From: Leifsonia sp. 71-9
Lineage (GTDB): Bacteria > Actinomycetota > Actinomycetes > Actinomycetales > Microbacteriaceae
Length of the DNA: 64,000 nt
Assembly (NCBI RefSeq): GCF_001898805.1
Contig: NZ_MKVJ01000018.1
Span: 1-64,000, forward strand
Direction of reading: 5' to 3'
Both the position numbers and the translations under genes were made by a program. Shown in pieces: positions 1 to 64,000 of this stretch; the stretch's first letter is position 1; each line of letters begins with the position of its first letter. Below the pieces are notes generated by a model, which was not told where the DNA came from, did not search any database, and saw only the letters and a program-made list of their open reading frames with translations.

Positions 1-48
1 GCTGATGACCCCGGTCCCGCCGACGAAGAGTGTCCGTGTTGCCGCCAT
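1..48 (-). CDS. NAD-dependent epimerase/dehydratase, N-terminal fragment
   Basis: Only the first 16 residues are inside the window, on the minus strand from an ATG at 48. They read MAATRTLFVGGTGVIS, which is the opening beta strand and glycine-rich NAD(P)-binding loop (GGTGVIS) of extended short-chain dehydrogenases. This form of the loop is typical of NAD-dependent epimerase/reductase proteins. An AGGAGA ribosome binding site lies about 6 nt upstream of the ATG. The gene is divergent from the mechanosensitive channel gene. Substrate cannot be inferred from this fragment. Confidence 0.6.
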   Translation of the reverse strand, partial: MAATRTLFVGGTGVIS

Positions 49-164
49 GCCTGTCTCCTGCTCCCTCGCCGACCGACCGATTCCCCCGAAGCCCTCAGCG
101 TAGCGCGGCCCGGGCGTACACTCCACGGCACCCCCGTCCCGATCCCGAAGGAGCTCCTCCCGTC

Positions 165-1367
165 GTGTCCGCCCTCCGAACCTGGCCAGGACTCGCGGTC
201 GCGTGCGTCGTCGCCGTCGTGCTCGCGATCGTCGTCACCGCCATCGTCGGCGCCGTCCTGCGGGCGGTCGCCCGCCGGCGCACCTGGCCCGAACTGCTGG
301 TCAGGAACGCGCGCGTGCCGTTCCGCCTCTTCCTGCTCGTCGCCGTGCTCTGGATCGCCATCGCGGTCGCCCTGCCGCCGGAGGTCCCCGCGGGCTGGCA
401 GCAGGGCATCCAGCACACCATGCTGATCCTGTCCATCGTCACCGGCGTCTGGTTCGCCGCGGCGATGGTGGTCTTCGTGGAGGACCTCGGCCTCGCCCGC
501 TACCGGCTCGACGTGCCGGACAACCGGTACGCGCGAAAGGTGCGCACGCAGGTGCTGATCCTGCGGCGCCTCACCGTGGTCGCGGCGGTGGTCATCGGCC
601 TGGGGGCGGTGCTGCTCACGTTCCCGGCGCTGCAGGCGGCCGGTGCGAGCCTGCTGGCCTCCGCCGGCGTCATCGGCATCATCGCCGGTGTCGCGGCGCA
701 GTCGAGCCTCGCCAACCTGTTCGCGGGCATCCAGTTGGCCTTCAGCGACGCCATCCGCCTCGACGACGTCGTGGTGGTCGAGCAGCAGTGGGGGACGATC
801 GAGGAGATCACGCTCACCTACGTCGTCGTGCACGTGTGGGACGACCGTCGGCTCGTGCTGCCGTCGACCTACTTCACCACGAAACCGTTCGAGAACTGGA
901 CGCGCCAGCACAGCGAACTGCTCGGCTCCGTCGAGTTCGACCTCGACTGGCGGGTGTCACCGGCGGGGATGCGGTCCGAGCTCAACCGCATCCTGGCCGC
1001 CACCGACCTGTGGGACGGCCGGACGGGCGTGCTGCAGGTGACGGACGCGGTCGCCGGCTGGGTGCGAGTGCGGGTGCTCGTCACCGCCAAGGACGCTCCG
1101 ACCCTGTTCGACCTGCGCTGCCTCGTCCGCGAGCGTCTCGTCGACTGGATGCAGCGGTACGCGCCGGCGTCGCTCCCGCGCTCGCGCGTCGAGCTGGTGG
1201 AGCCTCCCGCGCCCACCGTCCCGACCGCGCGCGCCCAGTCGCAGTCGCACGACGAGGCCCGGCTCTTCGGCGGTTCGCCCGAGAAGGAGCAGCGCGGCGC
1301 GCAGTTCACCGAGGCGATCCCGGTGGTTCAGCAGGACGCGGAGGGGGAGGAGCAGGCCCGGCCGTGA
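165..1367 (+). CDS. MscS-family mechanosensitive ion channel
   Basis: Small-conductance mechanosensitive channel family protein of about 400 aa, an inner-membrane pore expected to release solutes on osmotic downshock. The N-terminal half holds about five hydrophobic segments. The last is the Gly/Ala-rich pore helix (GASLLASAGVIGIIAGVAAQ) followed by SSLANLFAGIQLAFSDAIRL, the junction to the beta domain. The beta domain contains WGTIEEITLTYV and RLVLPSTYF. The last 60 or so residues look disordered. I chose the GTG at 165 because GAAGGAG sits 11-17 nt upstream and residues before it look like translated non-coding DNA. Family membership is clear; gating properties cannot be read from sequence. 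Confidence 0.85.
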   Translation: MSALRTWPGLAVACVVAVVLAIVVTAIVGAVLRAVARRRTWPELLVRNARVPFRLFLLVAVLWIAIAVALPPEVPAGWQQGIQHTMLILSIVTGVWFAAAMVVFVEDLGLARYRLDVPDNRYARKVRTQVLILRRLTVVAAVVIGLGAVLLTFPALQAAGASLLASAGVIGIIAGVAAQSSLANLFAGIQLAFSDAIRLDDVVVVEQQWGTIEEITLTYVVVHVWDDRRLVLPSTYFTTKPFENWTRQHSELLGSVEFDLDWRVSPAGMRSELNRILAATDLWDGRTGVLQVTDAVAGWVRVRVLVTAKDAPTLFDLRCLVRERLVDWMQRYAPASLPRSRVELVEPPAPTVPTARAQSQSHDEARLFGGSPEKEQRGAQFTEAIPVVQQDAEGEEQARP

Positions 1368-1406
1368 GGACGCCTGGGGGACGTCGGCTCTCACGGCCGG
1401 CGTCGC

Positions 1407-2132
1407 TCAGCCGAGGGATTCCGCGGCGGCGACGATCACCCCGGTGACGACATCCGGCGCTGCGAGCATGGAGACGTGTCCGGCAGGGGTTTCCACGATC
1501 GTGGAGCCGGCGCGTTCGGCCATGCGGCGCTGGGCCGCGGGAGGGATGATGCGGTCTTCGGTGCCGACGAGCGCCCAGCTCGGCAGCTGACGCCAGGCGG
1601 GAGGGCCGGCGGGCCCGACGTTGGCGGCCAGCGCGATGGGGCGCTGGGTCGCGAACACGAGTTCGCGGACGGCGGGGTCGAGGTCCTGCGCGAACGAGTC
1701 GTGGACGGTGCTCGCCTTCAGGTACGCGTCCGCGTCGCCCTCCGGGGCTCCCGGGTAGCCGACGACGTCGAGCACGGCGGTCGGATCGGGCACGTCGAGC
1801 GCGGATCCCGTGCCGGCGAGCAGGCCGACCACGTTCTCCCCGTCGTCGGGCAGGAACGCGTCGACGTAGACGAGGGCGCGCACATCGCCGCCGCCGAGCG
1901 CGGCACCGCTGATGACGGCGCCGCCGTACGAGTGACCGGCGAGGACCACGGGTCCGCTGGTGCGCTGGGCGACGGCGGAGGCCACGTAGGCGGCGTCCCC
2001 GGCGATGCCGCGCAGGAGGTTCGGGACGGTGAGCACGGTGAAGTCGCGCTCACGCAGCGCCGTGATGACGGGGTTCCAGCTGGACGCGTCGGCCCAGGCT
2101 CCATGGACGAGGACGATGGTGGGGAGTGACAC
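1407..2132 (-). CDS. alpha/beta hydrolase
   Basis: Cytoplasmic alpha/beta hydrolase of about 241 aa in the small-esterase group. It opens with the strand and oxyanion segment TIVLVHGAWADASSW. It carries the nucleophile elbow GHSYGG (Ser near residue 71), an acid-bearing segment VGTEDRIIPP, and a late histidine in TPAGHVSML, completing a Ser-Asp/Glu-His triad. No signal peptide is seen. The start is the GTG at 2132, preceded by GGAAGGAA on the minus strand; upstream in-frame residues are not family-like. It is divergent from msrB. The substrate is unknown; relatives are often annotated as esterases or pyrethroid-hydrolase-like proteins. Confidence 0.8.
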   Translation of the reverse strand: MSLPTIVLVHGAWADASSWNPVITALRERDFTVLTVPNLLRGIAGDAAYVASAVAQRTSGPVVLAGHSYGGAVISGAALGGGDVRALVYVDAFLPDDGENVVGLLAGTGSALDVPDPTAVLDVVGYPGAPEGDADAYLKASTVHDSFAQDLDPAVRELVFATQRPIALAANVGPAGPPAWRQLPSWALVGTEDRIIPPAAQRRMAERAGSTIVETPAGHVSMLAAPDVVTGVIVAAAESLG

Positions 2133-2344
2133 GGGGTTCCTTCCGTAGTGCCGTACCGGGACGAGGCAGTGGGGTCGTGCGGGAGAGGCGGTGGAACAGC
2201 CACAGAGTAGGGGACCGGTCCGCGCGCGGCTAGCCCCGCGACCGCTCACAGCGAAGACTCAGCATCAGTGGGACCAACCAGCGCCCCTGCGCTGTTCTCC
2301 TCAGTGCGGGCCGCAGCAGGCGGCAACCGCACCGAGGAGGAATC

Positions 2345-2806
2345 GTGACACAGGAGAACGTGACACCGCGCTACACCAAGGACCCGGATGCGATCGGGCG
2401 CCTCACCAAGCGGCAGTACGCCGTGACCCAGGAGGCGGCGACCGAGCCCGCCTTCCGCAACGAGTTCTGGAACAACCACGAGGACGGCATCTACGTCGAC
2501 GTCGTCTCGGGCGAGCCGCTGTTCTCGTCCACCGACAAGTTCGACAGCGGATCGGGCTGGCCGAGCTTCACCCGGCCGATCGAGTCCGCCGAGATCATCG
2601 AGAACACCGACCGCACGTTCGGGATGCGCCGCACCGAGGTCCGCTCCGGCCAGGCCGACAGCCACCTGGGGCATCTGTTCGACGACGGTCCCATCGCCGA
2701 GGGCGGCATGCGCTACTGCATCAACTCCGCCGCGCTCCGCTTCGTCCCGCTCGCCGAGCTGGAGCAGCAGGGCTACGGCGTCTACCGCCGGCTTTTCGAG
2801 AAGTAA
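2345..2806 (+). CDS. msrB: peptide-methionine (R)-S-oxide reductase MsrB
   Basis: Reduces the R epimer of methionine sulfoxide in proteins using thioredoxin. The 153-aa protein contains the MsrB core: [28 protein letters not shown] and the catalytic-cysteine segment [12 protein letters not shown]. Two features differ from the classical enzyme. The paired CxxC zinc ligands are missing (VDVVSG in place of the first pair), and the position usually carrying the resolving Cys in SGCGWPSF is Ser. Both substitutions occur in known members. The GTG start at 2345 has a GAGGAGG ribosome binding site. msrA follows 14 nt downstream, so the two epimer-specific repair enzymes are co-transcribed. Confidence 0.93.
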
Positions 2807-2820
2807 AGGAGAACGAACGA

Positions 2821-3336
2821 ATGACGACAGAGAAGGCGATCCTCGCCGGAGGCTGCTTCTGGGGCATGCAGGATCTGATCCGCAAGCGCCCGGGAGTCAC
2901 CGGCACCCGCGTCGGGTACACCGGCGGCGACGTGCCGAACGCCACCTACCGCAACCACGGCACCCACGCCGAGGCGATCGAGATCGAGTACGACCCCGAG
3001 CGCACCTCCTACCGTGAGCTGCTGGAGTTCTTCTTCCAGATCCACGACCCCTCGACGAAGAACCGCCAGGGCAACGACGTGGGCACCAGCTACCGGTCGG
3101 CGATCTACTACACCGACGACGAGCAGCGCCGCGTCGCGGAGGACACCATCGCCGACGTCGACGCCTCCGGGCTCTGGCCCGCGAAGGTCGTCACCGAGGT
3201 GGAGGCCGCCGGGCCGTTCTGGGAGGCCGAGCCCGAGCACCAGGACTACCTGGAGCGCATCCCGTGGGGCTACACCTGCCACTTCGCGCGCCCGGGCTGG
3301 GTGCTCCCGAAGCGGTCGGAGTCGCTCGCGAGCTGA
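2821..3336 (+). CDS. msrA: peptide-methionine (S)-S-oxide reductase MsrA
   Basis: Reduces the S epimer of methionine sulfoxide, free or in proteins, complementing MsrB encoded immediately upstream. The 171-aa protein has the diagnostic GGCFWGM active site with the catalytic Cys at residue 12, then RVGYTGGD and [11 protein letters not shown], and the segment [20 protein letters not shown] typical of the family. The ATG at 2821 is preceded by AAAGGAGA 9 nt upstream. The transcript probably ends at the hairpin at 3347-3378. Confidence 0.95.
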
Positions 3337-3346
3337 TGACCGGATC

Positions 3347-3378
3347 ACGAGGGGTGCGTTGCGAGACGCGCCCCTCGT
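3347..3378. terminator. bidirectional terminator between msrA and rlmC
   Basis: A 13-bp inverted repeat, ACGAGGGGTGCGT at 3347-3359 and ACGCGCCCCTCGT at 3366-3378, with a single G-T pair and a 6-nt loop. It lies between two convergent genes. There is no long U-tract, as is common in high-GC actinomycetes. Confidence 0.75.
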
Positions 3379-3394
3379 TGCGTGCGTGCGCCCG

Positions 3395-4519
3395 TCAGGC
3401 GCGTTCGAGCAGGACCGCCACCTCCAGGTGGCCGGTCTGCGGGAACATGTCGAGCACGCGGCCGGTGCGGATGCGGTAGGACGGCATGCGGGCCAGGTCG
3501 GTCGCGAGGCTCTTCGGGTTGCAGCTGGAGTACACGACGTGCGGGATGTCGGAGCCCTCGAGCCAGTCGGCCAGCTCCGTGCCGATGCCGCGCCGCGGCG
3601 GGTTCACGATCACCAGCTCCGGAGCCGTCTTCGCCCGCAGCGCGAACGCGGTCGCGTCTTCCGCGCGGAACGCGAGCTGGGGGAGGCCCGCCGCCGCGGC
3701 CGTCGAGCGTGCGCTCTTCACCGCCTCCCGGCTCGTCTCCACGCCGACCACGCGCCGCCCGGGCGCCGCGCAGTGCAGCGCGAATCCGCCCACTCCGCAG
3801 TACAGGTCCCAGACGCTCGCCGGCGACACCTCGTCGACCCACGCGCTCACCTGGCCGTACAGCTCCTCGGCCACCGCCGTGTTCGTCTGGAAGAAGCTCT
3901 GCGGACGCAAGCGCAGGGGGACCCCGCCGACCCGCATCACCAGCGACGCGTCCGGCGTCAGCACGATCTCCCGGTCGCCCTCGACCACCGCCTTGTGCTC
4001 GGACTGGATGTTGGCCGACACCACGCGTGTGTTCGGCAGCTCCACGAGCAGCGAGGGCAGCTCGCGCCGGATGCGCGCGACCGCCGACTCGTCCCGCAGC
4101 ACGAACCGGATCATCAGCTCGTCGTCGGGGGAGAGGGTGACGAGCACGTACTTCAGCTCCCCGCGCCGTTCCGGCACGCTGTAGGGGACCAGCCGCGCGC
4201 GCGTGATGAACCGGGCGAGCACCGGCAGGGCGGCGCGCACCCCCGGCGCGCAGATCCCGCACTCCTGCAGGTCGACGCCCCGGCCGCGCTCGTCCAGGAT
4301 GCCGATCGTCGGCTGCTCCAGCGTGCCGCCGACCACCATCTTCGCCTTGTTGCGGTACCCGGACTCCGCACTAGCGACCGGCGGCAGCCACGCGGCGTCC
4401 CCGAAGGGCGCCAGCAGCACACGGGCCGACCGATCCTTCTCCGCCAGCTGCTCGGCGTACGGCACACCCATCAGCGTGCACGACCGGCACACGCCGGCAT
4501 CGAAGTACGAGCAGTCCAT
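3395..4519 (-). CDS. rlmC: 23S rRNA (uracil-C5)-methyltransferase, RlmC/RumB type
   Basis: TrmA/RumA-family S-adenosylmethionine methyltransferase of 374 aa that converts a 23S rRNA uridine (U747 in E. coli numbering for RlmC) to 5-methyluridine. The N-terminus MDCSYFDAGVCRSC plus a later CGIC supplies the four cysteines for a 4Fe-4S cluster. The SAM-binding motif is WDLYCGVGGFALH. The catalytic region is NPPRRGIG followed by the nucleophile segment YSSCNPKSLA. The N-terminal TRAM domain of RlmD is absent, which favours RlmC over RlmD. It is convergent with msrA and shares a terminator with it. Confidence 0.88.
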   Translation of the reverse strand: MDCSYFDAGVCRSCTLMGVPYAEQLAEKDRSARVLLAPFGDAAWLPPVASAESGYRNKAKMVVGGTLEQPTIGILDERGRGVDLQECGICAPGVRAALPVLARFITRARLVPYSVPERRGELKYVLVTLSPDDELMIRFVLRDESAVARIRRELPSLLVELPNTRVVSANIQSEHKAVVEGDREIVLTPDASLVMRVGGVPLRLRPQSFFQTNTAVAEELYGQVSAWVDEVSPASVWDLYCGVGGFALHCAAPGRRVVGVETSREAVKSARSTAAAAGLPQLAFRAEDATAFALRAKTAPELVIVNPPRRGIGTELADWLEGSDIPHVVYSSCNPKSLATDLARMPSYRIRTGRVLDMFPQTGHLEVAVLLERA

Positions 4520-4568
4520 GACCGGTCAATGGTACGCGGTCACGGCCGGGCGGAGTCGCCCGCGCTGC

Positions 4569-5354
4569 TCAGCCGGGCTCTGACCCGGCTGCCGCCTCTT
4601 CCACGCGTCGTATCGCCGCGCGCGGGTCGCCGCCGAGCAGGTGTCGCCGAGCGGGATCGTGCAGGAAGTACCGGACGATCGGCGCGACCACGTTCGGATC
4701 GGAGCCGATCCAGTACGGCGCGATGCGAATCCGTTCGCCCGATGTGGTCGTGAGGAGGAGGTGAGCGCCGCGCAGGTCGACGACACCGACCGTCGCCACC
4801 TCGTCCCAGGTCAGGCGAATACGTCCGGCCCCTCGCGTTCCGGAGACGCCGTGCTCGGTCAGCGTGAGGCCGGCCGGGATCCGGAGGATCCACACCTCGT
4901 GTGCGACGACGCCCACCCCCACGAGGCCGATCCCCAGGACGTACCAGCGCTCGACGTCGACCGGCCCCGCGGAGGGGATCGCCAGGTACCGGAGGATGAG
5001 GAAGGCGACGGCGGGCGCGAGCAGGAGAAGCCCCAGCACGAGGAACGTCGAGCGCACGGCGCGCGTCGGAGTGAATCGAACGCCTCCGGGCGACGGATCG
5101 ATCCGGATCGAGCGCGGGGATGTCGACTCCATCACTCCACGGAGCCCGACTCCGCACCCCAGAACCGCGACCGCCAGCAATCCCGTGCCCACCTGGAGCG
5201 CGACGCTCTCGGCGACGAACGCGACCACGGCGATGACGGCGGCTGCGAGCACGAAGAACGCGGTCACGCCCAGCGGGCTGTAGCCGCGTGGACGGATCGT
5301 CACGCCGGACGCCCCCTGCGTGGCCAGACGAGGACGGAGGACGGACATCGACAT
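4569..5354 (-). CDS. hypothetical membrane protein with PH-like cytosolic tail
   Basis: I do not recognise this protein of about 261 aa. It has two hydrophobic hairpins near the N-terminus (LGVTAFFVLAAAVIAVVAFV and ALQVGTGLLAVAVLG) and two more near the middle (FLVLGLLLLAPAVAFLIL and WYVLGIGLVGVGVV). A beta-rich cytosolic segment follows (LTLTEHGVSGTRGAGRIRLT, VATVGVVDLRGAHLLLTT) that looks like the PH-like domain of small actinobacterial membrane proteins. The start is the ATG at 5354 or, equally well spaced from the GGGGGG ribosome site, the ATG at 5348. It precedes rlmC on the same strand by 49 nt. Confidence 0.6.
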   Translation of the reverse strand: MSMSVLRPRLATQGASGVTIRPRGYSPLGVTAFFVLAAAVIAVVAFVAESVALQVGTGLLAVAVLGCGVGLRGVMESTSPRSIRIDPSPGGVRFTPTRAVRSTFLVLGLLLLAPAVAFLILRYLAIPSAGPVDVERWYVLGIGLVGVGVVAHEVWILRIPAGLTLTEHGVSGTRGAGRIRLTWDEVATVGVVDLRGAHLLLTTTSGERIRIAPYWIGSDPNVVAPIVRYFLHDPARRHLLGGDPRAAIRRVEEAAAGSEPG

Positions 5355-5412
5355 TCCCCCCGTGCTGTGCGTGTTCGACTCGGATTCAGACACTACCAAT
5401 CGGTCCCCGCAC

Positions 5413-5454
5413 ACGACGAAGGCCCCTCTCCCGCAGGAGAGGGGCCTTCGTCGT
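5413..5454. terminator. terminator of tRNA-Arg
   Basis: A perfect 19-bp hairpin (arms 5413-5431 and 5436-5454, loop CGCA). It begins 8 nt past the 3' end of the minus-strand tRNA gene, so it is best read as that gene's intrinsic terminator. It is the longest perfect hairpin I found in the window. Confidence 0.85.
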
Positions 5455-5461
5455 GTTCCGG

Positions 5462-5534
5462 TGCCCCCAGTAGGATTTGAACCTACGGCCTTCTGCTCCG
5501 GAGGCAGACGCTCTATCCCCTGAGCTATGGGGGC
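5462..5534 (-). tRNA. tRNA-Arg (anticodon CCG)
   Basis: A 73-nt cloverleaf on the minus strand. The acceptor 5' strand GCCCCCA pairs with TGGGGGC near the 3' end, with discriminator A. The D-arm contains TAGCTCAGGGGATAGAGC. The anticodon arm is TCTGC-CTCCGGA-GCAGA, giving anticodon CCG, which reads CGG. The T-arm has GTAGGTTCAAATCCTAC. The terminal CCA is not encoded. A 19-bp terminator hairpin follows at once. Confidence 0.96.
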
Positions 5535-5574
5535 CAGGAGTGCCCGTCCAGGCTAGCATCACTTTTCCGTCGCG

Positions 5575-5594
5575 CTCGCACAGCCGGGTGCGAG
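5575..5594. terminator. possible terminator after the lipoprotein gene
   Basis: A perfect 7-bp hairpin (CTCGCAC / GTGCGAG, 6-nt loop) 19 nt past the stop of the minus-strand lipoprotein gene and before tRNA-Arg. No U-tract follows directly. Confidence 0.45.
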
Positions 5595-5612
5595 TGCCGG
5601 CGGCCGTGTGGG

Positions 5613-6224
5613 TCAGCCGGCGGGCAGGTTCCCCAGCACGTTCTCCATGAGCGGTGCGGCGTCGCCGGGCTCGAAGAAGGCGGTGGATTCGGCGACGATC
5701 CAGAAGGCGCCGCGGAAGATCTGCACCTGTCCGGAGTCGCCGGTCTTGAAGTAGCCCTCGATGGGCGGGGCGCCGTAGGTCGGGACGGGCTGCGCGTCGG
5801 TGATCGCGGCGTTCTTGAGCGCGTCGAGCTGGCTCGCCGGCGGCTGGGCGACGGCGATCTGGATGACGTCGCCGCTGGTCTGGTTGAGCCAGGAGCAGGT
5901 GGCGCCCTGCCAGTCGGCGACCTTCTTCTCGAGGCTGCCGTCCTTGGGCTTGTAGTCGGGGTTGGGGCCGAAGTTGGGGTTGTAGGCGTACAGCTGGTCG
6001 GCGGTGACGATCTGGTCGCAGGTGAGCGTGACGGGGGTGGCCGGCTCGGTGGGCGTCGGCGTGGGCGTGGCCGACGGCTTGGTGGTGGCGGCCCCTCCGC
6101 CGGTGGTGGCCGTGGGGGAGGCGGACGGGCTCGCGGTCGGGGCGCAGCCGGCGAGCGCGAGCGCACCGGTCAGGGTCGCCGCGACGACGACGGCGCGGAG
6201 GGCGGATCGGGCGGAGTAGGGCAT
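5613..6224 (-). CDS. putative lipoprotein (DUF3558-like)
   Basis: A 203-aa exported lipoprotein. Residues 1-26 form a signal peptide ending in the lipobox LAGC with the lipidated Cys at position 27. A Ser/Thr/Pro/Ala-rich linker of about 40 residues follows, then a globular domain with two cysteines (LTCDQIVTADQLYAYNP and WQGATCSWLNQTSGDVIQIA), a spacing that suggests a disulfide. The layout resembles DUF3558-type actinobacterial cell-surface lipoproteins, but I cannot confirm the family. The start is the ATG at 6224; in-frame sequence upstream is antisense to argS and not genuine. It is divergent from argS. Confidence 0.75.
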   Translation of the reverse strand: MPYSARSALRAVVVAATLTGALALAGCAPTASPSASPTATTGGGAATTKPSATPTPTPTEPATPVTLTCDQIVTADQLYAYNPNFGPNPDYKPKDGSLEKKVADWQGATCSWLNQTSGDVIQIAVAQPPASQLDALKNAAITDAQPVPTYGAPPIEGYFKTGDSGQVQIFRGAFWIVAESTAFFEPGDAAPLMENVLGNLPAG

Positions 6225-6351
6225 GGTGGCGCTCGGTCTTCCGTGTCGGCGTGTACGTCCCGTCGAGACTATCAAGCGGTCGCGCGGCGCTCCCCGCCGG
6301 GACGGCACGGCCGCCCGCTTCGTTAGGGAATCGATGCCTTCCCGCGCCCGG

Positions 6352-6365
6352 TAGAATCGGTCCTC
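6352..6365 (+). promoter_or_regulatory. -10 box of a leaderless argS promoter
   Basis: TAGAAT at 6352-6357 is followed by only 8 nt before the argS ATG at 6366. This spacing puts the transcription start at or next to the start codon, and no ribosome binding site is present. A -35 match is weak. Confidence 0.55.
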
Positions 6366-8054
6366 ATGACTCCCGCAGACCTCTCCGCCGCCCTGCTCGA
6401 CATCGTGACCGCGGTCGTCGACCGGCGCCGAGCGGAGGGTGCCGACCTCGGCGAGCTGACGATCACCCTCGACGACGTGCCCCTCGAGCGGCCGAAGAAC
6501 CGCGAGCACGGGGACTGGGCGTCCAACGTCGCCATGCGCCTGGCCAAGAAGGTGGGCGCGAACCCGCGGGAGCTCGCGACCGAGATCGCCGAGGCCGCGG
6601 CCTCCATCGACGGCGTCGCCTCGGCCGAGATCGCCGGCCCCGGCTTCATCAACTTCCGTCTCGACGCGGCCGCCGCCGGCCAGCTGGCGCAGACGATCCT
6701 GGAGGCCGGCGAAGCGTACGGGCGCAGCGACGTCTACCACGGCCTGCTCGTGAACCTGGAGTTCGTCTCCGCCAACCCGACCGGCCCGATCCACATGGGC
6801 GGCGCCCGCTGGGCCGCGGTGGGCGACAGCCTCGCGCGCATCCTGCAGGCCGCGGGTGCCGACGTCACGCGCGAGTACTACTTCAACGACCACGGCTCGC
6901 AGATCGACCGCTTCGCGCGGAGCCTGCTCGCCGCCTACCTCGGCGAGCCGACGCCCGAGGACGGCTACGGCGGCGCCTACATCGGCGAGATCGCCGCGAC
7001 GGTGGCCGACGGCTTCGACGGCGACCTCGCCTCCCTCCCGCGCGACGAGCAGCAGGAGGTCTTCCGCTCGCGCGGGACGGCGCTCATGTTCGAGGAGATC
7101 AAGAACCGCCTGCACTCGTTCGGGGTCGACTTCGACGTCTTCTTCCACGAGGACTCGCTGCACGAGTCGGGCGCCGTCGAGCGCGCCATCCAGCGCCTCC
7201 GGGAGCAGGGCCACATCTTCGAGGCGGACGGCGCCATCTGGCTGCGCACCACGACCTTCGGCGACGACCGCGACCGCGTCATCATCCGTTCGAACGGCGA
7301 GCCCGCCTACATCTCCGGCGACCTCGGTTACTACCTCGACAAGCGCGAGCGCGGCTTCGAGCAGAACATCATCATGCTCGGCGCGGACCACCACGGCTAC
7401 ATCGGCCGCATGATGGCGATGACGGAGGCCTTCGGCGACGTGCCGAACGTCAACCTCCAGATCCTCATCGGGCAGATGGTGAACCTCGTCAAGGACGGCG
7501 AGCCGATGAAGATGTCCAAGCGCGCCGGCACGATCGTCACGCTCGACGACCTCGTCGACGCGGTGGGCGTCGACGCCGCCCGCTACTCGCTGGTCCGCTC
7601 GTCCACCGACTCGCAGCTCGACATCGACCTCGACCTGCTCAGCAAGCGCAGCAACGAGAACCCCGTCTACTACGTGCAGTACGCCCACGCGCGCACCTGC
7701 TCCGTCGCGGCCAACGCCGCGAAGGCGGGCGTGGACCGCAGCGTGTTCCGCCCGGAGCTGCTCACGCACGAGAGCGAGAGCGCGCTGCTCGGCGCGCTGC
7801 AGGAGTTCCCGCGCGTGGTGGCCCAGGCCGCCGAGCTGCGCGAGCCGCACCGCGTCGCCCGCTACATCGAGGAGGTCGCCGGGCTGTACCACGCGTGGTA
7901 CGCGGTCCGCGACGGCTCCACCCGCGTCATCCCCTTCGGCGAGGAGCCGGTCACCGACGCGCACCGCACCCGCCTCTGGCTGAACGACGCCACGGGCCAG
8001 GTCATCCGCAACGGCCTCGGGCTCGTGGGGGTGTCCGCTCCCGAGCGGATGTGA
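6366..8054 (+). CDS. argS: arginyl-tRNA synthetase
   Basis: Class I synthetase of 562 aa that charges tRNA-Arg with arginine using ATP. It contains the N-terminal Arg-tRNA recognition domain, the HIGH-type motif as HMGG at residues 143-146 inside [11 protein letters not shown], the segment [14 protein letters not shown], and the KMSKS-type motif KMSKR near residues 382-386. The C-terminal helical anticodon-binding domain contains [14 protein letters not shown] and HAWYAVRDG. Length is normal for the family. Translation appears leaderless. A tRNA-Arg gene lies about 0.9 kb away on the opposite strand. Confidence 0.97.
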
Positions 8055-8058
8055 CCGG

Positions 8059-8871
8059 ATGAGCGAGCAGCCCACCCAGATCCTCCCCGACCCGGCGGCC
8101 ACGCCGGGCACGACGTCCGCACGCACGCGACGGCCCCGCTGGGTGCGGGTGCTGCTCTGGACCCTGATTCCGCTGGTCGTGCTGATCGTGCTGCTCGTCG
8201 TCGCCGACATCGCCGCGCGCGCGTACGCCGAGCAGCGGGTGTCGTCCGAGATCGAGAAGAGCCTGCCGGCGGAGATCTCCGGCGACGTGCACGTGCACAT
8301 CGGCGGGGTGTCGGTGCTGCAGCAGTACCTCGCCGGCACCTTCCAGCGCGTGGAGCTGGACGCGCCGGAGCTGACGGTCAAGGGGGCGCCGCTCAGCGCC
8401 TCCATCGTCGCGACGGGCGTTCCCACCGACTTCAGCAAGCCGATCTCGGCCGCGACGGGCACGCTCAGCATCTCGCAGGCGTCGCTCAACAAGCTGGTCA
8501 CGATCCCCGGTGCGACCGGCGACATCACCCTCGGCGACGGCGTCCTCGGTTACAAGGGGAGCATCGACCTGCTCGGCCTGCCGGTCGGCTACTCGGTCAC
8601 GGCGACGCCCAAGGCGGCCGGCAAGGAGGTGCTCCTCCAGCCGGACAAGGCGTCCCTCGACACGGGCTCCGGCGCCGACGTCAACCTCACCCGGCTGCTG
8701 CAGGCGCTCACCGACCAGGGCCCGTTCCCGGTCTGCGCCGCCCAGTACCTTCCCGACGGCGTCCAGGTCTCCGACATCGCGATCACCCCTGGCCACGCCA
8801 CCGTCACGCTGACGGCGCACGATTTCGTGATGGACGAGAAGTTCCTCGGCAGCAAGGGGAGCTGCACGTAA
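8059..8871 (+). CDS. LmeA-like phospholipid-binding protein (DUF2993)
   Basis: A 270-aa protein with a cytosolic N-terminus, a single membrane anchor (VLLWTLIPLVVLIVLLVVAD, residues about 32-51) and an extracytoplasmic DUF2993 domain. The domain has the usual features: a VSSEIEKSLPAEI segment, a repeated beta pattern (VHVHIGGVSVLQQYLAGTFQ, LSASIVATGVPTDF) and a late CAAQYLPDGVQVSDIAITPG segment. Mycobacterial LmeA acts in periplasmic mannolipid maturation. Whether this one does is inference. The ATG at 8059 lies 4 nt past the argS stop, so it is probably co-transcribed with argS. Confidence 0.75.
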   Translation: MSEQPTQILPDPAATPGTTSARTRRPRWVRVLLWTLIPLVVLIVLLVVADIAARAYAEQRVSSEIEKSLPAEISGDVHVHIGGVSVLQQYLAGTFQRVELDAPELTVKGAPLSASIVATGVPTDFSKPISAATGTLSISQASLNKLVTIPGATGDITLGDGVLGYKGSIDLLGLPVGYSVTATPKAAGKEVLLQPDKASLDTGSGADVNLTRLLQALTDQGPFPVCAAQYLPDGVQVSDIAITPGHATVTLTAHDFVMDEKFLGSKGSCT

Positions 8872-8993
8872 CACTGTCCGGAGGCTCCCGGCAGCATCGG
8901 TAGACTTCTCGTACTTCTCCACCGGCTTCAGGGGCCAATCCGGGTCCGCTCGCCTGAGAGACTCCCACTCGTCGTTCCCGTGAGGTTCTCCCT

Positions 8994-10418
8994 ATGGCTC
9001 CGAATCCCCTCGCACCCCCGTGGCTGCATGTTCCGGACGATGCGAACGCGCTCGTCCCCGGTCTCTGGTCCCGCACCGTCGTGCGCGACGAGGGGGAGGT
9101 CATCGTCGGAGGCGTGCGCGCGTCCGATCTGGCCGCCCGGTTCGGCACCCCGCTCTACGTCATCGACGAGCGGGAGGCGCGGGAGCGCGCCGCCGAGGTG
9201 CGCGACGCCCTGCAGTCCGCCTTCGCCGAGGTCGGCACCGCCGCGAAGGTCTACTACGCGGGCAAGGCCTTCCTCTCCATCGAGGTCGCGCGCTGGATGG
9301 CCGACGCCGGTCTCAACATCGACATCTGCTCCGGGGGCGAACTGGCCGTGGCCCTGGCCGCGGGCGTCGACCCCGAGCGGCTCGGCTTCCACGGCAACAA
9401 CAAGTCGATCGCCGAGATCGACCGCGCCGTCTCCGTCGGCATCGGTGCGATCATCATCGACAGCCTGCAGGAGATCGACCGCGTCGCCGATGCGGCCGAG
9501 CGGCACGGGCGCGTGCAGAACGTCCGGCTCCGGGTGAACAGCGGCGTGCACGCCCACACCCACGCGTTCCTGGCCACGGCCCACGAGGACCAGAAGTTCG
9601 GCATCGCGCTCGGCGATGCGGCCGACGCCGTGGCGCGCATCCGCTCGCACGCGGGACTGCGCTTCCTCGGCCTCCACTGCCACATCGGCTCGCAGATCTT
9701 CGGCGCGGACGGGTTCGTGGAGTCCGCCGCCCGGCTGCTCGCCGTGCACCGCGACCTCCTCGCCGGCGGCGACGTGCCCGAGCTCAACCTCGGCGGCGGC
9801 TTCGGCATCGCCTACACCTCCGTCGACGACCCCGCGCCGATCGCCGAGCTGGCGCGCCGCATCGCGGAGACCGTGGCCGCGGGATGCGCCGAGCTCGAGA
9901 TCCCGACGCCCGTCGTCGCCTTCGAGCCGGGCCGGACGATCATCGGCACCGCCGGGCTCACCCTCTACACGGTCGGCACCACCAAGGACGTGCTCGTCGC
10001 GGCCGAGGACGACGGCGAGACCGCGGTGCGCCGCTACGTGAGCGTCGACGGCGGCATGAGCGACAACGCCCGCCCGGCGCTCTACGGCGCCGACTACTCC
10101 GTCCGGCTGGCCGGCCGCGTGTCGGACGCCGCCCCCGCGCTCGTCCGCGTCGCGGGCAAGCACTGCGAGAGCGGCGACATCGTCGTGGACGCCGAATACC
10201 TCCCCTCCGACGTGCGGCCCGGCGACCTGCTCGCCGTCCCCGCCACCGGCGCCTACTGCTGGTCGCTGGCGAGCAACTACAACTATCTCGGCCGCCCGCC
10301 CGTGATCGCGGTGCGCGACGGCGACGCCCGCGTGATCGTGCGCGGCGAGACCGAGGCGGATCTGCTGGCGCGCGATGCCGCGTACGACGGCACCGCCGGT
10401 GAAGGAGTCAACCGATGA
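8994..10418 (+). CDS. lysA: diaminopimelate decarboxylase
   Basis: PLP-dependent enzyme of 474 aa that decarboxylates meso-diaminopimelate to L-lysine, the last step of lysine synthesis. Seen in the sequence are the Schiff-base lysine K91 in KVYYAGKAFLS, HCHIGSQI, the phosphate-binding GGGFGIAY, FEPGRTIIG, and the substrate segment HCESGD with GAYCWSLASNYNY near the C-terminus. The ATG at 8994 is preceded by GTGAGG. The stop overlaps the hom start (ATGA at 10415-10418). It opens a four-gene run for aspartate-family amino acids. Confidence 0.96.
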   Translation: MAPNPLAPPWLHVPDDANALVPGLWSRTVVRDEGEVIVGGVRASDLAARFGTPLYVIDEREARERAAEVRDALQSAFAEVGTAAKVYYAGKAFLSIEVARWMADAGLNIDICSGGELAVALAAGVDPERLGFHGNNKSIAEIDRAVSVGIGAIIIDSLQEIDRVADAAERHGRVQNVRLRVNSGVHAHTHAFLATAHEDQKFGIALGDAADAVARIRSHAGLRFLGLHCHIGSQIFGADGFVESAARLLAVHRDLLAGGDVPELNLGGGFGIAYTSVDDPAPIAELARRIAETVAAGCAELEIPTPVVAFEPGRTIIGTAGLTLYTVGTTKDVLVAAEDDGETAVRRYVSVDGGMSDNARPALYGADYSVRLAGRVSDAAPALVRVAGKHCESGDIVVDAEYLPSDVRPGDLLAVPATGAYCWSLASNYNYLGRPPVIAVRDGDARVIVRGETEADLLARDAAYDGTAGEGVNR

Positions 10419-11770
10419 TCGAGTACCGCAACCTCCGCGTCGCCCTGCTCGGGGCCGGGTCCGTCGGATCGCAGGTGGCGCGTCTGCTGCTGGAGCAGGG
10501 CGACGAGTTCGCCTCCCGCGTCGGGGCCCGGCTCGAGCTCGTCGGCATCGCCGTGCGCGACGTCGACGCCCCGCGCGACGTCGACCTGCCGCGCGAGCTG
10601 TTCACCACCGACGCGAGCTCCCTCATCCTCGGTGCGGACATCGTCGTGGAGCTGATGGGCGGCATCGAGCCGGCCCGCGGCTACGTGCTGGAGGCCCTCA
10701 ACTCCGGGGCCGATGTCATCACCGCGAACAAGGCGCTGCTGGCCACCCACGGCCCCGAACTGTTCGAGGCGGCCGAGCAGGTCGGCGCACAGCTCTACTA
10801 CGAGGCCGCCGTCGCGGGCGCCATCCCGATCATCCGTCCGCTGCGCGACAGCCTCGCCGGCGACCGGGTCAACCGCATCCTCGGCATCGTGAACGGCACG
10901 ACGAACTTCATCCTCGACCGGATGGACGTCAACGGCGAGAACCTGCAGGACGCCCTGGCGACCGCCACCGAGCGCGGCTACGCCGAGGCCGACCCGACCG
11001 CCGACATCGGGGGATACGACGCGGCGCAGAAGGCGGCCATCCTCGCCAGCCTCGCGTTCCACACCACCGTCCCGCTCGACCGGGTCTACCGCGAGGGCAT
11101 CACCGGCATCACCACCGCCCAGGTGGATGCCGCCCGCGAGGCCGGCGCCGTCATCAAGCTGCTCGCCATCTGCGAGCGCATGACCGATCCGGAGACGGGA
11201 GAGGAGGGCGTCTCGGCCCGCGTCTACCCGGCCCTGATCGACCGCCACCACCCGCTCGCCGCCGTGCACGGCGCGCACAACGCCGTCTTCGTGCAGGCGG
11301 GAGCCGCGGGCGACCTCATGTTCTATGGCGCAGGTGCCGGCGGTGTCGAGACGGCCTCGGCCGTGCTCGGCGACGTCGTCTCGGCCGCCCGCCGCCACGT
11401 CGTCGGCGGCCCGGGTGTGGCGGAGTCGACGCACGCCGACCTCCCCGTGCTCGACATCGGCCGGGTGGTCACCCGCTACCAGATCACGCTCGACGTGACC
11501 GATCAGCCGGGCGTGCTCGCGTCGGTCGCGCGCATCCTGAGCGACGGCGGGGTCAGCGTCGAGACCATGCAGCAGTCGGTGCCGAGCACGACGGGAGCCG
11601 TCGTCATCTCGGGTAACGCTGCGATTCACGGCCCGGGCGCGCCCACCGCTACCCTGGTCATCGGTACCCACGAGGCCGAGGAGGCCGCTCTGGCGGCGAC
11701 CGTGGAGGCGCTCGCGGCCAGCGATGTCGTGACCGCCATCTCATCCGTTCTCCGAGTCGAAGGATCGTAA
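10415..11770 (+). CDS. hom: homoserine dehydrogenase
   Basis: NAD(P)H-dependent reduction of aspartate-semialdehyde to homoserine, the branch point to threonine and methionine. The 451-aa protein has a Rossmann motif VALLGAGSVGSQVARLL near the N-terminus and the catalytic core GIVNGTTNFIL with ERGYAEADPTADIGGYDAAQ. A C-terminal ACT domain begins near residue 350 (QITLDVTDQPGVLASVARIL), the usual site of threonine feedback inhibition in actinobacteria. It overlaps lysA by 4 nt and thrC by 1 nt. Confidence 0.96.
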   Translation: MIEYRNLRVALLGAGSVGSQVARLLLEQGDEFASRVGARLELVGIAVRDVDAPRDVDLPRELFTTDASSLILGADIVVELMGGIEPARGYVLEALNSGADVITANKALLATHGPELFEAAEQVGAQLYYEAAVAGAIPIIRPLRDSLAGDRVNRILGIVNGTTNFILDRMDVNGENLQDALATATERGYAEADPTADIGGYDAAQKAAILASLAFHTTVPLDRVYREGITGITTAQVDAAREAGAVIKLLAICERMTDPETGEEGVSARVYPALIDRHHPLAAVHGAHNAVFVQAGAAGDLMFYGAGAGGVETASAVLGDVVSAARRHVVGGPGVAESTHADLPVLDIGRVVTRYQITLDVTDQPGVLASVARILSDGGVSVETMQQSVPSTTGAVVISGNAAIHGPGAPTATLVIGTHEAEEAALAATVEALAASDVVTAISSVLRVEGS

Positions 11771-12873
11771 TGCCCGAGAAGTCCTACAGCCGGCAGTGGC
11801 GTGGCGTCCTGCGCGAGTACGCGGACCGCCTGAACATCTCGGAGGCGACGCCGATCGTGACGCTCGGCGAGGGCGGCACGCCGCTCATCCCGGCCGCGGC
11901 GCTCTCCGCCCGCACCGGCGCCGACGTCTACGTCAAGTTCGAGGGCATGAACCCGACCGGGTCCTTCAAGGACCGCGGCATGACCATGGCGATCTCGAAG
12001 GCCGTCGAGCACGGCGCGAAGGCCGTGATCTGCGCCTCCACCGGCAACACCTCCGCCTCCGCCGCGGCGTACGCGACGCACGCCGGCATCCAGGCCGTCG
12101 TGCTCGTGCCCGAGGGCAAGATCGCGATGGGCAAGCTCAGCCAGGCCATCGCCCACAACGCCCAGCTGCTGCAGGTGCAGGGCAACTTCGACGACTGCCT
12201 CGACATCGCCCGCGACCTCGCCACGAATTACCCGGTGCATCTGGTCAACTCGGTGAACCCCGACCGCATCGAGGGCCAGAAGACGGCCGCGTACGAGGTC
12301 GTCGAGGTGCTCGGTGACGCACCGGACTTCCACATCGTCCCCGTCGGCAACGCCGGCAACTACACCGCCTACCACCGCGGCTACACGGAGGAGCTGCAGC
12401 GCGGCGAGACCACCAGGCTGCCCCGGATGTTCGGCTTCCAGGCCGCCGGCAGCGCCCCGATCGTGCTCGGCCACCCCGTCAAGGACCCGGACACCATCGC
12501 CACCGCGATCCGCATCGGAAACCCCGCCTCGTGGGAGCTCGCGCTCAACGCCCGGGACGACAGCGACGGCTACTTCGGCGCGATCGACGACGCCAAGATC
12601 CTGGAGGCGCACCGCATCCTCTCGTCCGAGGTCGGCATCTTCGTCGAGCCGGCGTCCGCGATCAGCGTCGCCGGCCTGCTCGAGCGTGCCGAGGCCGGCG
12701 TCATCCCCGCGGGCTCCACGGTCGTCCTCACGGTCACCGGCCACGGCCTGAAGGACCCGCAGTGGGCCCTCCGCACCGCGGACGGCTCGGACGTGCAGCC
12801 CACGGTCGTCCCGATCGACACCGCGACCATCGCCGACGTGCTCGGGCTCGTCCCGAGCGGAGCGACGGCGTGA
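11770..12873 (+). CDS. thrC: threonine synthase
   Basis: PLP enzyme of 367 aa converting O-phosphohomoserine to threonine. The PLP lysine is K67 in NPTGSFKDRGM. ICASTGNTSASAAAYA forms the phosphate/substrate site and PVGNAGNYTAYHRGY contacts PLP. The length and the absence of a long N-terminal extension match the short bacterial type. The ATG overlaps the hom stop by one base, and its own stop overlaps the thrB GTG (GTGA), so translation of hom, thrC and thrB is likely coupled. Confidence 0.96.
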   Translation: MPEKSYSRQWRGVLREYADRLNISEATPIVTLGEGGTPLIPAAALSARTGADVYVKFEGMNPTGSFKDRGMTMAISKAVEHGAKAVICASTGNTSASAAAYATHAGIQAVVLVPEGKIAMGKLSQAIAHNAQLLQVQGNFDDCLDIARDLATNYPVHLVNSVNPDRIEGQKTAAYEVVEVLGDAPDFHIVPVGNAGNYTAYHRGYTEELQRGETTRLPRMFGFQAAGSAPIVLGHPVKDPDTIATAIRIGNPASWELALNARDDSDGYFGAIDDAKILEAHRILSSEVGIFVEPASAISVAGLLERAEAGVIPAGSTVVLTVTGHGLKDPQWALRTADGSDVQPTVVPIDTATIADVLGLVPSGATA

Positions 12874-13832
12874 CGTTCTCGGCCGACGCGCTGCGCGGCC
12901 GCTCCGTCCAGGTCAAGGTCCCCGCGACCAGCGCCAACCTCGGCCCCGGGTTCGACACCCTCGGCCTGGCGCTGGCCCTCTACGACGAGCTGCAGGTCTC
13001 GGTCCGCGACGAGCCGGGCGCGACGGTCGAGGTCATCGGCGTCGGCGCCGGCGAGGTGCCGACCGACGAGACCAACCTGGTCGTCCGCGCGATCGCGCAC
13101 ACCTTCGAGTCCGTCGGCCACCCGCTGCCCGGCCTCTCGCTGGTCGCGCGCAACAGCATCCCGCACGGTCGGGGGATGGGATCCTCCGGCGCCGCCATCG
13201 TGTCCGGCATCATGGCGGCCAAGGGCCTGCTCGAAGGCGTCGTCGAGTTCGACGCCCAGAGCCTGCTCGCGCTCGCCAACGACATGGAGGGGCACCCCGA
13301 CAACGTCGCGCCCGCCCTGTTCGGCGGCCTGACCATCGCGTGGGTCACCCCCGAGGGACCGCAGTTCAAGAAGCTGATCGTGCACCGCGGCGTCTCGCCC
13401 CTCGTGCTCGTCCCGTCGCACGTCATGTCGACGGCGCTGGCCCGCAGCCTCCAGCCGGAGTCCGTGCCGCACGAGGACGCCGTCTTCAACGTCTCCCGCT
13501 CCGCCCTGCTCGTCGCCGCTCTCATCCAGAGCCCCGAGCTGCTGCACGCCGCGACCGAGGACAAGCTCCACCAGAGCTACCGCGCCTCGGCGATGCCCGA
13601 GACCAACCGTCTCATCACGCTGCTGCGCGCGCGCGGCTTCGCGGCCGTCGTCTCCGGCGCCGGTCCTTCGATCCTCGTGCTCTGCAGCGATCCGAGCCAG
13701 CGGCTCGCCGCCGCCGAGCTCGTCGCGAGCGAGGCCGAGTCCGATTGGCAGCCGCTCATGCTGGCGGTCGATTTCAAGGGCGCGACGGTCACCCCCGTCG
13801 CCGTCGAGAGCGCGGACACGCCCGCCGCCTAG
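12870..13832 (+). CDS. thrB: homoserine kinase
   Basis: GHMP-family kinase of 320 aa that phosphorylates homoserine with ATP. It has the N-terminal VKVPATSANLGPGFDTLGLA, the ATP-binding loop PHGRGMGSSGAA at residues 98-109, NDMEGHPDNVAPALFGG, and the C-terminal SGAGPSILVL. The start is the GTG at 12870, which overlaps the thrC stop; the reading frame upstream belongs to thrC in another frame. It ends the lysA-hom-thrC-thrB operon. No clear terminator follows before the rho leader. Confidence 0.96.
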   Translation: MTFSADALRGRSVQVKVPATSANLGPGFDTLGLALALYDELQVSVRDEPGATVEVIGVGAGEVPTDETNLVVRAIAHTFESVGHPLPGLSLVARNSIPHGRGMGSSGAAIVSGIMAAKGLLEGVVEFDAQSLLALANDMEGHPDNVAPALFGGLTIAWVTPEGPQFKKLIVHRGVSPLVLVPSHVMSTALARSLQPESVPHEDAVFNVSRSALLVAALIQSPELLHAATEDKLHQSYRASAMPETNRLITLLRARGFAAVVSGAGPSILVLCSDPSQRLAAAELVASEAESDWQPLMLAVDFKGATVTPVAVESADTPAA

Positions 13833-14073
13833 CGTCAAAAACGCCGGGGGCGAGGTGGTAAACTGTGCGTGCACCCGTGAAGAACCCGCCTCACGAGCGA
13901 ATTCAGCTTCCGGGTGATCTCATAGCAATCATGCCGTCATTCCTGCCTGCGTGCCCGGATGTCCGGGGCGCACCGTAGCGCGGATCAGAACGCAGCTCGG
14001 TCAAGGCAGTTCATGTGACGAGTGCTCCACAGCGACGCGCAGAGAGCGCGTCGGGGGAAAGGAATCCTCTTCA
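13833..14073 (+). promoter_or_regulatory. rho promoter and 5' leader
   Basis: A 241-nt gap before rho. A possible promoter lies at its start: TAAACT at 13859-13864, with the weaker GTCAAA at 13834-13839 as -35 (19-nt spacer). If correct, the mRNA carries an untranslated leader of about 200 nt. Such length would allow Rho autoregulation as in E. coli, but I see no defined structure. A 37-codon frame from the GTG at 13865 is possible but unsupported. Confidence 0.35.
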
Positions 14074-16251
14074 GTGACTGATGTCGAACTCCACGCCGGG
14101 GGCGTGGACACCAGCGACCTGACCTCGCTCAAGGTGGCGGAGCTCCAGGCTCTCGCCTCCCGGCTGGGCCTCCAGGGCGCAAGCAAGCTTCGCAAGGGCG
14201 AGCTCGTCGAGGCGATCGCGGCCGCCCGCGCCGCCACCCTGCCGGAGGTCGCGGTCGAGGCCGCCGCCCCGGTCGAGGTGATCGCCGAGACCGTGCCCGC
14301 CGACGCGCCGGCCGCCGACCACGCGACCGCCGCCTCCCAGGTGCTCATCGAGCCGCTCATCGCGGAGCCGGCCGCCGCCGAGTCCGTCGAGCCGGCCGCC
14401 GAGACCGCTGTCGCGGATGCCGCGCCGGCCGCTCAGCAGGCGCAGGAGCCGCGTCGCCGCGGCTCGCGCCGTGCCTCCAGCCCCGACGGCACCAGCCTCA
14501 CCGCCAACGGGCACGTCAACTCCGGCGAGACCGGCGTCGAGTCGCTCATCCCGGACGTCGACGCCCTCCTCGACTCCGCTCTCGCCTCGCGCGAGCAGGC
14601 GCAGCGCGACGGCCAGGGCGGCGGACGCCGTCGCCGCGGCCGCGGCCAGGGCGCCCAGCAGGACCAGAACGGCGAGCAGCAGCAGCCGGAGCAGAGCCGC
14701 GAGGCCGAGCAGAACGCGCAGGGCGCGCAGACCGCACCCGCCGAGCAGGGCGACGCCCAGGTTCCGGCCGAGGGCGAGCAGCAGTCCCGCTCTGGCCGCC
14801 GCAACCGCAACCGCAACAAGAACGGCCAGAACCAGAACGGCCAGGGCAACCAGGGCGACCGTCAGCAGGGCCAGCAGGGTCAGCCCAAGGACCTCCAGGG
14901 CGGCGACGAGCAGAAGCAGGGCGACCGCCAGCAGGGCGACCGCCAGCAGAACCGCGGCCCGCAGCAGCAGGACGCCGAGGGCGAACGCTCCGGCCGCTAC
15001 CGCGACCGCAACCGCAAGCGCCGCGGCGGCCCCGGCGACGAGTTCGAGCCCGAGCTCGCCGACGACGACGTGCTGCTCCCCGTCGCGGGAATCCTCGACG
15101 TGCTCGACAACTACGCGTTCGTCCGCACGACCGGCTACCTCCCGGGTGCGAGCGACGTCTACGTCTCCCTCGGCCAGGTCAAGAAGTACAACCTGCGCAA
15201 GGGCGACGCCGTGGTCGGCGCCATCCGCCAGCCGCGCGAGGGCGAGAACAACAGCCGCCAGAAGTACAACGCGCTGGTGAAGGTCGACTCCATCAACGGC
15301 CAGACCGTGGAGGAGGCGGCCAGCCGCGTCGAGTTCGGCAAGCTGACCCCGCTCTACCCGCAGGAGCGCCTGCGCCTGGAGACCGAGCCCACCAAGGTCA
15401 CCCAGCGCATCATCGACCTGGTCGCCCCGATCGGAAAGGGCCAGCGCGGTCTCATCGTCGCGCCCCCGAAGGCCGGCAAGACCATCGTGATGCAGCAGAT
15501 CGCCAACGCGATCACCACGAACAACCCCGAGGTGCACCTCATGGTCGTCCTGGTGGACGAGCGTCCCGAAGAGGTCACCGACATGCAGCGCACGGTCAAG
15601 GGCGAGGTCATCGCCTCCACCTTCGACCGCCCCGCCGAGGACCACACCACCGTCGCCGAGCTCGCCATCGAGCGTGCCAAGCGCCTGGTGGAGCTGGGCC
15701 ACGACGTGGTCGTGCTGCTCGACTCCATCACCCGCCTGGGCCGCGCGTACAACCTGACCGCTCCGGCGTCCGGCCGCATCCTGTCCGGCGGCGTGGACGC
15801 GGCGGCGCTGTACCCGCCGAAGCGCTTCTTCGGCGCCGCCCGCAACATCGAGCACGGCGGCTCGCTGACCATCCTCGCCTCGGCGCTGGTCGAGACCGGC
15901 TCCAAGATGGACGAGGTGATCTTCGAGGAGTTCAAGGGCACCGGCAATATGGAGCTCCGCCTGTCGCGCCAGCTGGCCGACAAGCGCATCTTCCCCGCGG
16001 TCGACGTCAACGCCTCCGGCACCCGCCGCGAGGAGATGCTGATGGCGCAGGACGAGGTCAAGGTGACCTGGAAGCTGCGCCGCGCCCTCGCCGGGCTCGA
16101 CCAGCAGCAGGCCCTTGAGATGGTCCTCGGCCGCCTCAAGGAGACCTCGAGCAACGTCGAGTTCCTGATGCAGGTGCAGAAGTCGATGCCGCAGCCGACC
16201 AACGGCCACGGCACCGCGCACTCGCACGGTCACGAGAACGACCACCGCTAG
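14074..16251 (+). CDS. rho: transcription termination factor Rho
   Basis: Hexameric RNA-dependent ATPase that terminates transcription. The 725-aa protein starts with a SAP-like/Rho-N helical segment ([20 protein letters not shown]). About 170 residues extremely rich in Gln, Asn, Gly, Arg and Asp follow (roughly 160-330), the actinobacterial insertion. The cold-shock RNA-binding domain starts at [17 protein letters not shown]. The ATPase core has Walker [13 protein letters not shown] with K469, and the segments [16 protein letters not shown] and [11 protein letters not shown] chose the GTG at 14074 because GGGGAAAGGAA lies about 10 nt upstream. Confidence 0.96.
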
Positions 16252-16258
16252 CTGAGAG

Positions 16259-16303
16259 AGTGCCCGTCCGTCACGCCGTGTGCGTGCCGGGCGGGCACTT
16301 TTC
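16259..16303 (+). terminator. rho transcript terminator
   Basis: A 12-bp stem with one G-T pair (AGTGCCCGTCCG at 16259-16270, CGGGCGGGCACT at 16288-16299) followed by TTTT. It starts 8 nt past the rho stop and lies before prfA. Confidence 0.8.
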
Positions 16304-16354
16304 CGTTCCCGGACCCCGCCGGTCCCGGATCCCTCCCGCGAGAAAGCAGCCCCC

Positions 16355-17431
16355 ATGTTCGAATCCGTGAACAGCCTCATCGCCGAGCACGACGACCTCC
16401 AGCAGCAGCTCTCCGACCCCGAGCTGCACAGCGACCCGGTGCGCTCCAAGAAGGTGAACCGCCGCTACGCCGAGCTTTCGCGCATCGTCGCCGCGTACAA
16501 CGAGTGGAAGCAGCTCTCGGACGACCTGGAGGCCGCGCGCGAGCTGGCCGCGGAGGACGCCGCGTTCGCCGAGGAGATCCCCGGCCTCGAGCAGTCCGTG
16601 GAGGAGACGGGGGAGAAGCTGCGCCGTCTGCTCATCCCGCGCGACCCCAACGACAGCCGCGACGTGATCATGGAGATCAAGATGGGCGAGGGCGGCGCGG
16701 AGTCGGCGCTCTTCGCCGGCGACCTGCTGCGGATGTACCTGCACTACGCCGACTCCAAGCGCTGGAAGGCCGAGATCATCGAGCAGACCTCGAGCGATCT
16801 GGGCGGCATCAAGGACGTCCAGGTGGCGTTCAAGGGCTCCTCCAGCGACCCGGCCGAGGGCGTGTGGGCGCACCTGAAGTACGAGGGCGGCGTGCACCGC
16901 GTGCAGCGCGTGCCGGCGACCGAGTCGCAGGGCCGCATCCACACCTCCGCCGCGGGCGTGCTGGTCTTCCCCGAGGTGGATGAGCCGGAGGAGGTCGACA
17001 TCAACCCGAACGACCTCAAGATCGACGTGTTCCGTTCCTCCGGCCCCGGCGGGCAGTCGGTCAACACGACCGACTCCGCCGTGCGCATCACGCACGTGCC
17101 GACCGGGATCGTCGTCTCGATGCAGAACGAGAAGAGCCAGCTGCAGAACCGCGAGGCGGCGATGCGCGTGCTGCGTGCCCGCCTGCTCGCCAAGCAGCAG
17201 GAGGAGGCGGACGCCGAGGCCGCGGAGTTCCGCAAGGGCCAGATCCGCACGATGGACCGCTCCGAGCGCATCCGCACGTACAACTTCCCGGAGAACCGCA
17301 TCGCGGACCACCGCACCGGCTATAAGGCGTACAACCTCGACTCCGTCATGAACGGCGCGCTCGAGCCCGTCATCGAGTCGAACATCCTCGCCGACGAAGA
17401 GGCCCGCCTCGCCGACCTCGGCAACGACTGA
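16355..17431 (+). CDS. prfA: peptide chain release factor 1
   Basis: Class I release factor of 358 aa that recognises UAA and UAG and triggers peptidyl-tRNA hydrolysis. The universal GGQ lies at residues 232-234 within [17 protein letters not shown]. The N-terminal helical domain is complete. The segment [19 protein letters not shown] is typical of RF1, which carries the PxT codon-recognition motif in this region. The ATG at 16355 is preceded by GAGAAAG. It is normally followed directly by prmC, which methylates the GGQ glutamine; here the cysK-cysE pair intervenes on the other strand. Confidence 0.96.
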
Positions 17432-17461
17432 CCGCCGAGTACGAAGAGACCCGGCGGCTCG

Positions 17462-18031
17462 TCAGATGTAGAGGGCGGGGTCGAGCCAGTCGTCGCCGGC
17501 GATCTGCTCGTGGCCGGAGCGACGATGCGCGCGGGCGGGGACGCCGGTGAGCACCGAGTCGGGCTCGGCGTCTTTCGTGACGACCGCGTTCGCGCCGATC
17601 ACGCTGCGCTCGCCGATCGTGATGGCGCCGAGCACCTTCGCACCCGCGCCGACGATCACGCCGTCGTGGATGGTGGGGTGGCGCTTGCCGTGCCCGCTCC
17701 CGCGGCCGCCGAGCGTGACGCCGTGGTAGAGCATCACGTCGTCGCCGATCCACGTGGTCTCGCCGATGACGACGCCCATCCCGTGGTCGATGAAGAACCG
17801 GCGGCCGATGCGGGCGCCGGGGTGGATCTCGATCCCGGTGAGGAACCGTGCGAACTGCGAGAGGAGGCGGGCGGGCGTGCGCAGCCCGCTCCGCCACATC
17901 CGGTGCGCGACCCGGTACGCCCAGACCGCGTGGAGCCCCGAGTACGCCAGAGCGACCTCGGTGGTGGTCCGTGCGGCCGGGTCGTGCCGGCGTGCGTTGC
18001 GGATGTCCTCCCGCACTCGTCCGAAGGGCAA
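17462..18031 (-). CDS. cysE: serine O-acetyltransferase
   Basis: Transfers acetyl from acetyl-CoA to serine, giving O-acetylserine for cysteine synthesis. The 189-aa protein has the short EpsC/CysE layout. An N-terminal helical part contains [15 protein letters not shown] and [12 protein letters not shown] left-handed beta helix of hexapeptide repeats follows ([50 protein letters not shown]). The only well-placed start is TTG at 18031, which has AGGA 6 nt upstream and begins 2 nt after the cysK stop. A GTG at 18016 is the alternative but lacks a ribosome site. Confidence 0.92.
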
Positions 18032-18033
18032 CG

Positions 18034-18984
18034 TCAGTCCTGCAGATCCGCCCACAGCGGCGTGGAGATGTACCGCTCGCCGGTGTCGCAGACGATGGCG
18101 ACGATGGTCTTGCCGGCGTTCTCTGGCCGCTTGGCCTGCTCGAGCGCGGCCCAGACGATCGCACCGGACGAGATGCCGGCGAGGATGCCCTCCTGGCTCG
18201 CGAGCTTCTTGGCCACCTCGATCGCGTCGTCGAACGACACGTCGGCGACCTCGTCGTAGACGGTGGTGTCGAGGATCTCGGGGACGAAGTTGGCGCCGAT
18301 GCCCTGGATCTTGTGCGGTCCGGGCTTGCCGCCGTTCAGGATGGGGGAGTCGAGCGGCTCGACGGCGACCACCTTCACGCCGGGCTTGCGCTCCTTGAGC
18401 ACCTGGCCCACGCCGGTGACCGTGCCGCCCGTGCCGACGCCGGCGACGAAGACGTCGACCTCGCCGGCCGTGTCGGCCCAGATCTCCTCCGCGGTCGTGG
18501 CGCGGTGGATGGCGGGGTTGGCCTCGTTGGCGAACTGCCGGGCCCAGATGGCGTTGTCGGAGGCGGCGACGATCTCCTGCGCCTTCTCGACGGCGCCGCG
18601 CATGCCGTCCGGCCCGGGGGTGAGGACGATCTCGGCGCCGAACGCGCGCAGGAGCACGCGGCGCTCCTTGCTCATCGTCTCGGGCATGGTGAGGATCACC
18701 TTGTAGCCGCGGGCCGCGCCGACCATCGCGAGCGCGATGCCGGTGTTGCCGCTGGTGCCCTCGACGATCGTGCCGCCCGGGCGGAGCGCGCCGGCCTTCT
18801 CGGCGGCGTCGATGATCGCGACGCCGATGCGGTCCTTGACGCTGCCGGCGGGATTGTCGAACTCGAGCTTGACGAGCACGGTGGCACCGGTGCCCTCGGC
18901 GAGCCGGTTCAGCCGGACGAGCGGCGTGCGGCCGACCGTCTCGGTGACGTCGGCGTAGATGTGACCCTTGACCTGTTCTGACAT
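18034..18984 (-). CDS. cysK: cysteine synthase A
   Basis: PLP enzyme of 316 aa that combines O-acetylserine and sulfide into cysteine. The PLP lysine is K50 in [25 protein letters not shown] is the substrate loop and [12 protein letters not shown] binds the PLP phosphate. [13 protein letters not shown] and [12 protein letters not shown] match CysK rather than cystathionine beta-synthase. cysE follows 2 nt downstream on the same strand, so the two enzymes of the cysteine synthase complex are made together. The pair runs opposite to prfA and prmC. Confidence 0.96.
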
Positions 18985-19108
18985 GGCCTCTTCCTCGTGG
19001 CGGAGAGTGGACGGGGAGCGTCTCCCACTCTAATCCGCGTCGGTGTCGCGGGGACCACTGTGACGGTGCGGGATGGGCGGCCGCCGATGAGGATAGGCTC
19101 GGTGGGCC

Positions 19109-20011
19109 ATGCCTCCCGAGACCCCTGCCGCCGACCGCCCGGACGCATCCGCGGCGCTCACCGTCCGCTCCCTGCTCGAACGCACCGCGACCGTGCTCGC
19201 GGCCGCGGGCGTGCCCGACCCGGAGGTGGACGCCGAACTGCTCGTCGGCCACGTGTTCGGAGTGAGCCGGGGACGCGTGCAGGCCCTCACCGTGATGGGC
19301 TCGTCCGTCGAGGCGCAGGACGCCGAGCGCGTCCGCGAGCTGACCGAGCGCCGCGCCGCCCGCGAGCCGCTGCAGCACATCACCGGACGCGCCGCCTTCC
19401 GCTCCCTGGAGCTCGCCGTCGGCCCCGGCGTGTTCGTCCCGCGTCCCGAGACGGAGCAGGTGGCGCAGTTCGCGATCGACGCGCTCCGGTCGGTGCCGAC
19501 GGCCGAACCGGTCGCTGTGGATCTCGGCACGGGGAGCGGCGCGATCGCGCTCGCCCTGGCCACGGAGGTCCCGCACGCGCGGGTCTTCGCGGTCGAGAAC
19601 TCGCCGGAGGCGTTCGTGTGGACGCGGCGCAACGTCGACGAGGTCGGCGCCACCAACCTGCGGCCGGTGTTCATCGACCTGGCCGACGCCCTGCCCGAGC
19701 TCGACGGCACGGTGGACGTCGTCATCTCCAACCCGCCCTACGTGCCGGACGCGGCCATCCCGCGCGACCCGGAGGTGCGGCTGTTCGATCCGGCCGCCGC
19801 CCTCTACGGCGGGGAGGACGGCCTGGATGTGGTGCGCGTGATCTCCCGCGTGGCCCAGCGGCTGCTCCACCCCGGGGGCACCCTCGTGCTCGAGCACGGC
19901 GAGCTGCAGGGCGCCGCCATCCGGGCGCTGCTCACGGCCGACGGCTGGCGCGCGGCGGCGACGCACCGCGACCTCACCACGCGCGACCGGGCGACGACCG
20001 CACTGCGCTGA
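19109..20011 (+). CDS. prmC: release factor glutamine methyltransferase PrmC
   Basis: N5-methylates the GGQ glutamine of release factors RF1 and RF2 using S-adenosylmethionine. The 300-aa protein has an N-terminal helical domain, [20 protein letters not shown] and FVPRPETE before the SAM motif [10 protein letters not shown] (residues 138-147). The catalytic tetrad NPPY is at 208-211. It is separated from its target gene prfA by the minus-strand cysK-cysE pair, although prfA-prmC adjacency is common in bacteria. Confidence 0.95.
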
Positions 20012-20038
20012 CGCCGCGGCCCGGTGGGGCACAGCGTC

Positions 20039-20100
20039 GGCTCAGCGGAGCGCGGTCTCGGCAGAGCACCCTCTCAGCGGGCGCCGTCTCAGCGGGCGCG
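20039..20100. repeat. degenerate tandem repeat of about 15 bp
   Basis: About four degenerate copies of a CTCAGCGG-GCGC unit. The last two are identical over 13 bp (TCTCAGCGGGCGC at 20072-20084 and 20087-20099, period 15). The array sits between convergent prmC and the TetR gene and overlaps the last codons of the latter. Confidence 0.5.
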
Positions 20101-21051
20101 CCGCTCGGCCTCCCTGGCCGCCTTCTCGGCCTCGCGCTGCAGACGCTCGCGAGCCCGCTCGATGGCCTCCCGCTCCCGTTTGCGCGCCTCCCGCAGCGCC
20201 TTCTCCGCCTCGCGGCGCTGTTTGGCCGCCTCGCGAACCGCTTTGTCGTTCGGGACGGCCTCGGGCCGCGGCTCGGCGGCGGTGACCGGTTCGCCGGCCG
20301 CGCGTGCGGCGACATAGCGCTCGATCCCGTCGAGGATGCGCTCGAGGCCGAACGCGAAGTCGTCCTGGCCGTCGTCCCCGTCGTCCGAGTAGGCGCCGGA
20401 GCGGATGAGCGGTGCGAGATCGGGGAACCGCTCCGGCGTCACCAGCTCGCCGAGCGCGGCGGCGAACGCCTCGCCGCTCTGTGGGGGAGCGTCGTCGCGG
20501 CGGGACAGGCGCAGGTCGCGTTCCACGATGCCGACGGCGCGGGCGTAGGACGACAGCAGGAGGGCGACGGACATCTTCTCGGCGTCCGCGAGCGGCAGCC
20601 CGCGCATCTCGCGCAGACCCCAGTCGAGCACGGCGAGGTTGTTGGGCATCATCGGTGCGCCCGTGATCGGGATGTCCGGGAACCACGGGTGCGCCTCGAT
20701 GATGCGGATGCTCGCCATCGCCCACCCCCGGAGCCCCTGGCGCCAATCCGTGGAGCCATCGCCCTCGTCGTCCGGCGGGATGGGGACGTCGCAGACCGTG
20801 TCCTGCATCAGGGCGAGCACGTCGTCCTTGCTGGTGACATAGCGGTAGAGCGACATCGTGGTGAAGCCGAGGTCGCCGGCGATGCGGCTCATCGACACCG
20901 CGGCCAGGCCGTCGGCGTCGGCGATCGCGATCGCGGTCTCGACGATGCGCTCGATGCTGAGCTCGCGCTTGGGGCCGCGCTGGGGGCGTTCGGCGACGCC
21001 CCAGCTCAGCGCGACGGCGCGGGGGAGCGCGTCCTCGACGGCATCGGGCAT
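20089..21051 (-). CDS. TetR-family regulator with charged helical tail
   Basis: TetR/AcrR repressor, 320 aa from the chosen ATG at 21051, which has AGGAAGG 9 nt upstream; an ATG at 21111 is possible but lacks a ribosome site. The DNA-binding part contains SIERIVETAIAIADADGLAA and the recognition region MSRIAGDLGFTTMSLYRYVT. The ligand-binding C-terminal domain is of the kind found beside drug ABC exporters. The last 54 residues are almost purely Lys/Arg/Glu/Ala and should form one long charged helix, unusual for the family. The gene is divergent from the ABC exporter genes, which it presumably represses. Confidence 0.85.
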   Translation of the reverse strand: MPDAVEDALPRAVALSWGVAERPQRGPKRELSIERIVETAIAIADADGLAAVSMSRIAGDLGFTTMSLYRYVTSKDDVLALMQDTVCDVPIPPDDEGDGSTDWRQGLRGWAMASIRIIEAHPWFPDIPITGAPMMPNNLAVLDWGLREMRGLPLADAEKMSVALLLSSYARAVGIVERDLRLSRRDDAPPQSGEAFAAALGELVTPERFPDLAPLIRSGAYSDDGDDGQDDFAFGLERILDGIERYVAARAAGEPVTAAEPRPEAVPNDKAVREAAKQRREAEKALREARKREREAIERARERLQREAEKAAREAERRAR

Positions 21052-21118
21052 CTGCTCCGCCTTCCTCGCTGCCGGTCCGGGACGGATCCGGGACCGGTCG
21101 TTGACATCCATCCTAGAA

Positions 21119-21174
21119 CTGTGTATCACTTAAACGAAATCGTATGCACCATAAACAGTTTGGTTGATACACAG
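21119..21174. promoter_or_regulatory. candidate TetR operator region
   Basis: In the divergent spacer, CTGTGTATCA (21119-21128) is matched by TGATACACAG (21165-21174) as a perfect 10-bp inverted repeat. Four further paired bases lie inside, AAAC at 21132-21135 and GTTT at 21158-21161. The dyad centre falls on a TGCA at 21145-21148. A second short palindrome, AAACAGTTT, lies at 21153-21161. The stretch is much more AT-rich than its surroundings and must contain both divergent promoters. Confidence 0.6.
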
Positions 21175-21186
21175 AAAGGGAACGCC

Positions 21187-22068
21187 ATGACGACAGCGGC
21201 GATCGAGATCAGGGGACTGCGCAAGGCCTTCGGCGCGCAGACCGTCCTCGACGGCATCGACCTGCGGGTGGAGGCGGGCAGCGTCTTCGCCCTGCTCGGC
21301 CCGAACGGAGCGGGCAAGACGACGCTCATCTCCATCCTCTCCACCCTCGTCGACCCCGACAGCGGCACGGCGACCGTCTGCGGCCACGACGTGGTCGCCG
21401 ACCGCGAGGGCGTGAAGGAGTCGATCAGCCTGACCGGCCAGTCCGCCGCCGTCGACGGCGTCTTGACGGGGGAGGAGAACCTGCGCATGATGGCGCGGCT
21501 CTCGGGCTACACCGCCGCGGGGGCGCGCCGACGCGCGAGCGAACTGCTGGAGAGCTTCGACCTGGCCGGCTCGGCGCGCAAGCGCGTCGCCACCTACTCC
21601 GGTGGGATGCGCCGCCGGCTCGACCTGGCGCTGAGCCTGGTCGCCACACCGCCGGTGATCTTCCTCGACGAACCGACCACCGGCCTCGACACCCGCAGCA
21701 GGCAGGCGCTGTGGGACATCATCGACGGCCTCGCGCGCGCAGGGACGACCATCCTCCTCACCACCCAGTACCTGGAGGAGGCCGACCATCTGGCCGACCG
21801 GATCGCCGTGCTCGATCATGGCGTCATCGTCGCCGAAGGGACCGCGGCCGAGCTCAAGGCCCTGGTCGGCGGCGAGGTCGTCGAGCTGCGGGGCCGCAAC
21901 GACGAGGTGCTCCGCGAGCTCCCCACCGACGGCACCGTCGACGGGCTGCGTGCCGCCATCGACGAGCTCGACGACCTCGCCCTCCCCGGCGCGTCCATCG
22001 GCATCCGCAAGCCGAGCCTCGACGACGCCTTCCTCGCCCTCACCACCCAGAAGGAGGCTGTGCGATGA
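21187..22068 (+). CDS. ABC transporter ATP-binding protein, DrrA type
   Basis: ATPase subunit (293 aa) of a drug or lipid exporter of the daunorubicin-resistance (DrrA) group. It has Walker A GPNGAGKTT at residues 38-46, a Q-loop in SLTGQSAAVDG, the signature YSGGMRRRL, Walker B VIFLDEPTTGLD and the H-loop-side LLTTQYLEEADHLADR. The C-terminal extension after about residue 220 is typical of DrrA proteins. The ATG at 21187 has AAAGGG 6 nt upstream. Its stop overlaps the permease start (ATGA). Confidence 0.9.
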   Translation: MTTAAIEIRGLRKAFGAQTVLDGIDLRVEAGSVFALLGPNGAGKTTLISILSTLVDPDSGTATVCGHDVVADREGVKESISLTGQSAAVDGVLTGEENLRMMARLSGYTAAGARRRASELLESFDLAGSARKRVATYSGGMRRRLDLALSLVATPPVIFLDEPTTGLDTRSRQALWDIIDGLARAGTTILLTTQYLEEADHLADRIAVLDHGVIVAEGTAAELKALVGGEVVELRGRNDEVLRELPTDGTVDGLRAAIDELDDLALPGASIGIRKPSLDDAFLALTTQKEAVR

Positions 22069-22853
22069 CCGCCCTCGCACCCACCCGCACCACCGTCTCG
22101 CCGCTCACCAGCACCGCCGTCTTCATCGGCCGCAGCGTCCGCCACTCGCTGCGCAACGTGGAGGCGCTCACCATGGCGATCGTCCTGCCGGTGATGCTCA
22201 TGCTGCTCTTCACCTTCGTCTTCGGCGGAGCGCTCGACACCGGCGGGGGATATGTCGACTACGTCGTGCCCGGCATCGTCCTGCTCTGCGCCGGGTTCGG
22301 CGCGTCGAGCACCGCCGTCGACATCGCCCAGGACATGAGCGACGGCATCGTCGACCGCTTCCGCACCATGCCGCTGCGCTCGCGCGGCGTCGTCACCGGG
22401 CACGTCGTGGCGAGCCTCGCGCGCAACCTCGTCGCGACGGGTGTCGTGATCGCGGTGGCGCTCCTGGTCGGGTTCCGGCCCACCGCGAACGCGCTCGAGT
22501 GGGTGGCGGCGCTCGCGATCGTCGCCCTCTTCATCCTCGCGATCACGTGGCTCTACGCCGGGATCGGCATCGCCGCGAAGAACCCGACCGCCGCTTCCGG
22601 CTACGGGTTCGCGCTGCTCTTCCTGCCCTACCTGTCGAGCGCGTTCGTCCCGACCGACACGATGCCCCAGTGGCTGCAGTGGATCGCCCAGAACCAGCCG
22701 ATCACGCCCATCATCGAGACGATCCGGGCGTTCCTGTTCGGTGACGACCCGGGGTCGGAGCTGTGGTGGGCGCTGGGCTGGTGCGCGCTGATCATCGCGG
22801 GCGCCTACGTGTGGGCGGCGTGGCTGTTCCGGCGCAAGGCGGGGAGGCGCTGA
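22065..22853 (+). CDS. ABC-2 type permease, DrrB type
   Basis: Membrane subunit (262 aa) of the exporter encoded with the preceding ATPase. It has six predicted transmembrane segments, including AIVLPVMLMLLFTFVFGGAL, VVPGIVLLCAGFG and LEWVAALAIVALFILAITWL. The ABC-2 signature region FLPYLSSAFVPTDTMPQWLQ is followed by NQPITPIIETIRAFLFG. Start and upstream stop overlap by 4 nt, so the two subunits are translationally coupled. Substrate is unknown; expression is presumably controlled by the divergent TetR regulator. Confidence 0.9.
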   Translation: MTALAPTRTTVSPLTSTAVFIGRSVRHSLRNVEALTMAIVLPVMLMLLFTFVFGGALDTGGGYVDYVVPGIVLLCAGFGASSTAVDIAQDMSDGIVDRFRTMPLRSRGVVTGHVVASLARNLVATGVVIAVALLVGFRPTANALEWVAALAIVALFILAITWLYAGIGIAAKNPTAASGYGFALLFLPYLSSAFVPTDTMPQWLQWIAQNQPITPIIETIRAFLFGDDPGSELWWALGWCALIIAGAYVWAAWLFRRKAGRR

Positions 22854-22863
22854 GCGCGCCCGA

Positions 22864-23199
22864 TCACTGCTGACGCAGCACGACGAGGAAACGTTCCCGT
22901 TCCTCGTCGTGTTGCGTCGTCAGCGACCGGAACTCCTCCTCGAACTCCCTGATCACGCGTGTCGCAGAGCGGATGTTCTCCTCTGCGAACTCGGATACGC
23001 GCTGGAAGCCGCTGCGGAATCCAGGGTCCTCGCTGACTCCCTGCCGTGCGGCGTGCTGGTGGAAGTCGTCCCGAATGCGGTCGATCTGAGATCGGTACTG
23101 CGCCAGCAGCTCTTCCGCCGCCTCGAGGCGGCGCCGCGCGTCCGCGCGTTCCGTGTCCTGCCGGGCCTCCAGGTGGGCGAGCGATGCGTCATCCGTCAT
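22864..23199 (-). CDS. small helical protein, candidate TlaB/TlaA-like partner
   Basis: A 111-aa acidic protein with no signal peptide, no membrane segment and no cysteine. It is predicted almost entirely helical (ARRRLEAAEELLAQYRSQID, FAEENIRSATRVIREFEEEF), long enough for a helical hairpin. No WxG motif is present. The ATG at 23199 overlaps the stop of the preceding 113-aa gene (ATGA). I do not recognise it by sequence. Its size, helical nature and position next to the lipase fit a small partner protein of a type VII-secreted substrate; this is inference. The gene ends 10 nt from the convergent permease stop. Confidence 0.65.
   Translation of the reverse strand: MTDDASLAHLEARQDTERADARRRLEAAEELLAQYRSQIDRIRDDFHQHAARQGVSEDPGFRSGFQRVSEFAEENIRSATRVIREFEEEFRSLTTQHDEERERFLVVLRQQ
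22879..22911. terminator. hairpin between convergent genes
   Basis: A perfect 12-bp stem (CACGACGAGGAA at 22879-22890, TTCCTCGTCGTG at 22900-22911, 9-nt loop). It starts 25 nt past the ABC permease stop. It lies inside the 3' end of the convergent small gene, so it could end the efflux transcript at the cost of being coding on the other strand. Confidence 0.5.
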
Positions 23200-23537
23200 G
23201 CGATGCTGTCCACCCCTGCGGTGTAGTCGGTGTGCGCGGTGAGGTCGGCGATGCCCGTGGTGACTTTGTCGGCGACTTTGCCCGACAGGACGTGCTTGCC
23301 CGCATCGGCGGTGGTCAGCACGCGATGGATCTCCGTGCCGAGCCGTTCGATCGCGGCCGACTGGTTCTCCCGGATCGCCGCGTATCGGCGACGGATGTCC
23401 GGCGGCAGGGTGGCGTGCAGCAGTGCGTTCACCGAGGGGAGAAGGAGGCCGTCGATCGACCGTCCGTCAGCGGCGCCTCCGGCGTCGCGCATGATGCCGT
23501 CCAGCGTTCCGTACTCGTCGAGGGAGTTGTAGGTCAC
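23196..23537 (-). CDS. small helical protein, candidate TlaA/TlaB-like partner
   Basis: A 113-aa protein without signal peptide or membrane segment, mostly helical by composition (PPDIRRRYAAIRENQSAAIE, IHRVLTTADAGKHVLSGKVA). Near the N-terminus it has two YxxxD patterns (YNSLD at residues 3-7, YGTLD at 9-13), the tyrosine/acid spacing known from type VII export signals, although there it usually lies after a helical hairpin. It starts 17 nt after the lipase stop and overlaps the 111-aa gene by 4 nt. I do not recognise the family; the partner-protein role is inferred from context. Confidence 0.65.
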   Translation of the reverse strand: MTYNSLDEYGTLDGIMRDAGGAADGRSIDGLLLPSVNALLHATLPPDIRRRYAAIRENQSAAIERLGTEIHRVLTTADAGKHVLSGKVADKVTTGIADLTAHTDYTAGVDSIA

Positions 23538-23554
23538 GTTCTTTCCTCGTCTGT

Positions 23555-24730
23555 CTAGTGCCCGGCGAAGGCCGCAGCCGATCGGGCGTCCTGCGTCATC
23601 GCGTTCACCACGGTGGCGCGGATGCCGGTGTGGAGCGCCTCGACCGTCGCCAGCTGGCGGGCGATGAGCCTGTTCACCGATTCGACCGCCTCGTGATCGA
23701 GGTTCTGGTGCACCCCGAGCGCGTGCGCCGCGACGCAGTTCTCGACGTCGGCGGCCGAGACCTGCGGATGGAACAGGGTGTATTCGCGCATCGCATCGTT
23801 CAGCTCGGACTGCATCCGCGACTCGAGCTTCTTATTGGCGGTTCTGATCGCCTTCAGCTGCTCGCTGATGCCTTCGATGTCGTCGGCCAGCGCGAGCGCC
23901 GGTTTCATCGCGACGAGCACCTTCGGATACGGGGAGGACGTGTCCAGGGCCCAGATGGTTCGCGCCGCGCTCGTCTGCCCGGCGTTGTAGAGGATGACAC
24001 CGAAGTCGACCTCCGCGGCACCGGTGCCCGCGATGTTGCCCGCGGAGTCGAACGTGTAGCCGCTGTGAATGCCGGTCCCGTCGAACAGGTTGTGATAGTC
24101 GGCCAGGGGCCTGTGGGGAACGTCCTCGACGAAGACGGCGGCGCCGGACTGGTTGCCTTTGGCGTTGCCGACGACGTCGAACATGTTGACGTAGTTCGTC
24201 AGTGGGTTGAGGCCGGCGGCGTTCTGCTCCGTCAGCCAGGCCTGCGTCGCGGGGGACATGATGCGCCACGGGTCCGGGGCATTGAACGTCGTGCTCGGCC
24301 AGCGCTTCTCGGCCGCGACATACAGTGCCTGATATCCGCCCAACGAGTGGCCGACGGTAGTGAACGCGGCACCGGGGTGGAGCGCCTCGACCCGCTCGGC
24401 GAAGTCCAACGCCTCCTCGGCCTGGGCGGAGTGTGTGGCGAGCACCACCCCGACGTCGGCGGCAACATCGTGCAGGTCGCCGAAGTTCGTGCCGGCGTAG
24501 GCGATGTAGATCTGTGACTCGTCGACAACGCCGTTGATGATCGGTGCCACGGCCATCCCCTGGAAGCCGGTGGTCACGTTGGCCGAGACCTCGGTGATGT
24601 GCCATTGCTGCTTTGTCGGGTCGTGGGAGGTGAAGAACGCGCTTCCCGCGTGGTATCGAGGGTTCGGATTGAGAGGATCTACCCGGTAGGCCGCTCTCGA
24701 GATCGAGCTGAAACTTTCGTCAGTGATCAC
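23555..24730 (-). CDS. class 3 lipase-like protein with C-terminal helical domain (TslA-like candidate)
   Basis: A 391-aa protein with no signal peptide. The N-terminal 270 residues form a lipase-like alpha/beta hydrolase: an oxyanion segment IYIAYAGTNFGDL near 74-86, the nucleophile elbow TTVGHSLGGYQAL with Ser129, a probable acid at D185 (VNMFDVVGN) and a candidate His at 213 or 222. From about residue 275 the character changes to long helices (IEGISEQLKAIRTANKKLES, HEAVESVNRLIARQLATVEA). Toxin first and helices last is the reverse of normal LXG substrates, and matches TslA of Staphylococcus aureus as I recall it. The ATG overlaps the upstream lipoprotein stop (ATGA). It could instead be an ordinary cytosolic lipase with a helical extension. 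Confidence 0.8.
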   Translation of the reverse strand: MITDESFSSISRAAYRVDPLNPNPRYHAGSAFFTSHDPTKQQWHITEVSANVTTGFQGMAVAPIINGVVDESQIYIAYAGTNFGDLHDVAADVGVVLATHSAQAEEALDFAERVEALHPGAAFTTVGHSLGGYQALYVAAEKRWPSTTFNAPDPWRIMSPATQAWLTEQNAAGLNPLTNYVNMFDVVGNAKGNQSGAAVFVEDVPHRPLADYHNLFDGTGIHSGYTFDSAGNIAGTGAAEVDFGVILYNAGQTSAARTIWALDTSSPYPKVLVAMKPALALADDIEGISEQLKAIRTANKKLESRMQSELNDAMREYTLFHPQVSAADVENCVAAHALGVHQNLDHEAVESVNRLIARQLATVEALHTGIRATVVNAMTQDARSAAAFAGH

Positions 24731-25161
24731 GGCAGCACCTCGGAGGATCCGTCGCTGTAGTGCACGTTCGTGGATCTAGTAGGGGGGAGGCTGTCCGGGG
24801 CGGGTAGCGGATCGCCGCCTAGCTCCGATGGTCCCATGATCATTCGATAGTCCTCGCCGGCGATGGTCACGACTCCGTTCGCAGCCCAACTCCCTGCGCC
24901 CGAGATGGTTCCCTCGCTGGTGTATCTGATCGCCTCCGTGGCTGGAAATCTCTCTCTGAACGTTATGGCTGTCGACCTCTGCAGTTCGTGGTTCTCTTCC
25001 GGCGTGGTGGTCATTTGCCGCCTCGCCTCTGCTATAGCGCCCGCCACCTCTCCCACCGTGCCCACTGCGTCTCCGATCACATTCGCCACTATTCCGAACG
25101 CGATGCACCCGGCAGTCCCGAGGGCGACAGCGGCGGCGATTGCGAGAACACGCCTGCGCAT
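24727..25161 (-). CDS. small lipoprotein, candidate immunity protein
   Basis: A 144-aa protein with signal peptide and lipobox: MRRRVLAIAAAVALGTAGC, lipidated Cys at 19. The mature part begins with a helical stretch (VGEVAGAIAEARRQMT), then a beta-rich domain (AIRYTSEGTISGAGSWAANG, VTIAGEDYRMIMG) and a Pro-rich tail. The gene overlaps the lipase gene by 4 nt. A surface lipoprotein translationally coupled to a lipase is what an immunity protein for a secreted lipase toxin (TilA-like) would look like. The ATG at 25161 has GGGGGCG 9 nt upstream. Base composition here is visibly less GC-rich than in the flanking housekeeping genes. Confidence 0.7.
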   Translation of the reverse strand: MRRRVLAIAAAVALGTAGCIAFGIVANVIGDAVGTVGEVAGAIAEARRQMTTTPEENHELQRSTAITFRERFPATEAIRYTSEGTISGAGSWAANGVVTIAGEDYRMIMGPSELGGDPLPAPDSLPPTRSTNVHYSDGSSEVLP

Positions 25162-25163
25162 CG

Positions 25164-25283
25164 CTACAGCGCCCCCGAGCTCACGCGCGTTTCGGTGGCG
25201 CTCGTCGTGGCCACGTCGACGACCGTGCGGACAGCGTCGAAGGCGTTTGCCGACACCGTTCCTGCTGCTGCGCCCTGTTCCAT
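25164..25283 (-). CDS. 39-aa small protein at the head of the lipase operon
   Basis: An open frame of 39 codons plus stop that begins MEQGAAAGTVSANAFDAVRT and ends ETRVSSGAL. It stops 2 nt before the lipoprotein ATG, which suggests translational coupling. A GGGCGG lies just before the ATG but very close to it. The peptide is soluble, Ala/Thr/Val-rich and could form one amphipathic helix. Function unknown; it could also be a non-translated leader. Confidence 0.4.
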   Translation of the reverse strand: MEQGAAAGTVSANAFDAVRTVVDVATTSATETRVSSGAL

Positions 25284-25320
25284 CCGCCCAGAATGGCACA
25301 GAATCTGAGGTTTCAGTGGA

Positions 25321-25350
25321 TGTATATCAGTATCTCTACCGATTGGTCAT
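25321..25350 (-). promoter_or_regulatory. candidate promoter of the lipase operon
   Basis: On the minus strand, ATGACC (25350-25345) and TATACA (25326-25321) are separated by 18 nt, a plausible -35/-10 pair in an AT-rich island. Transcription would start near 25314, about 30 nt before the small gene at 25283. Confidence 0.5.
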
Positions 25351-25397
25351 GCGCCCGATCCGGTCCAGACCCGTCCGCAGCGTCAAGAGGCTGACGA

Positions 25398-26009
25398 CTA
25401 CGCCGCGCGCTCGGCGACCCGCTCGACCGCGTCGAGCAGGCCGTCCGGCGTGCGGAAGAGGTGCGCGTGGATCCCCAGCGAGGCCGCGGACTCCACGTTC
25501 TCCACCATGTCGTCCGCGAAGAACGTCTCCTCCGGCTGCGCGCCGTAGCGCTCGAGCACGCGCTCGTACACCACCGGGTCGGGCTTGCGCGCGCCGTAGT
25601 CGGACGAGGCGCGCAGGTGTTCGACACCGAGGATGGGCACCAGCTCGGGGGCGAGCCGGGTCAGCCGGCGGGCGACGAGGGGGCCGTTGTTGGTGAGGAG
25701 GGTGGCCGTGCCGAGCTCCTGGGCGCGTTCGACGGCGCGCAGCGAGGTCGGCCAGGGCGTCATCGCGGCGCCGCGGATGCGGAGGAAGTCCTCTTCGCTC
25801 ACGGGGACGCGCAAGGCCGTCCGGAGCGCGTCCAGGTACTCCACCTCGTCGGCGAACGCGCCGGCCTCCGCCGCCCACTCGCCCTCGTGATGCCACCACC
25901 GTTCGCGCAGCTCGGCGAGGCTGAGGCCGGTGAGCTGCGACATCCCTGCCATCCGGCGCCGCCAGTCGTACTCGTAGAGCACGTTGTCCATGTCGAAGAC
26001 GAACAGCAC
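25398..26009 (-). CDS. HAD-superfamily hydrolase
   Basis: A 203-aa HAD phosphatase. Motif I is FVFDMDNVLY with the nucleophile Asp near residue 6, motif II the Thr in TLLTNN, motif III the Lys in GARKPDPVVY, and motif IV FFADDMVENV. The cap region between motifs I and II is helical, subclass IA. It is clearly paralogous to the adjacent upstream gene: both share a WW motif in the cap, AAMTP, GARKP and xxxDD at equivalent places. It starts 4 nt after the stop of that gene. Substrate unknown, probably a small phosphorylated metabolite. Confidence 0.85.
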   Translation of the reverse strand: MLFVFDMDNVLYEYDWRRRMAGMSQLTGLSLAELRERWWHHEGEWAAEAGAFADEVEYLDALRTALRVPVSEEDFLRIRGAAMTPWPTSLRAVERAQELGTATLLTNNGPLVARRLTRLAPELVPILGVEHLRASSDYGARKPDPVVYERVLERYGAQPEETFFADDMVENVESAASLGIHAHLFRTPDGLLDAVERVAERAA

Positions 26010-26013
26010 CGGT

Positions 26014-26646
26014 TCAGTGCTCCCGCTCGGCGAAGGCGTGGATGGCGTCGAGCAGTGCGTCCGTGTCGAACGAGCCGTCCTCCCGCTTGGTGAAGTGGTG
26101 GGCGTGCATCCCCGCCTCGCGGGCGCCCTCCACGTTCGGGAGGGAGTCGTCGAAGAGGATGGCGTTCTGCGGCTCGACGCCGAACCGGCCGAGGGCGCGG
26201 GTGTAGATGCGGCGTTCCGGCTTGCGGGCGCCGAGCACGGCGGAGACCAGGTCGTTGTTCTGCAGCACGTCCACGATCTCGGGCGTGAGCACCGGGAGCG
26301 AGTCCTTGAAGGGGATGGGGTTGTTCGACAGCAGCGACACCGTGCCGAGCGAGGCGGCCTCGTGCAGGGCCGCGATCGAGCCCGGGATGGGCGTCATCGC
26401 GGCCTTGCGGGCGTCCTGCCACTGCCCGAGGGTGAGGCGTGCGCCCGTGACATCGGCGAACGCCTCCAGGTACTCCTCGCTGGTCGAGTACTCGCCGATC
26501 TCGGCGGCGCGCTCGTGCCCTCCCGCCCACCAGGTGGAGGCCAATCGGTACTGACTCACGCCGCTCAGCTCGGCCAGCCGGGGGAGCCGCCGGTGGAAGT
26601 CGTAGTCGTAGAGCGTCTTGTCGCAGTCGAAGAAGTAGACGTCCAT
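26014..26646 (-). CDS. HAD-superfamily hydrolase
   Basis: A 210-aa HAD phosphatase with motif I YFFDCDKTLYDYD, motif II SLLSNN, motif III GARKPERRIY and motif IV LFDDSLPNVEGAREAG. It is paralogous to the next gene downstream, and the two form a tandem pair. The start is the ATG at 26646; the -10-like GATACT lies 7 nt before it and no ribosome site is evident, so the mRNA may be leaderless. It is divergent from sua5. Confidence 0.85.
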   Translation of the reverse strand: MDVYFFDCDKTLYDYDFHRRLPRLAELSGVSQYRLASTWWAGGHERAAEIGEYSTSEEYLEAFADVTGARLTLGQWQDARKAAMTPIPGSIAALHEAASLGTVSLLSNNPIPFKDSLPVLTPEIVDVLQNNDLVSAVLGARKPERRIYTRALGRFGVEPQNAILFDDSLPNVEGAREAGMHAHHFTKREDGSFDTDALLDAIHAFAEREH

Positions 26647-26710
26647 CCCTACCAGTATCGACCGTGAACGCAGGGAACCTTGCAGCGGCTCAACTATCAT
26701 GGGTGCCGTC

Positions 26711-27427
26711 ATGGCACCCATCTACGACTGCTCGGTCGACTCCGAGCTCCTCTCCGGCATGCGTCTGGCCCGTTCGGCCATCGGACGCGGCGAACTCGTC
26801 GTCATCCCCACGGACACCGTCTACGGCGTCGCGGCGGACGCCTTCTCGCCCGCCGCGGTGCAGCGGCTGCTCGACGCGAAGGGCCGCGGCCGCCAGTCGC
26901 CGCCGCCCGTCCTCGTCCCGGGCATCCCGACGCTCGCCGCGCTCGCCGAGTCCGTGCCGCCCGAGGTCGACGCGCTCGTCAAGGCCTTCTGGCCGGGCGG
27001 ACTCACCATCGTGCTCCCCGCGGCACCCTCCCTGGTCTGGGACCTGGGGGAGACCCGCGGCACCGTGGCGCTGCGCATGCCGCAGGACACCATCGCCCTC
27101 GAACTGCTGTCGGAGACCGGCCCGCTCGCCGTCTCCTCCGCCAACCTCACCGGTCGCCCCGCCGCCCGCACCGCCGCGGAGGCGGAGGCCATGCTCGGCG
27201 ACTCGATCTCCGTCTACCTCGACGGGGGAGAGGCGGGCGCCTCCTACGAGCGCGTCGAGGGCAAGGACTCCTCGTCGACCATCGTCGACGCCACCGCCCT
27301 CGCCTCGGGCGCGGGCACGCTGCGCATCCTGCGCCACGGCGTCATCTCGGCCCAGCAGCTGCGCGAGGTCGTCGGCGACGCCCTCGAGCCGGACGAAGCC
27401 CCCGCGCCGACCGCCACGGACAGCTGA
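26711..27427 (+). CDS. threonylcarbamoyl-AMP synthase (TsaC/Sua5 family)
   Basis: Makes threonylcarbamoyl-AMP from threonine, bicarbonate and ATP for the t6A37 modification of ANN-decoding tRNAs. The 238-aa protein has the YrdC-fold motifs RGELVVIPTDTVYGVAADAF, LDAKGRGR, FWPGGLTIVL, VALRMP and PLAVSSANLTGRPAA. The C-terminal extension is short, so it is a TsaC-type or short Sua5 protein. The ATG at 26711 begins MAPIYDCS; an ATG 12 nt upstream is in frame. The gene normally follows prmC in actinobacteria but is here 6.7 kb away. Confidence 0.93.
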   Translation: MAPIYDCSVDSELLSGMRLARSAIGRGELVVIPTDTVYGVAADAFSPAAVQRLLDAKGRGRQSPPPVLVPGIPTLAALAESVPPEVDALVKAFWPGGLTIVLPAAPSLVWDLGETRGTVALRMPQDTIALELLSETGPLAVSSANLTGRPAARTAAEAEAMLGDSISVYLDGGEAGASYERVEGKDSSSTIVDATALASGAGTLRILRHGVISAQQLREVVGDALEPDEAPAPTATDS

Positions 27428-27431
27428 TCCC

Positions 27432-28700
27432 GTGATCCTCCTCCTCGCGCTCGCGCTCATCTCGGCGGTGATCACCTTCGGGATGTCGCTCGTCGTCTAC
27501 CGGGTGAGCCTGAAGTACCGGCTGTACCCCAAGATCCGCGATCGCGACGTCCACACGCGGCCGACGCCGCGGCTCGGCGGCATCGCGATGTTCCTGGGCA
27601 TCATCGTCGCGTTCGGCGTCTCGTGGCTGCTCTCGAGCCAGTTCGGCGTGCTCTCGCTGATCTTCTCGGACAGCGGGCCCATCCTCGCCATCCTGGGCGC
27701 CAGCCTGCTGATCGTCGTCATCGGCGTCGCCGACGACATCTGGGACCTGGACTGGATGACCAAGCTGGCCGGCCAGTTCGTCGCGGCCGGGCTCATCGGC
27801 TGGCTGGGCGGCGTGCAGATCCTGTCGCTGCCGATCGGCGGGCTCACCGTCGGCTCGCCCATCATGAGCATCGTCATCACGCTGTTCGCCATCGTGCTCG
27901 TGATGAACGCGATCAACTTCATCGACGGCCTGGACGGCCTGGTCGCGGGTGTCGCCCTGATCGCCAACGGCACGTTCCTCATCTACACGTACCTGCTGCA
28001 GCGCGAGATCAGCCCGCAGAACTACTTCAGCCTGGCGGGCGTGATCGCGGCCATCCTGGTCGGCGCGTGCGCGGGATTCCTGCCGCTCAACTGGCACCCG
28101 GCCAAGATGTTCATGGGCGACGCCGGCGCGCTGCTGATCGGCCTGCTGATGGCGACCTCGGCCATCTCGGTGACGGGCACGATCAACCCGGAGACGCTGC
28201 AGACGCTCGGCAAGTCGTCGCTCGTCCCCGCGTTCATCCCGATCATCCTGCCGTTCGCCGTGCTCATCGTCCCCCTGCTCGACTTCGGCCTCGCGGTCGT
28301 CCGGAGGCTGCGGGCGGGCAAGTCGCCGTTCAGCGCCGACCGCAAGCACCTCCACCACCGCCTGCTCGACATGGGGCACACGCACCTGCACGCCGTCCTG
28401 ATCTTCTACGCGTGGACGGCCGTCGTCTCGATCGGCTCCCTCCTCTTCTTCTTCGACCCGTACTGGATGGCGATCGTCTTCCTCGCCATCGGGCTCGTCG
28501 TGTGCGCCGTCTTCACGCTCGCGCCGCTCAGCCGCCGCAAGCTCACCGAGGCCGCCGCCGAGCTGGCGCCGGCCGGCACCGAGGAGGCGGCCGAGACCGC
28601 CCGCTACGACCAGCTCGACGCCGCCAGTGAGCGGCACCCCTACTCCGACCCGACGCCGGCCGTCGGCCCGCCCGCCCCCACCCACGAGGAGTCACGATGA
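27432..28700 (+). CDS. undecaprenyl-phosphate glycosyl-1-phosphate transferase (WecA/TagO family)
   Basis: Integral membrane enzyme of 422 aa that transfers a sugar-1-phosphate, probably GlcNAc-1-P from UDP-GlcNAc, to undecaprenyl phosphate and so starts cell-wall glycopolymer synthesis. It has about eleven membrane segments. Conserved motifs are RPTPRLGGIAMF, the Asp pair in GVADDIWDLDW, NAINFIDGLDGLVAG, and the histidine motif RKHLHHRL. The GTG at 27432 lies 4 nt after the sua5 stop. Its own stop overlaps the next gene (ATGA). The C-terminal 50 residues are hydrophilic and variable. Confidence 0.9.
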   Translation: MILLLALALISAVITFGMSLVVYRVSLKYRLYPKIRDRDVHTRPTPRLGGIAMFLGIIVAFGVSWLLSSQFGVLSLIFSDSGPILAILGASLLIVVIGVADDIWDLDWMTKLAGQFVAAGLIGWLGGVQILSLPIGGLTVGSPIMSIVITLFAIVLVMNAINFIDGLDGLVAGVALIANGTFLIYTYLLQREISPQNYFSLAGVIAAILVGACAGFLPLNWHPAKMFMGDAGALLIGLLMATSAISVTGTINPETLQTLGKSSLVPAFIPIILPFAVLIVPLLDFGLAVVRRLRAGKSPFSADRKHLHHRLLDMGHTHLHAVLIFYAWTAVVSIGSLLFFFDPYWMAIVFLAIGLVVCAVFTLAPLSRRKLTEAAAELAPAGTEEAAETARYDQLDAASERHPYSDPTPAVGPPAPTHEESR

Positions 28701-29191
28701 CCGCCCCCCAGGACGGCGCCCCCGCGCCGCGACCGACGGGTCCGCCCGCCCAGCCCACCTCGACGCCCGTCCTCAAGGACGTGCTCAAGTACGGGCTCAT
28801 CCTCGCCCTGGCGATCGCCATCGTCGGCGCGCTGCTCGGCGGCGTGTTCGCGGGGTGGATCGGCGTGACCAGCGCGCTCATCGGAACCGTCATCGCCGCC
28901 GTGTTCCTCAGCATCACCGCGCTCAGCATCCTGATCGCCAACCGCTTCATCGGCTCCGACCTCTTCGTCGGCCTGTTCTTCGGCATCGTGCTGGGCGGCT
29001 GGATCGTCAAGTTCGTGCTGTTCCTGGTGCTCGCGATCCTGCTGCGCGACCAGCCCTGGATCAACCCGACGGTCCTCTTCCTGAGCCTCATCGCGGGCGT
29101 GATCGGGTCCCTCGTGGTCGACATGATCGTGGTCTTCCGCTCCCGCGTGCCCTACGTCAGCGACGTGTCGCTGCCGGGCGAGAAGCGCTGA
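28697..29191 (+). CDS. AtpI-like membrane protein
   Basis: A 164-aa protein with a Pro-rich cytosolic N-terminus and four membrane segments (YGLILALAIAIVGALLGGVF, ALIGTVIAAVFLSITALSIL, GLFFGIVLGGWIVKFVLFLV, LFLSLIAGVIGSLVVDMIVV). It sits directly before atpB, where actinobacteria carry an AtpI-type protein that helps c-ring assembly or Mg2+ supply. The role is therefore inferred from position and topology, not from motifs. It overlaps the wecA-type gene by 4 nt. Confidence 0.7.
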   Translation: MTAPQDGAPAPRPTGPPAQPTSTPVLKDVLKYGLILALAIAIVGALLGGVFAGWIGVTSALIGTVIAAVFLSITALSILIANRFIGSDLFVGLFFGIVLGGWIVKFVLFLVLAILLRDQPWINPTVLFLSLIAGVIGSLVVDMIVVFRSRVPYVSDVSLPGEKR

Positions 29192-29202
29192 GCCGTATCC
29201 GA

Positions 29203-29232
29203 TTCGTTACGCTGCGAAAACTCTTGTAGAGT
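29203..29232 (+). promoter_or_regulatory. possible atp operon promoter
   Basis: TTCGTT (29203-29208) and TAGAGT (29227-29232) are separated by 18 nt within an unusually AT-rich part of the 173-nt gap before atpB. The -10 is a reasonable TANNNT box; the -35 is weak. Confidence 0.35.
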
Positions 29233-29364
29233 TGTCAGTGATCCCCCACCCGTACGCGCATACTCGCTCCACTTGCGCATCTTTTCGGGTGTCCACTTGT
29301 TCGTCGTCGCGAGGGCTTTCAGCTCGACGCCCCGAAACAGGAGATAGCGCTGTTAGCTAACGCT

Positions 29365-30162
29365 GTGAACCTGCTGGTCCAGGCCGCAAGCTCCGATGAT
29401 GGTAGCTTCAACGGTCCCTCGATCAACGAGTTCTTCCCACCGACCCTGTTCACCATCGGCGGACTCGAGTTCAACCGCATCATCGTGGTTCGACTCATCG
29501 CCCTCCTCGCCCTGATCCTGGTCTTCTGGCTCGGGACGCGGAAGATGCGTCTCATCCCCGGACGATTCCAGTCCGTGGTCGAGATGGGACTCGACTTCGT
29601 CCGAGTCAACGTCGCCGAAGACCTGCTGGGCAAGAAGGACGGCCGCCGGTTCCTGCCGCTGCTGACCACCATCTTCTTCATGGTGCTGTTCTTCAACCTG
29701 ACGGGCATCATCCCCTTCCTGAACATCGCGGGCACGTCGGTCATCGCGCTGCCCCTGCTGCTGGCGATCGTCGCGTACATCGCGTTCATCTACGCCGGCG
29801 TCAAGAAGAGCCCCAAGAACTTCTTCAAGAACGCGCTCTTCCCGCCCGGCGTGCCGTGGTTCCTCTACATCATCGTGACGCCGATCGAGTTCGTCTCGAC
29901 GTTCATCCTGCGCCCGGTGACGCTCACGCTCCGACTCCTGATGAACATGGTGGTCGGACACCTTCTGCTGGTCCTGTTCTTCACGGCCACCTCGTTCTTC
30001 TTCTTCACCGCCGGCAGCTGGTGGTCGCTCTTCGGAATCGGCACCTTCGCCTTCGGCTTCGTCTTCACCCTGTTCGAGATCCTGGTCGCAGTCCTGCAGG
30101 CCTACGTCTTCGCACTGCTCACCGCTGTCTACATTCAGCTCGCAGTCGCCGAGGAACACTAA
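29365..30162 (+). CDS. atpB: F1Fo ATP synthase subunit a
   Basis: Membrane subunit a (265 aa), which forms the two proton half-channels beside the c-ring. The essential arginine is in RPVTLTLRLLMNMVVGHLLL, and the last helices contain FEILVAVLQAYVFALLTAVY. The GTG at 29365 is used here, but it has no nearby ribosome site. AGGAG at 29339-29343 is spaced for an in-frame CTG at 29350, which would add five residues. It is the first gene of the atpBEFHAGDC operon. Confidence 0.93.
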   Translation: MNLLVQAASSDDGSFNGPSINEFFPPTLFTIGGLEFNRIIVVRLIALLALILVFWLGTRKMRLIPGRFQSVVEMGLDFVRVNVAEDLLGKKDGRRFLPLLTTIFFMVLFFNLTGIIPFLNIAGTSVIALPLLLAIVAYIAFIYAGVKKSPKNFFKNALFPPGVPWFLYIIVTPIEFVSTFILRPVTLTLRLLMNMVVGHLLLVLFFTATSFFFFTAGSWWSLFGIGTFAFGFVFTLFEILVAVLQAYVFALLTAVYIQLAVAEEH

Positions 30163-30435
<273 letters not shown>

Positions 30436-30467
30436 TCCTCTTTATCCCTCGTCAATAAGGAGGAAAG

Positions 30468-31022
30468 ATGCTCAACAGTGTGGTCGTGGCGGCCGCCGAG
30501 GAACAGCACAATCCGCTGATTCCCGCGTGGCCGGACATCATCGGCTCGCTGATCTGCTTCATCATCATCCTGTTCTTCTTCTGGAAGCTCGTTCTTCCCC
30601 GCATGAAGAAGCTGCTCGATGAGCGTGCTGAGGCGATCGAGGGCAACATCGCGAAGGCCGACGAGGCTCAGCACAAGGCGGAGGCGCTGCTCGAGGAGTA
30701 CACCGCGCAGCTCGCCGACGCCCGTGCCGAGGCCGCGAAGATCCGCGAGACCGCCCGTACGGACGGACAGAAGATCGTCGCAGAGGCCAAGGACAACGCG
30801 ACGGCCGAGGCCGCGCGCGTCACCGCGACCGCGCAGGCGCAGATCGAAGCGGAGCGCCAGGGCGCTCTCGTCTCGCTGCGCAGCGAGGTCGGCTCCCTCG
30901 CGATCGACCTCGCCTCCGGCGTGGTCGGCGAGGCGCTCACCGACGACAAGAAGTCGCAGGCCATCGTCGACCGCTTCCTGGCGGACCTCGAGGCCGGCGA
31001 GAAGGCAGGATCGAGCAAGTAA
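30468..31022 (+). CDS. atpF: F1Fo ATP synthase subunit b
   Basis: Peripheral stalk subunit of 184 aa: one N-terminal membrane helix (IIGSLICFIIILFFFWKLVL) and a long charged coiled coil (LDERAEAIEGNIAKADEAQH and on). An AAGGAGGAAAG ribosome site precedes the ATG. Its stop overlaps atpH by one base. It pairs with delta to hold the F1 head still during rotation. Confidence 0.95.
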   Translation: MLNSVVVAAAEEQHNPLIPAWPDIIGSLICFIIILFFFWKLVLPRMKKLLDERAEAIEGNIAKADEAQHKAEALLEEYTAQLADARAEAAKIRETARTDGQKIVAEAKDNATAEAARVTATAQAQIEAERQGALVSLRSEVGSLAIDLASGVVGEALTDDKKSQAIVDRFLADLEAGEKAGSSK

Positions 31023-31813
31023 TGGGAAGCGCCACCAGAGAAGCATTGGCCCGGTCCGTGTCGGCTCTCGCCGGCCTGGGATCCAAGGCCGATCTGGCGA
31101 CGGCTGAGGACCTGTTCGCCGCAGGACGAGTCGTCGCCGACTCCGCCCAGCTCCGCGCGGTCCTCAGCGACCCCTCGGCCGACGCCGCCGGCAAGACCGC
31201 GCTCGTGAAGCGCGTGTTCGGTTCGCTCTCCGCTCCGGCGGTCGAGCTGCTGGTGTCGGTCGCCTCCGGGCGCTGGTCCGGCCAGAACGACCTGCTCGAC
31301 GCGATCGAGGAGCTCGGTATCCGCTCCATCGCCGCGTCGGCACCGCGCAACCTCGACATCGCGGCCGAGCTGCTCGCGTTCGGAGGCGCCGTGACCTCCG
31401 ATGCGCAGCTCGAGCTCGCGCTGCGCAGCAAGCTCGCGGCGCCGGAGGCGAAGGCGGACCTCGTCTCGCGTCTGCTCGACGGCAAGGCCTCGGCCCAGAC
31501 CGTCGCGATCGTGCGCCAGCTGACGCTGCAGCCCCGTGGCCGCAGCATCCGCGAGTCGCTCCGTTCCGCAGCGCGGACGGTCGCGGCGCAGGACGGCCAG
31601 ACGATCGCCACGGTCGTGACCGCGGCGGCCCTGCCCGACGCGCAGGTCGAGCGCCTGCGTGCCAGCCTCGCCGCCCGGTACGGCGACCTCAAGCTCAACC
31701 AGGTCGTCGACCCGACGATCATCGGAGGGCTGCGTGTGCAGATCGGCGACGACGTCATCGACGGCAGCATCGCCTCGCGCCTCTCCGAACTTCGACTTCA
31801 GCTGGCGGGCTGA
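31022..31813 (+). CDS. atpH: F1Fo ATP synthase subunit delta
   Basis: Peripheral stalk protein linking subunit b to the top of F1. At 263 aa it is longer than the 177-aa E. coli protein, as is usual in actinobacteria. The N-terminal helical bundle includes [20 protein letters not shown]. The C-terminal conserved segment is [20 protein letters not shown]. The ATG overlaps the atpF stop. Confidence 0.95.
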
Positions 31814-31851
31814 CCGCCCTCTATACGAGAAACCCAGGTAGGGAACTAACG

Positions 31852-33489
31852 ATGGCAGACATTCAGATCAGCCCCGACGAGATCCGGGATGCGCTCAAGG
31901 AGTTCGTCTCGAACTACGAGCCGGCGCAGGCAGGCACCACCGAGGTCGGACACGTCCTGGACGCGTCCGACGGCATCGCCCACGTCGAGGGACTCCCCGG
32001 CGTGATGGCCAACGAGCTCATCCGCTTCGCGAACGGGACCCTGGGCCTGGCCCAGAACCTCGACGAGAACGAGATCGGCGTCGTCGTGCTCGGCGAGTTC
32101 GACGGCATCGTCGAGGGCATGGAGGTGACCCGCACCGGCGAGGTCCTCTCCGTCCCGGTCGGCGACGGCTACCTCGGCCGCGTCGTGGACCCGCTCGGCA
32201 ACCCGATCGACGGTCTCGGCGACATCGCCTCCGAGGGCCGCCGCGAGCTCGAGCTCCAGGCTCCGGGCGTCATGCAGCGCAAGTCGGTGCACGAGCCGCT
32301 CCAGACCGGTATCAAGGCGATCGACGCCATGATCCCCGTCGGCCGCGGCCAGCGTCAGCTGATCATCGGCGACCGCCAGACCGGCAAGACGGCGATCGCG
32401 ATCGACACGATCATCAACCAGAAGGCCAACTGGGAGTCGGGCGACGTCAACAAGCAGGTCCGCTGCATCTACGTCGCCATCGGCCAGAAGGGCTCGACCA
32501 TCGCCTCGGTGAAGGGCGCGCTCGAGGACGCCGGCGCGATGGAGTACACCACCATCGTCGCGGCCCCCGCCTCCGACCCGGCCGGCTTCAAGTACCTCGC
32601 CCCCTACACCGGCTCGGCCATCGGCCAGCACTGGATGTACGGCGGCAAGCACGTCCTGATCATCTTCGACGACCTGTCGAAGCAGGCAGAGGCCTACCGC
32701 GCCGTCTCCCTCCTCCTCCGTCGTCCGCCGGGACGCGAGGCCTACCCGGGTGACGTCTTCTACCTGCACTCCCGCCTGCTGGAGCGTTGCGCCAAGCTCT
32801 CCGACGAGCTGGGCGCCGGCTCGATGACCGGTCTGCCGATCATCGAGACGAAGGCCAACGACGTCTCGGCGTACATCCCGACCAACGTGATCTCGATCAC
32901 CGACGGCCAGATCTTCCTCCAGTCGGACCTCTTCAACGCCAACCAGCGTCCCGCCGTGGACGTCGGTATCTCGGTCTCCCGAGTCGGCGGCGACGCGCAG
33001 GTCAAGTCGATCAAGAAGGTCTCCGGCACGCTCAAGCTCGAGCTCGCCCAGTACCGCTCGCTCGAGGCGTTCGCGATGTTCGCGTCCGACCTCGACGCGG
33101 CCAGCCGTCGTCAGCTCGCCCGTGGCGCGCGCCTCACCGAGCTGCTCAAGCAGCCGCAGTACTCGCCGTACCCGGTGGAGGAGCAGGTCGTCTCGATCTG
33201 GGCCGGCACCAACGGCAAGCTGGACGAGGTCGCCGTCGAGGACGTGCTGCGCTTCGAGGCCGAGCTGCTCGACCACCTGCGCCGCAACACCGACATCCTC
33301 GGTACGCTCCGCGACACCAACGTGCTCGACGACGCGACCGTGGAGAAGCTCGGCGCCGAGGTCGACAAGTTCAAGCTCGAGTTCCAGACCGGCGAGGGCA
33401 AGCCGCTCGCCTCGGTCGGCCGCGAGGAGTTCGAGGCCATCGCGGAAGAGGACGTCGACCAGGAGCGCATCGTCAAGGCGAAGCGCTGA
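31852..33489 (+). CDS. atpA: F1Fo ATP synthase subunit alpha
   Basis: Non-catalytic nucleotide-binding subunit of the F1 head, 545 aa. Walker A is [30 protein letters not shown] is the classic alpha region, and ALSLL-type segments appear as [20 protein letters not shown] with [12 protein letters not shown]. The arginine finger region is [20 protein letters not shown]. The ATG at 31852 is preceded by AGGTAGGGA. Confidence 0.97.
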
Positions 33490-33521
33490 TCCACCGGATC
33501 AGTTAGGTACTTAGGAGACAC

Positions 33522-35925
<2,404 letters not shown>

Positions 35926-35927
35926 TC

Positions 35928-36188
35928 ATGGCTGTCCTCAACGTGAGCGTCGTCGCCGCGGACCACGAGGTGTGGTCCGGTGAGGCGAGCATGGTCGTGG
36001 CACGGACCGTGGAGGGGCAGATCGGTATCCTGCCCGGCCACGAGCCGCTGCTCGCCATCCTCGCCACCGGCGAGGTGCGCGTCACCCTGAACGGTGGGGA
36101 GTCCATCTCGGCGCAGGCCGACGACGGCTTCCTCTCCGTGGAGAACAACACGGTCACCATCGTGGCCCGTCAGGCCGAGCTGGTCTGA
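35928..36188 (+). CDS. atpC: F1Fo ATP synthase subunit epsilon
   Basis: An 86-aa epsilon subunit. The beta-sandwich domain is complete (VVAADHEVWSGEASMVVART, VEGQIGILPGHEPLLAIL), but the C-terminal helical hairpin of E. coli epsilon is missing. This short form is common in actinobacteria and cannot use that hairpin to inhibit ATP hydrolysis. The ATG at 35928 has AAGGAG 12 nt upstream. It closes the ATP synthase operon. Confidence 0.94.
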   Translation: MAVLNVSVVAADHEVWSGEASMVVARTVEGQIGILPGHEPLLAILATGEVRVTLNGGESISAQADDGFLSVENNTVTIVARQAELV

Positions 36189-36189
36189 C

Positions 36190-36747
36190 ATGTCCGACCA
36201 GGCAGCCCCGCTCGACCGCCAGTTCGGTGACGTCCGCGTCCCCGTGCTGGTGGTGATGGCGGGGCTGCCCGGGTCCGGCAAATCCACCATCGGGGAGATC
36301 ACGGCGGGCCGCATCGGTGCGACCCTGATCTCGGTCGACCCGATCGAGGCGTCGATCCTGCGTGCCGGGATCGACTCCGACCAGCCCACGGGCCTCGCGG
36401 CGTATCTCGTCGCCGAGACGCTCGCGGAGCAGGTGCTGGTCTCCGGCCGGTCCGTCGTCGTCGACGCGGTCAACGCCGTCGAGCCCGCCCGCCTGCAGTG
36501 GCGCGACCTCGCGGAGCGCTGCGGCGTCCGCCTGCACGTGGTCGAGACCGTCTGCTCTGACGACGAGCTGCACCGCGACCGCCTCGGCAAGCGCGACGTC
36601 CCGATCTCCGGCCACGCGGTCGAGCAGAGCATCGAGGAGTACGACGAGTGGAGGGGCGCCGCCGCTGCGCTCCCGCGGATCACCCTCGACACCTCGCTCC
36701 CGCTCGGCCAGAACGTCGAGGCGGCGATCGCCTTCGTGGAGCGCTAG
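36190..36747 (+). CDS. P-loop ATPase/kinase of unknown substrate
   Basis: A 185-aa AAA_33-type nucleotide kinase-like protein. Walker A is GLPGSGKST at residues 25-33. A later SVDPIEASILRAG and VVVDAVNAVEPARL resemble zeta-toxin or chloramphenicol-phosphotransferase folds, with the lid region HRDRLGKRDVPISG. The ATG lies one base after the atpC stop, so it is likely translated from the end of the atp mRNA. yaaA follows one base after its stop. Substrate unknown. Confidence 0.75.
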   Translation: MSDQAAPLDRQFGDVRVPVLVVMAGLPGSGKSTIGEITAGRIGATLISVDPIEASILRAGIDSDQPTGLAAYLVAETLAEQVLVSGRSVVVDAVNAVEPARLQWRDLAERCGVRLHVVETVCSDDELHRDRLGKRDVPISGHAVEQSIEEYDEWRGAAAALPRITLDTSLPLGQNVEAAIAFVER

Positions 36748-36748
36748 G

Positions 36749-37567
36749 GTGCTCATCCTCCTTCCGCCCTCCGAGACGAAGAGGGACGGGGGATCCGGCG
36801 CGCCTCTGGATCTCGACGCCCTGCGCTTTCCCTCGCTCCGGCCCGTGCGCCGGGAGGTCGTGGATGCGGTGCTCGCGCTCTCCGCCGATCGCGACGCGGC
36901 GGTGCGCGCCCTCAAGCTTGGGCCGAAGCAGGCGGGGGAGGTGGACCGCAATCGTGCGATCCTCACGTCGCCGACGATGCCCGCCCTCCACCGCTACACC
37001 GGCGTGCTCTACGACGCCCTCTCGCCGGAGACGCTCTCGCCGACGGCCGAACGCTTCGCCGCGTCGGCCGTCGCCGTGAAGTCCGCCCTGCTCGGACTGG
37101 TCGGCGCCGCCGACCTCATCCCGGCCTACCGGCTCTCGTTCGACTCGCGGCTGTCGCTGGAGCGCGGGGTGCCCTCGCTCAAGAAGCGCTGGGCGCCGGC
37201 ATCCGGGGCCGCTCTGCGGGAGCACGGCGGCCTCCTCCTCGACCTGCGGTCGGAGGGGTATGCGGCGCTCGGGCCGCTCCCGCAGCGGGCGGGCGCCCAC
37301 TACGTGCGGGTGCTGGCGCGCGACGAGAGCGGCAACGTGCGGGCGCTCAACCACTTCAACAAGCAGGCCAAGGGGCTGCTCACGCGGGCTCTGCTCGAGG
37401 CGGGTATCGATTTCGCCACGACGGCGGAGCTGCTGGAGTGGGCGGCGTCGGAACGCTACGAGCTGACCGAGGCGACGGACGGTTCGGGAGATCTCGAGCT
37501 GGTGGTTCCCGAGGTCGCGGGTTCGCCGGGAAAGCTCATGGCCGTGCTGCGCACCGCGGAGGTCTGA
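36749..37567 (+). CDS. yaaA: YaaA family peroxide-stress protein
   Basis: A 272-aa protein of the YaaA/UPF0246 family. E. coli YaaA lowers free iron and oxidative DNA damage under peroxide stress; the biochemical activity is not settled. Recognisable segments are LILLPPSETKRDGG at the N-terminus, HRYTGVLYDALSPETLSP, LIPAYRLSFDSRLS and ALNHFNKQAKGLLTRALLEA. The start is the GTG at 36749, one base after the preceding stop. Confidence 0.85.
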   Translation: MLILLPPSETKRDGGSGAPLDLDALRFPSLRPVRREVVDAVLALSADRDAAVRALKLGPKQAGEVDRNRAILTSPTMPALHRYTGVLYDALSPETLSPTAERFAASAVAVKSALLGLVGAADLIPAYRLSFDSRLSLERGVPSLKKRWAPASGAALREHGGLLLDLRSEGYAALGPLPQRAGAHYVRVLARDESGNVRALNHFNKQAKGLLTRALLEAGIDFATTAELLEWAASERYELTEATDGSGDLELVVPEVAGSPGKLMAVLRTAEV

Positions 37568-37871
37568 CGGTTTCGCCCGCGCGTGCGATTTTGCCTCTTG
37601 CATCGACGCAAAAGTGAGATAAGCTCACAACAAGCGAGAGGGTCCTCGGATCCGCGAAGCGGGACGCCGCGGGGGTGTCAGCGCGACTCGCAGAATAGTC
37701 GGGCCGACGAAGCTCTCGACGTGTCATCCCACGTCGACGTCGGGGTCGTGTGTGAGGGAGCGGAGAGCCGCGTGCGGTCGGGCACGAGCGGACGCTCCCT
37801 CGCCAGCGAGAACGATCCCGTCGACGGAGCGTCGGCCCGACTTTTCGCTGTGCACGGACACCGTCGCGCCG
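37568..37871. other. 304-base non-coding stretch with nested inverted repeats
   Basis: No gene is supported between yaaA and the end of the ogt-tag operon. The stretch holds GTGAG-N5-CTCAC at 37614-37628 in an AT-rich patch. It then has a set of nested inverted repeats between 37698 and 37841 (described separately). A 168-codon plus-strand frame crosses the area, but it has no family-like sequence and runs antisense into tag, so I do not call it. Confidence 0.6.
37698..37841. ncRNA. candidate structured RNA or complex terminator
   Basis: A perfect 12-bp outer stem (GTCGGGCCGACG at 37698-37709, CGTCGGCCCGAC at 37830-37841) encloses two further perfect stems. One is 7 bp at 37717-37723/37730-37736 with a 6-nt loop. 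The other is 9 bp at 37754-37762/37793-37801. TTTT follows the outer stem on the plus strand. The architecture is that of a branched RNA, but strand and function are unknown. Confidence 0.35.
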
Positions 37872-38519
37872 CTACGCCTGTGCGGCGCGGAAGCAGCCGA
37901 CGAAGTGGTCGTCGACCATCCCCGTCGCCTGCATCAGCGCATACATCGTCGTGGGGCCGACGAACCGGAACCCGCGTCGGCGCAGCTCCTTGCTCATCGC
38001 GGTCGACTCCGCGGTCACCGCGGGCACGTCCGACCAGGCGCGCGGGCGGGCGCTCTCGGGTGCGCGCGGCGGGGCGAAGCCCCACATGAGCTCGTCCAGC
38101 GGCACGTCCAGCGCGAGGGTCGCCCGCGCGTTCGAGATGGTCGCCTCGATCTTGCCCCGGTGCCGGATGATGCGCTCGTCGCCCAGGAGACGCAGCACGT
38201 CCGCCTCCGTCATCGCGGCGACCCGCTCGGGGTCGAACCCGTGGAACACCTCCCGGAAGGCGGGGCGCCGGCGGAGGATGGTGATCCAGGACAGCCCCGC
38301 CTGGAAGCCCTCGAGGCAGAGCTTCTCGTAGAGGGCGCGCGGATCGCGCTGCTCGCGGCCCCACTCCTCGTCGTGGTAGCGGCGGTACTCCGCGTCGGCT
38401 CCCGGCCACGAGCAGCGGTCGAGGCCGTCGTCGCCGTGGATGATCGCGGCGCGGGCGGAGGGCGGGGGAGTGGTCTCGGTGGTGGTCGGAGCGGCGGCGG
38501 TCGGGTCGTCCGTGGTCAT
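37872..38519 (-). CDS. tag: DNA-3-methyladenine glycosylase I
   Basis: Removes 3-methyladenine from alkylated DNA. The 215-aa protein has the Tag family zinc ligands: C36 (RCSWPG) and H49 early, and H205 and C209 in DDHFVGCF at the end. The catalytic Glu is E70 in CLEGFQAGLSWITILRRR, and RGKIEATISNARA is typical. The N-terminal 25 residues are a variable extension. The ATG overlaps the ogt stop (ATGA), so both alkylation-repair genes are made together. Confidence 0.93.
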   Translation of the reverse strand: MTTDDPTAAAPTTTETTPPPSARAAIIHGDDGLDRCSWPGADAEYRRYHDEEWGREQRDPRALYEKLCLEGFQAGLSWITILRRRPAFREVFHGFDPERVAAMTEADVLRLLGDERIIRHRGKIEATISNARATLALDVPLDELMWGFAPPRAPESARPRAWSDVPAVTAESTAMSKELRRRGFRFVGPTTMYALMQATGMVDDHFVGCFRAAQA

Positions 38520-39010
38520 GCTGCCAGCATGATCCCTTCGTGCTCGAGCAGCCACAGTTTCGTCGGAACGCCTTCGCCGCCACTGTAGCCGGTCACCTTG
38601 CCGCTCGTCGACAACACACGGTGGCAGCCGACGATGATCGGCACCGGGTTGGCTCCGACGGCCCCGCCGATCGCGCGGCCGTAGCCGGCGTAGCCGAGGG
38701 AGAGCCCGAGCTCGCCGTACGACGTCAGCGTGCCGAACTCCAGGCTCTGCAGGCGCTCCCACACGGCGACGCGGAACGGGGTGCCCTCGAACCGCACGGG
38801 GACGTCGAACTCCCGGCGGGCGCCGGCGAAGTACTCGTCGAGCTGCCGCACCGCCTCGTCGAGGACGGCCGTGCCGCGCTCGGGATGCTCGTCGAGCGGG
38901 AGGCGGCCGCCGCGCTCGATGGAGAGCGACGTCACGGCCTCGCCGTCGCTCGTGAGCTCGATCCGTCCGATCGGGCTCGGTGTGCGAAGGAGGTACGCGA
39001 AGCTGGTCAT
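38516..39010 (-). CDS. ogt: methylated-DNA--protein-cysteine methyltransferase
   Basis: Suicide repair enzyme that takes the methyl group from O6-methylguanine. The 164-aa protein has the acceptor Cys129 in PIIVGCHRVL. The helix-turn-helix arginine-finger region contains TSYGELGLSLGYAGYGRAIG and GGAVGANP. It lacks an AdaA/AdaB regulatory domain, so it is the Ogt/MGT type. It is the first gene of the ogt-tag pair. Confidence 0.94.
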   Translation of the reverse strand: MTSFAYLLRTPSPIGRIELTSDGEAVTSLSIERGGRLPLDEHPERGTAVLDEAVRQLDEYFAGARREFDVPVRFEGTPFRVAVWERLQSLEFGTLTSYGELGLSLGYAGYGRAIGGAVGANPVPIIVGCHRVLSTSGKVTGYSGGEGVPTKLWLLEHEGIMLAA

Positions 39011-39144
39011 GACTCGACTCTAGAAGCAGCCGCCGACGGTTTCTCGCGGAAATCGGACATCGGGCACAACTCGCGTTCCGCCCCGCCCTGTGGAGGGGAT
39101 GCTGCCGCGTCGAGCACCGCGGCCGCCCGTCCTACACTCGAATC

Positions 39145-40116
39145 ATGGCGAACATCGAATACCGCACCCTCGGCCGTTCCGGCCTCGTCGTCTCCACGAT
39201 CGGCCTCGGCTGCAACAACTTCGGCCGAACGGGGACCGCCTCCGAGACGCAGGAGGGTACGGACGCGGTGATCGGCGCGGCCATCGACGCCGGGGTGACC
39301 CTGTTCGACACGGCCGACATCTACGGCGCCGAGCGCGGCCTCTCGGAGTCCCTGATGGGCAAGGCGCTCGCGGGCAAGCGCGACCGCATCGTCCTGGCCA
39401 CCAAGTTCGGGATGGACATGGCGGGCACGAACGGTCCGGACTGGGGCGCACGCGGGTCGCGACGCTACATCCGCCTGGCCGTGGAGGCCTCCCTGCGCCG
39501 CCTGCGCACCGACTGGATCGACCTCTACCAGCTGCACCGCCCCGACGGGATCACGCCGATCGAGGAGACGCTCGACGCGCTGGACGACCTGATCGCCGAG
39601 GGCAAGATCCGCTACATCGGGCACTCCAACCTCGACGGCTGGCAGATCGCCGAGGCCGAGTTCACCGCGCGTCTGCACGACCACCCGAAGTTCATCTCCG
39701 CACAGAACGAGTACAGCCTCCTGGTCCGCGACGCCGAGCGCGAGGTGCTGCCCGCGGTCAACGCGTACGGCCTGGGCTTCCTCCCGTTCTTCCCGCTGTA
39801 CAACGGGCTCTTCACCGGCAAGTTCTCCCGCGAGGGCGGTCCGGCGGACAGCCGCATCATGTCGATCCGCAAGCACCTCCTCGACGACGCCCCGTGGGAC
39901 CGGATCGAGGAGTATCAGGCGTTCTGCGACGAGCGCGGCGTCAGCATGCTGGCGGCGACGTTCGCCTGGCTGCTCGCCCAGCCGGGGCTCACCAGCGTCA
40001 TCGCCGGAGCGACGAAGCCCGAGCAGATCGTCGCCAACGCCGAGGCGGCGACCTCCTGGACCCCGACGCCGGACGAGGTCGCCCGGATCTCGGAGATCTT
40101 CGCGCCCGCGGCCTGA
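39145..40116 (+). CDS. aldo/keto reductase
   Basis: NADPH-dependent oxidoreductase of 323 aa with an (alpha/beta)8 barrel. The catalytic tetrad is D55, Y60 (DTADIYG), K87 (LATKFG) and H131 (YQLHRPD). The cofactor region near the end reads VIAGATKPEQIVANAEA. It belongs to the bacterial AKR group related to YghZ/PhxI-type enzymes. A monocistronic gene between the repair operon and a TetR gene; substrate unknown. Confidence 0.9.
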   Translation: MANIEYRTLGRSGLVVSTIGLGCNNFGRTGTASETQEGTDAVIGAAIDAGVTLFDTADIYGAERGLSESLMGKALAGKRDRIVLATKFGMDMAGTNGPDWGARGSRRYIRLAVEASLRRLRTDWIDLYQLHRPDGITPIEETLDALDDLIAEGKIRYIGHSNLDGWQIAEAEFTARLHDHPKFISAQNEYSLLVRDAEREVLPAVNAYGLGFLPFFPLYNGLFTGKFSREGGPADSRIMSIRKHLLDDAPWDRIEEYQAFCDERGVSMLAATFAWLLAQPGLTSVIAGATKPEQIVANAEAATSWTPTPDEVARISEIFAPAA

Positions 40117-40154
40117 CACCCTCGCCCGTTCGCTCTGAGCGAACACGAGAAGTG

Positions 40155-40190
40155 TTGTGAGTGAGCACTCACTCCGCGTAGAGTCGCCCC
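40155..40190 (+). promoter_or_regulatory. autoregulated leaderless promoter with palindromic operator
   Basis: TTGTGA (40155-40160) and TAGAGT (40179-40184) are separated by 18 nt. The perfect palindrome GAGTGAG-CA-CTCACTC (40159-40174) overlaps the -35 and most of the spacer. The -10 lies 6 nt before the GTG at 40191, so transcription should start at the start codon. The palindrome is the obvious binding site of the TetR protein encoded next. Confidence 0.7.
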
Positions 40191-40868
40191 GTGATTCCTG
40201 AGGATGTCGTACCCGACACGGGCGAGCTCGCGGACGCGTCGCCGCGGCAGCGGGCTCAGCCGCTGTCTCCGGACGACCGCAAGGCGATGATCATCGATGC
40301 GGTCATCCCGCTCTTGATCGAGCACGGCCGGGCGGTCACCTCGCGCCAGATCGCCGAGGCGGCCGGGATCGCCGAGGGCACCGTCTTCCGCGCCTTCGGC
40401 GACAAGGAGACGCTGGTCTCGGCGGCGATCGAGAAGTACCTCGACCCCGAACCGCTGCGTGAGGCGCTGCGGGCCATCGACCCGGCGCTTCCGCTGGAGC
40501 ACAAGGTGCGGGCCGTCATCCTCCTGATGCGCGAGCGGTTCCAGAGCGTCATGCGCATGATGGCCGTCGTCGGCACCGAGCGCCCCGCCGTGCCGCAGGA
40601 GCGGCACGAGTTCGTGCGGATCATCGCCCGCCTCATCGAGCCGGAGGCGGCGGCGCTCAACCTGCCCCCGGAGCGCGTCGCCTACGTGCTGCGGCTGCTC
40701 AGCTTCTCGTCCGCGTTCCCCGCCCTCAACGAGGGGATGGAGTTCAGCGTGGACGAGCTCGCCCGCATCGCGCTCCTCGGGGTCGCCGGCCGGCCGTTCG
40801 TCGTCTTCACGCCCGCGGGCGCATCCACCACCAGCAGCACCAGCAGCGCCGACGCGGCGCACGACTAG
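40191..40868 (+). CDS. TetR-family regulator of the ABC exporter
   Basis: A 225-aa TetR/AcrR repressor. The HTH is TSRQIAEAAGIAEGTVFRAF followed by GDKETLVSAAIEKY. The effector domain is not recognised. A Ser/Thr-rich C-terminal tail (ASTTSSTSSADAAHD) is odd but probably disordered. It starts with GTG directly at the predicted transcription start. Two ABC exporter genes follow 10 nt downstream, so the repressor and its target are in one operon controlled by the palindrome at 40159-40174. Confidence 0.88.
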   Translation: MIPEDVVPDTGELADASPRQRAQPLSPDDRKAMIIDAVIPLLIEHGRAVTSRQIAEAAGIAEGTVFRAFGDKETLVSAAIEKYLDPEPLREALRAIDPALPLEHKVRAVILLMRERFQSVMRMMAVVGTERPAVPQERHEFVRIIARLIEPEAAALNLPPERVAYVLRLLSFSSAFPALNEGMEFSVDELARIALLGVAGRPFVVFTPAGASTTSSTSSADAAHD

Positions 40869-40878
40869 GAGGTCGCAC

Positions 40879-42612
40879 ATGCTCCTGAAACTCCTCGGCC
40901 GGTACCTCCGGCCGCACTGGCGCCTCCTCGTCGGGGTCGTCGTCTTCCAGCTCGCGCAGTCGCTGCTGTCGCTCTGGCTGCCCACGCTCAACGCCGACAT
41001 CACCGACAACGGCATCGCCAAGGGCGACACCGGCTACATCCTGATGGTCGGCGCCGAGATGCTCGGCGTGACGCTGGTGCAGGTGGCGTGCTCGATCGCC
41101 GCGGTCTACTTCGGCGCCAAGGTCGCGATGCGCGTCGGTCGCGACCTGCGCACGGCGATCTTCCACAAGGTGGGGGAGTTCTCGGAGCGCGAGGTCTCGC
41201 GGTTCGGGGCGCCCTCCCTCATCACCCGCAACACGAACGACGTGCAGCAGGTGCAGATGCTGGTGCTGATGACCTGCACCCTGCTCGTCTCGGCCCCGAT
41301 CCTGGCGATCGGCGGCATCATCCTGGCGATGCAGCAGGATCTGGAGCTCTCCTGGCTCATCGCGGTGAGCGTCCCCGTCCTGCTGATCGCCGTCGGGCTG
41401 ATCATCTCCCGGATGGTCCCGCTGTTCCGCCGCATGCAGGAGCGGATCGACCGGGTCAACCGCGTGCTCCGGGAGCAGCTGACCGGCATCCGCGTCATCC
41501 GCGCGTTCGTCCGGGAGGACGTCGAGACCGACCGGTTCGCGGTCGCCAACGACCAGGTCACCGAGACGGCCCTGAAGGCCGGCCGCCTGTTCGCGCTGAT
41601 GTTCCCGATCGTGATGCTCGTGCTCAACGTCTCGAGCGTCGCGGTCATCTGGTTCGGCGGCTTCCGGGTGGACGACGGCTCGATGCAGATCGGCACGCTC
41701 ACCGCGTTCCTCCAGTACCTCATGCAGATCCTGATGGGCGTCATGATGTCGACGATGATGGCGGTGCTGGTCCCGCGTGCGGCGGTCTGCGCCGACCGGA
41801 TCAGCGAGGTGCTGGGCACGGAGGCGTCGGTGCGGGCACCGCAGAACCCCGTGACCGAGCTGCCCTCGCACGGCACCGTCGAGTTCGTGGACGTCGGCTT
41901 CGCCTATCCGGGCGCCGACCAGCCGGTGCTGAGCGATGTGACGTTCCTCGCCCGGTCCGGAGAGACGACCGCGATCATCGGCAGCACGGGTTCCGGTAAG
42001 ACCACGCTCGTGAACCTGGTGCCGCGGCTCTTCGACGCGACCAGCGGCCTCGTCCTGGTGGACGGGGTGGATGCGGCCGAGCTCGACCCCGAGCTGCTCT
42101 GGTCGCGCATCGGTCTCGTCCCGCAGCGGCCGTACCTGTTCTCCGGCACGGTCGCCTCCAACCTCCGCTACGGCAAGCCGGACGCGACGGACGACGAGCT
42201 CTGGCAGGCCCTCGAGATCGCGCAGGCCACGGAGTTCGTGAAGGCGATGCCCGAGGGGCTGGAGTCGCCGATCGCGCAGGGCGGCACCAACGTCTCCGGA
42301 GGCCAGCGGCAGCGCCTCGCGATCGCCAGGGCCCTCGTCAAACGGCCGGAGATCTACGTCTTCGACGACTCGTTCTCCGCGCTCGACACCGCCACGGACG
42401 CGCGACTGCGGGCGGCGCTGACCCGCTCGGTGTCCGACGCGACGATGATCGTGGTCGCCCAGCGCGTCTCCACGATCGTCGACGCCGACCAGATCATCGT
42501 GCTCGAGGACGGCCGCGTCGTCGGTCGCGGCACCCACGACGAGCTCATCGAGAGCAATCCCACCTACGCCGAGATCGTCTCGTCGCAGCTGACCGCGGAG
42601 GAGGCGGCATGA
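40879..42612 (+). CDS. ABC exporter half-transporter (degenerate catalytic site subunit)
   Basis: A 577-aa membrane-ATPase half-transporter of the multidrug/lipid exporter type (TM287/288, BmrCD class). The six-helix transmembrane domain is followed by an NBD with Walker A GSTGSGKTT, Q-loop LVPQRPYLFSG and the canonical signature NVSGGQRQR. Walker B is IYVFDDSFSALD: the catalytic Glu is replaced by Asp. An H-loop His is not seen at the usual place (VVAQRVST). This is the degenerate-site subunit of a heterodimer with the next gene, which it overlaps by 4 nt. Confidence 0.92.
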   Translation: MLLKLLGRYLRPHWRLLVGVVVFQLAQSLLSLWLPTLNADITDNGIAKGDTGYILMVGAEMLGVTLVQVACSIAAVYFGAKVAMRVGRDLRTAIFHKVGEFSEREVSRFGAPSLITRNTNDVQQVQMLVLMTCTLLVSAPILAIGGIILAMQQDLELSWLIAVSVPVLLIAVGLIISRMVPLFRRMQERIDRVNRVLREQLTGIRVIRAFVREDVETDRFAVANDQVTETALKAGRLFALMFPIVMLVLNVSSVAVIWFGGFRVDDGSMQIGTLTAFLQYLMQILMGVMMSTMMAVLVPRAAVCADRISEVLGTEASVRAPQNPVTELPSHGTVEFVDVGFAYPGADQPVLSDVTFLARSGETTAIIGSTGSGKTTLVNLVPRLFDATSGLVLVDGVDAAELDPELLWSRIGLVPQRPYLFSGTVASNLRYGKPDATDDELWQALEIAQATEFVKAMPEGLESPIAQGGTNVSGGQRQRLAIARALVKRPEIYVFDDSFSALDTATDARLRAALTRSVSDATMIVVAQRVSTIVDADQIIVLEDGRVVGRGTHDELIESNPTYAEIVSSQLTAEEAA

Positions 42613-44585
42613 GCCAGGACACGGAAGACCGTCCGGCGCCCGCGCGCCCGCCCGTCCGGCGCGGCCCCGGTGGGGGCGGCCCGTTCGGCGGCATGGGGAT
42701 GCCGGCCGAGAAGTCCCTCAACTTCGGCCCCTCCGCGCGCCGGCTGGCCGGTCAGCTGAAGCCGGAGCGCTGGGCGATCGTCTTCGTCACGCTGCTGGCG
42801 GTGGTGAGCGTCGTGTTCGCGGTGCTCGGGCCGAAGCTGCTCGGCAACGCGATCAACCTCGTCTTCGCCGGAGCGCTCTCGAAGCAGTTCCCGAGCGGGG
42901 TGACGCAGGCCCAGGTGATCACCAAGCTGCGCGCCGACGGTCAGGGGCAGTTCGCCGACCTCCTCTCGGGCACGACCTTCACACCCGGCGCCGGCATCGA
43001 CTTCGTCGCGGTCGGCCACGTGCTGATGTGGGTGCTCGCGCTCTACATCGCGTCGTCGGTCTTCAGCTACCTGCAGGCGTACGTGCTGAACGGCGTGACC
43101 CAGCGCACCGTGTACCGGCTCCGGGAGGACGTGGAGGCGAAGATCCACCGTCTCCCGCTGACGTACTTCGACAAGATGCAGCGCGGCGAGCTGCTCAGCC
43201 GCGTGACGAACGACATCGACAACATCTCGCAGACGCTCCAGCAGACGATGAGCCAGCTGCTCACCTCCCTGCTCACGGTCGTCGGCGTGGTCGTGATGAT
43301 GTTCGTCGTGTCGCCGCTGCTCGCCCTGATCGCGCTGATCACCATCCCGCTGACCCTGCTCGTCACCTCCCTGATCGCGAAGCGCTCGCAGAAGCTCTTC
43401 GTGGCGCAGTGGCGCAGCACCGGCGAGCTGAACGGCCAGATCGAGGAGGCCTTCACCGGCCACGCCCTCGTCAAGGTCTTCGGCCGGCACCGCGAGGTGG
43501 AAGCCCGGTTCGGCACGAAGAACGAGGAGATGTACGAGGCGAGCTTCGGCGCGCAGTTCATCTCGGGCATCATCATGCCGGCGATGATGTTCGTCGGGAA
43601 CCTGATGTACGTCGCCATCGCCGTCGTGGGCGGGCTCCAGGTCGCGAGCGGGGCGATGCAGCTCGGCGACGTGACCGCGTTCATCCAGTACTCGCGTCAG
43701 TTCACGCAGCCGTTGACCCAGCTGGGCTCGATGGCGAACCTGCTGCAGTCCGGGGTGGCGAGCGCCGAGCGCGTCTTCGAGCTCCTGGACGCGGACGAGC
43801 AGTCGGCCGACCCGGAGCACCCGAAGAGCCCCGAGGGGACCAAGGGCCGCCTCGCGTTCGAGGACGTCTCGTTCCGGTACACCGCCGACAAGCCGCTCAT
43901 CGACGACCTCTCGCTGGTCGCCGAGCCCGGGCAGACGGTCGCGATCGTCGGCCCGACGGGCGCGGGCAAGACCACCCTGGTCAACCTGATGATGCGGTTC
44001 TACGAGCTGGACGGCGGACGCATCACGCTCGACGGCGTCGACATCGCCTCGATGACCAGGCACGACCTCCGGAGCCGGATGGGGATGGTGCTCCAGGACA
44101 CCTGGCTGTTCAAGGGCACCATCCGCGACAACATCGCGTACGGGCGCCCGGGGGCGACTGACGAGGAGATCGTCGCGGCCGCCACGGCGACCTACGTCGA
44201 CCGTTTCGTCCACTCGCTGCCCGACGGTTACGACACGGTGCTGGACGACGAGGGCGGCAACGTCTCGGCGGGGGAGAAGCAGCTGCTGACGATCGCGCGG
44301 GCCTTCCTCGCGCGGCCGAGCGTGCTCATCCTGGACGAGGCGACGTCGTCGGTCGACACGCGCACCGAGCTGCTCGTGCAGAAGGCGATGAGCGCGCTGC
44401 GGGCCGACCGCACCTCGTTCGTCATCGCGCACCGGCTGTCGACCATCCGGGATGCCGACCTCATCCTGGTGATGGAGGCCGGCAGCATCGTCGAGCAGGG
44501 CACGCACGCCGAGCTCCTCGCCCGGGGCGGCGCCTACTACACCCTCTACAACGCGCAGTTCGCGGCACCGGCGGAGGAGGCCTAG
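42609..44585 (+). CDS. ABC exporter half-transporter (catalytic subunit)
   Basis: The 658-aa partner of the preceding half-transporter. A 50-residue Gly/Pro-rich N-terminal extension precedes six membrane helices. The NBD has Walker A GPTGAGKTT, Walker B VLILDEATSSVD with the catalytic Glu, and H-loop VIAHRLSTIRDAD. The signature is degenerate: NVSAGEKQLL instead of LSGGQ. The deviant signature here and the deviant Walker B in the partner face each other in one site, so only one of the two ATP sites should hydrolyse ATP. Its stop overlaps the convergent DUF1206 stop. Confidence 0.92.
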   Translation: MSQDTEDRPAPARPPVRRGPGGGGPFGGMGMPAEKSLNFGPSARRLAGQLKPERWAIVFVTLLAVVSVVFAVLGPKLLGNAINLVFAGALSKQFPSGVTQAQVITKLRADGQGQFADLLSGTTFTPGAGIDFVAVGHVLMWVLALYIASSVFSYLQAYVLNGVTQRTVYRLREDVEAKIHRLPLTYFDKMQRGELLSRVTNDIDNISQTLQQTMSQLLTSLLTVVGVVVMMFVVSPLLALIALITIPLTLLVTSLIAKRSQKLFVAQWRSTGELNGQIEEAFTGHALVKVFGRHREVEARFGTKNEEMYEASFGAQFISGIIMPAMMFVGNLMYVAIAVVGGLQVASGAMQLGDVTAFIQYSRQFTQPLTQLGSMANLLQSGVASAERVFELLDADEQSADPEHPKSPEGTKGRLAFEDVSFRYTADKPLIDDLSLVAEPGQTVAIVGPTGAGKTTLVNLMMRFYELDGGRITLDGVDIASMTRHDLRSRMGMVLQDTWLFKGTIRDNIAYGRPGATDEEIVAAATATYVDRFVHSLPDGYDTVLDDEGGNVSAGEKQLLTIARAFLARPSVLILDEATSSVDTRTELLVQKAMSALRADRTSFVIAHRLSTIRDADLILVMEAGSIVEQGTHAELLARGGAYYTLYNAQFAAPAEEA

Positions 44586-45364
44586 AGGCGGGCGGCGACC
44601 GAGCGCACCAGCCAGAAGACGCCGTAGGCGATCAGCCCGATCGCGATGAGCGCGAGGAGCACGGGCCCGAAGGGCAGGCCGACGAGCGCCTTCAGGCTGC
44701 CGTCGAGTCCGCCGGCCTTCTGCGGGTCGTAGGTGACGGCGCCCGCCACGACCAGGCCGCCGACGATGATCAGCGCGATGCCCTTCGCGATGTAGCCGAC
44801 GCGGCCGAGCGTGGTGGTGACGCCCGCGAGCGCGTTCGGCGGCAGGCGCAGATCGCGCTCGAACCGGTGGGTGATGCCGTTGCGGAGGAAGACGATGCCG
44901 CCGGCCACGATCGCGAGGCCGATGATCGCGAGCACGAAGACGCCGCCGGGGAGCGCCAGCAGCCGCGCGCTCATCGTCTTCTCGGACGAGGACGCGTCGT
45001 GACTCCCGCCGAGCGCGATCGACGCGGCGACGCCGGCGAGGAAGGCGTAGACCACGCACTTGCCGAGCTCGGTGAGGCGCTTCCCCGCTCCCTGCACCGT
45101 CACGGCGACGAGGATCTGCCAGAGGGCGAGGACGACGAGCCCGGCGACGGCGAGCCAGACGACGAACAGGCCGCCGGGCACGGCGACGATCGCCTGCAGC
45201 GCACCGGACTGGTCGGCGTCGCCGGTGCCGCCGAAGGCGATCGCGAGGGCGATGCCGCCGATCAGGATGTGGAGCAGGCCGATGGTGGCCAGCCCCACGC
45301 GTGCGAGGGCGCGCACGGCGGGGTTGCGCTCGGCTCGGGAGGCGGTTCGGGTCGGTGCGGTCAT
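44582..45364 (-). CDS. DUF1206 membrane protein
   Basis: A 260-aa integral membrane protein with six membrane segments in three similar hairpin units, the DUF1206 pattern. Each unit opens with a Gly-rich first helix (VGLATIGLLHILIGGIALAI, GKCVVYAFLAGVAASIALGG, VGYIAKGIALIIVGGLVVAG). Function of the family is unknown. The ATG at 45364 was chosen over longer in-frame starts because the extra residues are not family-like. Its stop codon overlaps that of the convergent ABC gene by three bases (CTAG). Confidence 0.85.
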   Translation of the reverse strand: MTAPTRTASRAERNPAVRALARVGLATIGLLHILIGGIALAIAFGGTGDADQSGALQAIVAVPGGLFVVWLAVAGLVVLALWQILVAVTVQGAGKRLTELGKCVVYAFLAGVAASIALGGSHDASSSEKTMSARLLALPGGVFVLAIIGLAIVAGGIVFLRNGITHRFERDLRLPPNALAGVTTTLGRVGYIAKGIALIIVGGLVVAGAVTYDPQKAGGLDGSLKALVGLPFGPVLLALIAIGLIAYGVFWLVRSVAARL

Positions 45365-45494
45365 ACCGGGCACCGTACCCGCTCCACGGCGAGCAGGGAC
45401 GAGGGTCCCACCGTCGCCGAAACTCAGGTACCGTAGATACTCGAGTCCGCCGCGCCATCGCGCAGGCGGCGCAATGTGAATAGAGGAGGCCGGC

Positions 45495-46508
45495 ATGGAC
45501 ATCGACCTCAGCGTCTTGCGTCTCATGGAGCGCGAGAAAGAGATCCCGTTCGACGAACTGGTGCACATCATCGAGCAGGCGATCCTGACCGCCTACCTGA
45601 AGCACACCAACCAGGCGGAGTCGCGCCACGGCCACGGCCACACCGACGAGACCCCGGCCGCGCGCGTGCAGCTCGACCGCAAGACCGGCCACGTGAGCGT
45701 CTACGTGCCCGAGCTGGACGACGAGGGCAACGTCATCGGCGAGGCGGAGGACAGCCCGAGCGACTTCGGCCGCATCGCCGCCTTCGCGGCGAAGCAGGTC
45801 ATCAACCAGCGTCTGCGCGACATCGCCGACGACGCCGTGCTCGGCGAGTTCCGCGGACGCGAGGGCGACATCGTCGCCGGCGTGATCCAGCAGGGACCCA
45901 ACCCGCGCATGATCCACGTCGACCTCGGCAGCGTGGAGGCCATCCTGCCCCCCGAGGAGCAGGTCCCCGGCGAGGAGTACACCCACGGCTCGCGCATCCG
46001 CGTGTACGTCACGAGCGTTGCGAAGGGCCCGAAGGGTCCGTCGATCACCGTCTCGCGCACGCACCCCGCGCTGGTCCGCAAGCTCTTCGCGCTCGAGGTG
46101 CCGGAGATCGCCAGCGGCGTGGTGGAGATCGTCTCCCTCGCCCGCGAGGCCGGTCACCGCACCAAGATCGCCGTCCGCGCGACCGAGCCGGGCGTCAACG
46201 CCAAGGGCGCCTGCATCGGCGAGCTCGGCCAGCGGGTCCGTGCCGTGACCGCCGAGCTGAACAGCGAGAAGATCGACATCGTCGACTACTCGCCCGACCT
46301 CGCGACATTCGTCGCGAGCGCGCTCTCGCCGGCCAAGGTCACCAGCGCGTTCGTCATCGACGAGTCGCTCAAGGCGGTCCGCGCGCTCGTCCCCGACTAC
46401 CAGCTGTCGCTCGCGATCGGCAAGGAGGGGCAGAACGCCCGCCTCGCCGCGAAGCTCACGGGCGCGAAGATCGACATCCAGCCGGACTCGATCCTCGATC
46501 GCGAGTAG
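45495..46508 (+). CDS. nusA: transcription termination/antitermination factor NusA
   Basis: RNA polymerase-binding elongation factor of 337 aa. The N-terminal domain ([20 protein letters not shown]) is followed by an S1 domain ([20 protein letters not shown]) and two KH domains with [18 protein letters not shown] and [16 protein letters not shown]. The C-terminal acidic repeats of the E. coli protein are absent, as usual in actinobacteria. The common upstream partner rimP is not present here; a DUF1206 gene on the other strand is found instead. AGAGGAGG precedes the ATG. Confidence 0.96.
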
Positions 46509-46542
46509 GTGCGCGCCGGGTCACCGGGCGCGCGGGTGTAAG

Positions 46543-46818
46543 ATGGAAGCTGTCAGAACGTGCGTCGGATGCCGTTCTCGCGCTCCCCGATCCTCTCTTC
46601 TGAGGGTCGTCGCCCGGAATTCGGAACTCGTGGTGGATCACTCCGCCACGCTCCCCGGGCGAGGCGCGTGGCTGCATCCGGTCGACGAGTGTCTCGACAT
46701 CGCCCTCAAGCGGCGGGCCTTCGGGCGTGCGCTGAGGGTGGAGGGAGCACTCGACCCGACGGCCATCCGGGCCGCACTGAGAGAACAGGCTGAAGAACCA
46801 GTGACTTCACATGAGTGA
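46543..46818 (+). CDS. YlxR family RNA-binding protein
   Basis: A 91-aa DUF448/YlxR protein with the signature RTCVGCRSRAPRSSLLRVV and GRGAWLHPVDECLDIALKRR. YlxR lies in the nusA-infB operon of most Gram-positives; in Bacillus it has been linked to RNase P activity and to nucleoid-associated regulation. It follows nusA by 34 nt and precedes infB by 80 nt. Confidence 0.9.
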   Translation: MEAVRTCVGCRSRAPRSSLLRVVARNSELVVDHSATLPGRGAWLHPVDECLDIALKRRAFGRALRVEGALDPTAIRAALREQAEEPVTSHE

Positions 46819-46898
46819 CAACCGATGAGCGGCTCGAAATGAGTCCCGTCCGCTACTAACGCCTGCCCTGTCCGGGGTGGGCCCCAGACAGGAGAATT

Positions 46899-49709
46899 GT
46901 GGCTGCAAAACCACGCGTACACGAGGTCGCGAGCGAGCTCGGCGTCGACAGCAAGGTCGCGCTCGCGAAGCTCAAGGAGATGGGCGAGTTCGTCAAGGGA
47001 CCGTCCTCCAGCATCGAGCCCCCGGTCGCACGCAAGCTGCGTGCCGCCCTCGAGGCCGAAGGCTTCACCCCCGACAAGGCGGCCGCGGCCGCCCCCAAGG
47101 CGCCGGCTCCCGGCCCGCGTCCGGCTGCTCCGGGCCCCCGCCCGCAGGCCGCCGAGGCCGAGGCAGACTCCGGCGCGCCCAAGCCGCAGGCGCCGATGTC
47201 CGTCGCCGAGCGTCAGGCCGCTGCCGAGAAGGCCGCGGCTGAGAAGGCCGCTGCCGAGAAGGCTGCGGCTCAGACCACCGCGGAGGCCGCGCCCCAGGCC
47301 GGCACCCCGGCCGACGGTCCGTCCGACGCGGCGAAGCCGTCCTCGGCTCCCCGCCCCGGCGGCAGCGCCGGCGCCAACAGCAGCATCCCGCGCCCCGGTG
47401 CCCCGCGCCCGGGCAACAACCCCTACTCGTCCAACCAGGGCATGGGCCAGCGCCCGAGCACCCCGCGTCCGGGCAACAACCCGTTCTCGAGCTCGCAGGG
47501 CATGGGCCAGCGCCCGACCCCGAGCAACATCCCGCGTCCGGCTCCGCCGCGTCCGGGCTCGCCGCGCATCGGCGCGCCGGGTCAGGGCGGCGGCCAGGGT
47601 CGTCCCGGCGGCAACCGCCAAGGCGGCGGCGCTCGTCCCGGCTTCCAGCAGCGTCCAGGCGGCGCCGGTGGCGGCGCGGGCTTCCAGCGCCCCGGCGGCG
47701 CACCGGGCACGGCCGGAGGCTTCTCCGGTCCCCGTCCGGGCGGTGGCGGCGGTCGCGGTCGTGGACCGGGCGGCGGCACGGCCGGCGCGTTCGGTCGCGG
47801 TGGCGGCAAGAGCAAGGCTCGCAAGTCGAAGCGCGCGAAGCGTCAGGAATTCGAGATGCGGGAGGCCCCGTCGCTGGGCGGCGTGTCCGTTCCCCGCGGC
47901 GACGGCGGCACGGTCGTCCGACTGCGTCGCGGCTCCTCGATCTCCGACTTCGCCGACAAGATCGACGCGAACCCCGCGTCGCTGGTCACCGTCCTCTTCC
48001 ACCTGGGCGAGATGGCGACCGCGACCGAGTCGCTCGACGAGGCCACCTTCCAGATCCTCGGTGAGGAGCTGGGCTACAAGATCCAGGTCGTCTCCCCGGA
48101 GGACGAGGACAAGGAGCTCCTCGAGGGCTTCGACATCGACCTCGACGCCGAGCTGGAGAACGAGTCCGACGAGGACCTCGAGATCCGCCCGCCGGTGGTC
48201 ACCGTCATGGGTCACGTCGACCACGGTAAGACGCGACTGCTCGACGCCATCCGCAGCGCGAACGTCGTGGAGGGCGAGGCCGGCGGCATCACCCAGCACA
48301 TCGGTGCGTACCAGGTGTGGACCGAGCACGAGAACATCGAGCGCGCGATCACCTTCATCGACACCCCGGGTCACGAGGCGTTCACCGCCATGCGTGCCCG
48401 TGGTGCGCAGGTGACCGACATCGCGATCCTCGTGGTCGCGGCCGACGACGGCATCATGCCGCAGACGGTGGAGGCGCTCAACCACGCCCAGGCGGCCGGT
48501 GTGCCGATCGTGGTCGCGGTCAACAAGATCGACAAGCCGGAGGCCAACCCGGCCAAGGTGCGCCAGCAGCTGACCGAGTTCGGTCTGGTCGCCGAGGAGT
48601 ACGGCGGCGACGTCATGTTCGTCGACGTCTCCGCGCGGAACAACATCGGCATCCAGGACCTCCTGGACGCGGTGCTGCTCACCGCCGACGCCGGGCTCGA
48701 CCTGCGTGCGAACCCGAACAAGGACGCCCGCGGTGTCGCGATCGAGGCCAAGCTCGACAAGGGCCGCGGTGCGGTCGCGACCGTGCTCATCCAGTCCGGA
48801 ACGCTGCGCGTCGGCGACGCGATCGTCGCCGGCACCGCCTACGGCCGTGTGCGTGCCATGGCGGACGAGAACGGCGAGCCGGTCTTCGAGGCCGCCCCGT
48901 CGCGTCCGGTCCAGGTGCAGGGTCTCTCCAGCGTCCCGCGCGCCGGTGACACCTTCCTCGTCACCGAGGAGGACCGCACCGCGCGTCAGATCGCCGAGAA
49001 GCGCGAGGCCGCCGAGCGCAACGCGCAGCTGGCGAAGGCCCGCAAGCGCATCTCGCTCGAGGACTTCACCCGTGCTCTGGAAGAGGGCAAGGTCGAGGCG
49101 CTCAACCTCATCATCAAGGGCGACGTGTCCGGTGCCGTGGAGGCGCTGGAGGAGTCGCTCATGAAGATCGAGGTCGACGACTCGGTGTCGCTGCGCATCC
49201 TGCACCGCGGCGTCGGTGCGATCACCGAGTCGGACATCGACCTGGCGACCATCGACAACGCGATCGTGATCGGCTTCAACGTCCGCCCGGACGTCAAGGC
49301 CCGCGAGCGCGCTGCCCGCGAGGGCGTCGACGTGCGCTTCTACTCGGTCATCTACAACGCGATCGAGGACATCGAGAACTCGCTCAAGGGCATGCTCAAG
49401 CCCGAGTTCGAAGAGGTCCAGTCCGGTGTGGCCGAGATCCGCGAGGTGTTCCGCTCCTCCAAGTTCGGCAACATCGCCGGTGTCATCGTCCGGTCCGGAA
49501 CGATCACGCGCAACGCCAAGGCGCGCGTCATCCGCGACGGCGTCGTGGTGGGGGACAACCTCGCCATCGAGTCGCTGCGCCGGTTCAAGGACGACGTCAC
49601 CGAGGTGCGTACGGACTTCGAAGCCGGTATCGGCCTCGGCAAGTACAACGACATCCAGATCGGCGACGAGATCGAGACGACCGAGCTTCGCGAGAAGCCC
49701 CGCGTCTAG
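46899..49709 (+). CDS. infB: translation initiation factor IF-2
   Basis: GTPase of 936 aa that brings fMet-tRNA to the 30S subunit and promotes subunit joining. The N-terminal IF2_N domain ([20 protein letters not shown]) is followed by about 250 residues of Ala/Pro/Gly/Arg-rich low-complexity sequence with repeated RPGNNP and GMGQRP units. The GTPase domain has G1 GHVDHGKT at 438-445, G3 DTPGHEAF and G4 NKID. Domains II-IV are complete. The GTG at 46899 has AGGAGAAT just upstream. Confidence 0.97.
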
Positions 49710-49720
49710 ATCGATGCTCA

Positions 49721-49751
49721 GAAGGCCCGGCGGTTCATCCGCCGGGCCTTC
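49721..49751. terminator. hairpin between infB and rbfA
   Basis: A perfect 13-bp stem (GAAGGCCCGGCGG at 49721-49733, CCGCCGGGCCTTC at 49739-49751) with a 5-nt loop, 12 nt past the infB stop. There is no U-tract. It may only partly terminate, since rbfA follows within 40 nt. Confidence 0.7.
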
Positions 49752-49789
49752 CGGCTTCGCCACCACTGCGGAACGAAGGAGAAGCACTC

Positions 49790-50245
49790 ATGGCCGACCC
49801 GGCACGCGCGAGGAAGCTCGCCGACAGAATCAAGGTCATCATCGCCAAGCGGCTCGACCGCGGTCTGCGCGATCCCCGTCTCGGTTTCGTGACGATCACG
49901 GACGTCCAGGTGACGGGTGACCTGCAGCACGCGACCGTGTTCTACACGGTCTACGGCACAGACGAGGAGCGCGAGGGCACGGCGGCGGCGCTCAAGGCCG
50001 CGACCGGCCTGCTCCGCACCGAGGTCGGCAAGAACATCACCGCCCGGCTCACGCCGACGCTGGAGTTCCAGCTCGACGCCATCCCGGAGAACGCCGCCCA
50101 CATCGAGGACCTGCTCCGCGAGGCGCGCGAGCGCGACACCGCGGTGGCGGGGCTGGCCGCCGGCGCCGTCTACGCCGGCGACGAGGACCCGTACGTCAAG
50201 CCGCGCGACCTCGACGACGATGACGAGGCCGACGAAGAGGAGTGA
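49790..50245 (+). CDS. rbfA: ribosome-binding factor A
   Basis: KH-fold 30S maturation factor of 151 aa that acts on 16S rRNA processing. Seen are RARKLADRIKVIIAKRLDRG, DPRLGFVTITDVQVTGDLQH and LRTEVGKNITARLTPTLEF. The C-terminal 20 residues are strongly acidic (RDLDDDDEADEEE). GAAGGAGAAG precedes the ATG. truB, its usual neighbour, is 6.4 kb downstream. Confidence 0.95.
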   Translation: MADPARARKLADRIKVIIAKRLDRGLRDPRLGFVTITDVQVTGDLQHATVFYTVYGTDEEREGTAAALKAATGLLRTEVGKNITARLTPTLEFQLDAIPENAAHIEDLLREARERDTAVAGLAAGAVYAGDEDPYVKPRDLDDDDEADEEE

Positions 50246-50310
50246 CCCCGTCGAGGTTCACGTCGTGGCGCTCATTCCGGCCGGTTTGACCGCCACGACG
50301 TGAATCTCGG

Positions 50311-51174
50311 CTAGGGCAAGGTGTACCCGCCCTGCGCCTCCACGGCCAGGCCGTCGGCGAGCAGCCCCGCCAGCGCGCGGTCCCGCTGGGCCGCGTCTGC
50401 CCAGACACCGTCGAGTTCGGCGGCCGTCACCGGGATGTGCGACGCACGCAGCTCGGCCAGGATGAGGCCGCGGACCTGACGGTCGCTGCCCTCGTACTTC
50501 TTCTGCACCGCTTTGCGCGGTCCGTCGTATGCCGGGTACCCGGCCGCCCGCCAGGAGCAGGTCGTGGCGAGAGGGCATTCGTCGCAGCGCGGGGTGCGGG
50601 CGACGCAGACGATCGCGCCGAGCTCCATCATGCCCGCGTTGAAGGCGGCCGCGGCCGGTCGATCGTCCGGGAGCAGAGCCTCCATCGCCGCGAGGTCGCG
50701 TCGCGCGCTCGGCGGCCCCGGCTCGCCCTGCCCGTCGACGGCACGCGCGATCACGCGCCGGATGTTGGTGTCGACGACGGGGTGCCGCTCGCCGTACGCG
50801 AAGACCGCGACGGCGCGGGCGGTGTAGTCGCCGATGCCGGGGAGCGCGAGCAGTTCGGTCACGTCGTCGGGCACCACGCCGCAGTGCCGCTCCGTGATCG
50901 CGACGGCCGCGGCGTGCAGCCAGAGGGCGCGGCGCGGGTAGCCCAGGGACTTCCAGGCGCGCACCGCCTCCCCGGAGGGCACGGCGGCGAGGGCGGCTGG
51001 CGTCGGCCAGCGCTCCAGCCACTCCTCCAGGCGCGGGATGACGCGGGTCACCGGCGTCTGCTGCAGCATGAACTCGCTCACCAGCGTTCCCCACGCGGTG
51101 AATCCGTCGCGGCGCCAGGGCAGGTCGCGGCGGTTGGCGTGGTACCAGTCGACGACGTCGGTCGCGAGGCTCAC
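50311..51174 (-). CDS. mutY: A/G-specific adenine glycosylase
   Basis: Removes adenine mispaired with 8-oxoguanine. The 287-aa protein has the catalytic Glu E34 in SEFMLQQTPV, the helix-hairpin-helix LPGIGDYTARAV, the catalytic Asp in VVDTNIRRV, and the 4Fe-4S ligands in CVARTPRCDECPLATTC (spacing C-x6-C-x2-C-x5-C). The C-terminal domain is short, so the NUDIX-like 8-oxoG recognition domain of E. coli MutY is reduced or absent. The GTG overlaps the stop of the upstream CGNR-type regulator (GTGA). Confidence 0.92.
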   Translation of the reverse strand: MSLATDVVDWYHANRRDLPWRRDGFTAWGTLVSEFMLQQTPVTRVIPRLEEWLERWPTPAALAAVPSGEAVRAWKSLGYPRRALWLHAAAVAITERHCGVVPDDVTELLALPGIGDYTARAVAVFAYGERHPVVDTNIRRVIARAVDGQGEPGPPSARRDLAAMEALLPDDRPAAAAFNAGMMELGAIVCVARTPRCDECPLATTCSWRAAGYPAYDGPRKAVQKKYEGSDRQVRGLILAELRASHIPVTAAELDGVWADAAQRDRALAGLLADGLAVEAQGGYTLP

Positions 51175-51728
51175 GCGCGCTTGGTCCGCTCGCGGTAGGC
51201 GCGCACACGGAGGCGGGTGGAGCAGGTGTCGCAGCACGCCTTGCGGACGTGGCTGGCGTCGAGGTAGATCTTGCGGCAGCCCGGGTCGCTGCACTGGCCG
51301 AAGTCCTGCGGGTGGTGGCCGAGGTCGGTGGTGGCGGACGCGACGATCCGGGCGAGAGCCGCCCGCGTGTCCGCCGGGTTGCGGGGCCGGAGCGCGTCGC
51401 TGCCGGCGAGCTCGAAGGCGGAGCCCGGAGCCCCGACGCCGCCGAGGACGCGCACCGCCTGCTCGGCGTCGGGGGAGCCCGGGGGCAGCGGGAGGCCGAG
51501 GGCGCCGGTCGCGAGGGTGCGGAGAGCCTCCCGGGTCGCCTGTGCGAGGGCGAGGTCGTCGTCGCCGGGAGGGGCGGTCGGAGCGAGCCCGACCGCGGCG
51601 AACCACTCCGCGAGGCGTTCCGGCGACGTGAGCCGGTCGAGCGGGTCCTCGGTGTACGGGTACCGCAGCGTCCCGAGCAGATCGGTCCACGCGGCGCCCG
51701 TGTTGAACACGAAGTCGAGTTCGGCCAT
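51171..51728 (-). CDS. CGNR-type zinc-finger regulator
   Basis: A 185-aa protein of the ABATE/CGNR family: an N-terminal domain (ELDFVFNTGAAWTDLLGTLR, LAEWFAAVGL) followed by a zinc finger with four cysteines, CSDPGCRKIYLD and CCDTCSTRLRVRAYRER. The name-giving CGNR is here CSTR. Members are thought to be transcription factors with a ligand-binding N-terminus. The gene is divergent from a DMT transporter, and two matching palindromes lie in the 52-bp spacer. TACACT lies 6 nt before the ATG, so its mRNA is probably leaderless. Confidence 0.8.
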   Translation of the reverse strand: MAELDFVFNTGAAWTDLLGTLRYPYTEDPLDRLTSPERLAEWFAAVGLAPTAPPGDDDLALAQATREALRTLATGALGLPLPPGSPDAEQAVRVLGGVGAPGSAFELAGSDALRPRNPADTRAALARIVASATTDLGHHPQDFGQCSDPGCRKIYLDASHVRKACCDTCSTRLRVRAYRERTKRA

Positions 51729-51737
51729 GGCCCCAGT

Positions 51738-51792
51738 GTAACGGGTTGACACGTTACTCGGCACGTGAGAGCGTAACGCTGTGAACCGTTAC
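51738..51792. promoter_or_regulatory. two copies of a GTAACG-N8-CGTTAC operator
   Basis: The perfect palindrome GTAACG-N8-CGTTAC occurs twice, at 51738-51757 and 51773-51792, with centres 35 bp apart and different 8-bp cores (GGTTGACA and CTGTGAAC). They fill the spacer between the divergent CGNR-type regulator and DMT transporter genes. The second copy covers the GTG start at 51781. TTGACA at 51746-51751 could be a -35. Confidence 0.7.
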
Positions 51793-52770
51793 CTGCCCGC
51801 CGACCGGTCCGTCGATCGCCACACGCTGTGGACGCGCGTCCTGCCGTTCCTCTTCCTGCCGATCTACGGCTCCGGCTACATCGCCGGAGCGCTCGGACTG
51901 CACGCGATGCGGCCGTTCGCGATGACCTTCTGGCGGTTCGCCATCGCCGGCGTCGTGGTGCTCGCGGTCGTCGCCATCCGGCGCCCCGCCTGGCCGCGCG
52001 GCTGGCGGCAGTGGTGGCCGATCCTGGTCGTGGGGCTGCTCATCCAGGTCGTCCAGTTCGGCGGAAACTACACGGCGATGGGGCTCGGGATGCCCGCCGG
52101 GCTCACCTCCCTGATCGCGGGCAGCTCCTCGCTCATGATCGCGATCGGGGCGGTGCCGGTGCTGCACGAGAAGCTCAGCGGGTGGCGGCTGGCGGGCGTG
52201 ATCGTCGGGTTCGTCGGCGTGGCCGTCGCCCTCGCGGACCATCTGGGGGTGCCGAGCGGCCCGGTCGGCGTCTTCGCGGCGTTCAGCGCCGCCGTCGGGT
52301 ACGCGGGCGGCTCGCTCCTGCAGCGCAAGCGTCTGCACGGCGTGGACAGCTGGGTGAGCGTCGGAATCCAGTTCCTCGTCGCGGCGCCCATCACCTTCGT
52401 GCTGGCCTCCTTCACCGGCGGCGTCGCGATCCCGCTCACCCCGGCCGCGCTGCTGCCCCTGGCGTGGATCGCGCTGGTGAACTCCGTGGTCGGCATGTGG
52501 CTGCTCGGGCAGATGCTGCGGCACCACACGGCGGCGACCCTGAGCGCCTGGAGCAACCTCATCCCTCCCTTCACCGCCGTGCTCGCGGTGCCGTTCCTCG
52601 GCCAGGCGCTGACGCCGGCGCTGGGCGTGGGGCTGGTGATCGCGCTCGTCGGCACGGCGCTGGTCGTGCTGCCGCCGCCGCGCTCGTGGCGGAGGAGCCG
52701 GAAGGCGCTCGCGGCGGTCTGCGACCCGCAGGGCGACCGGGAGCGTGACGAGGAGCCGCGCGCCGCCTAG
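51781..52770 (+). CDS. EamA/DMT-family transporter
   Basis: A 329-aa drug/metabolite transporter with ten predicted membrane helices in two EamA repeats (first FLFLPIYGSGYIAGALGLHA and FWRFAIAGVVVLAVV; second VFAAFSAAVGYAGGSLLQRK through FLGQALTPALGVGLVIALVG). RhtA/YddG-like members export amino acids or other metabolites; substrate cannot be read here. The GTG start lies inside one of two palindromes, implying tight control by the divergent CGNR-type protein. Confidence 0.88.
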   Translation: MNRYLPADRSVDRHTLWTRVLPFLFLPIYGSGYIAGALGLHAMRPFAMTFWRFAIAGVVVLAVVAIRRPAWPRGWRQWWPILVVGLLIQVVQFGGNYTAMGLGMPAGLTSLIAGSSSLMIAIGAVPVLHEKLSGWRLAGVIVGFVGVAVALADHLGVPSGPVGVFAAFSAAVGYAGGSLLQRKRLHGVDSWVSVGIQFLVAAPITFVLASFTGGVAIPLTPAALLPLAWIALVNSVVGMWLLGQMLRHHTAATLSAWSNLIPPFTAVLAVPFLGQALTPALGVGLVIALVGTALVVLPPPRSWRRSRKALAAVCDPQGDRERDEEPRAA

Positions 52771-52779
52771 GCTCAGGGC

Positions 52780-53358
52780 ATGAGACTGCCTCCGACCCCG
52801 CGCGTGCTGCTCCTCCGGGAGGTGGCGGGGACGATCCGTGCCGCGTCGCCGCTCGGCCGGATCATCGTCGCGGTGGACGGCGGCGGCGGGACGGCGGCCT
52901 TCGCCGACGATCTGGCGGAGGTGTTCCGGGAGGCGGGCGCGGATGCGTTCCGCGCCTCGATCGGCGACTTCCACCGCCCCCGCGCGGCCCGGACCCGCTA
53001 CGGCGCGGAGACGCCCGAGGACTACTACCGCTCGTCGTTCGACTACGTGACGCTGCGGCGCGTGCTGCTCGACCCGTTCCGGCTGGCCGGGAGCGCGGGG
53101 TTCCAGACCGCGGCGTTCGACGAGGAGCGCGACGTGCCGCTCGAGAGCCGCTGGGAGTCGGCCGGCCCGGACGCGGTGCTCGTGATCGACGGCGAGTTCC
53201 TGCTGCGGCCCGAGCTGCGCGGGGAGTGGAACGCGGCGGTGCTCCTGGTCAACGCGCCCGAGTGGGAGCTGTACGAGCGCGAGGCGAAGCCCGCCGAGGT
53301 CGCGGACGTCCTGGTCGACGACTCCGATCCGGCGCACCCGGTGCGCGTGGCCCGCTGA
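52780..53358 (+). CDS. uridine kinase-like protein with degenerate P-loop
   Basis: A 192-aa protein with the layout of actinobacterial uridine kinase-like P-loop proteins: IIVAVDGGGG, FADDLAEVFREAGADAFRAS, DDFHRPR-type IGDFHRPRAART, and the second acidic strand AVLVIDGEFLLRPEL. The Walker A motif is broken: the expected GxGKT is GGGTAAF, with no Lys and no following Thr/Ser. An ATP kinase activity is therefore doubtful. It lies 9 nt after the DMT transporter on the same strand. Confidence 0.7.
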   Translation: MRLPPTPRVLLLREVAGTIRAASPLGRIIVAVDGGGGTAAFADDLAEVFREAGADAFRASIGDFHRPRAARTRYGAETPEDYYRSSFDYVTLRRVLLDPFRLAGSAGFQTAAFDEERDVPLESRWESAGPDAVLVIDGEFLLRPELRGEWNAAVLLVNAPEWELYEREAKPAEVADVLVDDSDPAHPVRVAR

Positions 53359-53361
53359 GCG

Positions 53362-54369
53362 TCAGCCCTGCAGGAGCGGGCGGAGGCGCGCCACGACCGT
53401 CCCGGGCACGATGAAGTCACCGCTGCCCTCGACCTCGTGCACGAGCGCCGTGAGCGCGGCGTTGACGGGCGCGCCGCGTCCGATGGCCGCCGCCTCGGCG
53501 ACGACCGCCCCGTTGAGGTAGTCGATCTCGCTGCGCTGCCCGCGCCGGATGCTCTGCAGGGTGGATCCCGGATTGGGCGTCGCACCCATCCGGCGCTTCA
53601 TCAGCAGGGGGACGAGCTGCGCGGCCCAGCGGGGTGCGGCGGCGACGAAGCGGAGGATGCGCTGATCGAGGCCCTGGATGCTGCCGTAGCGGATGCCGCG
53701 GTCGAAGCCGATGCGGGTGGCCTCCTGCATGCTCGCCGTGATGACGGCGCGCAGCCTCCGGTCGTCGAGCGTCTCCTGCGCGCTGAGGCCGGTGATCGCG
53801 GGCATCGCGTTGACCTGGTTGACGATGAGCTTGGTCCACTGGCAGCCCGTGAAGTTCTCGACCGCGAAGGCGGGCATCGCGGCGTCGAGGATGCGGGCCG
53901 CCTCCACCGCGGCCTCGGGCGCCGGTCCGTCGCCGGCGCCGAGGTAGGTGTTGGCGGTCGTCGTCACGGTGATATGGCCGGGGGAGAGGTAGCTGGAGGC
54001 GTAGAGCGCGAGCGCCCCGACGCACTCCGAGCCGGGCAGCAGCTCGGCCGCCTGGCGCAGGCCGGCCAGCCCGTTCTGCACCACGACGACGGTGATGCCG
54101 CGCAGGAGGTGCGCGTTCTCCTCGATGGCGACGCGGGCATCCTGCGCCTTCGTGCAGAGGAAGACCAGCTCGGGCGTGGTCTGCAGAGTCTCGGCCGCCT
54201 CCACGCGGGCGACGTGCTCGCCCCAGCCGCCGTCGAGGCGGAGCCCGTCCGCGCGGATGGCCGCCAGATGGTCGCCGCGGGCGGTCACTTCGACGAGATG
54301 ACCGACACGGTCGAGCAGCGCCGCGACGGCGCCGCCGATCGCTCCTGCTCCGATGACGCCGATCCGCAC
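53362..54369 (-). CDS. ketopantoate reductase-family oxidoreductase
   Basis: A 335-aa NADP-dependent ApbA/PanE-type dehydrogenase. The N-terminal Rossmann motif is GVIGAGAIGGAVAALLDRVG, then LCTKAQD and VVVVQNGLAG. The C-terminal helical domain has the catalytic-lysine segment WTKLIVNQVNAMPAITG. The protein is longer than E. coli PanE and may act on another 2-ketoacid-like substrate. The GTG at 54369 starts directly at the Rossmann fold. It is convergent with the kinase-like gene. Confidence 0.85.
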   Translation of the reverse strand: MRIGVIGAGAIGGAVAALLDRVGHLVEVTARGDHLAAIRADGLRLDGGWGEHVARVEAAETLQTTPELVFLCTKAQDARVAIEENAHLLRGITVVVVQNGLAGLRQAAELLPGSECVGALALYASSYLSPGHITVTTTANTYLGAGDGPAPEAAVEAARILDAAMPAFAVENFTGCQWTKLIVNQVNAMPAITGLSAQETLDDRRLRAVITASMQEATRIGFDRGIRYGSIQGLDQRILRFVAAAPRWAAQLVPLLMKRRMGATPNPGSTLQSIRRGQRSEIDYLNGAVVAEAAAIGRGAPVNAALTALVHEVEGSGDFIVPGTVVARLRPLLQG

Positions 54370-54436
54370 GACGTCCAGCCTACGACGAGTGCGTCGGCCG
54401 GGCGGCGTGCGGATCGGCGATCGGCGATCGGAACGG

Positions 54437-55936
54437 TCAGGCGATCGGGATGGCGGTGGGCGCGTCGGCGTGCGGTGCGTCCGTGGCCGTCTCGACGGCT
54501 TCCCGGTCGGCGGCGGCCGCGGCAAGGCGAGCGGCGAGCCGGCGGCCCGGGAGGGCCAGGGCGATCACGGCGGCGAGGGCGAGCACGGCGGCCCCGACCC
54601 AGACGGCCGGGATGGCCGCGTCCACGTAGCCGGTCGGGGTCAGCGTGCCGCCCGCTCCCGTGAACACCGCGGTGAGGACCGCGACGCCGAGGGCGACGCC
54701 GATCTCCCGCAGGGTGGAGTTGGTGCCGGAGGCCTTCGCGTGATCGGCCGGGCGCATGTTGGCGAGGACGGCGGTCGAGCTCGGGGCGAAGACGAGCCCC
54801 ATCCCGATGCCGGCCAGCAGGAACGGCGGCCAGATCTCGGAGTACGCGACGGTCGCCGAGAGCGTCAGGGCGATCCAGCCCATCGAGATGGTCAGCAGCA
54901 CCAGGCCGACGACGATCGGCAGGCGGGTGCCCGTCCGGGAGGAGACGAGCCCGGTGAGCGGGGCGACGATCATCGGCGCGAGCGTCCACGGCATGGTCAT
55001 CACGCCGGCCTCGAGAGGCGTGTGCCCCTGCACCACCTGGAGGAACTGGATGAGGATGAACACGGCCCCGAAGATCCCGAAGCTGAACGTCATGCCCACG
55101 AGGTTCGCCGCGGTGAAGCTGCGGTCGCGGAAGAGGCGCAGCGGGAGGAGCGGAGCCGGCGTGCGCGACTCCCAGAGCACGAACGCCGTGAGGAGCACGC
55201 CGCCGCCGATGAGGGAGATGAGCACCTCGGCGCTGTCCCAGCCCGCGTCGTTCCCGCGGACGATGCCGTAGACCAGCCCGAAGACGCCGGGGGCCGCGAG
55301 CAGCAGGCCGACGATGTCGGAGCGCACGCGGGCGCCGAAGCTGTTGGGCAGCGCGAGGAGCACGAGCGGCACGGCGATGACGCCGAGCGGAACGTTCAGC
55401 CAGAAGATCGCCTGCCAGTTCCAGCCCTCGACGACGGCGCCGCCGATCAGCGGGCCCAGGGCCACGCCGAGACCGGAGATGCCGCCCCAGATCCCGATGG
55501 CCGCCGGGCGCAGCCGCGCACTCACGCTGCCGGCGAGCAGGGTGAGGGAGAGGGGGAGGAGCGCTGCGGCTCCGGCGCCCTGCACGGCACGGGCCGTGAT
55601 GAGCATCCACGGCTCGGTGGCGAGGGCCGCCGCCGCGCTGGAGAGGGTGAAGACGACGATGCCGCCGAGGAAGACGCTACGGCGGCCGAAGCGGTCGCCC
55701 AGGCCGACGGCCATCAGCATGAGGGTCGCGAAGCTGAGGGTGTAGGCGTTGACGACCCACTGGAGCTCCTCGATCGAGGCGCTGAGGTCGCGGGCGATCA
55801 CGGGGAGCGCGCTGGTGACGACGAGGTTGTCGAGCGTCGCCATGAACATGGGCAGGGAGGCCGCCACGATGGCGAGCCACACCGGGATGCGTCGGCCCGC
55901 GATGGTGCGGGCCGGGGCGGAGTCTGTTGCGGTCAT
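54437..55936 (-). CDS. MFS drug efflux transporter (DHA2, 14 TM)
   Basis: A 499-aa major facilitator of the EmrB/QacA type with fourteen predicted helices. Motif A appears as GDRFGRRSVFLGG, motif B/C as ARAVQGAGAAALLPLSLT and GISGLGVALGPLIGGAVVE. The N-terminal LDNLVVTSALPVIARDL is characteristic of DHA2. The gene is divergent from a TetR regulator, with two palindromes in the 94-bp spacer, so it is very probably drug-inducible efflux. Confidence 0.92.
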   Translation of the reverse strand: MTATDSAPARTIAGRRIPVWLAIVAASLPMFMATLDNLVVTSALPVIARDLSASIEELQWVVNAYTLSFATLMLMAVGLGDRFGRRSVFLGGIVVFTLSSAAAALATEPWMLITARAVQGAGAAALLPLSLTLLAGSVSARLRPAAIGIWGGISGLGVALGPLIGGAVVEGWNWQAIFWLNVPLGVIAVPLVLLALPNSFGARVRSDIVGLLLAAPGVFGLVYGIVRGNDAGWDSAEVLISLIGGGVLLTAFVLWESRTPAPLLPLRLFRDRSFTAANLVGMTFSFGIFGAVFILIQFLQVVQGHTPLEAGVMTMPWTLAPMIVAPLTGLVSSRTGTRLPIVVGLVLLTISMGWIALTLSATVAYSEIWPPFLLAGIGMGLVFAPSSTAVLANMRPADHAKASGTNSTLREIGVALGVAVLTAVFTGAGGTLTPTGYVDAAIPAVWVGAAVLALAAVIALALPGRRLAARLAAAAADREAVETATDAPHADAPTAIPIA

Positions 55937-55978
55937 GAGCGGGCTTCCTGTTCGCGGATCGGGTGCCGGGTCGATGTT

Positions 55979-56021
55979 GTAATCGAATGATTACTCCGCA
56001 CTTTAGTAATCGACTGATAAC
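55979..56021. promoter_or_regulatory. double TetR operator between MFS and TetR genes
   Basis: GTAATC-GAAT-GATTAC at 55979-55994 is a perfect palindrome. GTAATC-GACT-GATAAC at 56006-56021 repeats it with one mismatch, 27 bp centre to centre. The second copy contains GATAAC, a -10-like box 9 nt before the GTG at 56031. Binding would block both divergent promoters. Confidence 0.7.
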
Positions 56022-56030
56022 CTGTCAAGC

Positions 56031-56663
56031 GTGACGGACAAGATCAGCGAGCGGATCCCCTCGGCCGAGCGCCGGGAGCAGATCCTCGGCGCCGCGGGCC
56101 GCGTGTTCGGCGAACGCGGCTACTTCGGCGCGACCACCGACCAGATCGCCAAGGCGGCCGGCATCAGCCAGCCGTACGTGGTGCGGATGTTCGGCGGCAA
56201 GGAGAACCTCTTCGTCGAGGTGCTCGGCCGCGCGCTCGACACGCTGCTCGTCGCCTTCACCGAGACGATCGGGGAGTGGAACGCGCAGGGCCGGCCGACC
56301 GGGGCCCACGAGGGCGAGCGCAAAGAGATCAGCCGTCGCCTCGGGCTCACCTACGTCAACCTGATCGAGGACCGCGGCATCCTCCTCTCCCTCATGCAGG
56401 CGTTCGGGATGGGGCACGACCCCGTCATCGGCGGCAAGGCGCGCGCCGGCTTCATCGCGATCTACCGCATGCTCCGCGAGGACGCGGGGTTCGAGGCCGA
56501 CGAGGCGCGCTCGTTCCTGGCCGAGGGGATGCTGCTGAACACCCTCCTGGGGCTGCGCCTGCCCGACGAGTACGGCGACGACCCGTGCGCCACCGAGCTG
56601 CTCGAGAGCACCTTCCGCACCAAGCTGCAGCTCGTGCTCGACACCACCGGGGCCGACGCGTGA
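56031..56663 (+). CDS. TetR-family regulator of the MFS pump
   Basis: A 210-aa TetR/AcrR repressor with HTH TTDQIAKAAGISQPYVVRMF followed by GGKENLFVEVLGRAL. The start is GTG at 56031 with no ribosome site, consistent with a leaderless mRNA from the -10 at 56016-56021. It is divergent from its probable target, the DHA2 transporter. Its stop overlaps the truB start (GTGA), so truB is translated from the same message. Confidence 0.9.
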   Translation: MTDKISERIPSAERREQILGAAGRVFGERGYFGATTDQIAKAAGISQPYVVRMFGGKENLFVEVLGRALDTLLVAFTETIGEWNAQGRPTGAHEGERKEISRRLGLTYVNLIEDRGILLSLMQAFGMGHDPVIGGKARAGFIAIYRMLREDAGFEADEARSFLAEGMLLNTLLGLRLPDEYGDDPCATELLESTFRTKLQLVLDTTGADA

Positions 56664-57568
56664 CCGGCAGCGGCCTGCTTCTGGTCGACAAGCCGGGCGG
56701 CATGACGAGCCACGACGTCGTCTCGCGAGTGCGGCGCCTCGCCGGGACCCGCAAGGTGGGCCACGCCGGGACGCTGGACCCGATGGCGACCGGGCTGCTG
56801 ATCATCGGGGTGAACTCCTCGACGCGGCTCCTCACCTACATCGTGGGGGCCGACAAGGAGTACCTCGCCACCATCCGGCTCGGGTCGGCGACCACGACCG
56901 ACGACGCGGAGGGCGACGAGACCGCCCGCGCAGACGCGGCAGCGCTGGCCGCGGTCGAGGGCGACGCGATCCGTGCCGGCATCGCCGAGCTCACGGGCGA
57001 GATCCAGCAGATCCCGAGCGCGGTCAGCGCCATCAAGGTGGACGGCAAGCGCGCCTACGCCCGTGTCCGCGCGGGGGAGGAGGTCGTGCTCGAGCCGCGC
57101 GCCGTCACCGTGAGCGAGTTCGAGCTCGTCGACGAGCGGCGCACGGCCGACGCTATCGACCTGGACGTGCGCGTCGTCTGCTCGTCCGGCACCTACATCC
57201 GCTCGCTCGCGCGCGACCTGGGCGCGGGGCTCGGGGTCGGCGGCCACCTGACCGCCCTCCGCCGCACCCGCGTCGGCGACTACGACGTGCGCGACGCCCA
57301 CGACCTCGATACGCTCGACCCGGAGGCGGCGCTGCTGCCCGCGGTGGACGCGGCCACGGCGCTGTTCGAGCGCCTCGACCTCACCGAGCAGCAGGCGATC
57401 GACCTGACGCACGGCCGCCGCATCCACCTCGCCGACCGGGAAGGACCGGGCGGCGTCCCGGTCGCCGCCGTCGCGCCGACCGGCCACCTGGTGGGGCTCG
57501 TCGAGTTCCGCGGAAAGGAAGCACGGACCCTCGTGAATTTCCCGACGGACGAGATCGCCACGGCATGA
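56660..57568 (+). CDS. truB: tRNA pseudouridine synthase B
   Basis: Makes pseudouridine 55 in the T-loop of tRNAs. The 302-aa protein has the catalytic Asp D40 in HAGTLDPMATGLL, the N-terminal LLLVDKPGGMTSHDVV, and KEYLATIRLG, VSAIKVDGKRAYARVR and SSGTYIRSLARDLG. The C-terminal PUA-like part is present. The GTG at 56660 overlaps the TetR stop. truB usually follows rbfA; here a regulator of efflux precedes it instead. Confidence 0.95.
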   Translation: MTGSGLLLVDKPGGMTSHDVVSRVRRLAGTRKVGHAGTLDPMATGLLIIGVNSSTRLLTYIVGADKEYLATIRLGSATTTDDAEGDETARADAAALAAVEGDAIRAGIAELTGEIQQIPSAVSAIKVDGKRAYARVRAGEEVVLEPRAVTVSEFELVDERRTADAIDLDVRVVCSSGTYIRSLARDLGAGLGVGGHLTALRRTRVGDYDVRDAHDLDTLDPEAALLPAVDAATALFERLDLTEQQAIDLTHGRRIHLADREGPGGVPVAAVAPTGHLVGLVEFRGKEARTLVNFPTDEIATA

Positions 57569-57933
57569 TCGAATGGTTCACCACGGTCCAGGTGATCGTC
57601 GCCTGCGCCGCCGGCCTCCTGTGCCTCGTGCTCGGCTTCGCCGGCCGCGTCCCGAACGACCTCACCATGGGCGCCGTCGCGCTGGTGGAGCTGCTGCTCA
57701 TCGCCCAGCTGGTGGTCACGATCGTGTCGCCCGCGGTGGGCAACGAACCGAGCGGCAGCCTCCCCGAGTTCTACATCTACCTGATCTCGGCGCTCATCCT
57801 CCCTGCTGCAGGCGGCTTCTGGGCCCTCATCGAGCGCAACCGCTGGAGCACCGTCATCCTGGGCGGCGTGTGCCTCGCGATCGCCGTCATGGTGTACCGG
57901 ATGGGGCAGATCTGGTTCGTGCAGGGCGCGTGA
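57565..57933 (+). CDS. hypothetical four-helix membrane protein
   Basis: A 122-aa protein with four predicted membrane helices (VQVIVACAAGLLCLVLGFAG, MGAVALVELLLIAQLVVTIV, FYIYLISALILPAAGGFWAL, STVILGGVCLAIAVMVYRMG). It overlaps truB by 4 nt (ATGA). I do not recognise the family. Small membrane proteins of this kind are common beside truB and ribF in Microbacteriaceae, but no function can be assigned. Confidence 0.75.
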   Translation: MIEWFTTVQVIVACAAGLLCLVLGFAGRVPNDLTMGAVALVELLLIAQLVVTIVSPAVGNEPSGSLPEFYIYLISALILPAAGGFWALIERNRWSTVILGGVCLAIAVMVYRMGQIWFVQGA

Positions 57934-57968
57934 GCCCGCGCTCGCCGCGACGCCGCCGCCCACGCGAA

Positions 57969-57982
57969 TAGAATCGTCTTCG
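57969..57982 (+). promoter_or_regulatory. -10 box of a leaderless promoter
   Basis: TAGAAT at 57969-57974 lies 8 nt before the ATG at 57983, the same arrangement as before argS. It would give the second small membrane protein and ribF a promoter separate from the truB message. Confidence 0.5.
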
Positions 57983-58456
57983 ATGTCTCCCCTCACCAAG
58001 TCCGCGAGCGAGCGCGTGCAGCGCCCGTCGAACCGGCGTATCTCCGGCATCGGCCGGGTGCTCGTCTTCGTCTACGGCGTGCTGGCGCTGGCCGCCACCG
58101 GCCGCAGCGTCTTCCAGATCATCGACCGCTTCGACGAGGCGCCCGTCGCCTTCACGCTCTCCGCGGTCGCCGCCGTCGTCTACATCGTCGCGACGATCGC
58201 CCTCGTCGCACCGGGCCGCGTCTGGTACCGGGTCGCGTGGATCACGATCACCTTCGAGCTGGTCGGCGTGCTGGTCATCGGCTCGCTCAGCCTGTTCGCC
58301 CCCGAGGCGCTCGGCCTGCACGACGTCGACCCGTTCGGCCGCGACGCGACCGTCTGGTCGGTCTACGGGATGGGGTACCTCTTCATCCCGCTCGCCCTGC
58401 CGATCCTGGGCCTGATCTGGCTGCGTGGCCACCGCCCGCGGACGGACGCCTCGTGA
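57983..58456 (+). CDS. hypothetical four-helix membrane protein
   Basis: A 157-aa protein: a basic N-terminus (RVQRPSNRRISG) and four membrane helices (VLVFVYGVLALAATGRSVFQ, FTLSAVAAVVYIVATIALVA, WITITFELVGVLVIGSLSLF, GYLFIPLALPILGLIWLRG). Not recognised by name. The stop overlaps the ribF GTG (GTGA). Its own -10 box precedes it, so it probably heads the ribF transcript. Confidence 0.75.
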   Translation: MSPLTKSASERVQRPSNRRISGIGRVLVFVYGVLALAATGRSVFQIIDRFDEAPVAFTLSAVAAVVYIVATIALVAPGRVWYRVAWITITFELVGVLVIGSLSLFAPEALGLHDVDPFGRDATVWSVYGMGYLFIPLALPILGLIWLRGHRPRTDAS

Positions 58457-59394
58457 AGGTCTTCCGCTCCATCGACGAGGTGCCGGACGGCTTCGGTCCG
58501 AGCGCCGTCACCATCGGCAAGTTCGACGGCGTGCACTCCGGCCACCGCGCGGTCATCGGCCGGCTGCGGGAGGTCGCGGCCGACCGCGGACTGACCGCCG
58601 CCGTGATCACCTTCGACCGCAACCCGCTCGAGCTGATCGCTCCGGAGAAGTGCCCGGCCTCGCTGGTGAGCAACGGGCAGAAGCTCGACCTGCTCGCCGG
58701 CACGGGCATCGACGCGACGCTGATGGTCGCCTTCGACCGCGCCCTCGCCGACCTGGAGCCCGAGGAGTTCGTCCACCGCATCCTGGTGGAGCGGCTGCAC
58801 GCGGCCGAGGTGCTCGTCGGCAGCGACTTCCGCTTCGGCCACCGCGGCGCGGGCGACGTGCGCCTGCTGCGCGAGCTGGGGGAGAAGTACGGCTTCGCCG
58901 TCGAGCTCATCGACGACGTGCGGCCCGAGCACGGCCGCCGGGTCTCCTCCACCTGGATCCGGGAGCTGCTCGCCGACGGCGACGTGGCGCACGCCGCCGA
59001 GCTGCTCGGCCACATACCGACCCTGCGTGGCGTCGTCGTGCACGGCGCGGCCCGCGGGCGCGAACTCGGCTACCCGACCGCCAACCTGTCGCCCGAGTCC
59101 GAGGGGCTGATCCCCGCGGACGGCGTCTACGCCGGCTGGCTGACGGACGGCGACGAGACCTATCCCGCCGCCATCTCCGTCGGCAACAACCCGACCTTCG
59201 AGGGCGTGCCGCACAAGCAGGTCGAGGCGTACGTGCTCGACCGCGAGCTCGACCTCTACGGCCACTGCGTTGAGGTGTCGTTCGTGCAGCGCATCCGCGG
59301 CATGGTCGCCTACCAGGGCGTCGAGCCGCTGATCGCCCAGATCGCCGACGACGTGGAGAAGGCGCGCGGCATCCTCTCGGCCGAGCCCGCGTGA
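58453..59394 (+). CDS. ribF: bifunctional riboflavin kinase/FAD synthetase
   Basis: Converts riboflavin to FMN and FMN to FAD. The 313-aa protein has an N-terminal adenylyltransferase with AVTIGKFDGVHSGHRAVIGR and the ISSTxxR-type VSSTWIRELL. The C-terminal flavokinase has GVVVHGAARGRELGYPTANL, the GDG/NPT segments and SVGNNPTFEG. The start is GTG at 58453. The stop overlaps the MFS gene start (GTGA). Confidence 0.95.
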   Translation: MKVFRSIDEVPDGFGPSAVTIGKFDGVHSGHRAVIGRLREVAADRGLTAAVITFDRNPLELIAPEKCPASLVSNGQKLDLLAGTGIDATLMVAFDRALADLEPEEFVHRILVERLHAAEVLVGSDFRFGHRGAGDVRLLRELGEKYGFAVELIDDVRPEHGRRVSSTWIRELLADGDVAHAAELLGHIPTLRGVVVHGAARGRELGYPTANLSPESEGLIPADGVYAGWLTDGDETYPAAISVGNNPTFEGVPHKQVEAYVLDRELDLYGHCVEVSFVQRIRGMVAYQGVEPLIAQIADDVEKARGILSAEPA

Positions 59395-60611
59395 GCGGCC
59401 CCGCGCCGTCGGGCGCGCGGCCGCTGTGGCACGGGCGCGCCATCGCGCTCGTCGGGATCCTGCTGGTCGCCGCGAACCTCCGCACGGCGGTCGCCGCGCT
59501 GTCGCCCATCTACGCCGAGATCCGCGCCGAGTTCCCGGTCAGCAGCCTGGGGGTCGGGCTGCTCGGGATGCTGCCGCCGATCTGCTTCGCCGTCTTCGGC
59601 CTGATCGCGCCGTCCTTCACCCGGCGGCTCAGCCTCGAGGCCGTCATGCTGAGCGCCCTCGGCGTCATGCTGGCCGGCCACCTGCTGCGCGCCTCGGCGC
59701 CGTCGTTCGTCGTGCTCGCCCTCGGCTCCGCGCTGACCTTCGCCGGGATGGGCGTCGGCAACGTGCTGCTGCCGCCGCTGGTCAAGCGCTACTTCCCCGA
59801 CCGCATCGGCCTCGTCACGTCGCTCTACGCGACCGTGATGTCGGTGAGCACGCTGCTGCCGCCGCTGATCGCCGTGCCGGTCGCCGACGCCGCGGGCTGG
59901 CACATCTCGGTCGGGATGTGGGCCGCCGTCAGCCTGCTCGCGGTGCTGCCGTGGCTGCGCATCCTCGTCTCCCACCGCCCGGCGCATCCCGCGCACGACG
60001 TGGAGGTGGAGGGCGCCCCGCCCGCCATGGTCGGGAAGGTCTGGCACTCGCCGCTGGCCTGGGCGATGGCCGTCGTGTTCGCCGTCTCGAGCCTCAACGC
60101 CTATGCGATGTTCGCCTGGCTGCCGCAGATCCTGCACGACGTCGCGGGCACCCCGCCGGCGGAGGCGGGCGCCCTGCTCTCGGTGTACGCCGGAATGGGC
60201 ATCCCCGCCGGCTTGCTGGTCCCGTTGCTGGCCGCGCGGTTGCGCAGCGTCGCCGGACTGATCTATCTGGCGGTCGCCTTCTTCGTGGCGGGATACCTCG
60301 GCCTGATCCTCGCGCCGGGCACGGCGACCTGGCTCTGGGTGACGTTCGCCGGGCTGGGACCGCTGCTGTTCCCGCTCGTGCTGGTGCTGATCAACATGCG
60401 CACCCGCACGCACGCCGGCTCGGTCGCGCTGAGCGGGTTCACGCAGGGACTCGGCTACACGCTGGGCGCCCTCGGACCGCTCGTCGTCGGCCTCCTGCAC
60501 CAGACGACGGGCGCGTGGACCCTCCCGCTGATCGTCCTCACCGTGACGGCGCTCGCGGCCGCGGCAGCCGGAGCGGTCGTCGCGCGTCCGCGCGCCCTCG
60601 AAGACCGCTGA
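59391..60611 (+). CDS. MFS transporter, CynX/NimT type
   Basis: A 406-aa transporter with twelve predicted helices. The opening LVAANLRTAVAALSPIYAEI with FPVSSLGVGLLGMLPPICFA is characteristic of the cyanate/nitroimidazole (CynX/NimT/YeaN) group. The middle loop contains a hydrophilic insert (HRPAHPAHDVEVEGAPP). The start is GTG at 59391, overlapping ribF. Substrate unknown. Confidence 0.9.
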   Translation: MSGPAPSGARPLWHGRAIALVGILLVAANLRTAVAALSPIYAEIRAEFPVSSLGVGLLGMLPPICFAVFGLIAPSFTRRLSLEAVMLSALGVMLAGHLLRASAPSFVVLALGSALTFAGMGVGNVLLPPLVKRYFPDRIGLVTSLYATVMSVSTLLPPLIAVPVADAAGWHISVGMWAAVSLLAVLPWLRILVSHRPAHPAHDVEVEGAPPAMVGKVWHSPLAWAMAVVFAVSSLNAYAMFAWLPQILHDVAGTPPAEAGALLSVYAGMGIPAGLLVPLLAARLRSVAGLIYLAVAFFVAGYLGLILAPGTATWLWVTFAGLGPLLFPLVLVLINMRTRTHAGSVALSGFTQGLGYTLGALGPLVVGLLHQTTGAWTLPLIVLTVTALAAAAAGAVVARPRALEDR

Positions 60612-60656
60612 CGCGCGCCGAGGCGGCAGCTCGACGCGGCGACGTGGAGCGGCTCG

Positions 60657-61601
60657 CTAGGCGGGGAGCAGGTTCGCGCGGTGGATGAGCGCAGCCGCGC
60701 CGATGAGCGGTCCCTCGGAGGAGAGCGCCGACGGGACGATGCGCACCTTGCGCACGAACGGGAAGTAGTGCTTCTCGATGACCTCGCGCATGTGCGTGAA
60801 GAGATCGGGCGTCGAGTGGGAGAAGCCGCCGCCGATGGCGACGAGCTCCAGGTCGAGCAGGGCGGTCGCCGAGGCGATGGCGTGGCCGACCGCGCGGCCG
60901 GTGCGGGCGATCGCGTGCCGGGCGACCTCGTCGCCGGCGACGTAGGCCGCAGCCAGCTCTTCGCCGGTCGTGCCCGTGAAGCCGTGCTTCTGCGCCCACG
61001 CGACGGTGTGCGGACCGGAGGCCATCGCCTCCAGCGCGTACGGGTTGCCGAAGGTGTCCTCGCCGCGGATGTCGCCGACCTCCACGTGCCCGATGTGCCC
61101 GGCGTTGCCCGTGGGGCCGGTGATGACCCGGCCACCGACGATGAGGCCGCCGCCGATGCCGGTCGAGACGACCATGCCCATCACGTTGTCGACGCCCTGG
61201 GCCGCGCCGACCCAGTGCTCGGCCATCGTGATCGCGACGCCGTCCATCTCGAGCGTCACAGGCACGTCGAGACCGGCGGAGCGCACCTCGGCGCCGATGT
61301 AGTCGCGCATCGGGTAGTCGCGCCAGTGCGGCACGTTCAGCGGGGAGACCAGGCCACGCACCCGGTCGATCGGGCCGGCGCAGCCGATGCCGACCCCGAC
61401 GATCTCCGCACCGTCGGGCAGCGCGCCGAGCGCGTCGCGCACGATGCCGCCGACCGAGGCCTCCAGATCATCGACCGTCGCGGTGCGGCCGGTCGGGCGG
61501 CGGAAGCGGGAGTCGGGCACGAGTCGGCCGTCGGCGTCGACGAGCGCCGCCTCGACCTTCGTGCCGCCGAAGTCGACGGCGAGAGCGAGGGGTGTGGACA
61601 C
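60657..61601 (-). CDS. ROK-family sugar kinase
   Basis: A 314-aa ROK kinase, probably glucokinase-like. The phosphate-binding motif is AVDFGGTKVEAALVDADG. IVGVGIGCAGP follows, then the adenosine region VVSTGIGGGLIVGGRVITG with GNAGHIGHVEV. The usual zinc motif CxCGxxGCxE is replaced by GDIRGEDTFGNPYALEAMASG without any Cys. No N-terminal HTH is present, so it is an enzyme, not a repressor. The start is GTG at 61601, with TAGGGT 7 nt upstream and no ribosome site. It is divergent from the SorC regulator. Confidence 0.88.
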   Translation of the reverse strand: MSTPLALAVDFGGTKVEAALVDADGRLVPDSRFRRPTGRTATVDDLEASVGGIVRDALGALPDGAEIVGVGIGCAGPIDRVRGLVSPLNVPHWRDYPMRDYIGAEVRSAGLDVPVTLEMDGVAITMAEHWVGAAQGVDNVMGMVVSTGIGGGLIVGGRVITGPTGNAGHIGHVEVGDIRGEDTFGNPYALEAMASGPHTVAWAQKHGFTGTTGEELAAAYVAGDEVARHAIARTGRAVGHAIASATALLDLELVAIGGGFSHSTPDLFTHMREVIEKHYFPFVRKVRIVPSALSSEGPLIGAAALIHRANLLPA

Positions 61602-61608
61602 GAGGATT

Positions 61609-61675
61609 ACCCTAGACGATCCGCTATCTGCTCATTTGAGCAACGCATGCGCAAAGGTTGCGGACGTCCTAGGCT
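61609..61675. promoter_or_regulatory. divergent leaderless promoters of ROK kinase and SorC regulator
   Basis: On the minus strand TAGGGT (61614-61609) lies 7 nt before the kinase GTG. On the plus strand TAGGCT (61670-61675) lies 6 nt before the regulator GTG at 61682. Between them CGCATGCG (61644-61651) lies within GCAAC-N12-GTTGC (61640-61661), a candidate SorC operator. Confidence 0.45.
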
Positions 61676-61681
61676 GGTGAG

Positions 61682-62641
61682 GTGGCCCTGAACGATACCG
61701 ACGAGATCCTCGCCGTCAAAGCCGCAGAGCTGTACTACGAGGCGGGCAAGACGCAGGACGAGATCGGCGTCGCCCTCAACGTGAGCCGCTGGAAGGTGGG
61801 CAGGCTCCTGGTGGCGGCGCGCGAGCACGGCTTCGTGCGCATCGAGATCGTGCATCCGAGCGCCAGGCGGTTCTCCCTCGAGCGCGAGCTGTGCGGCTTC
61901 TACGGTCTGGAGGACGCCGTGGTCGTCCCCGCCGCGGAGAGCGAATCCGAGACCCAGGCCCGCGTCGCGCAGGCCGCCGCGGACTACCTCACCACCCTCC
62001 GCCCCGTCCCGCGCACCCTCGGCGTCAGCTGGGGCCGCACGCTGCACGCGGTCGCCGCCCGCCTGCGCCCGGGCTGGGCCGTCGGTGTGAACCCCGTGCA
62101 GATCAACGGCAGCGTGTCGAGCACCCGTCAGGCGACGGCGGCGGCCGACACCGCGGTCGTCATCGCGCGCAAAGCGCAGGGCACCGCGACGCTGCTCCCC
62201 AGCCCCGCGATCTTCGAGCACGCCGCCACCCGCCGCGCGATCGAGGCCGACCGCTCGGTGCAGTCGGTGCTCGACCTCGCCCGCGGAGCGAGCGCCTACC
62301 TCTTCAGCGCCGGCGTCGTCGACACCAGCTCCGTCCACGTCGACTCCGGCTACCTCTCCCCGGAGGACGTCATCGGCCTCGCCGACAAGGGCGCGGTCGG
62401 CGACGTCGTCGGCCGGTTCATCACCGACACCGGCGAGGTCGCCGACCCCGAGCTCGACGGCCGCACGCTCGGCCTGTCGCTCGAGGAGCTGCGCACCGCC
62501 CGCACGAGCATCGCCGTCATCGCGGGCGAAGCCAAGCACCAGGTGGCGCACGCCGTGGTCGCGAGCGGCCTGTGCACCACCCTCATCACCGACGAAGCCA
62601 CCGCGAACGACCTCCTCGGCCGCAGCCAGCCGAGCTCGTGA
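61682..62641 (+). CDS. SorC/DeoR-family sugar-responsive regulator
   Basis: A 319-aa transcription factor. The N-terminal HTH contains ELYYEAGKTQDEIGVALNVS and RWKVGRLLVAAREHG. The C-terminal sugar-phosphate-binding domain has SWGRTLHAVAARL, VQINGSVSSTRQATAAADT, LPSPAIFEHAATRRAI and the GDVVGRFITDTGE segment. Such proteins control pentose or deoxyribose operons and respond to the phosphorylated sugar. deoC follows 21 nt downstream, so it most likely controls deoxyribose use. Confidence 0.9.
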   Translation: MALNDTDEILAVKAAELYYEAGKTQDEIGVALNVSRWKVGRLLVAAREHGFVRIEIVHPSARRFSLERELCGFYGLEDAVVVPAAESESETQARVAQAAADYLTTLRPVPRTLGVSWGRTLHAVAARLRPGWAVGVNPVQINGSVSSTRQATAAADTAVVIARKAQGTATLLPSPAIFEHAATRRAIEADRSVQSVLDLARGASAYLFSAGVVDTSSVHVDSGYLSPEDVIGLADKGAVGDVVGRFITDTGEVADPELDGRTLGLSLEELRTARTSIAVIAGEAKHQVAHAVVASGLCTTLITDEATANDLLGRSQPSS

Positions 62642-62662
62642 GCAGAACCAGTAAGGAATGAC

Positions 62663-63685
62663 GTGACCATCGAAACCACCGTCCCGCCCGTGCGCACGCT
62701 CGCACCGGCGGCGCGTGCCGTCGAGGTGCTCGGCGGCGACCTCACCGAGGCGTCCCTGCGGCGCTACCTGAACGGCATCCCCGGTGTCGACGCCGTCGGG
62801 CTCGAGCAGCGGGCCGCGGGCCTCGGCACGCGCTCCATCAAGACCACCAGCAAGCGCTGGGCGCTCGACAAGATCATCGAGCTCATCGACCTGACCACCC
62901 TCGAGGGCGCCGACACCCCCGGCAAGGTGCGCTCGCTCGTCGCGAAGGCGCTCACGCCGGACGCCGGCGACCCGTCGACGCCGCGCCCCGCCGCGGTCTG
63001 CGTGTACGGCGATATGGTGCCGTACGCCGTCGAGGCGCTCGGCTCGTCGCACGCCGAGGCCCCGGCCGGAGTCGCCGTGGCCGCCGTGGCGACGGCGTTC
63101 CCGAGCGGACGCGCCTCCCTCGCCGTCAAGCTGGCCGACACGGCCGACGCGGTCGCGGCCGGCGCCGACGAGATCGACATGGTCATCGACCGCGGCGCCT
63201 TCCTCTCCGGCCGCTACGGCCTCGTGTTCGACGAGATCGTCGCGGTGAAGGAGGCGTGCCGTCGAACCGACGGCAGCTACGCCCACCTCAAGGTCATCCT
63301 CGAGACCGGTGAGCTCAACACGTACGACAACATCCGCCGCGCCTCCTGGCTGGCGATCCTCGCCGGGGGCGACTTCATCAAGACGTCCACCGGCAAGGTC
63401 TCGCCCGCGGCGACCCTGCCCGTCACCCTGCTGATGCTCGAGGTCGTCCGCGACTGGCACCGGCTCACCGGCGAGGAGATCGGCGTGAAGCCCGCCGGCG
63501 GCATCCGCTCCTCGAAGGACGCGATCAAGTACCTGGTGACCGTCGCCGAGACCGTCGGCGAGCACTGGCTGCAGCCGCACCTGTTCCGCTTCGGCGCGTC
63601 GAGCCTCCTGAACGACGTGCTCCTCCAGCGCCAGAAGCTCGCGACCGGGCACTACTCCGGCGCCGACTACGTGACGATCGACTGA
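62663..63685 (+). CDS. deoC: deoxyribose-phosphate aldolase
   Basis: Cleaves 2-deoxyribose-5-phosphate to glyceraldehyde-3-phosphate and acetaldehyde through a Schiff base. The 340-aa protein is of the long type. The Schiff-base lysine is in GGDFIKTSTGKVSP and the second lysine in IGVKPAGGIRSSKDA. AVCVYGDMVPYA and ADEIDMVIDRGAFL are earlier family segments. GTAAGGAA precedes the GTG. The next gene encodes an aldehyde dehydrogenase that could oxidise the acetaldehyde. Confidence 0.94.
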   Translation: MTIETTVPPVRTLAPAARAVEVLGGDLTEASLRRYLNGIPGVDAVGLEQRAAGLGTRSIKTTSKRWALDKIIELIDLTTLEGADTPGKVRSLVAKALTPDAGDPSTPRPAAVCVYGDMVPYAVEALGSSHAEAPAGVAVAAVATAFPSGRASLAVKLADTADAVAAGADEIDMVIDRGAFLSGRYGLVFDEIVAVKEACRRTDGSYAHLKVILETGELNTYDNIRRASWLAILAGGDFIKTSTGKVSPAATLPVTLLMLEVVRDWHRLTGEEIGVKPAGGIRSSKDAIKYLVTVAETVGEHWLQPHLFRFGASSLLNDVLLQRQKLATGHYSGADYVTID

Positions 63686-63701
63686 CGAAAGCAGACCCAG
63701 A

Positions 63702-64000
63702 ATGAGTTTCCTCGAATACGCTCCGGCCCCGGAGTCGCGGTCGATCCTCAGCCTCCGCGACGAGTACGGCCTCTTCATCGACGGCGAGTTCGTCGCCGGT
63801 CACGGCACCCCGTTCCAGACCATCTCCCCGGCGACGGAGGAGCGCATCGCGACGATCGCGACCGCCGACACCTCCGACGTGGACGCGGCCGTCGCCGCCG
63901 CCCGCCGCGCCCACGACAAGGTCTGGTCGCGGATGAGCGGCACCGACCGCGGCAAGTACCTGTTCCGCATCGCGCGGCTGGTCCAGGAGCGCGCCCGCGA
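63702..64000 (+). CDS. aldehyde dehydrogenase, N-terminal part
   Basis: The first 99 residues of an NAD(P)-dependent aldehyde dehydrogenase, cut by the window edge. Seen are the opening LFIDGEFVAGHGTPFQTISP, ATEERIATIATADTSDVDAA and VAAARRAHDKVWSRMSGTDR, the classic N-terminal part of the NAD-binding domain. The catalytic Cys lies outside. It follows deoC by 16 nt and is likely part of the same deoxyribose operon. Confidence 0.9.
   Translation, partial: MSFLEYAPAPESRSILSLRDEYGLFIDGEFVAGHGTPFQTISPATEERIATIATADTSDVDAAVAAARRAHDKVWSRMSGTDRGKYLFRIARLVQERAR

Follow-up and report, generated by a model that had tools for sequence, protein, structure and literature searches.

Twin GTAACG palindromes between a CGNR/ABATE regulator gene and an EamA transporter gene in Leifsonia sp. 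71-9: a predicted operator and its variants in related actinobacteria

Which protein recognises the two palindromes that lie between a CGNR/ABATE regulator gene and a divergently oriented EamA-family transporter gene in Leifsonia sp. 71-9? The question arises in a window of 64,000 nucleotides (the whole stretch of DNA that was analysed; contig NZ_MKVJ01000018.1, positions 1 to 64,000), and it concerns a family that is widespread but poorly characterised with respect to its targets. Of 246 genomes sampled from the class, at least 103 have a CGNR/ABATE match (E up to 1e-15). The family is thus common in actinobacteria, yet its DNA binding is so far a prediction only in the literature found, where PMC2954205 is the single family-centred paper among the open-access papers listed. 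No published binding site of a CGNR/ABATE protein was found in the open-access full-text literature, parts of which were covered (subscription journals are outside this scope). We believe, with high confidence, that the two palindromes together form a twin operator for the CGNR regulator encoded next to them: its dimers would bind there and keep both genes repressed, and a ligand would release them.

The first-pass annotation, made from the letters of the DNA, had described two copies of GTAACG-N8-CGTTAC at 51738-51792 in a 52-bp divergent spacer, with different 8-bp cores and with one copy over the transporter start codon. This description proved accurate in every respect. The spacer (51729-51780) extends from the CGNR ATG (51728, minus strand) to the EamA GTG (51781, plus strand), the GTG lies inside site 2, and the cores are GGTTGACA and CTGTGAAC. 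The twin sites are 35 bp apart, and site 1 is 9 bp from the CGNR ATG. The features are collected in Table 1.

Table 1. Genes, predicted operator sites and putative promoter elements of the divergent locus (window coordinates)
Feature	Position	Strand	Basis
CGNR regulator gene, 185 aa, ABATE domain and CGNR zinc finger	51174..51728	-	PF07336, PF11706
Putative CGNR -10 (TACACT), overlapping site 1, 6 nt before ATG	51735..51740	-	TANNNT
Operator site 1 (predicted), GTAACG-GGTTGACA-CGTTAC	51738..51757	.	exact match (GTAACGGGTTGACACGTTAC, 0 mismatches); kept in orthologous spacers
Putative transporter -35 (TTGACA), within site 1	51746..51751	+	TTGAC in 11/15 aligned spacers
Putative transporter -10 (GAGCGT), 17 nt after -35, 6 nt before GTG	51769..51774	+	weak consensus match
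Operator site 2 (predicted), GTAACG-CTGTGAAC-CGTTAC	51773..51792	.	exact match (GTAACGCTGTGAACCGTTAC, 0 mismatches); kept in orthologous spacers
EamA-family (drug/metabolite transporter) gene, GTG start, 329 aa	51781..52770	+	PF00892, E 2e-26

The regulator matches PF07336 (E 5.1e-13, 50.2 bits; curated cut-off 24.4) and PF11706 (E 1.7e-5, 24.9 bits; curated cut-off 24), and both domains are present in 15 of 15 aligned members (E up to 0.001). In a sequence search of the PDB, the only solved relative with a significant E-value was 3h0n (one entry, one chain). It is the structure of Jann_2411, a protein that resembles the window protein in its two domains (PF07336 and PF11706), in four zinc cysteines and in length. 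The zinc-ligand cysteines C146, C151, C165 and C169, invariant in all 15 aligned sequences, are the counterparts of Cys147/152/168/172 of Jann_2411 (PMC2954205, first part of section 3). The literal CGNR signature in the last helix is absent from the window protein, which has CSTR instead; this signature is not obligatory, because Jann_2411 itself has CQNR according to the same part of PMC2954205. That part presents Jann_2411 as a likely dimer, predicted to sense a ligand and to bind DNA through its treble-clef finger, and gives no DNA target (PMC2954205), whereas here an operator, its variants in relatives and a candidate base-reading residue are proposed. The CGNR gene is followed directly, on its own strand, by a gene for a MutY-like A/G-specific adenine glycosylase (window 50314-51174), which may be co-transcribed with it.

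The 329-aa transporter contains PF00892 (93.3 bits, cut-off 28.2) in two stretches. Four NCBIfam models match it, all far under their cut-offs, and therefore no substrate is assigned. The match to the YedA model (NF008432) is weak, PF00892 and the two EamA stretches being the shared features. In Pseudonocardia sp. CNS-004 the corresponding EamA gene (L066:2754-3802) seems split over two frames, possibly through an assembly error.

How specific are the palindromes to this spacer? The genome-wide search proposed in the first-pass annotation returned no unrelated exact occurrence: the whole own genome (4,475,219 bases, 4.48 Mb) holds 2 exact matches to GTAACG-N8-CGTTAC, both of them here. There are no one-mismatch N8 sites in this genome. 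With up to two mismatches, 39 places (twin sites included) were counted versus 30 for a reversed-pattern control, and there is no clear sign of an excess of further two-mismatch sites. No wider regulon was found in the own genome among N7 and N8 sites with up to one mismatch; the pattern GTNACC-N9-GGTNAC has 2 exact places there. A shuffle control of the window (up to two mismatches) had a mean of 0.71 and reached two matches in 15 of 100 shuffles, and it does not measure the occurrence of two exact copies 35 bp apart. The genome has three other ABATE paralogs, two of which have no site and the third an N9-like one with a single mismatch. L249, an ABATE-family gene of the genome other than that of the window, stands opposite a gene judged EamA-like by eye and has no clear palindrome of this class; the profile of the N8-linked EamA partners gave no match to it.

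The sites and the regulator gene travel together. A close CGNR ortholog is present in 3 of 28 genomes of the genus (100, 80 and 57% identity; the next best is 36%), and the paired GTAACG-N8-CGTTAC sites are found in the same three genomes, always as a pair; both ortholog and sites are missing from the other 25. The comparison of orthologous spacers, also suggested at first pass, shows the palindromes conserved. When 60 genomes were searched (the own genome included), site pairs turned up in three: the own genome, G006 and G011. G029 and G056 have a single hit each, within long, unrelated reading frames that we take to be rho and a UDP-galactopyranose-mutase-like gene. A protein-pattern search of the contigs of the genome collection with the window protein alone gave no relative, and plasmid records gave four Streptomyces matches at about 33% identity.

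A more general association was sought from the DNA side, in a scan of 84,980 genomes (species) for GTAAC-N10-GTTAC occurring twice within 30 bp, with no protein information used. It returned 99 places, and a CGNR gene adjoins the sites in 12 of them (the gene in 11 loci; in L136 its beginning, cut by the end of the locus). All 12 also have a divergent EamA gene, assigned by Pfam in 11 and, in L136, by tblastn (67% identity to the EamA protein of L056). Titles were listed for 80 of the 99 places; nine of these are recognisable actinobacteria by name, and all nine are among the 12. The remaining 87 places have no CGNR gene by tblastn, and many are in visibly repetitive sequence. The distance between twin sites varies among loci (27-28, 34-38 and 50 bp), so that cooperativity in a fixed phase is not supported.

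Some of the places in other phyla have neighbours of their own. In Enterovibrio/Grimontia (L052:3198-3245, L068:6086-6133 and similar loci) a ParA-like ATPase gene adjoins the paired GTAAC-N10-GTTAC sites in the two loci tested; these sites may serve in the partition or control of a replicon and have no relation to CGNR. In Flavobacterium (L048:5784-5831, L113:1172-1219 and similar loci) SatD-like genes are close to the paired GTAAC sites in the two loci tested, and L048 has in addition an HMGL-like gene nearby.

Can a different regulator, encoded elsewhere, bind the palindromes, the CGNR gene being merely another of its targets? Many regulators of the TetR, GntR and MarR types bind palindromes of this size, and paired GTAAC sites also adjoin unrelated genes in other phyla (SatD and HMGL in Flavobacterium, ParA-like in Enterovibrio and Grimontia). 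When the reading frames of the 12 CGNR-linked loci (up to 8 kb) are compared all against all, the result argues otherwise, at least for nearby genes, which are what the comparison covers. EamA recurs in 12 loci and CGNR in 11; the other frames recurring in at least four loci all have one of their ends within about 600 bp of the sites and are taken to be overlapping frames of the CGNR and EamA genes, which leaves CGNR and EamA as the only families recurring in four or more. Two further observations, given below, also speak against another regulator: the site classes cluster on the CGNR tree even where the partner gene is of the CMD, PTE, glyoxalase, MDMPI, dehydrogenase or L-PSP kind, and residue 174 of the CGNR protein matches the arm. 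We consider a different regulator very improbable and retain the adjacent CGNR protein as the binding one.

From the protein side, 123 CGNR genes were gathered by protein similarity alone (7 + 19 new + 28 + 9 new + 60). The window itself (L148) and L159, which is the same place as L037, were dropped before counting; L161, L222, L227 and L232 were kept despite an in-frame stop in the open frame. In the 19-gene sample up to eight candidates per genome were scored and in the class-wide sample up to 13; the class-wide search of 246 genomes gave 30 loci, of which 28 were kept, the order search around G481 covered 5 genomes, and the last 60 are the next listed places taken in list order. An exact GTNACS palindrome with six-base arms is present within 220 bp upstream of 48 of the 123 genes, a count which, like the others of this set, is inflated by loci from sister species that are not independent. 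Inside the gene (a 226-bp stretch) it is present in none of the 123, and 50 shuffles gave a mean of 0.38 and a maximum of 2. Gaps from 4 to 13 were tested, and only 7, 8 and 9 occur. At 11 or more of the 12 arm bases a related palindrome precedes 81 of the 123 genes (ten shuffles, 0-2; reversed control, 0) and none precedes the other 42, the templates for this count and for the classes below having been chosen after the first loci were seen. The 60 loci were fetched afterwards, and 14 of them have the exact GTNACS palindrome, in all cases N9. Each of the nine newly gathered genes has paired GTAACG-N7-CGTTAC sites (9/9).

Spacer and arm classes are clustered on the phylogeny of the regulator. 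On a maximum-likelihood tree of the 123 proteins the site labels change 21 times, compared with 54.2 for shuffled labels. The GTAACG class with N7 or N8 fills one clade (23 of 23 rows, one GTAATG row included; support 100/90), within which N7 is a single group of 18 (100/89) and N8 is not a single group. The N9 sites make up 57 rows (GTAACC 28, GTCACC 19, GACACC 5, GTTACC 3, GTAACG 2), and GTAACC-N8 is found in one row. The 42 rows that have no site at the 11/12 threshold include a clade of 15. Upstream repeats resembling GAACC-N9-GGTTC, some of them imperfect, were seen at L187, L189, L196, L215, L223, L230, L235, L239, L241, L244 and L245, a CGNR subclade without GTNAC sites; they are perhaps a further operator class. 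Repeats of the GAACC type are seen in part of the clade of 15. In L029 the arms read GTAATG/CATTAC, one arm deviating, and this is a concerted change across both dyads.

The partner genes differ between classes. Among five N7 loci, Pfam assigns four CMD-like partners and one phosphotriesterase-like; among five N9 loci, two are glyoxalase-like, and there is one each of MDMPI, zinc dehydrogenase and L-PSP. The partner in L025, a locus without a site at the 11/12 threshold, gave no Pfam family. By the profile of EamA partners, 6 of the 123 CGNR genes face an EamA gene of this subfamily: the window, G011, G006, L029 and L147, all with an N8 pair, and L191 with a GTAACC-N9 site (EamA gene at L191:213-1181). 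Linkage to EamA is therefore not confined to N8 and occurs in the N9 class too. L038 gives a seventh, weaker EamA match, which lies on the opposite side of the CGNR gene. The proposal made at first pass, that the palindrome is a binding motif for the CGNR/ABATE family, is to be modified accordingly: computation upholds it in that the two copies are the only exact ones in the genome and orthologous spacers keep them, and the exact N8 form is limited to EamA-linked members of one clade.

Is there a counterpart of these classes in the protein? Residue 174 lies in the finger's last helix and varies with the innermost arm base: all 25 proteins with G at that base have Arg, and of the 56 with C, 54 have Lys and two have Ala. 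Three proteins with Arg174 (L209, L226, L228) have no site at the 11/12 threshold. Two of the Arg/G cases (L197, L201) are outside the 23-row clade, so the match is seen at two places of the tree. Like the conservation of the sites, their linkage and the clustering of spacers and arms, it is a computed observation. By alignment of the cysteines (a numbering match made here) position 174 is Lys177 of Jann_2411, which the authors of PMC2954205 place among the conserved positive residues suggesting a nucleic-acid binding site. It is tempting to propose a simple evolving code in which CGNR dimers read inverted GTNAC half-sites, residue 174 reads the innermost arm base and the spacer of 7, 8 or 9 bp is set by the clade; we lean slightly towards it.

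What would binding do to transcription? A strict promoter scan found no promoter, so the promoter elements of Table 1 rest on comparison, namely on 15 EamA-linked spacers oriented by script (L058 and L136 are outside this set). Eleven of the 15 share a TTGAC at one position of site 1, and 11 have NANNNT 17-18 nt downstream; on the CGNR strand, 14 of the 15 show a TANNNT that overlaps the left arm of site 1. The TTGAC in the core of site 1 is read as the -35 element of the transporter. An EamA-frame start codon is 7-8 nt into site 2 in eight of the 15 spacers; in L066 and L079 a start-like codon occupies this place in a different frame, and the remaining five have none. The divergent transcripts are probably leaderless in the window and its closest relatives, judging from these positions; this does not extend to all, because 7 of 15 lack the in-frame start.

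In those eight spacers the right arm of site 2 is coding and reads N-R-Y or I-R-Y with a start at offset 8, and K-A-L, K-S-L, K-P-L or N-P-L in the frame of offset 7. The arm is kept in two reading frames, and so selection acts on the DNA. The first-pass annotation had taken the differing cores as a sign of selection on the arms; the core is under some constraint as well, site 1 keeping its TTGAC (11/15). Could the arms be nothing but repeated -10/-35 elements, or a chance palindrome? The TAC of the arm is indeed part of the putative CGNR -10, and TTGAC is in the core of site 1. However, this would leave unexplained the perfect dyads with fixed spacers of 7, 8 or 9, the conservation of the outer arm of site 2 within coding sequence, and the ratio of 81/123 to 0-2 in shuffles; we regard this explanation as negligible.

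For the twin operator of the CGNR regulator we presume direct binding, with one dimer per palindrome and one zinc-finger/helix unit per GTAACG arm. An occupied site 1 would cover the -35 of the transporter promoter together with the -10 of the CGNR promoter, and an occupied site 2 would cover the -10/start region of the transporter. Both divergent transcripts would then be off, i.e., the regulator would repress itself and the EamA exporter. Release would come when the ABATE domain senses a small molecule, which is probably a substrate of the transporter. The mode is most likely repression: site 1 sits over core elements of both putative promoters and site 2 over the transporter start, positions from which an operator usually blocks the polymerase. 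A role as activator, of both genes or of one gene with repression of the other, is unlikely, although the location of site 2, 45-64 bp before the CGNR ATG, would permit activation of CGNR, and the putative transporter -10 is weak.

The repressing arrangement has a familiar parallel. TetR-tetA is a divergent repressor-exporter pair with twin operators, and the window pair is like it in having a divergent regulator and exporter and twin palindromes in a short spacer, where they would overlap both putative promoters; by this analogy, autorepression may be expected for the CGNR protein. The regulators themselves are unrelated: TetR is an HTH protein, whereas the window regulator has a treble-clef finger and an ABATE domain, and the window transcripts are probably leaderless.

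The motif was found both ways, from DNA to protein and from protein to DNA, and together with the site classes and a candidate residue this makes target recognition by CGNR proteins directly testable. The members tested are linked to single neighbouring genes, which encode exporters or small enzymes (CMD-like, glyoxalase-like, L-PSP). The sites before relatives in many actinobacteria provide a first testable rule of DNA recognition for the CGNR family; if the code is true, the operators of many actinobacterial CGNR regulators could be predicted from it.
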